Shown here: one piece after another, positions 1-36,270 of the stretch
Numbering within the stretch: the first letter of the stretch is position 1
Layout of the letters: every line of letters starts with the position of its first letter
IMG/VR virus record: IMGVR_UViG_3300042542_000217
Location: 1-36,270 of that record
Direction: 5' to 3' (one strand)
Length of the DNA: 36,270 nt
Source: a virus
Made by a program: the position numbers and the translations under genes
The notes under the pieces: model-generated
What the model was told of the DNA's origin: nothing
The model's input: only the letters and a program-made list of their open reading frames with translations
Databases searched by the model: none

Positions 1-127
1 GCCTTGTCAGTTGGCTTTGATGTGCCTGACGTGGACTGCATTATCTGGTGCAGGCCGACCAAGTCGCCTGTGCTATATGTCCAGGGCATGGGCCGCGGCA
101 CCCGCATTGCTGACGGCAAGGCCGACT
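1..127. repeat. Terminal direct repeat, left copy
   Basis: These bases are identical to the last 127 bases of the window. The copy lies inside the helicase reading frame, which stays in register across the junction. The simplest reading is an assembly overlap of a circular or circularly permuted molecule. A k-mer-sized overlap such as 127 is typical of de Bruijn graph assemblers (inference). A true short terminal repeat cannot be excluded from sequence alone. Confidence 0.9.
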
Positions 128-699
128 GCCTGGTGCTCGACTTTACCGACACCGTGGAGCGCCTGGGGCCGGTGGACATCATCAAGGGCCGGGCTAGGAT
201 CAAGCGCAACATTGACCAAGAGGGGCCGTACAGCATCTGCCCTGAGTGCGGTGAACGCAACGCCCCCATGGCGCTGGTTTGCACCGCCTGTGGCGCCACG
301 ATCCGCGAAGAAGAAGCCAAGCCCATGGACGCCAAAGTGTCCCTGGCCGCGCTGTTGTCAGCCCAGGTGCAGTCAACCGTCACTTGGCATGACGTGACAA
401 GGGTTGATTACAAACTGCACCGTAAAGAAGGCAAGCCAGACAGCATGAGGGTGGATTACTACGCCGGCATACTTAAATGCGCGAGCGAGTGGGTGTGCTT
501 TGACCACACTGGTTACGCCAGCCAAAAGGCCGTGTCTTGGTGGCTGCAGCGCAGTTTAGACAATAGTTATCCCAATTCGGTTGCTCGAGCCATTGAAGTT
601 GTAATGGGTGAACGGCCAGACTATTTGCGAAAACCCCGCCGCATTGCAACTCGTAAGAACGGCAAATTTACAGAGGTAAAAGAATATGAATTTGATTGA
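1..699 (+). CDS. SF2 DEAD/DEAH-type helicase, C-terminal part
   Basis: This is the continuation of the gene that starts near the right end of the window; joined, the protein is 539 residues. This part carries the second RecA-like domain, with motif VI QGMGRGTR at joined residues 335-342, followed by a four-cysteine zinc-ribbon-like element (C387, C390, C401, C404). The C-terminal 130 residues are of unknown fold. The protein should use ATP to unwind or remodel DNA during phage replication or recombination. It follows the Cas4-like nuclease and Sak4-like ATPase in one operon, which supports a recombination role. The next gene overlaps its end by 14 bases. Function is confident at the superfamily level, but substrate and polarity are unknown. 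Confidence 0.9.
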   Translation, partial: ALSVGFDVPDVDCIIWCRPTKSPVLYVQGMGRGTRIADGKADCLVLDFTDTVERLGPVDIIKGRARIKRNIDQEGPYSICPECGERNAPMALVCTACGATIREEEAKPMDAKVSLAALLSAQVQSTVTWHDVTRVDYKLHRKEGKPDSMRVDYYAGILKCASEWVCFDHTGYASQKAVSWWLQRSLDNSYPNSVARAIEVVMGERPDYLRKPRRIATRKNGKFTEVKEYEFD

Positions 700-889
700 A
701 TTGAATGCCATCAAAACACATTTAAAACGGCAACTTAAGGACATTGAATCTATCCAGGTCACCTGCTTGAATTGTGAACACTTGAAATCTGGCAATAAAT
801 GCGAAAAATTTAATGCCCAGCCACCGACTGAATGGTTGCATGGCCCCGTTGATTGTGAGCACTGGACATGGGATGAGATACCCTTCTAG
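686..889 (+). CDS. Small cysteine-containing protein
   Basis: A 67-residue protein of unknown function. It starts inside the helicase end with a GAGG Shine-Dalgarno nine bases upstream. The N-terminal third is a probable helix (LNAIKTHLKRQLKDIES). The middle holds CLNCEHLKSGNKCEKF, a CxxC plus C arrangement that could bind one metal together with C57 in VDCEHW. The C-terminus is aromatic and acidic. It resembles small metal-binding proteins common in phage early operons, but I recognise no named family. Coupling to the helicase suggests co-expression only. Confidence 0.75.
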   Translation: MNLIELNAIKTHLKRQLKDIESIQVTCLNCEHLKSGNKCEKFNAQPPTEWLHGPVDCEHWTWDEIPF

Positions 890-903
890 CAGTACGCTAG
901 AAT
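886..903 (+). promoter_or_regulatory. Inverted repeat with GCTAGAAT -10-like motif
   Basis: CTAGC-N5-GCTAG begins inside the upstream stop codon and is followed directly by AAT, giving GCTAGAAT. The same eight bases form the extended -10 element of the rightward control-region promoter. No convincing -35 box lies upstream. It could be an internal promoter or a protein-binding site for the last early genes; the evidence is motif similarity only. Confidence 0.35.
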
Positions 904-910
904 GCCAACA

Positions 911-922
911 CCTTAATTAAGG
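911..922 (+). promoter_or_regulatory. Palindrome overlapping a ribosome binding site
   Basis: CCTTAATTAAGG is a perfect 12-base palindrome whose right arm is part of the AAGGAG Shine-Dalgarno of the following gene. In RNA the CCTT and AAGG arms could pair around AATT and hide the site, though a four-pair stem is weak. In DNA it could be an operator. Confidence 0.35.
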
Positions 923-930
923 AGACAACA

Positions 931-1125
931 ATGAATAATTGGACACCCCCACCAGGCACCAAAATTGTGATGCCAAGTCTTTTAGTGACAAACGCTAAAT
1001 TTAAGCCCAGCCGAGGCTCAGACGTGCAGGCGACTTGGCGCAAGCAGGGTTGGACTGCACCCAGCGCGGGTTTGCCCCCGCCCCCGCCTGAAAAGGTGGT
1101 CGAACCACTGCGCCGGGTGAGGTGA
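931..1125 (+). CDS. Proline-rich small protein
   Basis: A 64-residue protein without a recognised family. A strong AAGGAG site seven bases upstream fixes the start. The sequence is basic, with PPPG near the N-terminus and a run of six prolines near residues 49-54, so it is probably largely unfolded. It opens a tightly packed set of five small genes that ends the rightward operon. Function unknown. Confidence 0.7.
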   Translation: MNNWTPPPGTKIVMPSLLVTNAKFKPSRGSDVQATWRKQGWTAPSAGLPPPPPEKVVEPLRRVR

Positions 1126-1128
1126 GCC

Positions 1129-1278
1129 ATGCCAACATTTGACACATGGACTCAGGAGAACCTGGCCAAATTTGCCGCAGAGGCTTACGTAAAGATGCAA
1201 GAGCAAGACGACCGCATCCAGCAGCTACAAAACGATTTGAAAACCGCGATTAACGCATACAGGGAGATGTTGAAATGA
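1129..1278 (+). CDS. Small coiled-coil protein
   Basis: A 49-residue ORF starting three bases after the previous stop, with a GGTGAG site just upstream. Its stop overlaps the next ATG as ATGA. Residues 18-45 form a likely amphipathic helix with heptad-like leucine, isoleucine and glutamine spacing (QEQDDRIQQLQNDLKTAI). Such short coiled coils often oligomerise, but nothing visible assigns a role. Confidence rests on the packing and coupling. Confidence 0.65.
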   Translation: MPTFDTWTQENLAKFAAEAYVKMQEQDDRIQQLQNDLKTAINAYREMLK

Positions 1279-1904
1279 GTTACATCGTAGCGTCGTTGCC
1301 GCCCATCAAATGTTTTGTGAAGCGTGAGTTCTTGTACAACGACCACAAAGGGCAAGGTGAATTGGAGCCTGCAATCTGGGTCAGTCTGAAAGCCTTGCGG
1401 GGGCAAGTGTTCCGCATTGAGTCCTTGCTGCCAGCGTACGGTGCGCTGTACGACAAGCTGCCCATCCACGCCTATGTGTGGAAAGAAGACCATGGCAACC
1501 TACCCATTGACACGCTCCAATTGTGGGACTGCATGGGTTACAGATTTACAGTCATTGAGAAAATCGGCTTGCGTAACTTGGGCGTGAAATTTTTGGGCAA
1601 AGACAAGCAATGGCACTTTGGGCGGTACTTGTTCACCGTGGACTTTTGCGCTGACGGCATGGACTTGGACACGGGCTTTACCGAGCAGGCCGAGGAGCAC
1701 AAGTCCTTCAACTGGATCATGTTGGACAACGGCCAGTTTGCTTGTCAACCCAACAACAGATGCCTGTGGTACGACCAGAGCCTAATACCTGCGGAGACAA
1801 AGTTTCCTGACTTCCAAGCGGCGCAGCGCCTGTGGACAGTGGACGGCACACGCAAGTGGTCAGCAGGGGACGATTGGTTTTACGACATCAAGGAGAAGAC
1901 ATGA
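1275..1904 (+). CDS. Conserved-looking phage protein of unknown function
   Basis: A 209-residue soluble protein that overlaps both neighbours by four bases. The composition is typical of a folded globular protein: many aromatics, an early hydrophobic core (YIVASLPPIKCFVKREFLY) and a central block YRFTVIEKIGLRNLGVKFLG of strand-helix character. No signal peptide, membrane span or catalytic motif is visible. I do not recognise a family. The position at the end of the early operon suggests a replication-support or host-modifying protein, but that is weak. Confidence 0.85.
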   Translation: MSYIVASLPPIKCFVKREFLYNDHKGQGELEPAIWVSLKALRGQVFRIESLLPAYGALYDKLPIHAYVWKEDHGNLPIDTLQLWDCMGYRFTVIEKIGLRNLGVKFLGKDKQWHFGRYLFTVDFCADGMDLDTGFTEQAEEHKSFNWIMLDNGQFACQPNNRCLWYDQSLIPAETKFPDFQAAQRLWTVDGTRKWSAGDDWFYDIKEKT

Positions 1905-2005
1905 TTGAAACCATACTTGCCGTGTTTGCCGTTGGATTTCTTGGGATCGCGGTGGGCATTGGCGTGATCTGTCTGATGGTCTGGATGGCGCTCAATGAAG
2001 ACTAG
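1901..2005 (+). CDS. Single-span membrane mini-protein
   Basis: A 34-residue ORF with ATGA overlap to the previous gene. Nearly the whole chain is one hydrophobic span (ILAVFAVGFLGIAVGIGVIC and beyond) ending in a short charged tail NED. It should insert in the inner membrane. Candidate roles are lysis timing or superinfection effects, by analogy with other phage micro-proteins; none can be shown here. Confidence 0.6.
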   Translation: MIETILAVFAVGFLGIAVGIGVICLMVWMALNED

Positions 2006-2174
2006 AGGCGGCGCCAGGCCAGGTAGCGGGCGCAAGCCCACACCCATCAGCGAGTCCAGAGCCATAACGCTGTGGAACCAAGGAGTCACCAAGAAGGACA
2101 TCGCCAAGCGCTTTGGCGTGGACTACCAGGTGATTCGGTACTTCTTCAAGAAGATGCAGATGTTTAGGACATGA
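1995..2174 (+). CDS. Small helix-turn-helix DNA-binding protein
   Basis: A 59-residue basic protein that starts 11 bases before the previous stop. The N-terminus RGGARPGSGRKP is a basic, glycine-rich arm often found before helix-turn-helix domains in phage proteins. Residues 23-54 then read as two helices with a turn (GVTKKDIAKRFGVDYQVIRY), like resolvase or transposase-type HTH units. It may regulate the phage switch to late genes or assist packaging; the target is unknown. It is the last gene of the rightward operon, and its 3' end overlaps that of the convergent lysozyme gene by 11 bases. Confidence 0.75.
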   Translation: MKTRGGARPGSGRKPTPISESRAITLWNQGVTKKDIAKRFGVDYQVIRYFFKKMQMFRT

Positions 2175-2640
2175 ACAGCGCGGCTTCGTCCTTGCGGCGG
2201 TTCTCAAGCCCTCGGAGCACCTTGCCGCCGGCCTTGCAGTATTGCAACAGCGACGCTATGGCCGCGTCTTTTTCCCCGCGAAGAACCTTCTGACGGAAGG
2301 TGCTGCGCTGTAGCGTTCCCAGACCAACGTTAAAAGCAAAGCTGACGCAAGCGTCGTATTGGCCTTGGGTAAGAGCCACGGGAATAAGCTGGGCCACGCC
2401 ACGCTCAAAGCGCTGGAGATCGGATCTAAGAATTCCATCTACTTCGTCTTTTGAAAACGTGCGATTGTCTTCTGGGCGAAGCGGGTAAGCGCCTCTTTGA
2501 TCCATTGGAATTTTTGCTTGATCTGGGTAAAGAACATGTCCGACTCCTATTGTCCAAAGCTGTGCTGGGCACCGGTACGGCTTGTACCGGATGCCCTCAT
2601 GGTGCTGGATCATCTTGATCGCATCAGCGCTGACGTTCAT
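2164..2640 (-). CDS. Endolysin, GH24 T4-type lysozyme
   Basis: A 158-residue muramidase that cleaves peptidoglycan glycan strands at lysis. The family's catalytic pattern E-8-(D/C)-5-T is visible as E15, C24 and T30 (HHEG, RCPAQLWT, then IGVGH). The aspartate position is a cysteine, as in P1 Lyz-like members. The downstream block ALTQGQYDACVSFAFNVG is the conserved second family motif. No signal peptide or signal-anchor is evident, so export should depend on the adjacent holin. It overlaps the holin stop by four bases and is the last gene of the leftward operon. No spanin pair was recognised. Confidence 0.95.
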   Translation of the reverse strand: MNVSADAIKMIQHHEGIRYKPYRCPAQLWTIGVGHVLYPDQAKIPMDQRGAYPLRPEDNRTFSKDEVDGILRSDLQRFERGVAQLIPVALTQGQYDACVSFAFNVGLGTLQRSTFRQKVLRGEKDAAIASLLQYCKAGGKVLRGLENRRKDEAALFMS

Positions 2641-3143
2641 TTCGACTTAAACGCTTGGCCGCCAAACCAAAACGACACGATGCAAGCCCAGATGATCTGG
2701 GTCTCATCGTCCCACAGGTGATTGAGCGCCACATCAAAGGCCACGTCTGTATGCCAGGCGTAATAAAAACCAAAAATCTCAACAAACATAAACATGGCAA
2801 ACATGCCGTAGGTGATCACTGAGCGGGTCGCAGCGCGCATGTTGGTCACCCAGATGCTGGCGCCTTGGCCCAAGGCTATGTCGTGCGCATAAAGCGCTTG
2901 GCGCTCTTGCATGGCCGTCTGGTTGTTGGTGACCTCGGCGTTGATCTGAATCTGCTCGGTCTGGATGTGCTCGATGCGCTCCTGCGCCTCCAAGCCAGCT
3001 TTCTTTAGCGTGAGCTCGCGCTCGGTTTGCATGGCGGCCAGCGCCAGCTCATGCTTCTTGTCAGCGCGGTCTTGGAATAGCTCAAGGATTTTGGGCAGGC
3101 CGCCCATCAGGAAACTGATTAGGCTAGAAAACAGGGTCAGCAT
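2637..3143 (-). CDS. Holin, 3-TM GTA/phage type
   Basis: A 168-residue protein with a short hydrophobic N-terminal segment (LFSSLISFLMGGLPKILELF), a central charged coiled-coil of about 65 residues, and two C-terminal spans (ITYGMFAMFMFVEIFGFYYAW and IIWACIVSFWFGGQAF). This arrangement fits the holin family named for gene-transfer-agent release (Pfam GTA_holin_3TM, from memory). It should form the inner-membrane lesion that frees the endolysin. Its stop overlaps the lysozyme start, which matches a holin-endolysin cassette. Confidence 0.88.
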   Translation of the reverse strand: MLTLFSSLISFLMGGLPKILELFQDRADKKHELALAAMQTERELTLKKAGLEAQERIEHIQTEQIQINAEVTNNQTAMQERQALYAHDIALGQGASIWVTNMRAATRSVITYGMFAMFMFVEIFGFYYAWHTDVAFDVALNHLWDDETQIIWACIVSFWFGGQAFKSK

Positions 3144-3145
3144 GT

Positions 3146-3601
3146 TTAACCTTTTAATTCAAAACTGAGGTTGGTATGGCGCGGGTACTGCACAACGCGC
3201 TCGCCCTCGGGGCATTTGTATTTGATGGTTGCCAGCAAGGTTGCCTTGCCTTCAGCAATCTTCTCTTTTCTCACCATCGTCAACTGGTAGGTAAACGTGT
3301 CGATCTCTGGCCCTGCTGGGCCGCTGAATCTGCTTGCTGTGGTGGTTGCCTCATGCACCATGCCATTTGCGTCCCGAATGCTTGGGGTAAAGCTCTCAAC
3401 AGAACAGTCGTCGCGCTTCTTGATCCGCGCAACGGTGACGTTGATGGGCTGGCCAGCCTCTGCCACAATTTTAAAATGCTCTGGTGACCATTCAAGAATG
3501 GCCCTATCAAACCAACCAAATTTATCGGCCAACGTGTAACTGCCGCCCAGTGCGGCAACACTGGCCGCAACTGCTCCAATGGCTTTGGTGAGGTCGATCA
3601 T
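3146..3601 (-). CDS. Membrane-anchored protein in lysis cassette
   Basis: A 151-residue protein with one probable N-terminal membrane segment (residues about 6-24, AIGAVAASVAALGGS) followed by a roughly 120-residue beta-rich domain. That domain holds two cysteines (DDCSVE and YKCPEG) which could form a disulphide if exported. It sits just upstream of the holin and overlaps the preceding gene by four bases. Possible roles are an antiholin, a spanin-like protein or a periplasmic inhibitor. I recognise no family. Confidence 0.8.
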   Translation of the reverse strand: MIDLTKAIGAVAASVAALGGSYTLADKFGWFDRAILEWSPEHFKIVAEAGQPINVTVARIKKRDDCSVESFTPSIRDANGMVHEATTTASRFSGPAGPEIDTFTYQLTMVRKEKIAEGKATLLATIKYKCPEGERVVQYPRHTNLSFELKG

Positions 3602-3822
3602 TTGTCGGCTTTGTTGTCTAGCTTGTCGAAAATCTTGCCCAGCATCTCGCGGATGTCGCGGATGTCGGCTTTGTAGTCGTCTTTGCTTATGTAGTTATGT
3701 GGCATGTTGCGCACGTCACCGTCTAGCCGGTCGATGGCGATGTAGATGCGGTTGAGCGTCCACCCGCCGAAGAACCCAGCAATGGCCACGGCGATGTTGA
3801 AGAGCACTTGGTAGTCCATCAT
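3598..3822 (-). CDS. Small membrane protein with coiled-coil tail
   Basis: A 74-residue protein with an N-terminal span (LFNIAVAIAGFFGGWTL) and a cytoplasmic tail ending in a probable coiled coil (DYKADIRDIREMLGKIFDKL). Small proteins of this form are frequent next to phage holins and may modulate them, but that is context only. It overlaps both neighbours by four bases. Confidence 0.8.
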   Translation of the reverse strand: MMDYQVLFNIAVAIAGFFGGWTLNRIYIAIDRLDGDVRNMPHNYISKDDYKADIRDIREMLGKIFDKLDNKADK

Positions 3823-5738
3823 TCGCCTGTTGATCCCACACCGCGAACCTCAAAGTACGGCGGGGCCAAGTTGTTTTGGTTTTGCTGTTTTGGCGCTAAC
3901 TGGTTGGGTTGTTTAAGGGCTTCTTTGACTTTGCCTTTGACTTCTATGGTGCGGGCAATTTCAGCAGCGGATTTAGCTCCAGGAAATCTTAAAGCCTGCA
4001 AAGCCTCAAGGCCACGCAAAACAGCACCAGAGGTATTGCTGAAATTAACGGCGCCAGGCTCTTTAACCATGACATCTTTAATTGCATCACGCAAATCCAT
4101 TATTTCATTGCGGCCAGTTTTGCCATACATATAAGCAAGTTTTTCTTCTCTATCAAGTTCAGTAACAAAATTACTAAATCTTTCTAAAGCGCGAAGACTG
4201 TCTTTTTCATCGCCTTTTTTAAGCAACAAATCTTTCATTCGTTGCAAAGTTTGTCCTTGCAATTCTTTGTAAGCCTCTCTGCCTTCTGGTGTTTTCTTTA
4301 ACAATGATGTAACAGTTCTCATTTCTTCCAATGAACCATCAACCACAACATGGTTGTAAACATCATCAAGCGCAATTCTTCGATCTTTATATCCAGCTTT
4401 TGTGCCAAGCAATTTGTCAACTCGTGAAACATCTTCAAATTGTTTTGCTAATTGCGTTCTGGCTTGGCGAGCTTCTTGATACAATTTGCCACCGGCGCCA
4501 TCACCAATTTGAGTAATCAAATCTTTCATTGGTTTGGCGCTTGGCGAATCTTTAGCTGTGCCAACTACTTGGTAAATGTCTTCTAAATTGCGAATTGAAA
4601 TGGTTCCAGTTTTTTGTGGATCATTCATGGCCAACAATTCAGCCACATCATTCAATATTGGATCTAATTTTTCACGGCGTGTGGTGCTTTTTGTTCCAAT
4701 GTAATCAAGCAAACTTTGATATGGAACTTGTTCTAAAGTTTCGCCAGAATCATCTGCCAATTTGTATTTGGCTTTATAAGCATCAAATGCTTTGGTGTAT
4801 TGATTATTTAAGGCTTTGTCAACAATTCTGCCAGTTTTGCGAATTTCACCACGATCTGCAGTTGAACCAACTTCTGCAGTCATGCGTTCAAAATTTCCAA
4901 TAATGTCTTTTTGTTTTCCAGCTTCAAAAAGTTTCATTTGTTCAGCCAATTTTGTTTTGGCATCTTCAGAAATTCCAGTAATAACACCGCGTTGAACTTC
5001 TGATTCAAATTGTTGTTGAGGCAAATTTTTAGTGCGTTCACCAAGTGTTGAGCGAATGCCAAATTGCTCTAAGCGTTGCTGGCGCATCAAGTCTTCAGCG
5101 GTGCTGGCCGCACCCATGCCAACCATGCCAGGCTGTTCGCGGGTCATCACATTGGCCAAAACATTGCGCACTGGTGCGGTTGCCTGGGTGATGGCAGGGC
5201 GAGCAACTGCACCGGCCTGCATTAAAGCGGCAGGCGCCAGAGCGTTTATGCTTGTCCCAACAGCCCCTAAAGTTGGTGGCAAAGCTCCAGTAATTGGCTG
5301 CAAGAACTCACCCACAGCACCCAAAATTTCTCTGGATGTTTGTGTGCGTGGTTGGTAAAACTGTTCACGTGCTTTAGCAGCCATTGCTTTACCAGCAGCA
5401 ATCGCTTGCGAAGAACCTTGAGGAGCTGCATTTGTCAATTCACCATATATGGTAGCAAGAGGTGCAGCAATACTAGATGCCAAACCGCCGGCCAAAACGG
5501 CTGGCGTTTCAATCACGCCCATAATGCGGTCACGCATAGAGACTTCGGGAGCTGCTTTGCCAGTTATGACATTTTCAGCGCCTGGTATGCCCGTTCCAGC
5601 ACTTAAACCAATGGTCTTGTAAAAGTCCATTTTTGGCATTTTTGCATAAAATTTTTCATGCAAAGAATTGGCCAAAGCAAGGTCTGGCACTGAGTTATAT
5701 TCAGGATATTCGGCGCGGAATTCAGCAAGGGTAGCCAT
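3819..5738 (-). CDS. Probable ejection (internal virion) protein, P22 gp16 position
   Basis: A 639-residue protein. Its N-terminus (FRAEYPEYNSVPDLALANSL then HEKFYAKM) matches a short motif I know from many phage internal virion proteins. Alanine-rich hydrophobic stretches follow at about residues 75-100 and 135-185, then a long helical middle and a lysine-rich end. It is the last of three large proteins after the gp10-like gene, which is where P22 encodes gp7, gp20 and gp16, the proteins ejected with the DNA. No lysozyme-like active site was seen. Bases about 4170-5010 are clearly more AT-rich than the ends of the gene, hinting at a mosaic join. Confidence 0.75.
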   Translation of the reverse strand: MATLAEFRAEYPEYNSVPDLALANSLHEKFYAKMPKMDFYKTIGLSAGTGIPGAENVITGKAAPEVSMRDRIMGVIETPAVLAGGLASSIAAPLATIYGELTNAAPQGSSQAIAAGKAMAAKAREQFYQPRTQTSREILGAVGEFLQPITGALPPTLGAVGTSINALAPAALMQAGAVARPAITQATAPVRNVLANVMTREQPGMVGMGAASTAEDLMRQQRLEQFGIRSTLGERTKNLPQQQFESEVQRGVITGISEDAKTKLAEQMKLFEAGKQKDIIGNFERMTAEVGSTADRGEIRKTGRIVDKALNNQYTKAFDAYKAKYKLADDSGETLEQVPYQSLLDYIGTKSTTRREKLDPILNDVAELLAMNDPQKTGTISIRNLEDIYQVVGTAKDSPSAKPMKDLITQIGDGAGGKLYQEARQARTQLAKQFEDVSRVDKLLGTKAGYKDRRIALDDVYNHVVVDGSLEEMRTVTSLLKKTPEGREAYKELQGQTLQRMKDLLLKKGDEKDSLRALERFSNFVTELDREEKLAYMYGKTGRNEIMDLRDAIKDVMVKEPGAVNFSNTSGAVLRGLEALQALRFPGAKSAAEIARTIEVKGKVKEALKQPNQLAPKQQNQNNLAPPYFEVRGVGSTGE

Positions 5739-5740
5739 GA

Positions 5741-7408
5741 TTAAAGTCCTGGTAAGCCCAATGGATTGGTTGGCGTTGCGTTGGGTATACCACCACCACG
5801 GCCTGCGGCAGCCGGAGCACCCCCACCGCCATAACCTTCAATGTATTTTTTACCCTCTCTATTGGTAGAAATTTTCATACCTTCAACAGCACGTTCTCTG
5901 GCGGCTGCTTTTTGTGCAATTACTTTTTCGCCTTCGCCAATTAAAGGGAAAAACTCTTTAATTGTGTTGGATATTTCAGATGCGCCAAAAGCAGCTCCAG
6001 AAGTTTTGCGCAAATAAGCAGTAGCAAAAGCCAATTGTGATTGTGCTAATTTTTGTTGATCTGCGTTTGGCCCAATTAAACCAGTTGGGTCTGCATTAAA
6101 TGTTGATTGAATAACATTTCCAATACCATCGCCAACACCAAATGGAACCATTTGTGCCAATCCAGTCAAAAGCCCCGGCACAACTGCATTTTTAACAGTG
6201 CCTGATTTTTCCAATTGCTTGATGGTATTTTGTGCCTGTGCCATTGCACCGCCAAACATAGCTGCATTGCTTTGGGTTTCGGTCATTGCTGTGCCCTTGC
6301 CCATCAATGGCACACCAGGCGCACCTGCTGCAGGCGGCGCCATACCTGGCGCGGCTGGTCCAGCACTCGGCGCAGGCAGTCTTGCACCAGGCACACCGCC
6401 ACCAGGCATTGCTGGAGCAGCCGCGGGAGCAGCGCCACCAACAGTAACGGGGAAGGCTTGCAGTGTTCTTTTGTTGACGCCGACAATGCTGCCGTCTTCA
6501 GCTTCTTTAAGCTCAAAGCCTGGGTTGGCTTTTTCATAAGCAAATTTAGCTTGATCAAATGCAAAACGTGATGCGGCAAGGTCTGCTTGCCTTTGTGAAG
6601 TAATGTCGGCAAATGTTTTGCCTTTGGTAAATTCACTGCCTGGCACAACGGTGGCTGGACCACCCAACCCAGGAAAGGACATTACACGGCCACCAGGGCC
6701 GGTGTCTTGGGCAAAGGTAGTTGGTTTGTTTAGCTTAATAAACTCAGTCATGCCTAAAGCGTTTTGGTTTTTCCATACGTTAAACTCTTGGGGAGTTTTG
6801 GGAATCTCAGCCAATGCAGCTTCAAGAGGAACGCTAGAAATGGTGTCTTTTAAATACGGGTCGTTATACATTGCAATAGTCCATTGCGCGGCGGCTTCTG
6901 GGCTATTGACTTTACCAAGCTGATCACGAAACTGAGCGGTTCTAGTAGTAGCTAACTCTTGTCTTGATTTCTGTTGCGTTAAACTAGCCGTGTCTATATC
7001 AGTTTGCGTTTTTCTGGCAAGCAATCCTTTTTGTTCCATCTCATTTATCCTTGCCAGTTCAGCAGGAATTAGATTGGGCGCAGTTGTTCTTAATTTGTCA
7101 ACAATTGCCTGCCTCATGTTGTCATAGTTAATTCCTCCACGCGCTGCGCCCATGCCAGCAAGAGTCCCGCCCGCCGGACTAGCGGCTGCGCCTCCGCCCA
7201 TGTTTCCGCCGCCGCCATAATATGCTCCATAGGCTTGGCCTAGCGCATTTTGGCCTTGCTCGGCACGTCTTGCTGCGCCAAGTTGAAACTGTGCCAAAGC
7301 ATTTTGCTGTTGCGCGTTTTCAACTTGCGCCATCTGAGCGTACTGCGCCAATTGATTTGGCACTTCAAGAGGCCGGATACCCAATGCGATAGAAGGATCG
7401 AGTGCCAT
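5741..7408 (-). CDS. Probable ejection protein with low-complexity linkers, P22 gp20 position
   Basis: A 555-residue protein. The glutamine- and alanine-rich N-terminal helix (about residues 18-60) leads to a glycine patch (YYGGGGNMGGGAAA). A central domain follows, then a long proline-alanine-glycine linker (about 320-375), and a C-terminal helical domain ending in another glycine-rich stretch. The block LRKTSGAAFGASEISNTIKE near residue 470 resembles a helical segment seen in many phage virion proteins. Position and composition suggest a protein carried in the capsid and expelled with the genome. No enzyme motif is visible. Confidence 0.72.
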   Translation of the reverse strand: MALDPSIALGIRPLEVPNQLAQYAQMAQVENAQQQNALAQFQLGAARRAEQGQNALGQAYGAYYGGGGNMGGGAAASPAGGTLAGMGAARGGINYDNMRQAIVDKLRTTAPNLIPAELARINEMEQKGLLARKTQTDIDTASLTQQKSRQELATTRTAQFRDQLGKVNSPEAAAQWTIAMYNDPYLKDTISSVPLEAALAEIPKTPQEFNVWKNQNALGMTEFIKLNKPTTFAQDTGPGGRVMSFPGLGGPATVVPGSEFTKGKTFADITSQRQADLAASRFAFDQAKFAYEKANPGFELKEAEDGSIVGVNKRTLQAFPVTVGGAAPAAAPAMPGGGVPGARLPAPSAGPAAPGMAPPAAGAPGVPLMGKGTAMTETQSNAAMFGGAMAQAQNTIKQLEKSGTVKNAVVPGLLTGLAQMVPFGVGDGIGNVIQSTFNADPTGLIGPNADQQKLAQSQLAFATAYLRKTSGAAFGASEISNTIKEFFPLIGEGEKVIAQKAAARERAVEGMKISTNREGKKYIEGYGGGGAPAAAGRGGGIPNATPTNPLGLPGL

Positions 7409-7416
7409 GATTTACC

Positions 7417-8409
7417 TCAATCAAAATTAGTTATTTGGGCGTTGTATGCATTTGGAGACATACTGCCCGGGCCATACACATTGCCTGCACCATATTGGCT
7501 CATTAAATTTCTTTGGTTTAAGGCATTGACCAAACTGTTGCCTTGGTTGTAGTTCAGATAGGTACTCAAGCCGCCGGTCAAAGCGTTGACCCCGCCAACT
7601 TGACCCGCAGCGTTTGCGGCTGCGCCTGATGTCATCAAGTTGCCCACGTTGGACGCCATGTTCTGCCCAGCAGTACCAATCTGACCCGTGGCCGTTTGAC
7701 CAATACCCGCAAGAGCCGCCAGACGGTTGTAGCCTGTGGCTTCACGCGCCACATCGGCGTTGTAGCCTGTCAGCGCTCGGTTGTAGGCGTTTTGGTATTC
7801 TTGGCTACCCAAGTCTTGGCCGAACCGTTGCGCAGCCTTCAGCGCCCCGCCTGAGATCAAACCACCCCTAGCAGCAGCGCTTCGATCCAGCGCTTTCTGG
7901 CCTTCCGACAAGCGGAACGCATAGCCTGGGTCTTGGCCTAAATTAACTTGTCCCGTAAATGCGCCAGGCATCATGTTCTGCTGCGCTTCAAGTTTTGGCA
8001 GCGCACGAACGCCAGCTTGACGGAATGGCTCTTGTAACAAAGATTGTTCTACAAATTGTTGGTATTGCAAATCAGCCGCACGATTGGCAGCGTCTGCTTG
8101 AGCGCTACCCGCGCTGCGTGCTGCGCCGCTACCAAGCAAAGAACTGCCAAGTATGGCCGCAGGCATCAAATAACTGCTGGCGCCGGCGCCCCCCGCCGCG
8201 CCCCCCGCTCCAGCACCAGCAGCACCCCCAGCACCATATGCGTTATACAAAGCGCTGCCGCCATAGTACAGCGCGGCGAGCGCCGCCGCATCACGCCCGC
8301 CAGTATTCCAAAGATCGCCAATTGCGCCAGCCGGATTGGATACGACATTGCTAACCGTATCTGATACAGTTTTTCCTGGGTTACTTAGTAACTGTTGAAA
8401 AAATCCCAT
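7417..8409 (-). CDS. Probable DNA-transfer/ejection protein, P22 gp7 position
   Basis: A 330-residue protein. It starts with an amphipathic helix (MGFFQQLLSNPGKTVSDTVS), followed by alanine-glycine hydrophobic segments around residues 48-105 that could enter a membrane. A repetitive helical part follows (FRLSEGQKALDRSAAARGGL, then YNRALTGYNADVAREATGYN). This pattern is often annotated as phage DNA-transfer protein in podoviruses. It is the first of the three large genes after the tail-completion genes, matching P22 gp7. It should act in delivering DNA through the cell envelope. Confidence 0.72.
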   Translation of the reverse strand: MGFFQQLLSNPGKTVSDTVSNVVSNPAGAIGDLWNTGGRDAAALAALYYGGSALYNAYGAGGAAGAGAGGAAGGAGASSYLMPAAILGSSLLGSGAARSAGSAQADAANRAADLQYQQFVEQSLLQEPFRQAGVRALPKLEAQQNMMPGAFTGQVNLGQDPGYAFRLSEGQKALDRSAAARGGLISGGALKAAQRFGQDLGSQEYQNAYNRALTGYNADVAREATGYNRLAALAGIGQTATGQIGTAGQNMASNVGNLMTSGAAANAAGQVGGVNALTGGLSTYLNYNQGNSLVNALNQRNLMSQYGAGNVYGPGSMSPNAYNAQITNFD

Positions 8410-8419
8410 GCTGCTCTCC

Positions 8420-8758
8420 TTAAGTTACTTCACGGCCACTGACGCGCATGTTGATAGCTGAGCCAGTACTTGCAGCGGTGCTGATGAAGTCGCCTATGCC
8501 CAGCACCTGGCCCACCAACTCAGGGAAAGTGTAGACCTCAGACGCTTGCAGCGTCTTGGTCTTGGTGATCAAGTTGGCGTTGTCTGGGGCTGACCCAGAC
8601 ACCGTGACCAAGTTGACGCTGATGGTCGCAGCGCTGCCGCTGTAATTGGTCGCGGTAAATTTGTCGATGATGGCCGTGACGCCAGTAGCTGTGTACTGGG
8701 TTGTTTGCGCGGCCACAACAAGTTTGGCGGGAACAAGGACTTTGACAGTGACTGTCAT
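8420..8758 (-). CDS. Small virion-module protein, beta-rich
   Basis: A 112-residue threonine- and valine-rich protein without charged clusters, read as a mostly beta-strand domain (VTAIIDKFTATNYSGSAATI is typical). It lies between the gp10-like gene pair and the ejection genes, so a virion or tail-accessory role is likely. I recognise no named family. A strong AGGAG-like site is not evident; it starts four bases after the previous stop. Confidence 0.72.
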   Translation of the reverse strand: MTVTVKVLVPAKLVVAAQTTQYTATGVTAIIDKFTATNYSGSAATISVNLVTVSGSAPDNANLITKTKTLQASEVYTFPELVGQVLGIGDFISTAASTGSAINMRVSGREVT

Positions 8759-8761
8759 GGT

Positions 8762-9454
8762 TTACTCCAATAAGAGGCAGTTATTAGCGGCAGCTTGCAT
8801 GATGACCCAATTGGTGCCGTCAGACACCATTGTCGCCCAATTGCCCGCAACTGCCAAGAGGATTGCGGTGCCCGCTGCCCCACCGGCTTGGGGGACGACG
8901 TTGCTCGACGCTGACACCAGCGTCTGGGCTTGATAGTTTTGGAAGGTCAAGTACCCGCCAGGAAATGTGGACGCAGTCGGTAAGGTCACGGTACAAGTCG
9001 AGCCTGACTTGTTATTGATGTACCAATTGCTGGTGCCCACTGTAAAGTCTGCCACTACAGTCACTGGCACGGTTGACAGCGCCGCAATAGATGCGTTGAC
9101 TGCACCAATGTCAAGAATGGGCTGCGATTGCAACCCTTCAATCTGCTTTTGCATCTCAGCAATCTGGGACACCAAGGCAGAACAGCAGTCAGTTAATACG
9201 TCAGGAAACGGTAAGGTAACAACTGGCGGTAGCGTTTGCAGTTCCTGATTGACCGCACGAAGCGCGGCGTCATACGACGCAATCAAGGATATTGAGTCAG
9301 GGCCAAGGCCACTATCGTCCACCACATCAGTCGCAATGTCGTTGAGCGACAGAAAAAACAAATACCACGCCCGGTCAATCAACCCAGTGCGCGGGTCGAT
9401 CAACGGCACCCTGGGGGGTGTAATGGGCGTGGGCGTTGCGTTTGGGCTAGGCAT
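8762..9454 (-). CDS. Tail-accessory protein, needle/fibre position
   Basis: A 230-residue protein with a proline-rich N-terminus, then PRTGLIDRAWYLFFLSLNDI, a motif common at the start of environmental phage tail proteins. A probable coiled coil at about 60-120 and a beta-rich C-terminal part follow. It overlaps the gp10-like gene by eight bases and lies where P22 encodes the tail needle gp26. A needle or small tail fibre role is possible, but no sequence signature proves it. Confidence 0.7.
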   Translation of the reverse strand: MPSPNATPTPITPPRVPLIDPRTGLIDRAWYLFFLSLNDIATDVVDDSGLGPDSISLIASYDAALRAVNQELQTLPPVVTLPFPDVLTDCCSALVSQIAEMQKQIEGLQSQPILDIGAVNASIAALSTVPVTVVADFTVGTSNWYINNKSGSTCTVTLPTASTFPGGYLTFQNYQAQTLVSASSNVVPQAGGAAGTAILLAVAGNWATMVSDGTNWVIMQAAANNCLLLE

Positions 9455-11087
9455 TGGTCGGGCTAATGATCAACTCGGCCCCCATGATGGCCACTTTGAC
9501 CGGGTCGGTCATGGACAGTTCATAGACGCGGTCCCGCAGCTTGACTGTCATGCCCAGCCGCCGCCAAAACGTCCTGTGGCCATACGCACCGATCCTGCCA
9601 AGTGGTGACCAATGCTCATTTGACCAAGTGTGGCCGCCATCATCTGACCAACGCAGCATGGCTTCAGGCTCGTAGCCTGGTGCAGCAGGGTATGAATTGG
9701 TGACAATTTCATAGCCCGTAATGTCAGTGTCCGATAACTCGTATTGCCCGATTGGCTCAAAACCGTCCCCGGCTTCAGTGGTCAATATGTCGCCTGATTG
9801 AGTGGCCAAAAATGTTTGCACATATTGAGCCACAAGGTTTAACCCCGACTCAGTATCTATGTTTTCGCTGGCGTATGCAGGGTATAGGTTTAATCCAACG
9901 CCCGTTTCACAATCCAATTGCAAGCTGTGATGGGCAGTGCGCTTCAAGTTGTTCTGACCCGTGGGCAACGCCCGCCAAGTGCGCAGCCATTTTTGAATTT
10001 CGCCATTGTCGGCGTACACGTCAAGGTCAAAGGCGTAGATGTTGCCGTTCTCATAGTCGCCAACAACAATTTTGTTGTTAAACGCCATCTGGCAATTGCT
10101 ACGGTGCCGGGTAAATACACCCTCAACAAAACCGGCCCGCTCATGCCAGGCTTGGGTTGAAGCGTCATACACCCAAGTGGTGTTGGCCGCGGGGAAGATC
10201 AACACGTAAAAGCTGTGGCCATCCTGTTGATAAGTGTACGCAATGGCGTCCGACATATCGCTGTATTGCTGGATTTGCCATTCAACCGCATGGGTTGAGA
10301 TGCGCTGGCCTTGGTAACCGTTGGCCCGGTAGACGATGCCTTGGCCCCGGCGATCCCGGCCCAGCCAAAACAGGCCATTGTCCATCTTGGCAATGGAATA
10401 GGGGGCAGCGCAACCAAGCTCGTTGAACGCGCCTTGGATGCGTTGCAAGGGGAAGTCTGTGGCGCCTGAGTCGTACCAGACCTCAATGGAGTTTGTGCCA
10501 AAGGCCCAAACCTCGCGGAAGTTGGACACCACGGCCAGCAGGCCGTCAGGCGACCCTTCAGTGCTGGCAAACTCAAGCGGGTCAATGGACGTGCCGTCCA
10601 GAAGCGTTGTAACCCACATTTTTTGACTATTGGGTTCGTTGAACACAAAATAGCCGTCCAGATAACAAACAGTCACCGCGCCGGGGAAATCTGGGTCAGT
10701 GATCTGGCCAAAGGCATTGGTGGTGTTGTTGTAGATGTAGCTGGGGCCGTTGGCTGCAATGAACAGTTGCGTGCCGTTGTCGGCCATGCTGACCGGCCCA
10801 GAGCCGGCCACAGTTCCGATCAACGTGGGCACGTAGGTATTGTTGATCTTGTAGAGCTGAGTGCCTGATACCACAAAACCCACGCCATCATTGGGCGAGA
10901 ACGCCCACAGACCGCGAACCGGGCCAGTGCCCACCGTTGACAAAAGCGCCAAACCAGGGCAACGCTGTAAGAATGCCGGTTCTTTACCGCCCTCGGGAAT
11001 AACTTCGGGAAACAGATTGACCATGCGGGCATCCGCAGCATTGACGCTGCGGGTCACATAGGTTGATCCAAGGATGGGCGTTTTCAT
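9447..11087 (-). CDS. P22 gp10-like packaged-DNA stabilisation protein
   Basis: A 546-residue tail hub protein. The opening MKTPILGSTYVTRSVNAADA followed by RMVNLFPE is typical of the gp10 family of P22-like phages. Repeated strand-turn units follow (GLWAFSPNDGVGFVVSGTQL, then further blades), consistent with the beta-propeller-like hub. It should bind below the gp4-like ring and close the portal after packaging. Its start codon overlaps the previous stop by one base. Neighbours coat, gp4-like and ejection genes support the call. Confidence 0.88.
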   Translation of the reverse strand: MKTPILGSTYVTRSVNAADARMVNLFPEVIPEGGKEPAFLQRCPGLALLSTVGTGPVRGLWAFSPNDGVGFVVSGTQLYKINNTYVPTLIGTVAGSGPVSMADNGTQLFIAANGPSYIYNNTTNAFGQITDPDFPGAVTVCYLDGYFVFNEPNSQKMWVTTLLDGTSIDPLEFASTEGSPDGLLAVVSNFREVWAFGTNSIEVWYDSGATDFPLQRIQGAFNELGCAAPYSIAKMDNGLFWLGRDRRGQGIVYRANGYQGQRISTHAVEWQIQQYSDMSDAIAYTYQQDGHSFYVLIFPAANTTWVYDASTQAWHERAGFVEGVFTRHRSNCQMAFNNKIVVGDYENGNIYAFDLDVYADNGEIQKWLRTWRALPTGQNNLKRTAHHSLQLDCETGVGLNLYPAYASENIDTESGLNLVAQYVQTFLATQSGDILTTEAGDGFEPIGQYELSDTDITGYEIVTNSYPAAPGYEPEAMLRWSDDGGHTWSNEHWSPLGRIGAYGHRTFWRRLGMTVKLRDRVYELSMTDPVKVAIMGAELIISPTNA

Positions 11088-11686
11088 TAAGCCGCGACTG
11101 CTTTGATAACTGCAAAGTTAAAAATTGGTGTTTCTGTGGTAGCCCCGCCCGTGGTGCGGAATGTGATGTTAAAACTACCCGCCGCTACCGCAGTGACCAT
11201 CAAGTCGTACAGGTCAGTACCTGATTTTTGATTCAAGATGATTACGTCAGTTGCCGCCACGGTGCTATTGGTCACGGTAAAAGTTGCCGCGACTGTTGTC
11301 CCCGCTGCGCTAAATAACGTAATTGCACCAGTCGTTTTGTTCAACGTAACACCTGTGGTGCGACTTGTGGCTTGGGTAACCGTACCGCCCGCGCCTGTGG
11401 CATAGCCCACGCCAGCCGTGCCAGTGGACACAATAGTGCCGGTGGCGGTCAGGCTAGTGCCGGTGGCTGCGCCAATTACGGGGGTAGTTAACACCATGCC
11501 GGTACTTGTACAGGCACTGATATTGCCGCTGGCAACCGTACCTAACGCAGGCGCAACCATTGTTGCATTGGTAAACAACAATGCATTGGTGACTTGCTTG
11601 GTTGTGCCTGACTGCACAATTGGCAAGACATCAGTAGTAGCGGCGGCAGTTGCTACGGGGAGGGAGGTAATTGCAATGGTGGCCAT
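11087..11686 (-). CDS. Virion surface or fibre-like protein with VLPIVQSG motif
   Basis: A 199-residue alanine- and threonine-rich beta protein. Its start, ITSLPVATAAATTDVLPIVQ followed by SGTTKQV, closely resembles the N-terminus of the fibre-like protein of the receptor module. Simple Thr/Val/Gly sequence follows, and a C-terminal domain ending in a probable jelly-roll-like strand set (FNITFRTTGGATTETPIFNF). It lies between the gp4-like and gp10-like genes. A capsid or tail decoration role is inferred; no enzymatic signature is visible. Confidence 0.72.
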   Translation of the reverse strand: MATIAITSLPVATAAATTDVLPIVQSGTTKQVTNALLFTNATMVAPALGTVASGNISACTSTGMVLTTPVIGAATGTSLTATGTIVSTGTAGVGYATGAGGTVTQATSRTTGVTLNKTTGAITLFSAAGTTVAATFTVTNSTVAATDVIILNQKSGTDLYDLMVTAVAAGSFNITFRTTGGATTETPIFNFAVIKAVAA

Positions 11687-11687
11687 G

Positions 11688-12419
11688 TTAGTAGTTTCCT
11701 GCGTAAATGTTAAAGCGTTGACGGGTGGCGATCAGCGAATACGGCATTGACATGATGTCATCGGGATTGTTAATGCGCTTTAGGTTGCGCTTGCTGGTCA
11801 TGGCGATGCGCTGCACTTGGGGACTAGGCTCAACGCCAAACTCAGGCGCAAACTCCATGGCCAGGTTGTACACGAAAGCGCGTAAATACCCAGGCGGGAA
11901 CAAAATGTCGGTTGCCAAGTTGGCAGGCTGACTTAACTCTTGCACGCTGACAAAGTGGAATTCCAGCAGACGTGTGGGGCGCGGGTAGATGTTGATCGTA
12001 ACGTTTGGGTAGGTCATGTTGACAAACATGACTTGGGGAAAAGTTGAAGTCACGGTCTTAACCGCGATACCGTTGTACTGTTGCTGATTGATCAGCTTGA
12101 GGCCATACGACACCCCAGTGCCGGGGTCTTTGAAGTAGGTGGCGTCGTCCACCAAAACAGGCCGCACGGCAGTGCCGTTTAGGCGTACCAAAGAACCAGT
12201 GGGGCCAAGGGTTTCTTCAATCGAGCCGACCGGCCAATTAACAATCTGGTCAATGGTGCAAAAGACAGACAGACGCTCAGTGTTCCAAGAGTCGATCATC
12301 TGATTGAGCGCCATCAGCGCATCTTGCGACACCGACGCAGAAGGGGTTTCGCCCTCGGCCAGCACACCCAGCAGCCGCAGCGCCCGGTTGATCTGATCGG
12401 CAGCAGAGTAGGTGGCCAT
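11688..12419 (-). CDS. P22 gp4-like head-completion / tail accessory factor
   Basis: A 243-residue protein. The helical N-terminus (ADQINRALRLLGVLAEGETP and ALMALNQMIDSWNTERLSVF) is characteristic of the P22 tail accessory factor family (gp4). Those proteins form a 12-subunit ring under the portal and prepare it for the gp10 hub. P22 gp4 also has reported muramidase activity, but I see no clear catalytic signature here. The order coat, gp4, gp10 matches P22 apart from inserted small genes. Confidence 0.85.
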   Translation of the reverse strand: MATYSAADQINRALRLLGVLAEGETPSASVSQDALMALNQMIDSWNTERLSVFCTIDQIVNWPVGSIEETLGPTGSLVRLNGTAVRPVLVDDATYFKDPGTGVSYGLKLINQQQYNGIAVKTVTSTFPQVMFVNMTYPNVTINIYPRPTRLLEFHFVSVQELSQPANLATDILFPPGYLRAFVYNLAMEFAPEFGVEPSPQVQRIAMTSKRNLKRINNPDDIMSMPYSLIATRQRFNIYAGNY

Positions 12420-12421
12420 CT

Positions 12422-12619
12422 TTACGCTCCTAGTTCGACCGCCTCAACAACAGGACGGCCACGTCTACGTTTTACTTCCTGTGGAGCCGCCTCTTCAACA
12501 TCAATTGGCGTGTCAAGAGTATAGCGTGTCCAACCATTTTGTTCATCTGCTACAGCTTCAAGTTCCATCGACGCAATCTTTGCGCCGTGGACGGGGTGAG
12601 ACATGTAAATGATAGGCAT
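12422..12619 (-). CDS. Small protein with AT-hook-like tail
   Basis: A 65-residue protein. The N-terminal half is a mixed strand-rich segment (YMSHPVHGAKIASMELEAVA). The tail holds KRRRGRPVV, an AT-hook-like RGRP core that could touch the minor groove of DNA. It overlaps the preceding 53-residue gene by one base. Function unknown; a DNA-contacting head protein is one possibility. Confidence 0.72.
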   Translation of the reverse strand: MPIIYMSHPVHGAKIASMELEAVADEQNGWTRYTLDTPIDVEEAAPQEVKRRRGRPVVEAVELGA

Positions 12620-12780
12620 TATTCTTCCGTGGGTGTTGGTTCTGGCTCATCCAATCTACGATCAAGCATTTGATAGGCGCTCAAAACCGCTTGAGCTTGA
12701 GTCAGAAAGGCTTGCGCCTTTCCAATCTCTTGCTCAAGCGATTGAATTTCCCCAATGAGAAACTCTTTGGTGATTACCAT
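12619..12780 (-). CDS. Small coiled-coil protein
   Basis: A 53-residue ORF that shares its ends with both neighbours (one-base and three-base overlaps), the same coupling seen through this operon. The chain is a probable long helix (EFLIGEIQSLEQEIGKAQAF and onward) with glutamine and leucine spacing of a coiled coil, then an acidic proline tail EPEPTPTEE. It resembles short helical proteins seen near phage head genes; the role is not known. Confidence 0.72.
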   Translation of the reverse strand: MVITKEFLIGEIQSLEQEIGKAQAFLTQAQAVLSAYQMLDRRLDEPEPTPTEE

Positions 12781-13376
12781 CAGGCAACCGTGCTGACCAT
12801 GATGTAGTAGGTCGTACCGCCGCTAACCACGGGAATGGTATGGGTAACCACCGGTGAACCAACTTTAGCGCGAAACACGCCAGTTGCACTGACCGCAGGC
12901 ATCAGCGCAAAGTTGCCCACTTCGCCCGTGCCCGAGTTGGTTACGCGCAAAAAGGACGCATTGCTCCAGGTGCCGCCAGAGGCAAAGTCAGAGTCCAGTT
13001 GCAGGGCCGCCAAGGTGCCGCCGGGGTTGGTAGACGTGCCACCAATGGTTGCACGAATGGCGTTGGCCGCGCCGCTGATGGTGCCGCCAGTGTTGACGGA
13101 GGTGCTGATGTGTGCGCCGTTGATGGTGCCGGCAGTGGCAGCGCCTGCGCCAGTTACGCGGGTCAAGAAGCGAGCAGTTTCACCAGAGCCAGTCGAAGTA
13201 AAGGTTAACCGGTTGAAGTTAAGACGAGTGTCGCCCGACGTTGCCGAAGTGGTGGCATACGCGCCGTTGAGGACGCCAGCAGACGTGATCTCAATTGGCT
13301 CGTTAGCTGCGCCAACTTGGAACGAATCCAGTTGGGGGTCGGCGTATGCAACGCCAATAGGTTTGTTATTTGCCAT
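12780..13376 (-). CDS. Probable capsid decoration or head-fibre protein
   Basis: A 198-residue glycine-, threonine- and serine-rich protein without membrane spans. Strand-turn repeats such as NTGGTISGAANAIRATIGGT suggest a beta-helix or beta-sandwich fibre. It lies two genes downstream of the coat, after a strong terminator, where decoration proteins often occur. Family unknown; the virion assignment rests on composition and position. Confidence 0.72.
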   Translation of the reverse strand: MANNKPIGVAYADPQLDSFQVGAANEPIEITSAGVLNGAYATTSATSGDTRLNFNRLTFTSTGSGETARFLTRVTGAGAATAGTINGAHISTSVNTGGTISGAANAIRATIGGTSTNPGGTLAALQLDSDFASGGTWSNASFLRVTNSGTGEVGNFALMPAVSATGVFRAKVGSPVVTHTIPVVSGGTTYYIMVSTVA

Positions 13377-13402
13377 GATTAAATTCCTTTATCAGTTCCA
13401 AA

Positions 13403-13431
13403 AGGGAAAAATGGGGGCAAACGCCCCCATT
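13403..13431 (-). terminator. Rho-independent terminator
   Basis: Read leftward, the stem ATGGGGGC / GCCCCCAT closes a GTTT loop, with one more A-T pair at its base, and is followed directly by TTTTCCC. It sits just after the stop of the 136-residue gene. It should reduce but perhaps not abolish readthrough into the following structural genes. Confidence 0.85.
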
Positions 13432-13435
13432 AGGT

Positions 13436-13846
13436 TTAGGCCATTTTGTACACAGTGTACGCAGCATCGCCGGTTTTACGGAACCGGAACACTGCGCTAG
13501 TTGTGATTGCCAGCGCAACAAAAGCGTTGCCGCCGTCGGTGATGCCGGTAGCGGTTGCCAGTGCTGCGGTGCCCGAACTGGTGCCGATGTTAACCAGCGA
13601 CAGATCAAACGTGCTGCCAACGGTGGCGTTGGGCACGGCGGCGTCGATCAACGCTGCGGTGGGCAAAGTGTAGACAGCGGGAGCACCAGAACCGGGGTTT
13701 GCAACCAGCATCTGATTGACCACTTGAGCAGCAGTCAAAGTTGCGGTTGTAGTTGCGGTTTGCGGTGCAGCCATTGCACTCATAAGGGTTTCTTGACGGT
13801 TGCCAGCACCGACTTGATAACCACCTGCGCCATTAGGTAAAGCCAT
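13436..13846 (-). CDS. Probable capsid decoration protein
   Basis: A 136-residue alanine-, threonine- and valine-rich protein. After a flexible N-terminus (MALPNGAGGYQVGAGNRQET) it reads as a beta domain (YTLPTAALIDAAVPNATVGS, then FVALAITTSAVFRFRKTGD). It sits directly after the coat gene and is enclosed by terminators on both sides. That suggests its own dosage setting, typical of abundant head proteins. A head decoration role is inferred; no named family was recognised. Confidence 0.75.
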   Translation of the reverse strand: MALPNGAGGYQVGAGNRQETLMSAMAAPQTATTTATLTAAQVVNQMLVANPGSGAPAVYTLPTAALIDAAVPNATVGSTFDLSLVNIGTSSGTAALATATGITDGGNAFVALAITTSAVFRFRKTGDAAYTVYKMA

Positions 13847-13872
13847 GATAAATTCCTTGAAAAAAGATGTTA

Positions 13873-13894
13873 CGAAGAAAGGGGCCGAAGCCCC
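13873..13894 (-). terminator. Rho-independent terminator after coat gene
   Basis: Read leftward, GGGGC-TTCG-GCCCC forms a GC-only stem with the very stable UUCG tetraloop, followed by TTTCTTCG. It begins eight bases after the coat stop codon. The short, interrupted T tract suggests partial termination, with readthrough feeding the decoration and tail genes. Confidence 0.78.
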
Positions 13895-13902
13895 GTTTCA
13901 AA

Positions 13903-15102
13903 TCAACCCCAAATGCGGCAGGCCATCTGAGGACGAATGGTGGAGAAGCCATACAACACGTCGATACGGCAAGGCATACGGTCGTTGTTGATGTCGTACT
14001 GGCGAACCACACGCAAGCTGATGCCATTGTGGACGGCACGCGCGGCCATGTCTACGCCCTGGGGCAGCAACAAGTCAGCGGTGGCGAACGTGATGGCGTC
14101 CTTGTGGTAGACCAAGTTCTGGGGGTACTGAGTTGAAGCAGCACCCACAAACACCACGGCCTTAGCGTTAGCTGGCAAAGTCAGCATAGTAGCCAGGGCA
14201 TGGTTGGCCGAGTACATCGGCGCCACGGTCACGGTAGCAGTAGTGGTGGCAGTCGTTGATGCCAAAGCCACGAACTGGAACAGCGAGCCGGTGGACTCAC
14301 GGGTCTGTGGGTTCACAGCAAAGCAGTCGGCAATTGTGAACACATCACCAACGGCGATGGTTTCACCAGTACCAACAGTCAACGTCAGCGTCGCAGAGCC
14401 TTCAGCGGTCACGGCAGCAGCAGTGACGGTGCCGGTAGCAACGCGGGTGCCAGTGGTGTGTTGTTTGATCGACTGAGACATGTTGATCTCGTCAAAGCCC
14501 AACACGCCCATGCCCATCATGCCGTTCTTGAATTGGCGGCTGATGGTGTCGGTGGGGTTGAACAAACCCTTCATGCCTTCAACCAAACCAGCGTTAGCGG
14601 CGGGGTTGACGGTGGCATAACGGGGGCTCATCACAGCGGCGTTCTCGTTTAGCTTCTGCTGGGCTTGCAACAGCACCAAAGAAGTTGCAGGAGTGGTGCC
14701 AGGAGTGCCGACGGTGTTACCAATGCTCTTGTAAGCATTGGCAACGTCGGCGTCGATGGAACTGGCCAACTGGCTGATACGAGGCTTCAACACACGCTCT
14801 GCGAAGTCATCCAATTGCATGGTCAATTCAGCAGAAGTGAAGTTGACACCAATGTGCTTTTGGCTGGCCACAGTCAAAGTGGTGAACTGCTCATTGTCGT
14901 CTTGAACTTGCAAGGCGGCACCGTCGGTCACCAGAGCGCGATCAGGCAAGCGAATGCGCAGGGTCGAACCAATCTTGGCACCTTCAACAGCAAAGCTGTC
15001 GTCGTACTGACGGTTCACGTTACGGGTCAACACAAGGTTGTTTTCGAGAATCTCAAGCGCTTTGCGCGTGATCATGTCGATGGTTAAGATACTGTTAGCC
15101 AT
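13903..15102 (-). CDS. Major capsid protein, P22 coat gp5-like
   Basis: A 399-residue coat protein. The N-terminal block (ILTIDMITRKALEILENNLV and RNVNRQYDDSFAVEGAKIGS) and the following strand region (TLRIRLPDRALVTDGAALQV) match the P22 coat family, an HK97-fold protein with an inserted domain. The family is usually about 400-430 residues, so this is full length. It should form the icosahedral shell on the scaffold encoded just upstream. An AAAGGAC site lies nine bases before the ATG, and a terminator follows the stop. Confidence 0.92.
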   Translation of the reverse strand: MANSILTIDMITRKALEILENNLVLTRNVNRQYDDSFAVEGAKIGSTLRIRLPDRALVTDGAALQVQDDNEQFTTLTVASQKHIGVNFTSAELTMQLDDFAERVLKPRISQLASSIDADVANAYKSIGNTVGTPGTTPATSLVLLQAQQKLNENAAVMSPRYATVNPAANAGLVEGMKGLFNPTDTISRQFKNGMMGMGVLGFDEINMSQSIKQHTTGTRVATGTVTAAAVTAEGSATLTLTVGTGETIAVGDVFTIADCFAVNPQTRESTGSLFQFVALASTTATTTATVTVAPMYSANHALATMLTLPANAKAVVFVGAASTQYPQNLVYHKDAITFATADLLLPQGVDMAARAVHNGISLRVVRQYDINNDRMPCRIDVLYGFSTIRPQMACRIWG

Positions 15103-15122
15103 GGAAAAAGTCCTTTAAAAAT

Positions 15123-15905
15123 TTAGCGGTTTGCCTGCATCTTTTTCAACTGTCGGGCTCGTTCGGCATCAATCCACTCTGAGGCACTCATGGTCTTGGT
15201 AGACCGTGGGTCAGTCGTGTCATAAGCCGGCGCTCCAGAGGAGCGAGCCGTCACGGGAGAAATCGGTGCTGGCGCGGATGTCGTTTTCTTCACTGGTGGA
15301 TCGCTGGCCAACTTGGCCTCAATCCGTCCAATTTCCTTGGCCTGCAAGATAGGTGCAAGACGGGAGATTCGATCTGCTTCCTTGGGGTTTGCACCGAGGT
15401 AGTAAGCTACTTCAGGGCCAACGTCCGAGGCTTGAATCGACTGAGCCATCACGGTCGTAATTGGAAGTTTCGGGTTGTACGCGACTTGTTCAAAGTCATC
15501 GTATTTGTTCCGAGCTTCTTCTTCCTTCTCATGATAGGTTTCAAGAATTTCAGATTGCTGCCGGGCATGTTCACGCTGGGCAAGCAGCTCTTCAGCCTTT
15601 TTGTAGGCCAATGCGTCTGCATAGGCTTCAGGGCTTTCAAACTGATCAACCGGCGGGATGTCTGCTGGCGCTCTCAATGCCTGCGTTTCCGCTTGCCTTT
15701 GAGTCTGCTCTCTTTCCCACTTACGCTGTTCTCTCGCAAGCCGCTTACCGATGGCTGCATCCAGTTCTTCTTGGGTAAAAACCCTTGAAGGCTCTTTTTG
15801 CTCATCAGCGACTACCGGCGCATTTTCTACAGTCTCAGGAGTGGCCGTCACTTCCGTTGCTGGCGCGGAGTCAACTTCCGCTAGGTTTTGGACTTCTTCA
15901 GTCAT
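15123..15905 (-). CDS. Scaffolding protein
   Basis: A 260-residue, strongly charged, glutamine- and glutamate-rich protein, largely helical (ELDAAIGKRLAREQRKWERE and EELLAQREHARQQSEILETY). It has an acidic, disordered N-terminus and a basic C-terminal tail (ARQLKKMQANR) of the kind that binds coat subunits. It directly precedes the coat gene, as P22 gp8 does. It should guide procapsid assembly and then leave. Assignment is by composition, length and position. Confidence 0.82.
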   Translation of the reverse strand: MTEEVQNLAEVDSAPATEVTATPETVENAPVVADEQKEPSRVFTQEELDAAIGKRLAREQRKWEREQTQRQAETQALRAPADIPPVDQFESPEAYADALAYKKAEELLAQREHARQQSEILETYHEKEEEARNKYDDFEQVAYNPKLPITTVMAQSIQASDVGPEVAYYLGANPKEADRISRLAPILQAKEIGRIEAKLASDPPVKKTTSAPAPISPVTARSSGAPAYDTTDPRSTKTMSASEWIDAERARQLKKMQANR

Positions 15906-15958
15906 TTCAATGAATCCTAAGATTCCCCGGTGAACCTCGCCGGTAAGGTTTTGTCAGC

Positions 15959-15988
15959 ATTATGCTGGAATTTCTGTCTGTTGTGCAA
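15959..15988 (-). promoter_or_regulatory. Candidate leftward promoter before scaffold and coat genes
   Basis: In the 84-base gap upstream of the scaffold gene the leftward strand reads TTGCAC, 18 bases, then CATAAT, a fair sigma-70 pair. The -10 box lies within the 13-base palindrome CAGCATAATGCTG, which could also serve as an operator. A TTAGGA ribosome site follows closer to the ATG. It could give the abundant scaffold and coat genes an extra transcript. Confidence 0.4.
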
Positions 15989-15989
15989 G

Positions 15990-17438
15990 TTACAGCTTGA
16001 TCCAAGAATAATCAAATACTACCGCACCGCCAGCCGTGTTGGTAATCTGAACAGCAAAACCAGTTCCCGACAATGTTGCGCCGCCAGCGGCAACAATACT
16101 GCTAACCGCTAAACTTCCTGTTCCAACTCTAACAAGCGCCATTGCTCGGATACCGCCGTTGGCATTTGATGTTTGACCCGCAAAAAACAAATATGTACCT
16201 TGCAGTTGCGATGGAAATGTATACAGCGTTGCAGTTGCAAGGTCAGCAATTGAAGCACTGCCGCCTTGGTACTGCTCCAAAAATACATTGTTGGTGGTTG
16301 CGCCGCCTTCGTTTATGTAGTTTCCACTTGCCATAAAACTGAAAACGCAACCAGTAACATACGTGTTATTTATGCCGCCGCCACTTTTAAGACTAACGCC
16401 ATATCGTGTTGTGTTGACAGAGTTATATTCACCGTCAAAATTTACGCCTGAAATTAAAGTTGCGGTTGATGCCTCAAGCCTAATGCTGTCATAGGTATTG
16501 ACTGCGGTATAACCCGCACCGCGAATGTTTGTTCCAACAACAGAGCAACGGGTTCCCAAGATTTTTACGCCATGACCACCCATGTTAAAAACTTCGCCGC
16601 CTATGATGCGTATGTCGGCAACTGCTGACTCAAAAGAATAGCCATCACCAAGGCCACTTACCCAACAATTGTTGAATTCCATAAGGAATCCATCAACCAT
16701 TTTGACACCGCCAGAAACGTTTTGGTCGCAAATACATTGCGTAAAAAATCCTGCATTTGGGGTGTTGGTTCCTGCACCTTTTTCCATGTAAATGCCAAAA
16801 CCTGTAGCTATTTGCAACGCAACTTTGGTAAACCAAATTCCCGATACTGAACCTTCAACATAAAGATTGTTCCCAGTACCGCTAGCACCATTACCAGCAA
16901 AATATGAATCTATCACAATGGTGTCAATACAATTGCCAGCAATACCCGCCAAGTACATACCGTGAGTTAAATTATCAACCAAAATAAATTGGGTAAAAGA
17001 CGCTTGATTACTGTTTAAGCATTGAACACCATACTTAAAATTTGTTATTTTAATAGCAGAATATGCACTATTAATGCAACCATTTTTTACTAACAGCCCT
17101 GCTTTGGTGTTTGTGCCGTTTGCTACCAAAAACAAGTTTTCAATTTGAACGTCATTTTTTCCATCAACAACAATGCCATTTGCAGTTACGGTGTTTTGCA
17201 AAATTTGCGTGTTACCACGTGCATCACCAAACAAACGTTGCCCAGCGGCAAAAACAGTCAACTCAGCATTAATTGCATATTGACCTTGTGGAAAATATAC
17301 ATTTTTGCCTGTATTGATGGCAGCTTGAATTGCGGCTGTCGTGGCCGCTTGATTGGTGTTGTCGTTAAACGCACCGTAATCCAGCACATTCACAGATGCG
17401 CCAGTAATCATCGAATACGATACTTTGGTCAATGCCAT
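15990..17438 (-). CDS. Tail spike, right-handed beta-helix receptor-binding protein
   Basis: A 482-residue protein. The start is the internal ATG two bases after the previous stop; an upstream in-frame extension of 13 codons lies in the preceding gene. It opens ALTKVSYSMITGASVNVLDY followed by GAFND, the usual junction into pectate-lyase-type beta helices. Repeated NG, GGV and IKITNF-type rungs follow from about residue 30 to 390, and a distinct C-terminal domain. It probably binds and perhaps cleaves a surface polysaccharide. No head-binding domain is present in this polypeptide, so it must attach through a partner. Catalytic residues cannot be named. Confidence 0.85.
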   Translation of the reverse strand: MALTKVSYSMITGASVNVLDYGAFNDNTNQAATTAAIQAAINTGKNVYFPQGQYAINAELTVFAAGQRLFGDARGNTQILQNTVTANGIVVDGKNDVQIENLFLVANGTNTKAGLLVKNGCINSAYSAIKITNFKYGVQCLNSNQASFTQFILVDNLTHGMYLAGIAGNCIDTIVIDSYFAGNGASGTGNNLYVEGSVSGIWFTKVALQIATGFGIYMEKGAGTNTPNAGFFTQCICDQNVSGGVKMVDGFLMEFNNCWVSGLGDGYSFESAVADIRIIGGEVFNMGGHGVKILGTRCSVVGTNIRGAGYTAVNTYDSIRLEASTATLISGVNFDGEYNSVNTTRYGVSLKSGGGINNTYVTGCVFSFMASGNYINEGGATTNNVFLEQYQGGSASIADLATATLYTFPSQLQGTYLFFAGQTSNANGGIRAMALVRVGTGSLAVSSIVAAGGATLSGTGFAVQITNTAGGAVVFDYSWIKL

Positions 17439-17440
17439 GA

Positions 17441-17740
17441 TTAGCCTTTCGGATATTTGGCTTTGACCGCCAAACAATCATCAATGTATTTTTGCATTTG
17501 GGCTTGATCACTTTTGACAACTCCATCTAAGTAATCTGTCATCGGAGGATAGGCTTCGCGGCGCAATTCTTTATAGGATGGCGTTAAAACAGGAAAATCA
17601 TTTTGAACAGTCATCCGCACCAATTCGTCAATTTCAGAAACATCATTTACGCCAACAATAAACTCACGTTTTTCTGGTGATTCCAAAAGCACTTTATAAG
17701 TGCTGTCATTTATCTTTTCTGTTTTATAAACAATGCTCAT
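17441..17740 (-). CDS. Small tail-module protein
   Basis: A 99-residue protein. The first half is a mixed alpha/beta segment (YKVLLESPEKREFIVGVNDV). The second half, RREAYPPMTDYLDGVVKSDQ followed by AQMQKYIDDCLAVKAKYPK, matches a tail often seen in phage proteins next to fibres. It overlaps the previous gene by four bases and is encoded between fibre and spike. A fibre-assembly or connector role is likely by context. Confidence 0.75.
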   Translation of the reverse strand: MSIVYKTEKINDSTYKVLLESPEKREFIVGVNDVSEIDELVRMTVQNDFPVLTPSYKELRREAYPPMTDYLDGVVKSDQAQMQKYIDDCLAVKAKYPKG

Positions 17741-17919
17741 AAAATCCCCAAAGGCTTAAAGTCTGGATTGTTAACAACTTGACCATTTTGCAATATGCTT
17801 CTTCCATTACAGAGCATGGAATACTGCTCATCAGTCAATTCAATCGCGCCATCCGCAAGTTCATAGCTGTCCTCACGAATTTCAAGCAATCCATTTTGGT
17901 TTATAAGTGCGTATTTCAT
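17737..17919 (-). CDS. Small fibre-associated protein
   Basis: A 60-residue protein beginning KYALINQNGLLEIREDSYEL, then an acidic helix with ELTDEQYSML. The arrangement recalls tail-fibre assembly chaperones, whose genes sit directly after fibre genes, but it is much shorter than the classical family. It overlaps both neighbours by one to four bases. Function is inferred from context. Confidence 0.7.
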   Translation of the reverse strand: MKYALINQNGLLEIREDSYELADGAIELTDEQYSMLCNGRSILQNGQVVNNPDFKPLGIL

Positions 17920-18929
17920 TACCGAATTCTCCTTGCGCGAATAGTTCCATAAGCAGTTAAAGCTGTACCACTTCCACCTGTTGCAGAGTTAAGATATACA
18001 GTTGTAGTTGACGCTATGCTAAATCTTTGAATTACTACAGGTATTTGGGGAGTTGTACTAGCAATTTGATTGTAAACATTGGTTGTTTCTCCAGTAATAG
18101 AAGTATCACTTGTACTTACGCCTTGTATCAAATAAGTAACTACAGATGCGGCTCCAATATTATAACCAACCCACCCAGTTACATCCCAATCACCAGCAGT
18201 CAATGAAATGCTAGTTACTGGAACTCCTGAACCGCCATAATTTATAGTTACTGCACTACCTGTTAAAACTGTTGAGGAGACAAACTCGCCAACAACCCCT
18301 GCATCTGCATTATTGTTTGTTGTAGTGCCTAATATTCCTTTGCCTGATGTGCTAAAAATTGCATTACCAGATGATTGAACATTTCCTGCAACCTCTAATT
18401 TTTGCGCGGGGCTTATTGTGCCAATACCTACACGACTATTGGTTGCATCTGTATAAAACAAATTGGCATCTGTATCTCCTTCAATCCGCACGTTGAACAC
18501 CGCACCGATCTCGTTAATCACAAGATTTGTTGTGCCAATAATCATCTTTTCTGTCAATGCACCAGCAGTCGCAGTTTCAAAATGAAGTTGGCCCTGTTCA
18601 GCAGTAGACGTTGGGCTAAGAATAGATCCGTGAATTAAACCGTAGGCTTGTTTGTTGCCTGCTGAGTCTTCGCCGTTAAATTCAATTTCGCCCAAAGTGT
18701 CTAATGCCGCTGGTGTTGCTGAGTCTCTATATAACTCGAGCAATGGTGATGCTGTTGCGCCAGCATCAGTTGATGTTAGGGTCATACCCAAAGCATCAAA
18801 AGATCGGCCAGCAGTTAAATCAGATACCGCAACTTTTACCGTTGCGCCTGATTGAACAATAGGCAATACTTCTGTACCGGCAAGTGGGGTGGCTGCACCA
18901 GTTAACGCGGAGATTTTTTTATCTGCCAT
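17919..18929 (-). CDS. Tail fibre-like protein
   Basis: A 336-residue protein. Its start KKISALTGAATPLAGTEVLP followed by IVQSG is a common phage fibre N-terminus, shared with the 199-residue protein near the gp10-like gene. The middle block TDATNSRVGIGTISPAQKLE is a frequent fibre motif that precedes C-terminal trimerisation or chaperone domains. The C-terminal 140 residues are a threonine- and valine-rich beta domain ending RARRIR. No cleavable S74-type chaperone is recognisable. Codon use is more AT-rich than in the neighbouring portal gene. Confidence 0.8.
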   Translation of the reverse strand: MADKKISALTGAATPLAGTEVLPIVQSGATVKVAVSDLTAGRSFDALGMTLTSTDAGATASPLLELYRDSATPAALDTLGEIEFNGEDSAGNKQAYGLIHGSILSPTSTAEQGQLHFETATAGALTEKMIIGTTNLVINEIGAVFNVRIEGDTDANLFYTDATNSRVGIGTISPAQKLEVAGNVQSSGNAIFSTSGKGILGTTTNNNADAGVVGEFVSSTVLTGSAVTINYGGSGVPVTSISLTAGDWDVTGWVGYNIGAASVVTYLIQGVSTSDTSITGETTNVYNQIASTTPQIPVVIQRFSIASTTTVYLNSATGGSGTALTAYGTIRARRIR

Positions 18930-18941
18930 GACGATTCCTTA

Positions 18942-19418
18942 TTAGGTGTACAAAATTTCAATAATAGAAGTAACTGGCGGGGCTTGACTAAATGTTAGTG
19001 TGCCGTTTGCAACAGAATATGTGTTTTTATTTTGATATACGCCGTTGATGTACACATCAACTACACTTCCTAAAACTGCATACGCAACTGTTGAACCGTT
19101 TCCGATGTAATTTGTTACCGAAATAGAACCCGGCCCCCGTATGTTGTCATAAGTTGCAATAAGCACATTTGTTGATGTGTATAGCGCAAATTTATACGCC
19201 ACTGCGGTCAACCAAATTTCACCCCCTGGCACTCGGCCTGCGGAATCCAAAATGATTGGATTAGTGTGCGCTGTTACGCCGCTAGAAGATGTGTACGTAA
19301 CCTCAGGTGTAGTTGTGCCAGCCGCATAAGAGTACAGTTTGCCCCCAGACAAAATTACGCCACTGTTGGTAAAAAACTGGGCCGCTGCGCCGCCCACGGG
19401 GGAGAGAAAGACGGCCAT
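18942..19418 (-). CDS. Stand-alone head-binding domain of a P22-type tailspike
   Basis: A 158-residue protein. Residues 1-100 (FLSPVGGAAAQFFTNSGVIL, GGKLYSYAAGTTTP, NPIILDSAGRVPGGEIWL, YKFALYTSTNVLIATYDNI) follow the order of strands in the P22 spike head-binding domain. The C-terminal 50 residues (VVDVYINGVYQNKNTYSVAN, LTFSQAPP, IIEILY) form a separate beta unit found in many phage tails. There is no spike body in this gene; the chain ends where one would begin. It probably docks to the virion and carries the fibre or beta-helix made by downstream genes. Confidence 0.82.
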   Translation of the reverse strand: MAVFLSPVGGAAAQFFTNSGVILSGGKLYSYAAGTTTPEVTYTSSSGVTAHTNPIILDSAGRVPGGEIWLTAVAYKFALYTSTNVLIATYDNIRGPGSISVTNYIGNGSTVAYAVLGSVVDVYINGVYQNKNTYSVANGTLTFSQAPPVTSIIEILYT

Positions 19419-19423
19419 TTAGG

Positions 19424-19585
19424 TCACTCCAAAAGAATCAAACCACCGTCCTCTTGGACGAGATTGTCATTGTTTTCGCACAACAAATTGCCGATAATGA
19501 TCTCGGCATGCTTTCCAGAAACCAACGTGGCAATACCGCCAAGACCAATGGCCACTGCGTTGCGAAGAGCGACACCAAAGCTCAT
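19424..19585 (-). CDS. Small hypothetical tail-module protein
   Basis: A 53-residue ORF coupled to the preceding gene by ATGA and ending five bases before the head-binding-domain gene. The first part, ALRNAVAIGLGGIATLVSG, is weakly hydrophobic. The rest, including LLCENNDNLVQEDGGLILLE, is acidic. A similar opening (FGVALRNAVAIGLGG) occurs in short phage proteins near tail genes, in my memory; no function is known. Confidence 0.72.
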   Translation of the reverse strand: MSFGVALRNAVAIGLGGIATLVSGKHAEIIIGNLLCENNDNLVQEDGGLILLE

Positions 19586-19884
19586 TGCTTGTTAATCGGT
19601 TTGCAATAGATCGCGCCGTCATCCGCAATGCGAATGGCACTTACGCGAAAAGGAGCGCCGGTGCCCATAGGCAAATAGAACGGAATTGGGGTGTACGCAG
19701 GAATCGGCGTGCTGCCAGTGGTGGCTACAGCCGCAGGGCCAATTTCTACATAGCAGGGAGTCGTAGACCAGACCACCACGCCTTCAGGGCCAGAGTTCCA
19801 ATCAGCAGTGTTACCCGCAGAACCGCTGTAAGACGCGGTGCGACCAGGAAAACCAGTTTGTGATAGCGGATTCAAAAGTTCCAT
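19582..19884 (-). CDS. Hypothetical virion-module protein
   Basis: A 100-residue beta-rich protein without charges in clusters (GVVVWSTTPCYVEIGPAAVA, then TPIPAYTPIPFYLPMGTGAP). Similar compact proteins in structural operons can be capsid or tail decorations. It lies between the Dps-reminiscent gene and the receptor module. No family was recognised. Confidence 0.75.
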   Translation of the reverse strand: MELLNPLSQTGFPGRTASYSGSAGNTADWNSGPEGVVVWSTTPCYVEIGPAAVATTGSTPIPAYTPIPFYLPMGTGAPFRVSAIRIADDGAIYCKPINKQ

Positions 19885-19893
19885 GATGCGTCC

Positions 19894-20256
19894 TTATGCC
19901 AAAAAGCGGAGTTTGTACAGGGTGCGAAGATAAATCTCAATGATGTTGTCAATGAGCTGCTGCAAAGATGAGTCGGATTTGTCAGCCACTTCATACCGGC
20001 AGTCTTCAATTTCTTTTAGCGAGTCTTCCAAAAACTCAATGATGTTAGCCGTCTTCTTAGCCGAATGCAAAGTAATTGGCCCCATCAAGCCATGCCGGCC
20101 TTGATAGGCTTCAGCAAAATCATCAGCAGCATCAATGATGCGCTCATAAAAGTGCGCCAAAGCCTTGTGTTTGGAATAGCTGCGGGTATTCAAGTGGACG
20201 CTGTGCGTCACATCTCGGGCAAGAAACAGCAACCCTACAAAATCACACGCTTTCAT
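19894..20256 (-). CDS. Helical protein with Dps/ferritin-reminiscent motif (DUF5856-like)
   Basis: A 120-residue all-helical protein. Residues 13-53 contain ARDVTHSVHLNTRSYSKHKA followed by LAHFYERIIDAADDFAEAYQ. H18, H30, D45 and E49 fall at spacings like those of the Dps ferroxidase site (His, His, Asp, Glu), although one further Dps acid is absent and the chain is shorter than Dps (about 167 residues). I associate this sequence pattern with the phage family DUF5856, from memory. It overlaps the portal stop by four bases. Metal binding is a hypothesis, not shown. Confidence 0.75.
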   Translation of the reverse strand: MKACDFVGLLFLARDVTHSVHLNTRSYSKHKALAHFYERIIDAADDFAEAYQGRHGLMGPITLHSAKKTANIIEFLEDSLKEIEDCRYEVADKSDSSLQQLIDNIIEIYLRTLYKLRFLA

Positions 20257-22442
20257 TGTGGCATCCCTTGTTGTTCGGGCATCATCTGTTGAGGCATCAT
20301 TTCGGGCATCATTTCATTCTGATCTCGACCAGGCATTTCATTCACCAAGTCACCAGAGGTGATCATCCCATGGACAGTACCCAAGACTATATCTTGAATT
20401 TGCTCTGGTGACATGCTGGCCTGCACTTGGGCCAAACGCTTGGTTTCAGCTTCGTATGCCTTGACCTGGGCCTCAAAGTCCTTGCGCTCCATGTCTTGCG
20501 CTTCAATGGACTTGCCAACATTCTGGATCATCTGGTGCATCTGCTCCATCTCTTGGCCCATGGCCTGCATCTGCTGCTGTGCGGCTTGCAATGCTGGGTT
20601 GTCCTCGCCGTCTGACAAGAACTTAGGATCAATGGTCTTGGCAAAGCGCTTGGACATCTCTTGAGCACCAGGCCAATCCATGTTCTTGACGAATAGGTCA
20701 CCGGCCACAGCCCACAGTTGAGGATTGCCTTGCAACAGTTGTGCCATTGCTTCCAATGCCTCTTGACGTTTGGTCGCGTAGCCTGGGCCAGTGATCGCCA
20801 CCACGTCGTACTTGCCGACGCCTGGGTTGTAGATTTTCTCAATCACAATCCCGCGCTCGTCCATGATCTTGTTGACCGGCTGTTGCTGCTCGGGGTTGAT
20901 TTTGATCATCTTGGTCTCGCCATCTTCACCGATGATGCGAGCGATGCGCTGGGTGTCGTAAATCTTGGGGATCAAGTCCACCAGTTGGCGGGCCACATGG
21001 CGCACGCCGCGAGCCAAGTTGTCGCCGTAGTGGTAGGTGCCCACATCGCCTTCGCGCTGGCGAGCCAGAATGGCTTTGCCGCTGCGCTCGTTGGAACCCA
21101 TACCCAAACTGGCGTTGTATTGCCCTGTGGTGCTCTTGATGTCTTCAGACGCCCCTGCCTTGGCCTGCAACAGACCGCTGGAGGCCATTGGAGGCTGGGC
21201 CCGCTGGGGTAGTGGCAACATGCCACCTTGGCCATCTGTAACGTCTGGATTGACTTCCAAATATGGCCAGTTCTGCGTGTTGGCGGTTTTCCAGTTTGTT
21301 TCATAGCCCTCAAACTGGCCACCGTAACCAATAAACGGCGCCTTGGGCGCCAAGGCCAGCATCTCAGCCTCTTGGGACACCCAGTAGTTGTACATGCGCT
21401 GGGCGTCCTTGGCGTTGCGCACCAGACCCGACACGTACAAACGACCGTCTACTTCAAATTCGTTGCCTACGATGCGGATGACGGGGATGTACTTGCCCGC
21501 CCACTCGCGCTCTTCAAGAATTTCGTACCCGTTAATCTTGCAGTATTTGACCTTTGGACGGTCAGACTCGCGAGACTTCTTGGGTTTGCCGTAGATTGCT
21601 CGCAGTTGCTTGTCCTCGGGCGTACCCTCAAACGCCGTGGCGTTGCCGGGGTACAGGTTCAGCGTCGTGCGGTCAAAGTCAATGTAGTAATAATCCGCAA
21701 GGCGGATCGTGTCTTCATTGAGCCAGTTGCTGATCGATTGATCGCCCACACCCAAAGATTGCAAGGTGGTGATGGGCGATGCGTCTGGGTACATCCGCTC
21801 AAACTCGGCCTTGGTCACATCTTCAGTAACAAAGCACCACTTGGCATCCGCACCGGTTGGGTCTTGAATCGTTGGATCCATGTAGACCGAAAAGCTATTG
21901 CGCACACGGCCAATCTTGATGTCTTGGTCAAACGTGTTGTCTTCGCAATACTCGGTCAGCAGGCGAAGGTAACCTTCACCGTAAGAAACTTGGTTTTCGC
22001 AGGCAGTGTCGTAGGCCACATCGGCGTCGCTGATGTACTCAATGTGCCGAATCATGCCATTAAAAATGTCGGCCACTTCCACGTCGGCGTTGTCGTCCAC
22101 CGGGATAACCTTGGCCCCAGGCCGGTTCTGGCGCTGGTCGTTGGTGACCTGGCGCACATGCTGGGGCAGCTTGTTGATTGTGAGACACGGGCGGGCGTTG
22201 ATGGTTTGCCCTTGCACCGCGCCACGGGTGGCCAGCACATCAGCAGGCCACTGCCAGTGGTTGTCGGGCGAGCCGGCGTAAAAGCGCAGGTCGTCGATCT
22301 CATCTTCGCGGCTCTCGGCAAGCGCAGACACCGCCAGATCAAGCCTGGCACGGGCTGTGGCCAAGATGTCAGACGCGCTCTTCTTTGGTTTACCGCCTTC
22401 GGCCACTGCGCCAGCAGCCGCAATGCCTGTGAAGTCTGCCAT
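20253..22442 (-). CDS. Portal protein, P22 gp1-like
   Basis: A 729-residue portal, the dodecameric ring through which DNA enters and leaves the head. The N-terminal region (DDLRFYAGSPDNHWQWPADV, RPCLTINKLPQHVRQVTNDQ and RQNRPGAKVIPVDD) is diagnostic of P22-like portals, and the length matches that family (about 725). The C-terminal part is a long helical, methionine- and glutamine-rich barrel-type segment (about 610-729). Its ATG overlaps the previous stop as TAATG, and no good Shine-Dalgarno is seen, so translation is probably coupled. Confidence 0.95.
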   Translation of the reverse strand: MADFTGIAAAGAVAEGGKPKKSASDILATARARLDLAVSALAESREDEIDDLRFYAGSPDNHWQWPADVLATRGAVQGQTINARPCLTINKLPQHVRQVTNDQRQNRPGAKVIPVDDNADVEVADIFNGMIRHIEYISDADVAYDTACENQVSYGEGYLRLLTEYCEDNTFDQDIKIGRVRNSFSVYMDPTIQDPTGADAKWCFVTEDVTKAEFERMYPDASPITTLQSLGVGDQSISNWLNEDTIRLADYYYIDFDRTTLNLYPGNATAFEGTPEDKQLRAIYGKPKKSRESDRPKVKYCKINGYEILEEREWAGKYIPVIRIVGNEFEVDGRLYVSGLVRNAKDAQRMYNYWVSQEAEMLALAPKAPFIGYGGQFEGYETNWKTANTQNWPYLEVNPDVTDGQGGMLPLPQRAQPPMASSGLLQAKAGASEDIKSTTGQYNASLGMGSNERSGKAILARQREGDVGTYHYGDNLARGVRHVARQLVDLIPKIYDTQRIARIIGEDGETKMIKINPEQQQPVNKIMDERGIVIEKIYNPGVGKYDVVAITGPGYATKRQEALEAMAQLLQGNPQLWAVAGDLFVKNMDWPGAQEMSKRFAKTIDPKFLSDGEDNPALQAAQQQMQAMGQEMEQMHQMIQNVGKSIEAQDMERKDFEAQVKAYEAETKRLAQVQASMSPEQIQDIVLGTVHGMITSGDLVNEMPGRDQNEMMPEMMPQQMMPEQQGMPQ

Positions 22443-22618
22443 TATTTGATCTTGCTAAGGACTTTGTCCACCGTTGCCTTGACATTGTTGCCCGATGGAA
22501 TCGTGGCATGGCAGTTGGCAGTGGGTGAATAAGTCTCTTTGTTGCGTGCTGGCATGCCCGCGCCCGACATCTTGGGTTCGCGGCTGTTGAGTTTAGCAAT
22601 AGGGGCGAGGGTCTTCAT
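22442..22618 (-). CDS. Small hypothetical protein upstream of portal
   Basis: A 58-residue ORF with a four-base overlap with the preceding gene and a one-base overlap with the portal. It is basic and probably disordered at first (IAKLNSREPKMSGAGMPARN), then NNVKATVDKVLSKIK forms a short helix. No family known to me. The overlaps support it being translated. Confidence 0.72.
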   Translation of the reverse strand: MKTLAPIAKLNSREPKMSGAGMPARNKETYSPTANCHATIPSGNNVKATVDKVLSKIK

Positions 22619-22752
22619 TTCTTTCCTTTCGGGGCTGCACGTTTGACTGCATACGCAATTGCCACGGCCTGCTTGACGGGCTTGCCCGCCTTGATCTCGG
22701 CCTTGACGTTCTTGCGGAATGCTTCGGGGGATTTGGATTTGACAAGCGGCAT
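22615..22752 (-). CDS. Small basic conserved phage protein
   Basis: A 45-residue lysine- and alanine-rich protein (LVKSKSPEAFRKNVKAEIKA, then GKPVKQAVAIAYAVKRAA). Nearly the same short sequence occurs in many phages in the terminase-portal interval, in my memory. The predicted form is two basic helices, which could bind nucleic acid. Function unknown. Four-base overlap with the next gene. Confidence 0.78.
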   Translation of the reverse strand: MPLVKSKSPEAFRKNVKAEIKAGKPVKQAVAIAYAVKRAAPKGKK

Positions 22753-22753
22753 G

Positions 22754-22906
22754 TTACTTCTTCTTTGCAGTTTTGGCTGAATCTTTGAAGTCTTTGGCAG
22801 TGGGCGCGCCGGGCGAGCCAGGCTTCCTCATCTTCTCTTTAGAGCCAGCGGCGATACGTGCCTGTTTTGCGTGAAGGTTTGCGTAAAGTCCAGGTTTGGT
22901 GGCCAT
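22754..22906 (-). CDS. Small basic conserved phage protein
   Basis: A 50-residue protein (ATKPGLYANLHAKQARIAAG, SKEKMRKPGSPGAPTAKDF) of a type very common beside phage portal and terminase genes. It is strongly basic and likely unfolded alone. It starts one base before the preceding stop region and one base separates it from the next gene. No molecular function is known. Confidence 0.78.
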   Translation of the reverse strand: MATKPGLYANLHAKQARIAAGSKEKMRKPGSPGAPTAKDFKDSAKTAKKK

Positions 22907-22907
22907 G

Positions 22908-23165
22908 TCAACACTTCCATCTTTTAAGGGCTGCTTTAGCGCGTTCGCCGTCTTTGGCGTTGGCCGCTACGGCACCCATCCTTGCACAAAATGAATCTTT
23001 GCGGCCTTGGTCTGCCTTGGTCTTAGGGTTGGGTGCTGGCGCCTTGAGGTTAGAACCTGTAGCGGCGTTGTACTTAGCGCGGCCCTTCTCAGTCAAGCCC
23101 GCGCCCTTAGACACCGGCAACTTTTCGCCGCGGCCAACTGAAAGAGATACGCCCTTCTTCTTCAT
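22908..23165 (-). CDS. Small basic phage protein (DUF6321-like)
   Basis: An 85-residue protein. The start chosen overlaps the terminase stop as ATGA; a further in-frame ATG four codons upstream lies inside terminase. The core GLTEKGRAKYNAATGSNLKA followed by PAPNPKTKADQGRKDSFCAR and a lysine-rich helix is a widely spread phage pattern (DUF6321, from memory). Residue order suggests a small fold with a single cysteine. Its role near packaging genes is unknown. Confidence 0.8.
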   Translation of the reverse strand: MKKKGVSLSVGRGEKLPVSKGAGLTEKGRAKYNAATGSNLKAPAPNPKTKADQGRKDSFCARMGAVAANAKDGERAKAALKRWKC

Positions 23166-24685
23166 GCGCCCATCCATCCAGTTGACACTGCGCTACCGTA
23201 GCTTCTGGCGGTGCGCTTGGGTTCAGCATACTCACGATGTGCCACTGGAAAGGCAAATGTGACGCAGATAGCGTCAGCAGCGTCGGGCGAGGCAAGACCG
23301 CGAGCTTTCATTTCCTTTTTGCTTTCCAAGAAGATTGTTCCCCGTGAATCAGGCTTCATCATAGGCGAAATCAAGTCCGTCTTCAAGAACCTGTCGCTAG
23401 GGATACTAGCAGATTTCAGCCATTCTCGCATATCTCCCCACATCTGCGCACGCATATTACCGTACATGATCGGGTTTTTAGCCTTATTCCCAAAGTTTAT
23501 GCCCTTGATCTTGTACCGCTGCTCTTTTAAGCGGTCCACAATGCCGGCTCCCAGGCCACCCTCATCAATGACCACCAACGCAGGCTTAAATTCCTCGATT
23601 GCCTCGATTACATACCCCACCACCGTCATGGTGTCGTCGCCCCTGTGGCGAATAATCTTGACAATATCGCGTCCCTGGCGCACAGCGATCACCGTTGCAT
23701 CGGCGCCAAAGCGTGCAGGGTCAACTCCAATAATGATGGGCGCCGACTGATCCTTGTACTTAGCCCTTTTCATCGCGTCATCCACGATATTGGACGAAAT
23801 AAACTGGTCGTCCCCCTCCGAGGGGAACATGCCATACACCTCAACGTGCGCCTGGCTCGAGTCCGGCCCATACTCATCAATGATGTTCTGGTACACCGCT
23901 TTGTCGGTGCCCTCAACCGTCCTGGCGTCCACCACCTTGCTGGTCCAAAAGTCCCGCTTGCTGTTAAAACACTCGTAAAAGTACCCAGTATTTCGCCGGG
24001 GGTTGGAAAAAGCCAACCAAAGGCGGTTTGGCGTGTTCTCAGTAAAAAAGCCCGCGGTCACAGACCAGATCGCATCATCAATACCAGACGCCTCATCAAA
24101 AATCACTAGCACCCCGTCATGGTTGTGGACCCCGGCATAAGAATCTGGGTTTTCTGCTGACCACAACCTGCCCTCAACCGCCCAATACCGGGTGCCCTTG
24201 CGCAAATCCTTCTCCACCAGCTCAGTCAGCCAGCCAGCCGGCGCAACCTTGGTGGCCGACACCTCAAACCAGTGGCTATTAATAGTCATGGCCAACCACT
24301 TGGTAATCTCGGCCCAGGTCACAGCTCGCAATTGGGCCTCGCTGTTGGCCGAAATAATCGTTGTCGATCCAATCCTGGTAGACAACATCCAAATAGTCAG
24401 CCAAGACACCAATGCAGACTTGCCAATACCCCGGCCAGATGAAATGGCGTGGCGCAAAGTCTCAAAGTTAATAAGACCCTTTTGGCGCTTAACGTGCTGG
24501 GCGATCTCGCGCAAGACTTCGCGCTGCCACTTGCGTGGGCCAGCAAAGTGCTGCAGGGGCGTGTTCTCTTTACCCCAGGGGAATGCAAACAAAACAAACG
24601 CTTCTGGGTCATCAGCAATTGCCGGGCTCCACAGAGTCGCCATCAGCTCCTGCTCGTCTTCGGGTTTGTAGATCGTGGTTTGCAT
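23162..24685 (-). CDS. terL: Terminase large subunit (packaging ATPase-nuclease)
   Basis: A 507-residue motor that translocates DNA into the prohead and cuts it. Walker A is SSGRGIGKS at about residues 82-90, and Walker B LVIFDEAS at 193-200, with the catalytic glutamate following. The RNase H-like nuclease shows IGVDPARFG (D322), VVIDEGGLGAG (D374) and a late SPDAADAI acid. The start is the ATG overlapping the upstream stop as TAATG. An open frame continues 48 codons further upstream, but it only overlaps the preceding gene and has cysteine-rich, non-family sequence. Confidence 0.95.
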   Translation of the reverse strand: MQTTIYKPEDEQELMATLWSPAIADDPEAFVLFAFPWGKENTPLQHFAGPRKWQREVLREIAQHVKRQKGLINFETLRHAISSGRGIGKSALVSWLTIWMLSTRIGSTTIISANSEAQLRAVTWAEITKWLAMTINSHWFEVSATKVAPAGWLTELVEKDLRKGTRYWAVEGRLWSAENPDSYAGVHNHDGVLVIFDEASGIDDAIWSVTAGFFTENTPNRLWLAFSNPRRNTGYFYECFNSKRDFWTSKVVDARTVEGTDKAVYQNIIDEYGPDSSQAHVEVYGMFPSEGDDQFISSNIVDDAMKRAKYKDQSAPIIIGVDPARFGADATVIAVRQGRDIVKIIRHRGDDTMTVVGYVIEAIEEFKPALVVIDEGGLGAGIVDRLKEQRYKIKGINFGNKAKNPIMYGNMRAQMWGDMREWLKSASIPSDRFLKTDLISPMMKPDSRGTIFLESKKEMKARGLASPDAADAICVTFAFPVAHREYAEPKRTARSYGSAVSTGWMGA

Positions 24686-26790
24686 TAGGGGTTTGGTGGT
24701 AATTCTTGGCCAAGCATGTTTTGGGGTCTTGGCGCCAACATGTTTTGCACAGCAATCCCGGCGCCTGCAAGACCTGCAGTCCCAAGCATCGCAGCAGGGG
24801 TCGCCCGGCCATAGTAAAGCTCGCGCCAATCAGACGGCGCCATCACCGGATTTTCTGCCTGCGTGTACCCAGCCTTTTTGTGGGCCGTCAAAGCGTCCTG
24901 CATCTCAGTCCATGATTGCCTGGGTAACAACCTGTAATCTGGGTGCGCAAACTCATGCGGCTCCAGGCGTTGCCGGTAAACGTCCCACTTGCGCCATTGC
25001 TCTGGAAACAGCTCAATGCTTGGGTTTGGACCTCTGGACTCATCCACATAATCAACCACTCGTTTATAAAACGGGTTGAAATCTTGCAATTGCTTGGGCT
25101 CGTACGCCAACTTCTCGGGCGTGGCCACACCAGGTATCTCATTCAATTCGCCAGATTTTTTGCGGTATATTTTTGAAAGCGAAGAACCACCAATTACATC
25201 AATAGCAGCATCTTCTACTTTTTGCGTTGGCAATCCCAATATAGCTTCTGTTGTTGGCTCAACCTTTAATTTATTGGCCATACGCAATTTAAACGCATCA
25301 CCAACAATCGGGTCATCCAACATGCGCTCATAAGAGTGCCGGATCATATGCAAATCAACCGCCGACGTGTTGGCCTTCTCCAAATTCAACCAGGGCGTGC
25401 CAAGTGACGCGGTCTTTGGACCCAGGCCAGGCACCTGGTTCATTACCCGCATGGTCACGTCGCGCATGGTCTCCCCTGGCGCCATCTGAAACATTTCAGG
25501 CTTTTGCAAAATCAACTTGGCCAACATTGCTTGGTTGCCCAAATTAGCCGTGCCTAGCACCCCCATACCACCGCGGCCAGCAGCCTGCACACCAGTTTGT
25601 TGTTGAGCTGTTCTTCCCAAATTAGCTTCACCAACCCTGCCGGCCAGCGCTTGCAGCTCACCCATGTCCACCAACCTCATGCGCTGCGCCAAAAACTCAT
25701 TGGGCGTCAACGGCGCATTAGGCGACAACAGCGCAAAATTTAGCCTGTTAAACATGTCCACCTGATCAGGATTTTGCACCTCATGCGTCCTGATCAATTT
25801 CTGCATCAGCTCATCATGCGTCTTCTTAGGCAAAGACGCCGGGTCAATATTGTTGGCCTTCATCCAAAACATGTCCGGCACAGTAAACGTGCCTTCAAGC
25901 CCACCAGGTATCTTGACCTCGCGCTTAGATGTCAAGTCAGAAACACCAAGCGATTTGGGCTCAGTCAACGTCATATTGACCCCATGCTTCTCACCCCAAG
26001 CCTTCCACTCAGCCTCGCTTGCCTTGGGTCCAGGCGTGGTCGCCGGCTCGGCCCTCATGCGTGACCTGGTTTGCACGGCATCATCAATCACCGACCTCGG
26101 CACCACACCAGAAATCTTAAACGCTGGATTTGTCAATAACGACTCAACAATATCTTCTTCACCACCAGCCGCAGCATTTAACGTCTTTCTATTTCTAGAA
26201 ATACCCGTGCCTTCTTGCTTTGCATTAAAAGCCTCAATTGCCTGATCTTTCTCTCGGCCTTTTAATTTTTGAAATTCTTTTGAATTTCTAAGCCTCTCTT
26301 CAGCCTTACTCATAACCGCCGGCTGCGGGTTCAAAAACCCCATACCACCAACGGCCTCAGTGCCCATGCCAACCGGCAAACCCCGGCCAGCCAACGCAGC
26401 CTGCCTAACTAACCTGGCTGCCTGCAGCGCTTCAGCCGGTGTCATAGGCGCAAAAGCACCAAGCTGGGACGCCGCCTGCTGGGCCGGGCCTCGAGGCGCC
26501 AAGGGGAGAGTTTTGAGTAGCTCTTGTGAACCATACGGCACCTGGGGCTGCGGTCCATAGTCCACCTGGCCAAACATCTCCATGGGCATTGGGCTGCGCA
26601 CTATATTGGCTATGTCTGAGGGCATACCAGCGGTTGCTGCAAGCCTGCCTCTGAGTGCCTGCAGTGGCATCTCAAGCGATGCCTGCGGGTCTTGGTACAT
26701 CCTGTTGCGCCTGATCTGAGGATAGTATCCAAACGCAGCTCCAAGCTCGTTTTGGTTCGGGGGCGCCAGGAAGTTAAAGCTAGTGGCCAT
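24685..26790 (-). CDS. Large phage protein with HhH-GPD glycosylase-like motif
   Basis: A 701-residue protein between the terminase subunits. The N-terminal 250 residues are rich in alanine, proline and glutamine and look structural. Residues 451-484 (NQVPGLGPKTASLGTPWLNL, then AVDLHMIRHS) follow the helix-hairpin-helix/GPD signature of base-excision DNA glycosylases, with the lysine (K459) and aspartate (D479) that are catalytic in endonuclease III. A preceding helix pair (AKLILQKPEMFQM, RDVTMRVMNQ) fits that fold. There is no Fe-S cysteine cluster. The C-terminal 200 residues end in a hydrophobic segment (AAMLGTAGLAGAGIAVQNML). It may be a virion or packaging-associated DNA-binding protein. 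The Shine-Dalgarno is weak. Confidence 0.78.
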   Translation of the reverse strand: MATSFNFLAPPNQNELGAAFGYYPQIRRNRMYQDPQASLEMPLQALRGRLAATAGMPSDIANIVRSPMPMEMFGQVDYGPQPQVPYGSQELLKTLPLAPRGPAQQAASQLGAFAPMTPAEALQAARLVRQAALAGRGLPVGMGTEAVGGMGFLNPQPAVMSKAEERLRNSKEFQKLKGREKDQAIEAFNAKQEGTGISRNRKTLNAAAGGEEDIVESLLTNPAFKISGVVPRSVIDDAVQTRSRMRAEPATTPGPKASEAEWKAWGEKHGVNMTLTEPKSLGVSDLTSKREVKIPGGLEGTFTVPDMFWMKANNIDPASLPKKTHDELMQKLIRTHEVQNPDQVDMFNRLNFALLSPNAPLTPNEFLAQRMRLVDMGELQALAGRVGEANLGRTAQQQTGVQAAGRGGMGVLGTANLGNQAMLAKLILQKPEMFQMAPGETMRDVTMRVMNQVPGLGPKTASLGTPWLNLEKANTSAVDLHMIRHSYERMLDDPIVGDAFKLRMANKLKVEPTTEAILGLPTQKVEDAAIDVIGGSSLSKIYRKKSGELNEIPGVATPEKLAYEPKQLQDFNPFYKRVVDYVDESRGPNPSIELFPEQWRKWDVYRQRLEPHEFAHPDYRLLPRQSWTEMQDALTAHKKAGYTQAENPVMAPSDWRELYYGRATPAAMLGTAGLAGAGIAVQNMLAPRPQNMLGQELPPNP

Positions 26791-26908
26791 GATCGTTAGT
26801 GGTTCGTTGGCATTGGGCGATGGTAATTGATTTTTTTAAAAATAAAAATAAAAATGTTCGTGAATGCACCGTTCCTGTGACCTTTCGCCGCCGGCCCTAC
26901 CCGGCCCC

Positions 26909-26928
26909 CCACCGCGGCGGGGCGGTGG
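26909..26928. repeat. GC-rich inverted repeat
   Basis: CCACCGC and GCGGTGG enclose GGCGGG, giving a seven-pair all-strong stem within a longer GC-rich block. No T run follows directly on either strand, so it is not a standard terminator. It lies between the AT-rich tract and the DnaA boxes and may be structural in the origin or packaging region. Confidence 0.6.
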
Positions 26929-27129
26929 CCATGGGCGCCAGGCCGGCACTTATCCACAGGGCCAAACCCTAGTTGTTCATTTCAGATTGTGGATAACTGC
27001 TCCAACCGCGCATCAGTCTGTATAACCTGTGCGCAACTTCCAAATAACTTAACATAATGGATAATGTACGTAGTAGGAATAGACGTAAGCATTCACTCTA
27101 CTTTTTGGGATGCGCGTGCGCGTAGTTGA

Positions 27130-27154
27130 CAAAAATCTATGCGAAAAGCGCATA
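27130..27154 (-). terminator. Candidate terminator after terminase small subunit
   Basis: Read leftward, TATGCG-CTTTT-CGCATA forms a six-pair stem followed by GATTTTTG. It lies eight bases past the terS stop codon. The stem is only half GC, so strength is moderate. It would separate transcription of terS and upstream genes from the 701-residue gene and terL. Confidence 0.6.
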
Positions 27155-27161
27155 ACCCTGC

Positions 27162-27677
27162 CTAATCTGTCCCCAATTTGTCTTTGACTTCAACATCAAC
27201 GACATTGCTGTCGTCCATCAGTACGCGCTGCTTGGCTTCTTTCAACGCATCCATGACGCTGATTCGGTTATCTGTAACGGCAACATCTATGCGATCCCCA
27301 TAAACCTTGGGCTTCAACTTACTAGCCACCCATTTGCGCGCATCGACTTGCATTCGCTTCTGTTGTACCCAAGCGCTCGCTAACGGGCCTTCTAGGCCAT
27401 CTGGCATCTGTTCATCAGCCAGCTCGAGAATCTCTTCAGCCAAGCGATCTGCGCGGCTCTCGAGGGCTTTCTCATACATTCCCCGAAACTCAGGGTTGTT
27501 CTTAATCATCAACATGACGCAATGGTAAGAAGGCATTCCATCATTGGATCTAATCACGCTGCTTAAACTCTTGCCTTCTGCGATCTGCTGACACATTACT
27601 CCCCAGCATGGGTTATCAATCCCAAACACAACAGGCCGACCGCCAGGATGCTTTTGCACTGCCAAGTTTTCAGTCAC
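27162..27677 (-). CDS. terS: Terminase small subunit
   Basis: A 171-residue DNA-recognition subunit of the packaging terminase. The GTG start is preferred: GGGGAG lies seven bases upstream and GTGA overlaps the stop of the preceding short ORF. A TTG five codons further upstream is the alternative. After a basic arm with GGRPVVFG, an HTH-like segment precedes FRGMYEKALESRADRLAEEI and RKWVASKLKPKVYGDRI, the signature of Sf6/P22-like small terminases. It should form a ring that selects the pac site and recruits TerL. Unusually, terL is not adjacent; the 701-residue gene and an origin-like gap lie between them. Confidence 0.9.
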   Translation of the reverse strand: MTENLAVQKHPGGRPVVFGIDNPCWGVMCQQIAEGKSLSSVIRSNDGMPSYHCVMLMIKNNPEFRGMYEKALESRADRLAEEILELADEQMPDGLEGPLASAWVQQKRMQVDARKWVASKLKPKVYGDRIDVAVTDNRISVMDALKEAKQRVLMDDSNVVDVEVKDKLGTD

Positions 27678-27766
27678 TTGTAAACTCCCCAAAAAAGAAG
27701 GTACTCACACCGATCTGGTGCTTTCCCCAAAGAGTGCGGCAACTGCAAAGTAGCGCACACCGTCAT
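27674..27766 (-). CDS. Short coupled ORF between RusA and terS
   Basis: A 30-residue ORF (TVCATLQLPHSLGKAPDRCE, then YLLFWGVYK) whose ATGA overlaps the RusA stop and whose stop overlaps the terS GTG as GTGA. It fills the gap exactly and would carry ribosomes from RusA to terS. Two cysteines and an aromatic tail are present, but there is no family match. It may be a leader whose main function is translational coupling. Confidence 0.5.
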   Translation of the reverse strand: MTVCATLQLPHSLGKAPDRCEYLLFWGVYK

Positions 27767-28101
27767 GCTATCACCTCGATCTCAACTTGGTAAACCTTAA
27801 CACCACCAGGTCGCTGGAAATACTGCCAATCGATCTGCTTATGGCCATCATCAACGCCAAGCCAATCAGCGACGCCATCCCTGACTGCTTTAAACGCTGA
27901 CTGCAGGTTATCCCCATCCAACGGCCTGGGCGCCACCCTGGTAAGCACAATGGTGCAAGGCGGTGCTGGTGGTGCAGCCAAACCAGCCAGTGCATTGAAC
28001 GCGCTTTGCCGGTGCTTTTTCGCCAACTTAGCTTTAACTGCCCAATGCAACCTTAAGTTCGCAACCGACACAATCTTCAACGGCAGGCAAACTTCAATCA
28101 T
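27763..28101 (-). CDS. rusA: RusA-like Holliday junction resolvase
   Basis: A 112-residue endonuclease of the RusA fold. The C-terminal half shows PRPLDGDNLQSAFKAVRDGV followed by ADWLGVDD, with acids D62, D64, D84 and D85 and lysine K71 in the positions used by the family for metal-dependent cutting of four-way junctions. The N-terminus (IEVCLPLKIVSVANLRLHW) is the usual first strand and loop. The start is set by AGGG seven bases upstream; an ATG two codons earlier is possible. The open frame continues 85 codons upstream through repeats and is not likely translated. It probably resolves branched DNA before packaging. Confidence 0.88.
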   Translation of the reverse strand: MIEVCLPLKIVSVANLRLHWAVKAKLAKKHRQSAFNALAGLAAPPAPPCTIVLTRVAPRPLDGDNLQSAFKAVRDGVADWLGVDDGHKQIDWQYFQRPGGVKVYQVEIEVIA

Positions 28102-28137
28102 TACCATGCCCTGTTTCCCGTTTTCCTGATTTCCCGC

Positions 28138-28330
28138 CATCCTGGTCCATCCGGCCCATCCGGCATCCGAACCATCCTGGGTATATATACCCAGGAGGAA
28201 GGATTCGGATGATTGCCGGGGTGGGAACCCGGATGGTTTCGGATGACTTCGGATGATTCGGATGATGATTCGGATGCATCCTGATTCATCCGATTCGGAT
28301 GGTTTCGGATACTTTCGGATGGTTTGGATG
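28138..28330. repeat. Inverted iteron-like repeat array around a palindrome
   Basis: Left arm: five CATCC copies at 28138, 28148, 28157, 28164 and 28173. Right arm: eight exact TTCGGAT copies at 28204, 28238, 28248, 28257, 28269, 28294, 28304 and 28314, plus near copies CCCGGAT at 28228 and TTTGGAT at 28323. The arms are in opposite orientation (CATCC pairs with GGATG), and many spacings are 9-12 bases. A 15-base palindrome (28287-28301) overlaps the primase stop codon. Such phased arrays usually bind several copies of one protein, as at iteron origins. Confidence 0.85.
28175..28196. repeat. Perfect 22-base palindrome
   Basis: Each half is TCCTGGGTATA, the two halves meeting at the centre without a spacer. 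The AT-only core (TATATA) sits between GC-rich arms and lies between the two oppositely oriented iteron arms. It could be a duplex-opening or dimer-binding site, or a resolvase target given the adjacent RusA gene. As RNA it would form a hairpin upstream of rusA. Confidence 0.9.
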
Positions 28331-30331
28331 ACTCCGATACCCCCCATCAGCCTCAACTACCATGCCCTTGGCAATCATACTTTTGACTACTTCCCAAAAT
28401 CTATTATTCTTCACGTTGTGCTCCTTGGCCGACTCCCGCCACTCGTCGTAATTAACTGCACTGGTTTGTTGATCGGTCGTTCGTTTGAGCTCGAGCATAA
28501 CCAGGCACTCCATGACCCGCTTTTGGTTTGGTGACAGGTACGTCTTCTTTTGGACCTGGCTAACCAGGCCGCTGATGTCAACGCTAGTCAGATACGCGCC
28601 CTTGACCGCCAAGTTGTGCTTGTCCAAGATCGGCAGGTCAATTTGGGTGATTTGAAAATTCTTGGCCGCGGGCATTTCAGCGTCCTTCATCTTCTTGGAC
28701 TCAAACTGGATGGTCTTAGAGCCTGAGTCCAACGCCACCTTGTACTCGGCATCCAGGGCACCGCGCAGGGCCGTTGATCCCCGGCTGCGCTCCTTGTCCA
28801 TGGCGCCTGAGTGGTGGACGACTAGCACGCAGCACTTCCATGGTTGGCGCAAATATGTGTCTAAATGCTGGATAAAGGCATTCATGTCCTGGGTTGAATT
28901 CTCGTCGCCCCCCATGTTCCTGGCCACGGTGTCGATGATGATCATGCTGGGTAAGCACCCGGCATCTGCACTGAGCTGCTTGACCGACTCAGCCACAATG
29001 GCCGCTTCGGTGCTGTCGTACAACTGTGCCGCCCGATGGCTTTTGTATAACGGCACGCCGGCCAGGCTGATGCCGTTGCCCAACTCCCACGCCTTAAATC
29101 GCCTGGCCAACCCGTTGTGTCCCTCACCAGCAATGTAAAACACCGCGCCCTGCTGCACCTGGTGCCCATGCCACGGCACGCCAGTGGCCACACAGCAGGC
29201 GATGTCGATGGACACAAAACTCTTGCCACCGCCTGGATCACCAAACACCTGGGCCAAGCTGTCGCCCTCAATGTAATCGTCTACGATCCACTTGATCTGG
29301 GTTAGCTGCAGGCTGTCTGCTCTCGAGAACTCAAACGGCAACTTGTCCTTAACTGGTCCTGCCACGCGCTCGATCTGGTCTTTTACTGCTTCCAAACCCT
29401 GCAGGCAGTGCAGGTCATTAAAGTCTGTTGGTTTGGATGGCAAGTCAGACTCCGCAAAGTTTGGATAAACGATCTCGCCAAATACAAGCGACGCTGCAGC
29501 TCGACCCTTAGTTACCCCAGGGTTGCCCTCTGTGAACTGGTCATTGTCAGCACCAATCACGATCCTGGCCCCAGGAAACATCTCTTTGGCACTTTTGGCC
29601 ACCTTGGCCAGGTTGCCACAATCAAACGCCACCAGCACCGTGTACCCCGTTGCTTCGTGTATCGACGCGCAAGTGGCAAACCCCTCGCCAACAAAGATCA
29701 CCTTCCGGTTGCCACGCAACTCATAAAACCCACCCTCAATCTTGCCACCCTTTAAAAACCGTTTGTTCCCGTCCGCGTCAATGGTCTGGTAGCTCAGTAT
29801 CTCCCCGGCCTGGCTGATCACCGGCACCACCAGGCGCCCAGCCCGGTCAATCTTGATCCCATAAGGCCCAATGCGCTTTCTGACCAGGTATGGATGGTCA
29901 GCACTGGCATCTGTGTACGTCCCAACCTCCTCTTCTGCCTTCTCTGCAGCAACGGCCTGCGAGGCACTCTTCTCAACTTCACGCTTGGCCTTGAACTCTG
30001 CCACCCACTTATCGTGCTCGAGTCGCTCGCTAAACGTCATTGACCTGCCAGTTTCTGCCACCCACTTGGACTCAAATGTTGGCTCTTTCCAGCAGCCACA
30101 CACACCCACAGGAATCTTGCCCCCAGTGTGCAAGATGTACCAAGCATCCACCGCACCCTTCTTGCTTGATATATGGGGCACCCGGTGTATCTCACCATCA
30201 GCAATCAACTCCTTGATCACCAGGCCGGACACCTCACAGTGCCGGCGAAAGCCCTCAACAGGGTTAACCAAATCTTGCGAGTCTGTGGCCACCGCAAAGC
30301 CATTGGGAAAAATGCTCGATAAACTGCTCAT
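28286..30331 (-). CDS. TOPRIM primase-helicase
   Basis: A 681-residue bifunctional replication protein. The N-terminal part (about residues 20-90) has paired histidines and cysteines and may be a template-binding region. The TOPRIM primase core contains VGEGFATCASIHEATG (E215) and IGADNDQ (D261, D263). A RepA/DnaB-like RecA ATPase follows, with Walker A GDPGGGKS at 363-370, Walker B MIIIDT around 463-467 and the sensor VLVVHHSG at about 501-508. It should prime and unwind the phage DNA for the host polymerase. The start overlaps the repressor stop as ATGA; an in-frame extension of 46 codons lies inside the repressor gene. Its last codons are made of the iteron repeats. Confidence 0.9.
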   Translation of the reverse strand: MSSLSSIFPNGFAVATDSQDLVNPVEGFRRHCEVSGLVIKELIADGEIHRVPHISSKKGAVDAWYILHTGGKIPVGVCGCWKEPTFESKWVAETGRSMTFSERLEHDKWVAEFKAKREVEKSASQAVAAEKAEEEVGTYTDASADHPYLVRKRIGPYGIKIDRAGRLVVPVISQAGEILSYQTIDADGNKRFLKGGKIEGGFYELRGNRKVIFVGEGFATCASIHEATGYTVLVAFDCGNLAKVAKSAKEMFPGARIVIGADNDQFTEGNPGVTKGRAAASLVFGEIVYPNFAESDLPSKPTDFNDLHCLQGLEAVKDQIERVAGPVKDKLPFEFSRADSLQLTQIKWIVDDYIEGDSLAQVFGDPGGGKSFVSIDIACCVATGVPWHGHQVQQGAVFYIAGEGHNGLARRFKAWELGNGISLAGVPLYKSHRAAQLYDSTEAAIVAESVKQLSADAGCLPSMIIIDTVARNMGGDENSTQDMNAFIQHLDTYLRQPWKCCVLVVHHSGAMDKERSRGSTALRGALDAEYKVALDSGSKTIQFESKKMKDAEMPAAKNFQITQIDLPILDKHNLAVKGAYLTSVDISGLVSQVQKKTYLSPNQKRVMECLVMLELKRTTDQQTSAVNYDEWRESAKEHNVKNNRFWEVVKSMIAKGMVVEADGGYRSHPNHPKVSETIRIG

Positions 30332-30546
30332 GCTTGTGCCTCCACCAACTCTGGCCATATAGACTTCCAACTGCCCTGGCACAGCATCTTGCGAGTGATC
30401 TTGCCCCCACTCTCTTGCTCTATGCGCACAGCCTCCCAGGCAGACATCTCTCGACGCCCACTTAGGCACTGGTATAGGTACTGTTCATTCATGCCGACTT
30501 TTTCTGCCAGTGCTCGGCGCTCATCTGGTGCGATTTGTGTGTTCAT
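30328..30546 (-). CDS. YdaS/Cro-like repressor
   Basis: A 72-residue helix-turn-helix protein. Residues 11-50 (RALAEKVGMNEQYLYQCLSG, RREMSAWEAVRIEQESGG) are the HTH and following helices. The ending WKSIWPEL is typical of the YdaS/Cro family in lambdoid and related phages. It is the first gene of the leftward operon, next to a 15-base palindrome that is a likely operator. The ATG has no Shine-Dalgarno, and a -10-like box lies very close, suggesting a leaderless or nearly leaderless mRNA like lambda cI from PRM. It may control the divergent early promoter. Confidence 0.88.
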   Translation of the reverse strand: MNTQIAPDERRALAEKVGMNEQYLYQCLSGRREMSAWEAVRIEQESGGKITRKMLCQGSWKSIWPELVEAQA

Positions 30547-30555
30547 AGGGCACTG

Positions 30556-30564
30556 AGTCTAGCA
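30556..30564 (-). promoter_or_regulatory. Leftward extended -10 promoter for repressor operon
   Basis: On the minus strand TGCTAGACT forms an extended -10 element (TGn plus TAGACT). It ends ten bases before the repressor ATG, so transcription would begin at about base 30549, giving a leader of only a few bases. No good -35 is visible, which extended -10 promoters do not require. The prediction is from motifs only. Confidence 0.45.
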
Positions 30565-30593
30565 CCGTGCTCTAACGCCTAGAGGTAAGTGGT

Positions 30594-30608
30594 AACCCTA
30601 TTAGGGTT
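30594..30608. promoter_or_regulatory. 15-base operator-like palindrome
   Basis: AACCCTA-T-TAGGGTT is a perfect dyad in the gap between the divergent operons. It is placed between the leftward and rightward promoter-like elements, where a small dimeric repressor could block one or both. The adjacent YdaS/Cro-like gene is the obvious candidate to bind it. I found only this one perfect copy in the gap. Confidence 0.6.
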
Positions 30609-30655
30609 TAAAGATTGAAAATAATCTAGCGGTATGCTTGTTTGGTCTAGTTTTT

Positions 30656-30664
30656 TGCTAGAAT
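30656..30664 (+). promoter_or_regulatory. Rightward early promoter, extended -10
   Basis: TGCTAGAAT gives an extended -10 element with five of six TATAAT matches, preceded by a T6 run. A weak TTGTTT lies 15 bases upstream. TCTAG-N7-CTAGA forms an inverted repeat across the spacer and -10, a possible extra operator. The leader to the first gene would be about 60 bases and contains GGTCA/TGACC arms that may pair. Confidence 0.5.
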
Positions 30665-30731
30665 TCTGGTCATGGGCAGGGAAATAGGTTCTCTGACCAT
30701 CACGCCAATCACGGCCAAACAGGAGATACAA

Positions 30732-31112
30732 ATGAACACGACTTTTACCGCATACGCAGCATCTGATCTTTATCAAGCAGGCATTTCTTGTGATGGTCAT
30801 CCCTTTATTGCCGAGCGGTTTTACGTTTTTCTTACAAACGATTACGGCACCCGCCTGCGCCACGTTGCCGGGTTTAATGGCACTGAGCGTTTGGTTTGCG
30901 AAGATACGGGCGAATTTTGCTTTCCCGACTTGCGCGAAGAGGCCCGTGCTAAGGCTGATCGCTTGGCCAACCGCGTTAACGCCGCCTTGGCATCTGGCAA
31001 AGTTATTGATCGGTCTTACTGGATTGACGACGCTCCTGCATATTGCTCGCAGGCGTACATCGACCAGGGAATCGAAGCCGAGCGTGCTTTTGCCGACAGC
31101 CAAGCAGCTTAA
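30732..31112 (+). CDS. First gene of the rightward operon, unknown function
   Basis: A 126-residue protein. The start at an ATG after AGGAGA (six to seven bases) is preferred over an in-frame ATG 20 codons upstream that lacks a ribosome site. The N-terminal part is mixed (YQAGISCDGHPFIAERFYVF), the middle DTGEFCFPDLREEARAKADR leads to a helix, and the C-terminal part is acidic (IDDAPAYCSQAYIDQG). First early genes often act on the host, but no motif assigns a role. Confidence 0.8.
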   Translation: MNTTFTAYAASDLYQAGISCDGHPFIAERFYVFLTNDYGTRLRHVAGFNGTERLVCEDTGEFCFPDLREEARAKADRLANRVNAALASGKVIDRSYWIDDAPAYCSQAYIDQGIEAERAFADSQAA

Positions 31113-31154
31113 ACCAACCGGGGCCACGGCCCCGCACAACTCCGAAAGCAAAAC

Positions 31155-31241
31155 ATGAAACAAAAACTTCTTGACATCTTTACCGCCACCGCCATTGGTG
31201 TTGGCCTGGCTGCGTTGTTGGTTGCATGGTGGTCAGCATGA
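31155..31241 (+). CDS. Single-span membrane mini-protein
   Basis: A 28-residue ORF (KQKLLDIFTATAIGVGLAAL then LVAWWSA), essentially one membrane segment with a basic N-terminus. Its stop overlaps the next ATG (ATGA), which supports translation. No family or function is recognised. It resembles the other short membrane ORF at the end of the rightward operon only in form, not in sequence. Confidence 0.5.
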   Translation: MKQKLLDIFTATAIGVGLAALLVAWWSA

Positions 31242-31423
31242 ACGCATTCCCCAACCCCCATTTGACCGATCAGCTTGGCATGTCGTTAACAGACTACATG
31301 GCTGCTAAAGCTATGCAAGCCTTTTTGTCAGATCCCGAATGGCGGCAAGAAATGGATTTAAATGAAACTGCTTTTGCTGCATACAGAATGGCAGACGCAA
31401 TGCTGAAAGCGAGGGAAGCATGA
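31238..31423 (+). CDS. Small helical protein, paralogue A
   Basis: A 61-residue protein starting at the ATG that overlaps the preceding stop; the open frame extends four codons upstream. Residues 16-61 (SLTDYMAAKAMQAFLSDPEW, then AAYRMADAMLKAREA) align with the 53-residue protein encoded just before the SF2 helicase (LRDYLAAAALTGLLS, SAYAIADDMIKAREN). The pattern is frequent in phage early regions. Predicted two or three helices; function unknown. Confidence 0.78.
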   Translation: MNAFPNPHLTDQLGMSLTDYMAAKAMQAFLSDPEWRQEMDLNETAFAAYRMADAMLKAREA

Positions 31424-31653
31424 CCGAACTCCAAGATTTTTGCCAAGAGCCGCGCACCATGGAAGAACTGGTTAACGCCAACTTTACCCAGCATCAGGTC
31501 TACAACGCCGTCAGGCGCCGTAAACTGTGCAACACCAAGGCAACAGACGATTGGGGCCGCAAGCTCCGCGGCAAGGGTCTGTACCTGTCCACCGTCACCC
31601 CCATCCCTTATAACGCCGCCGCACTGGTGGCAGCTTGGAGCACACAACCATGA
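31420..31653 (+). CDS. Small protein with possible winged-helix fold
   Basis: A 77-residue basic protein, coupled by ATGA to both neighbours. The pattern PRTMEELVNANFTQHQVYNA followed by VRRRKLCNTKATDDWGRKLR and KGLYL reads as helix-turn-helix then a wing-like strand pair, the layout of a winged helix. That would make it a DNA-binding regulator. The assignment is from pattern only. Confidence 0.72.
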   Translation: MTELQDFCQEPRTMEELVNANFTQHQVYNAVRRRKLCNTKATDDWGRKLRGKGLYLSTVTPIPYNAAALVAAWSTQP

Positions 31654-31910
31654 GCATCTCACCGCCGTGCCCCGAGGGGTTGCTTGAGGTCAACCTTGAC
31701 TGTGAAGGTGTCGAACTGACCTGTTTTTTTGATTACATCCCTGCAGAGTTTGGGTCAACCGACTCCATGGGCTTGCTCTATGAGCCTGACCGAGTTGCAG
31801 AATGTGTGCTTGTTAACGCTTACCTTGGTGACGTTGACATTGGCCATCTGCTTTTGCAGTACCTGGTGGACGACCTTGAAGCCGCCGCCCTTAAATACAC
31901 AAAGGAGTAA
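31650..31910 (+). CDS. Small acidic protein
   Basis: An 86-residue protein. The start overlapping the previous stop is preferred to an in-frame ATG five codons upstream. The acidic first part (EGLLEVNLDCEGVELTCFFD) appears to be beta strands, and the last part (LLLQYLVDDLEAAALKYTKE) is a helix. No family is recognised. Acidic early proteins can be DNA mimics or inhibitors, but nothing here shows it. Confidence 0.75.
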   Translation: MSISPPCPEGLLEVNLDCEGVELTCFFDYIPAEFGSTDSMGLLYEPDRVAECVLVNAYLGDVDIGHLLLQYLVDDLEAAALKYTKE

Positions 31911-31913
31911 ATG

Positions 31914-32354
31914 ATGAATGAATTAACTGGCATTGCAGCCGCCAGCTTTATAGGCACCAGCGTTGATGATGCCGCGCCGTCTGGCGGCGTGCTGTACCCG
32001 CCCTATGAAGCGCGCCCCGCAAACGACAACAACCCAAATGGTTGGTGGTTTGTGGCCAACAATGCGTTTAACACGCTGTCGTTTAAATCAAAACGCGGCG
32101 CTAAATTTACAGACAAAGAAACCGCGCTGGCAATCGTTGAGAAATGGAACTCAATGCCCAAGGGAACAAAGTTTGACATCCCGCCTGACCCGTATGTCGC
32201 ACCGCAATACGGCCGGTTAACTGACGCGCAAATGGCCAAATACATCCGCAGCCAGCGGTTGGTAGGCGACCGTTGGGTGTCACCTATCGTGCTGCTTGGC
32301 GGTGGAAAAAGCGGAGATGCAATTGATGCTTATGAAGAAGGAGCAATGGAATGA
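31914..32354 (+). CDS. Hypothetical early protein
   Basis: A 146-residue protein. Two adjacent ATG codons are possible; the second is better spaced from GGAG. The first part is disordered-looking and rich in proline and asparagine (YPPYEARPANDNNPNG). A compact domain follows with NGWWFVANNAFNTLSFKSKR and a helix TDKETALAIVEKWNSM. No family is recognised. It overlaps the next gene as ATGA. Confidence 0.78.
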   Translation: MNELTGIAAASFIGTSVDDAAPSGGVLYPPYEARPANDNNPNGWWFVANNAFNTLSFKSKRGAKFTDKETALAIVEKWNSMPKGTKFDIPPDPYVAPQYGRLTDAQMAKYIRSQRLVGDRWVSPIVLLGGGKSGDAIDAYEEGAME

Positions 32355-32728
32355 CAATCACTGAACTCACCGCCGCCCTCAAAGTGGCCAAGGCCGCTGA
32401 AGACGCAGCCAAACAGGACCGCCTGGCCATTGAGGCTAAGATGGTTGCCCTGTTTGCAAAACCCGCATCTGGGGAAGGCACCCACAACGATGAAGAATTC
32501 AGCATCACCTGGAAGCTCAACCGCACGGTTGACACTGACAAGTTGACTGCAGCTTATGACCAGTTGCCGGTTAACGCCCAGCGAGCATTTCGTTGGAAGG
32601 CTGACGTGGAGCTTAAGAACCTCCGAGCCTTGTCCGAACTGGACCCGGTGGCTTACTCTGCAGCCGCCCAATTCATCACCAGCAAACCCGCAAAACCATC
32701 CATCACTTTGAAAGACGAAAATGTTTGA
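32351..32728 (+). CDS. Helical early protein preceding Sak4-like gene
   Basis: A 125-residue protein. The N-terminal long helix is alanine- and lysine-rich (ELTAALKVAKAAEDAAKQDR). The domain after it (EFSITWKLNRTVDTDKLTAA, YDQLPVNAQRAFRWKADVEL) is a pattern I know from phage proteins next to recombination genes. It may be an accessory to the following ATPase, with which it overlaps by eight bases. No enzymatic motif is visible. Confidence 0.78.
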   Translation: MTITELTAALKVAKAAEDAAKQDRLAIEAKMVALFAKPASGEGTHNDEEFSITWKLNRTVDTDKLTAAYDQLPVNAQRAFRWKADVELKNLRALSELDPVAYSAAAQFITSKPAKPSITLKDENV

Positions 32729-33464
32729 CCTCAAGTCCATATCCAAGACCCGCCGGGTTCGCGCCCCCAAGATTGTCATTGTTGGCCAGGGCAAGATCGG
32801 CAAAACAACTTTTGCAGCTATGGCGCCCAACGCAATTGGCATCCTGACCGAAGACGGCGCCGACGCCGTTGATGCCAACGCTTTCCCCTTGGCGTCAAGC
32901 CTGGCCGAGGTCTACGCAGCCATCGAGACTTTGATCAGCAGCGAGCATGACTTCAAGACGTTGTTTATCGACTCGCTGGATTGGCTCGAGCCCATGGTCC
33001 AAGACTATGTGTGCAAGCAAAACAACTGGAAGAACATTGAGGCGCCTGGCTTTGGCAAGGGCTATGTGGCTGCAGCCGAGGAGTGGCGTAACCTGTTGTC
33101 TGGCCTGGAAGTGCTCCGCGCTCAAAAGAGCATGGGCATCATCTTGATTGCGCATGACAAGATTAAGCGCATTGAAGACCCGCTGACCGAGGGTTATGAC
33201 TCGCACGTCTTAAAGCTCCATGACCGCGCTGCCGGCCTGGTGCTTGAGTGGGCCGACGTGGTTGGCTATGCTGGGTACCGCATCTTCACCAGCAAAACTG
33301 ACGCAGGCTTTGGCAACAAAGAAACCAAGGCCACCACCACTGGCGAGCGCATCTTGCACGTCGAACCCCATCCGGCTCATTGCGGTGGTAACCGCTTTGG
33401 CCTTACCAATATGCAGCTTGATTGGGCTGCATTCCAGGCCTCGCTGACCGCAGCGCAGTCCTGA
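32721..33464 (+). CDS. Sak4-like RecA-fold ATPase (AAA_24)
   Basis: A 247-residue ATPase. Walker A is GQGKIGKTT at residues 22-30, and Walker B TLFIDSLDW is around 80-88. A histidine-containing sensor (ILIAHDKIKRI) follows. This is the layout of the AAA_24/Sak4 family, which promotes annealing of single strands in phage recombination, often with an SSB-like partner. The next gene encodes such a partner. It lacks the longer core of RecA and is probably not a full strand-exchange enzyme. Confidence 0.88.
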   Translation: MFDLKSISKTRRVRAPKIVIVGQGKIGKTTFAAMAPNAIGILTEDGADAVDANAFPLASSLAEVYAAIETLISSEHDFKTLFIDSLDWLEPMVQDYVCKQNNWKNIEAPGFGKGYVAAAEEWRNLLSGLEVLRAQKSMGIILIAHDKIKRIEDPLTEGYDSHVLKLHDRAAGLVLEWADVVGYAGYRIFTSKTDAGFGNKETKATTTGERILHVEPHPAHCGGNRFGLTNMQLDWAAFQASLTAAQS

Positions 33465-33500
33465 TCCTCAATCCAACCATCAACCTTTAGGAAACACAAA

Positions 33501-33989
33501 ATGGCACATTTTTCTTTTGACGCATCCACCGTCGCACCCCAAGCACCCACCGGCCCAATCCCTGCCGGCGTTTATCTGGCCCATTGCATTGAGTCTGATG
33601 TTGGCCCATTGAAGTCCGGCAACGGCACTGGTTTGAAGATGACCTTTGAGATTTTGGACGGCCAGTACAAAAACCGCAAAGTCTGGGAAAACCTCAACAT
33701 CCAGCACACCAGCGAGGAAACCCAACGCATTGCGCAAAGCCAGCTTTCAGCCCTTTGCCACGCGGTCAACGTGATCAAGTTGGAAGACACTGCAGCTCTG
33801 CACTTTAAGCCAGTCAAGATCAAGGTGACCGTGCGCGAGGCCCAGGGCCAGTACCAGGCAAGCAACAACATCAAGGGTTATGAGTCCGCTAATGGAGCTG
33901 CTCCAACGTTTGTGCCCGCCCCCGCTGAAGCTGCAGCCCCCGCCGCTCTCCCCGCGGCATCCAAGACCCCCGCCTGGGCTAGGAAGTAA
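33501..33989 (+). CDS. DUF669-type single-strand DNA-binding protein
   Basis: A 162-residue protein. Residues 1-120 (PTGPIPAGVYLAHCIESDVG, GNGTGLKMTFEILDGQYKNR, VWENLNIQH) follow the DUF669 family, OB-fold-like and often paired with Sak4 ATPases. The C-terminal 40 residues are alanine- and proline-rich and end PAWARK, an unstructured tail. An AGGA site eight bases before the ATG fixes the start. It should coat single-stranded DNA and feed the annealing ATPase. Confidence 0.85.
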   Translation: MAHFSFDASTVAPQAPTGPIPAGVYLAHCIESDVGPLKSGNGTGLKMTFEILDGQYKNRKVWENLNIQHTSEETQRIAQSQLSALCHAVNVIKLEDTAALHFKPVKIKVTVREAQGQYQASNNIKGYESANGAAPTFVPAPAEAAAPAALPAASKTPAWARK

Positions 33990-33992
33990 ACC

Positions 33993-35078
33993 ATGGCCGC
34001 AGTCCCACAAGCTGTTGTGGACCCTGTGGCCGACGCCATCTTTGCCCATTACAAGGCAAAGTATGGCGCCGAGTCCCAGCGCCCTTACCTTGGCGCCAGT
34101 GCCATTGGCAAGCCCTGCTTGCGCCAGCACTGGTACTCTTTCCGCTGGTCTAAGTTGGCAGAGTTTTCTGGCCGTCTGTACCGGGTTTTTCAGTCCGGCC
34201 ATTTGCAAGAGCCAAGGGTCTATGCCGACCTCAAGGGCATTGGCTGCACGGTCTATGACGCAAACCCCAGCACCGGCAAGCAGTTTGGTTGGAGTGAGCC
34301 GGCAACCGGGCACCACTTCCAGGGCAACTGTGATGGAATCGTGACCGGCCTGCCCCAGGCGCCAAAGTCGCCGCACATATTGGAGATCAAGACGGCGTCA
34401 GATAAGTATTTCAAGGAGATGCAAAAATCTGGCGTAAAGAAAGCCAAACCCGAGCACTGGGCGCAGATGCAATCATATATGCACTGGTCGATAGCAGAAT
34501 TCCAAGATGATGGGTGCCAACGCGCCATCTATATCGTGGTCAACAAGGACAACGACGACATTTATACCGAGCGCATTGAATATGACGCCGTTGAGGTCCA
34601 GGCCATTATTGATAAGGCGCTGACAATTATCACGGCCACCGAGCCGCCGGTGGGGATCAGCACCGACCCAACCTGGTATGAGTGCAAGTTCTGCGACTAC
34701 CACAGCATCTGCCACGGCACTGACGTGCCAAAGATGAGCTGCAGGTCATGCGCCCACGCCACGCCCGAGCTCGATGGCCATGGCCGCTGGACGTGCTCCG
34801 CGCACGGCCAAGACTTGCCAACATCTAAGCAGCGCACCGGCTGCGATGACCACAGGTACATACCCATATTGCTTGCCAAGACCGCGCACCCGGTGGACAT
34901 GGACGGCGACGGGGTTGTGTATGAGATGGCCGACAAAAAGCGCTTTGTCAACGGCAACCCGGCAAAGAACCCAGACCATATTGCCAGCCAAGAAATCCAT
35001 GCCTGTGCCGACAAGTCAATGCTGGTTGATGAGCAGTGCATAAGCCTGCGCAAACAACATTTAGGAAAATTTGTATGA
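33993..35078 (+). CDS. Cas4/RecB-like PD-(D/E)XK nuclease with Fe-S cysteines
   Basis: A 361-residue nuclease. The PD-(D/E)XK core is visible as D114 (GNCDGIVTG), E131 and K133 (HILEIKTAS), and a QMQSY motif near residue 158. Four cysteines in the Cas4/AddB arrangement (C42, then C231, C234, C240 in CKFCDYHSIC) should hold a 4Fe-4S cluster. A second cysteine set (C250, C253, C268, C284) may bind zinc. It lies between the Sak4/DUF669 pair and the SF2 helicase, so it probably resects DNA ends for recombination. No Cas genes or CRISPR array are present. Confidence 0.9.
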   Translation: MAAVPQAVVDPVADAIFAHYKAKYGAESQRPYLGASAIGKPCLRQHWYSFRWSKLAEFSGRLYRVFQSGHLQEPRVYADLKGIGCTVYDANPSTGKQFGWSEPATGHHFQGNCDGIVTGLPQAPKSPHILEIKTASDKYFKEMQKSGVKKAKPEHWAQMQSYMHWSIAEFQDDGCQRAIYIVVNKDNDDIYTERIEYDAVEVQAIIDKALTIITATEPPVGISTDPTWYECKFCDYHSICHGTDVPKMSCRSCAHATPELDGHGRWTCSAHGQDLPTSKQRTGCDDHRYIPILLAKTAHPVDMDGDGVVYEMADKKRFVNGNPAKNPDHIASQEIHACADKSMLVDEQCISLRKQHLGKFV

Positions 35079-35236
35079 ACACCCCGCCACCCATCCAAGA
35101 GATCACCTTGCGTGACTACTTGGCCGCTGCAGCCTTAACTGGTTTGCTCTCTAACGGTGACCGCAAAACAGCGGTAAAAAGTGCATATGCCATTGCTGAC
35201 GACATGATTAAGGCCAGGGAAAATGATCCTTCGTGA
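35075..35236 (+). CDS. Small helical protein, paralogue B
   Basis: A 53-residue protein with ATGA overlap to the nuclease gene and a 14-base overlap with the helicase start. The region LRDYLAAAALTGLLS and AYAIADDMIKAREN matches the 61-residue paralogue encoded about 3.8 kb upstream. The similarity covers almost all of its length. Function unknown. Confidence 0.8.
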   Translation: MNTPPPIQEITLRDYLAAAALTGLLSNGDRKTAVKSAYAIADDMIKARENDPS

Positions 35237-36270
35237 CTATCAATCCAGATCGGTAGAAGACTTGTTTGCCTGGTGGACCAAGCACCAGGCAAGCGACGAC
35301 ATACCGCTGTTGGTGCTGCCGACCGCCGCGGGCAAGTCGGTGATCTGTGCCGAGATCGTGCGCCAGATGTGGGAGCAATGGCCAGACTACCGGCCCCGCA
35401 CGGTGGTCCTGGTGCCCAGCAAGGAGCTCGCAGAGCAAAACGCCGCCAAGCTGCAGGCACTGCTGCCGGGCGACATTCACGTTGGCTTTGTCAGCGCAAG
35501 CCTGGGCAAGAAGCAGCACCATGCCGACGTGATTGTGGCCACCATTGGCAGCATTCATAAGTCAGCGCACCTGCTTGGCGACATCAAAGCCGTGATCATT
35601 GATGAGGCCCACCTGGTGGACACCAAGGCCCAGGGCATGTACCGCACATTTCTGGCCAAGCTGGGTGAGATTTGCAAATTCAGGACCGTGGGCATGACCG
35701 CCACGCCGTTTAGGGGTAACCAGGTCTGGTTGACCGACGGGGATGATCCGCTATTCACCGGCACGGCCAGCAGGGTCACCATGCAGGAGCTGCTGCAGCA
35801 AAAGTTTATTGCGCCCCTGGTCCCGCCGACCGAGCGCATGGCCACCCGCATTGATGCCAGCAAAGTTGGTATTGCCAACGGCGACTATAAAATTGGCGAG
35901 CTGTCTGACGTGGTGGAAGGCTATTTAAGGGAAGTGGCCAGGGAAGCCGTTAAATTGGCCGCCAAGCGCCGCAAATGGATTGCTTTCACCCCAAGTGTTA
36001 GGAACGCTGAAAGCCTTACAAACTACCTAAACCAACTGGACATTAAAGCCGATCTAGTGTGTGGGGAAACCCCCAAACAGGAGCGCCAGGATTTAATCCA
36101 AGACTTCCGCGACGGGCACATTGATTGCCTGGTCACCGTGCTTGCCTTGTCAGTTGGCTTTGATGTGCCTGACGTGGACTGCATTATCTGGTGCAGGCCG
36201 ACCAAGTCGCCTGTGCTATATGTCCAGGGCATGGGCCGCGGCACCCGCATTGCTGACGGCAAGGCCGACT
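35223..36270 (+). CDS. SF2 DEAD/DEAH-type helicase, N-terminal part
   Basis: The gene begins here and is cut by the window end; it continues at the other end of the window. The first RecA-like domain holds LRDYQ (Q-motif-like) at 3-7, Walker A PTAAGKS at 33-39, DEAH at 127-130 and TATP at 159-162. The second domain starts near residue 225 (YLREVAREAVKLAAKRRKWI, with IAFTPSVRNAESL). The chosen ATG fits both the Q-motif and the overlap with the previous gene. Known relatives act in replication restart, recombination or branch migration; the exact role here is not known. Confidence 0.92.
   Translation, partial: MILRDYQSRSVEDLFAWWTKHQASDDIPLLVLPTAAGKSVICAEIVRQMWEQWPDYRPRTVVLVPSKELAEQNAAKLQALLPGDIHVGFVSASLGKKQHHADVIVATIGSIHKSAHLLGDIKAVIIDEAHLVDTKAQGMYRTFLAKLGEICKFRTVGMTATPFRGNQVWLTDGDDPLFTGTASRVTMQELLQQKFIAPLVPPTERMATRIDASKVGIANGDYKIGELSDVVEGYLREVAREAVKLAAKRRKWIAFTPSVRNAESLTNYLNQLDIKADLVCGETPKQERQDLIQDFRDGHIDCLVTVLALSVGFDVPDVDCIIWCRPTKSPVLYVQGMGRGTRIADGKAD
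36144..36270. repeat. Terminal direct repeat, right copy
   Basis: The last 127 bases are identical to the first 127. Joining them keeps the helicase frame intact. The most likely cause is circular contig overlap, and the unique genome would then be 36,143 bases. See the left copy for alternatives. Confidence 0.9.

Follow-up and report, generated by a model that had tools for sequence, protein, structure and literature searches.

The 371-bp gap (26791-27161) that lies between the small terminase gene terS and the next open reading frame of this virus raises the question of which process its DnaA boxes serve. A preliminary description had read the gap as a replication origin that depends on the DnaA of the host. 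The window, i.e. the whole stretch of 36,270 bp that was analysed, corresponds to record IMGVR_UViG_3300042542_000217, which is classed as linear. Since its ends (1-127 and 36144-36270) are an identical 127-bp overlap, the window is probably a circular map of 36,143 bp and, in spite of its classification, probably a complete, circularly permuted genome. In this map, terS (27162-27692, minus strand) encodes an Sf6-type small terminase (PF20901, E 3e-30; phrog_1482) and terL (23162-24829, minus strand) the large terminase (phrog_2, E 7e-43). The placement of the gap between the terminase genes holds on the terS side, whereas a 701-aa ORF that matches no known family (24685-26790, minus strand; neither Pfam nor PHROG), which is the first gene past the element discussed below, separates the gap from terL. 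Two landmarks reported earlier were recovered, namely a conserved A/T-rich tract ahead of the start of the 701-aa ORF (26828-26855) and a GC-rich inverted repeat (about 26900-26925). An intrinsic-terminator-like hairpin (27137-27155, minus strand) lies directly downstream of terS, with similar sequence in many relatives. A sigma-70-type promoter had no match in the gap, and Rfam returned sub-threshold matches only.

The two perfect inverted boxes TTATCCACA are present 29 bp apart, at 26988-26996 (minus strand) and 26950-26958 (plus strand), and they are the sole exact copies in the 36,270 bp. The check for a window-wide enrichment turned out negative, with eight matches at no more than one mismatch compared to a chance mean of 7.15. 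Because one-mismatch boxes are at chance level, the signal consists of local clustering and conservation. Searching viral contigs with TerS identified 440 relatives, and the best 80 of these (72-99% identity, 516 kb) were taken. In this best 80 of 440, the 516 kb contain 99 exact TTATCCACA boxes, every one of them at most 520 bp downstream of terS. At least one exact box is found in 64 of the 75 loci that have at least 300 bp after terS, and the remaining loci carry variants, for example TTATGCACA. Box variation in the relatives is confined to the known degeneracy of the TTATNCACA-type 9-mer, and the changes seen are ones that DnaA tolerates. As had been claimed, the DnaA boxes are genuine and conserved.

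Side-by-side comparison of the gaps also brought to light a 28-bp imperfect palindrome that, together with three degenerate boxes described below, was missing from the preliminary description. In the window, this XerC/XerD-type site (xrs; 27047-27074, minus strand) is composed of the XerC arm ACTACGTACAT (27064-27074), the centre TATCCA (27058-27063) and the XerD arm TTATGTTAAGT (27047-27057), all on the minus strand; the common form in relatives is ACTTTATACAA TGTCCA TTATGTTAAGT. It is the best match of the window to a position weight matrix (PWM) of dif arms, scoring 18.4 bits compared to 8.8 bits for the second-best match and a maximum of 11.2 bits over 30 shuffles. This matrix was built from 57 dif sites in genomes of the order with the Achromobacter hit (Burkholderiales), which we infer to be the order of the host from the similarity of the arms. 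In this order, dif reads NNTTCGYATAA TGTATA TTATGTTAAAT, with a centre that is mostly TGTATA. Two type II relatives (L055, L056), in which the XerC arm is divergent, score about zero. Over 34 nonredundant type I modules, the information amounts to 1.92 bits in the XerD arm, 1.46 in the XerC arm and 1.34 in the centre. Among the relatives, the XerD arm is nearly invariant and the XerC arm more divergent, and the variable 6-bp centre (TATCCA, TGACCA, TGTCCA, TCATCA, CGTCCA and others) is not the TGTATA that compatibility with dif calls for. The consensus matched 122 plasmid records by blastn, 119 of them from Acinetobacter, and we take the Acinetobacter matches to be known pdif sites. In plasmid Xer sites, too, the XerD arm is better conserved and the centre variable (PMC11724359). 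With two inward palindromic arms of 11 bp, a centre within the 6-8 bp of an xrs and a XerD arm conserved above the XerC arm, the 28-bp element has the form of a host XerC/XerD site, for which binding and recombination are predicted.

The boxes follow this site at set distances, and we regard the gap as one composite cis element (module) of about 125 bp that starts with the Xer site and continues with phased DnaA boxes on its XerD side. In the lineage of the window (lineage A), the registers, measured from where the XerD arm ends and tallied over 77 modules, are +10 and +51 on the strand of the site and +66, +76 and +90 (or +89) on the opposite strand, in both orientations of the module. The window represents the second type minus one base: its perfect boxes lie at +50 (+51 in most relatives) and +88 (+89 in type II relatives). 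Its degenerate boxes lie at +10 (TTGCGCACA, 27028-27036, minus strand; TTATCCACA or TTATGCACA in most relatives), at +21 (box-like TTATACAGA, 27017-27025, minus strand; TTATACATG in type II relatives) and, inverted, at +65 (TTGTTCATT, 26973-26981, plus strand; register +65/66, with TTGTCCACA or TTATCCACA in type I relatives). The spacer sequences diverge while the spacing is kept (0.90 bits in spacers versus 1.68 bits in arms and boxes).

The coupling of site and boxes was found from both directions. A pattern of the boxes alone retrieved 30 stretches from the viral collection, and a XerD arm precedes the boxes by exactly 10 bp in all 30. A pattern of the Xer site alone retrieved 69 stretches, 67 of them usable; 64 of the 67 have boxes, which with few exceptions sit in the canonical registers, and 59 of the 67 have one at +10, and all of these counts depend on close relatives. 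The three sites without boxes (L319, L324, L345) belong to a fourth phage group, in which the Xer core is located at the end of a 220-aa ORF that, as a guess from its sequence, resembles a replication protein. A control set of 120 loci (1.08 Mb) had been selected by inverted box pairs alone and, among the matches listed, consists mostly of other viruses. An Xer site occurs in eight of these loci, some of which add to the membership of lineages A, B and C (see below), and in all eight, among the matches listed, the boxes are on or a few bases off the registers. The constant spacing from XerD to the first box is suggestive of a single complex of DnaA and XerCD; part of the fixed spacing could stem from a recent transfer of the module.

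At least three lineages of podophages, whose terminases differ, have the module beside the terminase genes and in either orientation. Lineage B (L282, L304 and others) has a different terminase and a helicase-primase 34% identical to that of the window, and in lineage C (L306 and others) TerL is about 29% identical. The module follows terS in lineages A and C and precedes the presumed terS, a small ORF without family match, in lineage B. Two chimeric loci (L118, L155) combine the replication half of lineage A, with helicase-primase and RusA, with the terminase half of lineage B, and the module is close to the junction. On the TerS tree of lineage A, with rough support, inverted modules are scattered among forward ones, and thus exchange or flipping of the module has happened at least twice. 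The AT tract beside it does not flip with the module. The XerC side has no sequence common to the lineages (in lineage C it is terS coding sequence), and the common elements are the DnaA boxes on the XerD side. All loci are metagenome-derived, and searches by TerS, TerL or module, in collections that may lack records very close to the window, yielded no named phage or plasmid that bears the module.

Two further observations concern the surroundings of the module. Repeats of the form GTAAGCGCTCACTAAC and the palindrome CAGGGTTAACCCTG, possible operators, flank inverted modules (for example those of L013, L017 and L025) and also occur in this position in L057-L062. Besides, contig 3300011335_000175 (L346/L351; 39,996 bp) contains the terS-module region twice with small differences, which is a probable redundancy, with a strain mixture or a dimer junction as alternatives.

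Based on these comparisons, our best reading, to which we assign a probability of about 0.5, is that the module is a host-XerCD site that would circularise or monomerise the phage genome, and that phased DnaA acts there as an accessory factor. The core would be bound by host XerC and XerD, and recombination would take place between two copies of the site that the phage itself carries. Matching centres are required for Xer recombination, and since the centres vary among relatives and differ from the TGTATA of dif, a phage site would most naturally pair with a second copy of itself. One outcome would be the circularisation of injected, terminally redundant DNA, for which it fits that the site adjoins terS, where pac is expected; the other would be the resolution of multimers into monomers. 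DnaA on its phased boxes would act as an architectural or activating factor, i.e. in the role of ArgR/ArcA and PepA at cer and psi or of FtsK at dif, and replication would start mainly at a separate iteron locus. The more specific proposal that DnaA, located 10 bp from XerD in a fixed register, activates or licenses XerCD recombination of a tailed-phage genome and thereby provides a host-dependent switch is tentative, and we consider it possible rather than probable.

Several points bear on this best reading. Known Xer accessory sequences sit on the XerC side (PMC11724359), and the boxes of the module run counter to this placement. In the openly accessible literature, we found no report of DnaA being linked to Xer recombination or Xer sites in tailed phages. 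The phage has recombination genes of its own (Sak4- and Cas4-like), so circularisation need not depend on Xer. Moreover, monomerisation late in infection would hinder the headful packaging of concatemers, which speaks against the best reading, as do the three boxless sites among the 67. With respect to lifestyle, neither an integrase nor a partition gene, which would mark a temperate phage or a phage-plasmid, was detected in the records searched: integrase PF00589 was found in 0 of 33 records (20 of lineage A and 13 mostly of lineages B and C), and ParB PF02195 did not exceed the cut-off in 20 records, with one weak sub-threshold match.

The main rival is the DnaA-dependent phage origin of the preliminary description, next to which the Xer site would resolve multimers as on pSC101 and similar plasmids, and we judge it rather unlikely. 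DnaA would melt the duplex close to its boxes, after which the helicase-primase of the phage and the replisome of the host would take over. A conserved array of DnaA boxes with known variants is what an origin, too, would show. The stated lack of a phage polymerase was confirmed in so far as 13 records gave no PolA-type match, and in the two annotated phages whose TerL is closest (76% and 68%), a polymerase gene is present and the Xer site is missing, which also fits an origin in the gap. In one TerL relative, L363 (MW202483.1), positions 31423-31719 are annotated as "dnaa protein helix-turn-helix", and this phage has its own polymerase. A fixed spacing to the Xer core, however, is not expected of an origin, and in some loci the module is inverted relative to the AT tract. 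Lineages B and C have no AT-rich unwinding element at a fixed place beside the module, as judged by AT content, by which weak elements would escape. Phase-locking to the Xer site, flipping without the AT tract and the lack of a fixed AT-rich element in other lineages, as far as AT content shows, make a DnaA origin in the gap less likely.

The iteron locus, 1.2 kb away, enters this question on both sides, as an origin-like neighbour and as a separate array that adjoins the helicase-primase gene. It consists of CATCCGAA units in steps of about 10 bp at the end of this gene (28197-28331) and, in almost every locus of lineage A, precedes terS by about 700 bp. Its position is conserved and its unit is not (CATCCGAA, TGTACCGA, GTACCGAA, CGTCCGGA, TGCACCGA), and a TATA-centred inverted repeat adjoins the array. 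In sequence terms, the array looks like an origin with a co-evolving binding protein and is a better candidate than the gap for the phage's own origin. From the earlier picture of two origin-like loci about 1.2 kb apart, the iteron locus is therefore real and keeps its place in relatives, but an origin in the gap is the less likely part.

It is improbable that the module is an attP-like site for XerCD integration at the dif of the host, as in the filamentous IMEX phages. The dif-like arms, the lack of an integrase in the records searched and the IMEX precedent (PMC5357621) agree with such a function, but the central 6 bp are not the TGTATA of dif and differ even among close relatives. Nor did such a prophage turn up: the module pattern is absent from 399 genomes of the inferred host order (Burkholderiales), and strict TerS peptides gave one distant match (37%) in 84,980 genomes (one genome per species). 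We give an equally small chance to a titration of DnaA, in which phage copies would soak up the protein and stop host initiation, or to late transcription gated by DnaA. The several boxes per genome and their place before the late genes would suit these functions, but the module is orientation-independent, the gap lacks a sigma-70-type promoter match, and a decoy needs no base-pair registers to an Xer site. Least probable of all is a pac site at which the small terminase would recognise the gap repeats and start packaging. The place beside the terminase genes in three lineages would suit it, but the module is shared by phages with very different terminases (TerL about 29% identical), matches known sites of host proteins and can be inverted.

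Among known systems, cer of ColE1 and psi of pSC101 are comparable in their 11 + 6-8 + 11 core with dif-like arms, a better conserved XerD arm and a variable centre (PMC11724359), and in the host-protein sites that adjoin the core at set positions. In contrast to cer and psi, where ArgR/ArcA-PepA act on the XerC side, the module has DnaA boxes, on the XerD side, as its putative accessory sites and belongs to tailed phages about 36-38 kb in size. The dif sites of the Burkholderiales, sampled around Achromobacter, have a nearly identical XerD arm (TTATGTTAAGT or TTATGTAAAGT) and a related XerC arm, whereas the phage site differs in its XerC arm ACTTNNTACAA and its centre, is non-chromosomal and is flanked by DnaA boxes. 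The plasmid matches of the consensus, nearly all from Acinetobacter, point to a likeness to pdif sites, which serve to move gene modules and for which we know of no phased DnaA boxes. Phage P1 uses loxP and Cre close to pac for circularisation and dimer resolution, and it shares with the present phages a recombination site near the packaging locus; unlike P1, which encodes its recombinase, only the site was found here. The IMEX phages (CTXphi, VGJphi, TLCphi) likewise have a dif-like site and use host XerCD, but they are filamentous and integrate at dif, and the phage centre seen here argues against integration.

In the literature that we found, phage Xer sites are described mainly for filamentous and tailless prophages that integrate at dif. 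Here, several tailed-phage lineages, integrase-free in the records searched, share an Xer site phased with DnaA boxes beside their terminase genes. As a sequence signature, the module can help to find phages of this kind, and a simple plasmid assay would suffice to test the control of XerCD by DnaA. If DnaA indeed governs XerCD here, this would add a further control of Xer recombination, and a new accessory system, to FtsK and ArgR/ArcA-PepA. The module hints at phages that handle genome multimers with host proteins only, and the circularisation or monomerisation of their genomes would then be coupled to the replication state of the host.

Follow-up and report, generated by a model that had tools for sequence, protein, structure and literature searches.

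A putative phage replication origin: an iteron array behind a primase-helicase gene, with repeats that vary with the protein's C-terminal winged helix

Directly behind the primase-helicase gene of a virus (IMG/VR record IMGVR_UViG_3300042542_000217, positions 1 to 36,270, the whole stretch of 36,270 nucleotides analysed here and called the window) lies an array of short repeats, or iterons, that face a palindrome from both sides. From comparative sequence analysis and analogy with known origins, we consider it very probable that this array is the replication origin of the phage and that its iterons are bound by the C-terminal winged helix of the primase-helicase. The layout is conserved in relatives, the repeat word co-varies with the winged helix, and the base pairs of the central hairpin co-vary with one another. 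An earlier note on this DNA had offered an origin bound by the primase-helicase as one of several candidate roles, and this role is now strongly favoured: among the neighbouring proteins tested, the repeat type tracks the C-terminal winged helix of the primase-helicase alone.

Iteron origins beside the gene for their own initiator are already known. Judged by the papers searched, three things are new: such a plan occurs in many full-size phages whose putative initiator is of the TOPRIM/RepA type, a hairpin replaces an AT-rich centre, and winged helix and array are a candidate specificity cassette; no published description of the array in these phages was found in the literature searched, which has few subscription journals. 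The analysis offers a concrete, testable candidate origin and initiator for widespread, uncharacterised aquatic tailed phages, several of them cultured.

The iteron array and its neighbours

The features of the region, in window coordinates, are as follows.

27162-27692, minus strand: small terminase subunit gene (Sf6-like), a candidate rival (pac-site) binder; does not follow the iteron type
27763-28107, minus strand: RusA-like resolvase gene, flanking the array; does not follow the iteron type
28138-28330, minus strand (read on the primase-helicase gene strand): whole iteron array, the putative replication origin
28138-28174, plus strand: rusA-side half, inverted copies likewise pointing at the palindrome; CATCC at 28138, 28148, 28157, 28164 and 28173, with a full CATCCGAA at 28164-28171
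28175-28196, no strand assigned: palindrome/hairpin TCCTGGGTATATATACCCAGGA, with stem pairing preserved in relatives through compensatory changes
28197-28330, minus strand: gene-side half, CATCCGAA iterons about 10 bp apart and pointing at the palindrome; exact 8-mers at 28204, 28238, 28248, 28257, 28269, 28294 and 28314, ATCCGAA at 28304, degenerate copies at 28230 and 28324
28287-28301, no strand assigned: inner inverted iteron pair at the stop codon, CATCCGA at 28287 facing TCGGATG at 28295 within the gene-side half
28289-28330, minus strand: last primase-helicase codons, written by iterons
28337-28546, minus strand: C-terminal winged-helix domain, residues 596-665, whose sequence class predicts the iteron word
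28286-30331, minus strand: primase-helicase, 681 aa, with a TOPRIM primase, an RSF1010-RepA-like RecA-fold helicase and the C-terminal winged helix; proposed initiator
30328-30546, minus strand: small YdaS-like HTH gene, overlapping the primase start, a candidate rival binder; does not follow the iteron type

Read on the primase-helicase strand, the order is the gene end, the CATCCGAA copies, the 22-base palindrome, the inverted copies and rusA. The earlier note had described five CATCC copies leading to a perfect 22-base palindrome and then at least eight exact TTCGGAT repeats in the opposite orientation. All of these are present: the CATCC copies lie where it placed them, the palindrome at 28175-28196 is the longest of the window (the next longest has 14 bases), and TTCGGAT was located eight times (28204, 28238, 28248, 28257, 28269, 28294, 28304 and 28314). 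Its description of an inverted array centred on the palindrome stands as regards inverted copies on both sides, but the array is asymmetric, with about 4-5 copies on the rusA side and 8-9 on the gene side. As it had said, the repeats extend into the 3′ end of the primase-helicase gene and set its last codons: the stop codon is at 28286-28288 on the minus strand, and the last dozen codons (...SHPNHPKVSETIRIG) are iteron sequence.

The array is real and far beyond chance. All eight exact CATCCGAA sites on the two strands of the whole 36,270-base genome fall within 28164-28321, and when the window is cut into 205-base tiles, every top-scoring tile (5 to 9 copies of one 7-mer) touches the array. 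In 1000 dinucleotide shuffles of a 205-base stretch, the top count of any 8-mer reached at most 6 (8 observed) and the longest palindrome at most 18 bases (22 observed). GC skew has no switch at the array, which neither supports nor refutes an origin, and no tRNA genes were found. Beside the array, a stretch at 28380-28410 in the winged-helix coding region is AT-rich (AT about 0.7, 99th percentile) and could be an opening site or mere codon content. A GGTTCCCACC-like element at 28215-28232, in the middle of the gene-side half, is not the same in all lineages of the CATCCGAA type.

ATG 30331 is the most likely start of the primase-helicase, rather than GTG 30469, because most relatives carry stops in the upstream part. 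Its helicase is of the RecA-fold AAA_25/RepA type, with RSF1010 RepA (1g8y, matched at E 1.6e-8) as the sole PDB sequence relative at E 0.01, and its fold resembles T7 gp4 and RepA (1nlf). The C-terminal domain is modelled as a winged helix, and its nearest folds include the winged helices of MCM, Cdc6 and ORC (Z 8.5-9.9), a likeness at fold level only that is shared with unrelated winged helices. In a Foldseek search with the winged helix alone nothing matched at E < 0.001; P4 alpha is absent among the matches listed, which excludes nothing. In several cultured relatives, a short regulator gene is annotated at the place of the YdaS-like HTH gene, and at the left end of the window, positions 1275-1904 on the plus strand carry a gene of the PHROG 'ferredoxin' family (phrog_3704, E 2.4e-72).

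Conservation of the array and its hairpin

Relatives were collected by scanning viral contigs with the window's primase-helicase, which gave 80, and by additional scans that used a sister and two homologues from cultured phages as queries; ten genome-contig loci and four phage records were added, for a final set of 290 sequences including the window. The genome contigs yielded distant relatives only, and a DNA similarity search against phage records gave nothing useful. An array was scored where one 7-mer occurs at least 6 times in a 260-base tile behind the gene. By this measure 161 loci of the window's own group, 103 of them distinct, carry an array, which bears out the conservation that the earlier note had proposed to look for: the same plan lies behind the primase-helicase in 103 distinct close relatives. 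The note would have taken close relatives with both flanking genes and no array as a refutation; no such case was seen among these 103, and a distant clade lacks the array.

Relatives more than 60% identical use six repeat words – CATCCGAA, TGTACCGAA, TTACCGAAAC, TGCACCGA, GTCCGGA and ATCCGGAT – within one layout. Convergent copies beyond the palindrome are present in 95 of 97 near and 46 of 51 distant loci, and 260 of the 268 copies beyond the hairpin are convergent; 84 of 97 near loci and 48 of 51 distant ones also have an inverted copy inside the gene-side half. The commonest plan is '>>><>>>>>> H <<', with a start-to-start spacing in the near group that is most often 10 bases, and the hairpin was not detected by the script in 11 loci. 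The array lies directly behind the gene in most loci and behind inserted genes in about ten (L065, L098, L100, L101, L103, L126, L148, L157, L160 and L163). The inserts are on the gene side, between primase-helicase and array, and the array remains beside rusA; that of L065 is a DNA-methylase-like gene.

Distant relatives, about 30% identical to the window's primase-helicase, include cultured phages with a similar plan and other repeat words: Idiomarinaceae phage 1N2-2 (GGTACA), Alteromonas phages PB15 and XX1924 (GGTTCA), Salicola phage CGphi29 (GGGGACA), Roseobacter phage CRP-406 (GCTGGAA) and Pseudomonas phage phiAH14b (GGGGAACA), in which primase and helicase are two genes. Uncultured distant relatives have many further words. 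The clade without an array behind the gene comprises about 30 contigs (among L180-L219, plus L253); their primase-helicase shares 54-57% identity with the CGphi29 protein and has another kind of C-terminal domain, and no similar array was found anywhere in three of its contigs of 31-37 kb. Loci L292-L297 are listed alongside this clade, and two circular spring-water phage genomes (L086 and L300) have no such array behind the gene. A separate motif, GGGGCAA, occurs strand-specifically within the array region of 25 of 54 distant arrays irrespective of iteron word (0 on the opposite strand, 1 of 101 in the window's group, shuffle mean 0.8), for example about 45-165 bases past the stop codon in L241, L222, L229 and L195; it is possibly a priming or loading signal.

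The palindrome is probably kept as a hairpin, because its sequence changes among the phages while its base pairing stays. Around a short TATATA core at the centre, the stem varies with pairing retained (TCCTGGGTATATATACCCAGGA, TCCTGTGTCTATAGACACAGGA, TCCTTAGTCTATAGACTAAGGA, TCCGTTGTCTATAGACAACGGA and others), and among 15 distinct sequences all nine stem pairs have changes on both sides. Paired stem cells make up 92.6% in these 15, against 58.7% when shuffled (0 of 500), a level that for the inner pairs is partly selection because the sequences were chosen for a perfect inner palindrome of at least 7 pairs; that choice affects neither the variety of pair types nor the outer pairs. The covariation signal (score 0.79 against 0.20, 0 of 500) collapses once the partner is slid, and the window array folds better as single-stranded DNA than its own shuffles (z -5.7).

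Covariation of this kind cannot separate RNA from DNA hairpins, and the element might act in a transcript, as a terminator, processing site or attenuator between primase-helicase and rusA. The hairpin has no T run after it and is therefore not an intrinsic terminator; no intrinsic terminator was found in the array, and promoter- and terminator-like sites near it are no more frequent than in shuffles, with no terminator-like site inside. The earlier note had also offered a replication terminator as a candidate role; on the transcription side a terminator finds no support. A transcript hairpin would also leave unexplained the two-sided iterons that are aimed at it and change with a DNA-binding domain, and we regard an RNA-level role as highly improbable.

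Repeat word and winged helix

Among the neighbouring proteins tested, it is the winged helix of the primase-helicase that the repeat word follows. The partial rank correlation between iteron distance and winged-helix distance, given all else, is 0.67 (0 of 500 permutations), against 0.16 for RusA and -0.23 for the YdaS-like HTH protein in the same test; a second test gives 0.68 for the winged helix, 0.08 for RusA and 0.06 for the small terminase. Columns that explain at least 60% of iteron type number 18 of 68 in the winged helix and 0 of 567 in the N-terminal, TOPRIM and helicase parts, with the per-column signal starting at about residue 590 and filling the winged helix, including the recognition helix. 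Left-out loci were assigned the right iteron type in 98 of 99 tests from the winged helix, in 66 from the rest of the protein (the body) and in 73 from RusA, and iteron type changes 5 times on the winged-helix tree, the minimum for six types, as compared with 21 times on the body tree and 23 on that of RusA. This coupling is what one would expect if the winged helix bound the repeats. The earlier note had proposed testing the N-terminal domain of the primase-helicase or the HTH proteins for binding; the N-terminal domain finds no support, the signal being C-terminal, and the YdaS-like protein does not follow iteron type.

The same division is apparent in pairwise comparisons. Bodies from different lineages are on average 5-20% apart regardless of repeat word, and winged helices diverge by 4-27% among phages of one repeat type versus 38-66% across types. 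The recognition helix (residues 642-655) reads NNRFWEVV in CATCCGAA phages, SNRFREVV in TTACCGAAAC, ARRFKECV-like in TGTACCGAA, YRRFKEAS in TGCACCGA and RNRFWDAA in GTCCGGA phages. In some pairs the body proteins are about 100% and the RusA proteins 94-98% identical, with winged helices about 50% identical and different arrays; in L140/L172 and L130/L078, the body DNA is about 90% identical and identity falls from the first winged-helix codons to the start of rusA. Coupling in the distant group is weak (partial correlation 0.17), perhaps from near-saturation of both sides, yet statistically present, as no permutation reached this value.

Winged helix and adjoining array may be exchanged as one block, and part of the correlation may then be linkage. 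Three things argue against linkage alone: the borders are sharp, RusA on the far side of the array lacks the correlation, and in six loci with inserts (L103, L157, L160, L163, L126 and L148) the repeat type still matches that of the closest insert-free winged helices, a comparison that does not extend to the GTCCGGA loci L098, L100 and L101, which all have inserts and no insert-free counterpart. Because near-identical remaining primase-helicase and RusA sequences carry differing pairs of winged helix and array, we lean towards the reading that the last approximately 90 residues of the primase-helicase form, together with the array, an exchangeable cassette of origin specificity. With such a cassette, co-infecting phages would fall into groups of origin compatibility, and the sequences would amount to a large natural table of winged-helix/DNA word pairs. 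The dozens of repeat word/winged-helix pairs are also material on how such domains select DNA and on why phages switch origin specificity so often.

The neighbouring genes suggest other binders. Pac sites often lie near the small terminase gene, which here is about 450 bp from the array (27162-27692), and a small terminase binding the repeats could start headful packaging from them. Its divergence is nearly free of correlation with iteron type (0.06, against 0.68 for the winged helix), and the array accompanies the primase-helicase in cultured phages with other gene orders, all of which makes a packaging site very unlikely. An operator array, through which the YdaS-like protein, or the primase-helicase as a repressor, would control rusA and downstream genes, fits the position of the array upstream of rusA and the small HTH gene at the primase gene start in the window and several cultured relatives. 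The negative correlation for the HTH protein speaks against it, as do promoter-like sites, of which none in the region is above chance and none lies in the array, and we think an operator very unlikely, though the initiator may make regulatory use of the array on top of its origin function.

The third of these candidates is RusA, whose target the earlier note had suggested the array to be. An extruded palindrome is a four-way junction, and the neighbouring RusA, matched in 158 loci of the window's group, would cut the cruciform. Two things disfavour this proposal: RusA does not track the repeats, with its 23 changes of iteron type, and no match to the window's RusA was found in the distant-group loci, many of which carry an array. 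We give it almost no credence.

Known systems and a putative mechanism

An initiator that binds iterons in or beside its own gene is familiar from the O protein of phage lambda, which differs in not being a primase-helicase and in having its iterons inside the gene. The alpha protein of satellite phage P4, which acts at ori/crr, has a TOPRIM-type primase, as here, and differs in its SF3 helicase and in cis sites that lie elsewhere in the genome. In alpha a single protein unites primase and helicase with iteron binding by a C-terminal winged helix (PMC4234260, PMC6092414), a feature shared with the reading given here; we claim no P4-type membership.

The closest layout is that of PICI/SaPI elements (with Rep or pri-rep), in which the origin lies directly 3′ of the initiator gene and has two sets of short iterons (PMC6092414), with iteron sequence differing between elements (PMC6092414, PMC7581432) and a C-terminal initiator domain that reads them (PMC7581432). 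Here too the array is immediately 3′ of the putative initiator gene, and two iteron sets flank a centre. The winged helix co-varies strongly with the iterons and may be their reader. Those origins have an AT-rich centre, in contrast to the covarying hairpin here: no AT-rich melting region separates the iteron sets, AT being about 0.35-0.55 across the array with a genome mean of 0.48. They also belong to satellites whose helicases are of the D5 or DUF927 type and whose primases are AEP enzymes, unlike the TOPRIM primase and RepA-like RecA-fold helicase of this full-size phage. In SCCmec, the isolated C-terminal domain of Cch2 binds direct repeats just downstream of its own gene, with inverted repeats near by (PMC7581432); it differs in having only three iterons, in binding without need of the inverted repeats and in a D5-type helicase.

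Two plasmids provide parallels for the hairpin. pRN1 needs a stem-loop downstream of the replication gene that is conserved in structure and not in sequence, and its ORF904 protein has a C-terminal winged helix (PMC4234260); this archaeal plasmid differs in having no iterons and a prim-pol with an SF3 helicase. RSF1010 oriV (RepA, RepB′, RepC) combines iterons, the RepA helicase and small hairpins, ssiA/ssiB, that are used for priming (PMC4234260, PMC4538821), and the RepA family is shared here by sequence match. RSF1010 differs in having three separate proteins, including the AEP primase RepB′ and the iteron binder RepC, as compared with one polypeptide with a TOPRIM primase here, where a single hairpin lies between facing iteron sets. 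Since defining features of the PICI and RSF1010 families are missing, we claim membership of neither. A similar plan, centred on a hairpin and with a different helicase type, is present in many full-size phages.

From the parallels with PICI/SaPI, SCCmec Cch2, pRN1 and RSF1010 we infer how such an origin might work. The primase-helicase would bind the CATCCGAA iterons through its C-terminal winged helix, and with copies about one helical turn apart on both sides and aimed at the hairpin, the protein would assemble there. The hairpin, with its TATATA centre, might then extrude or melt, and would provide a loading place for RepA-like helicase rings, a structured site at which the TOPRIM domain primes, or both.

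Prophage-like loci of Enterobacteriaceae (L094-L096, from Citrobacter, and L091) have a related primase-helicase with TGGGGGA-type repeats behind it, and are possibly a tractable laboratory system.
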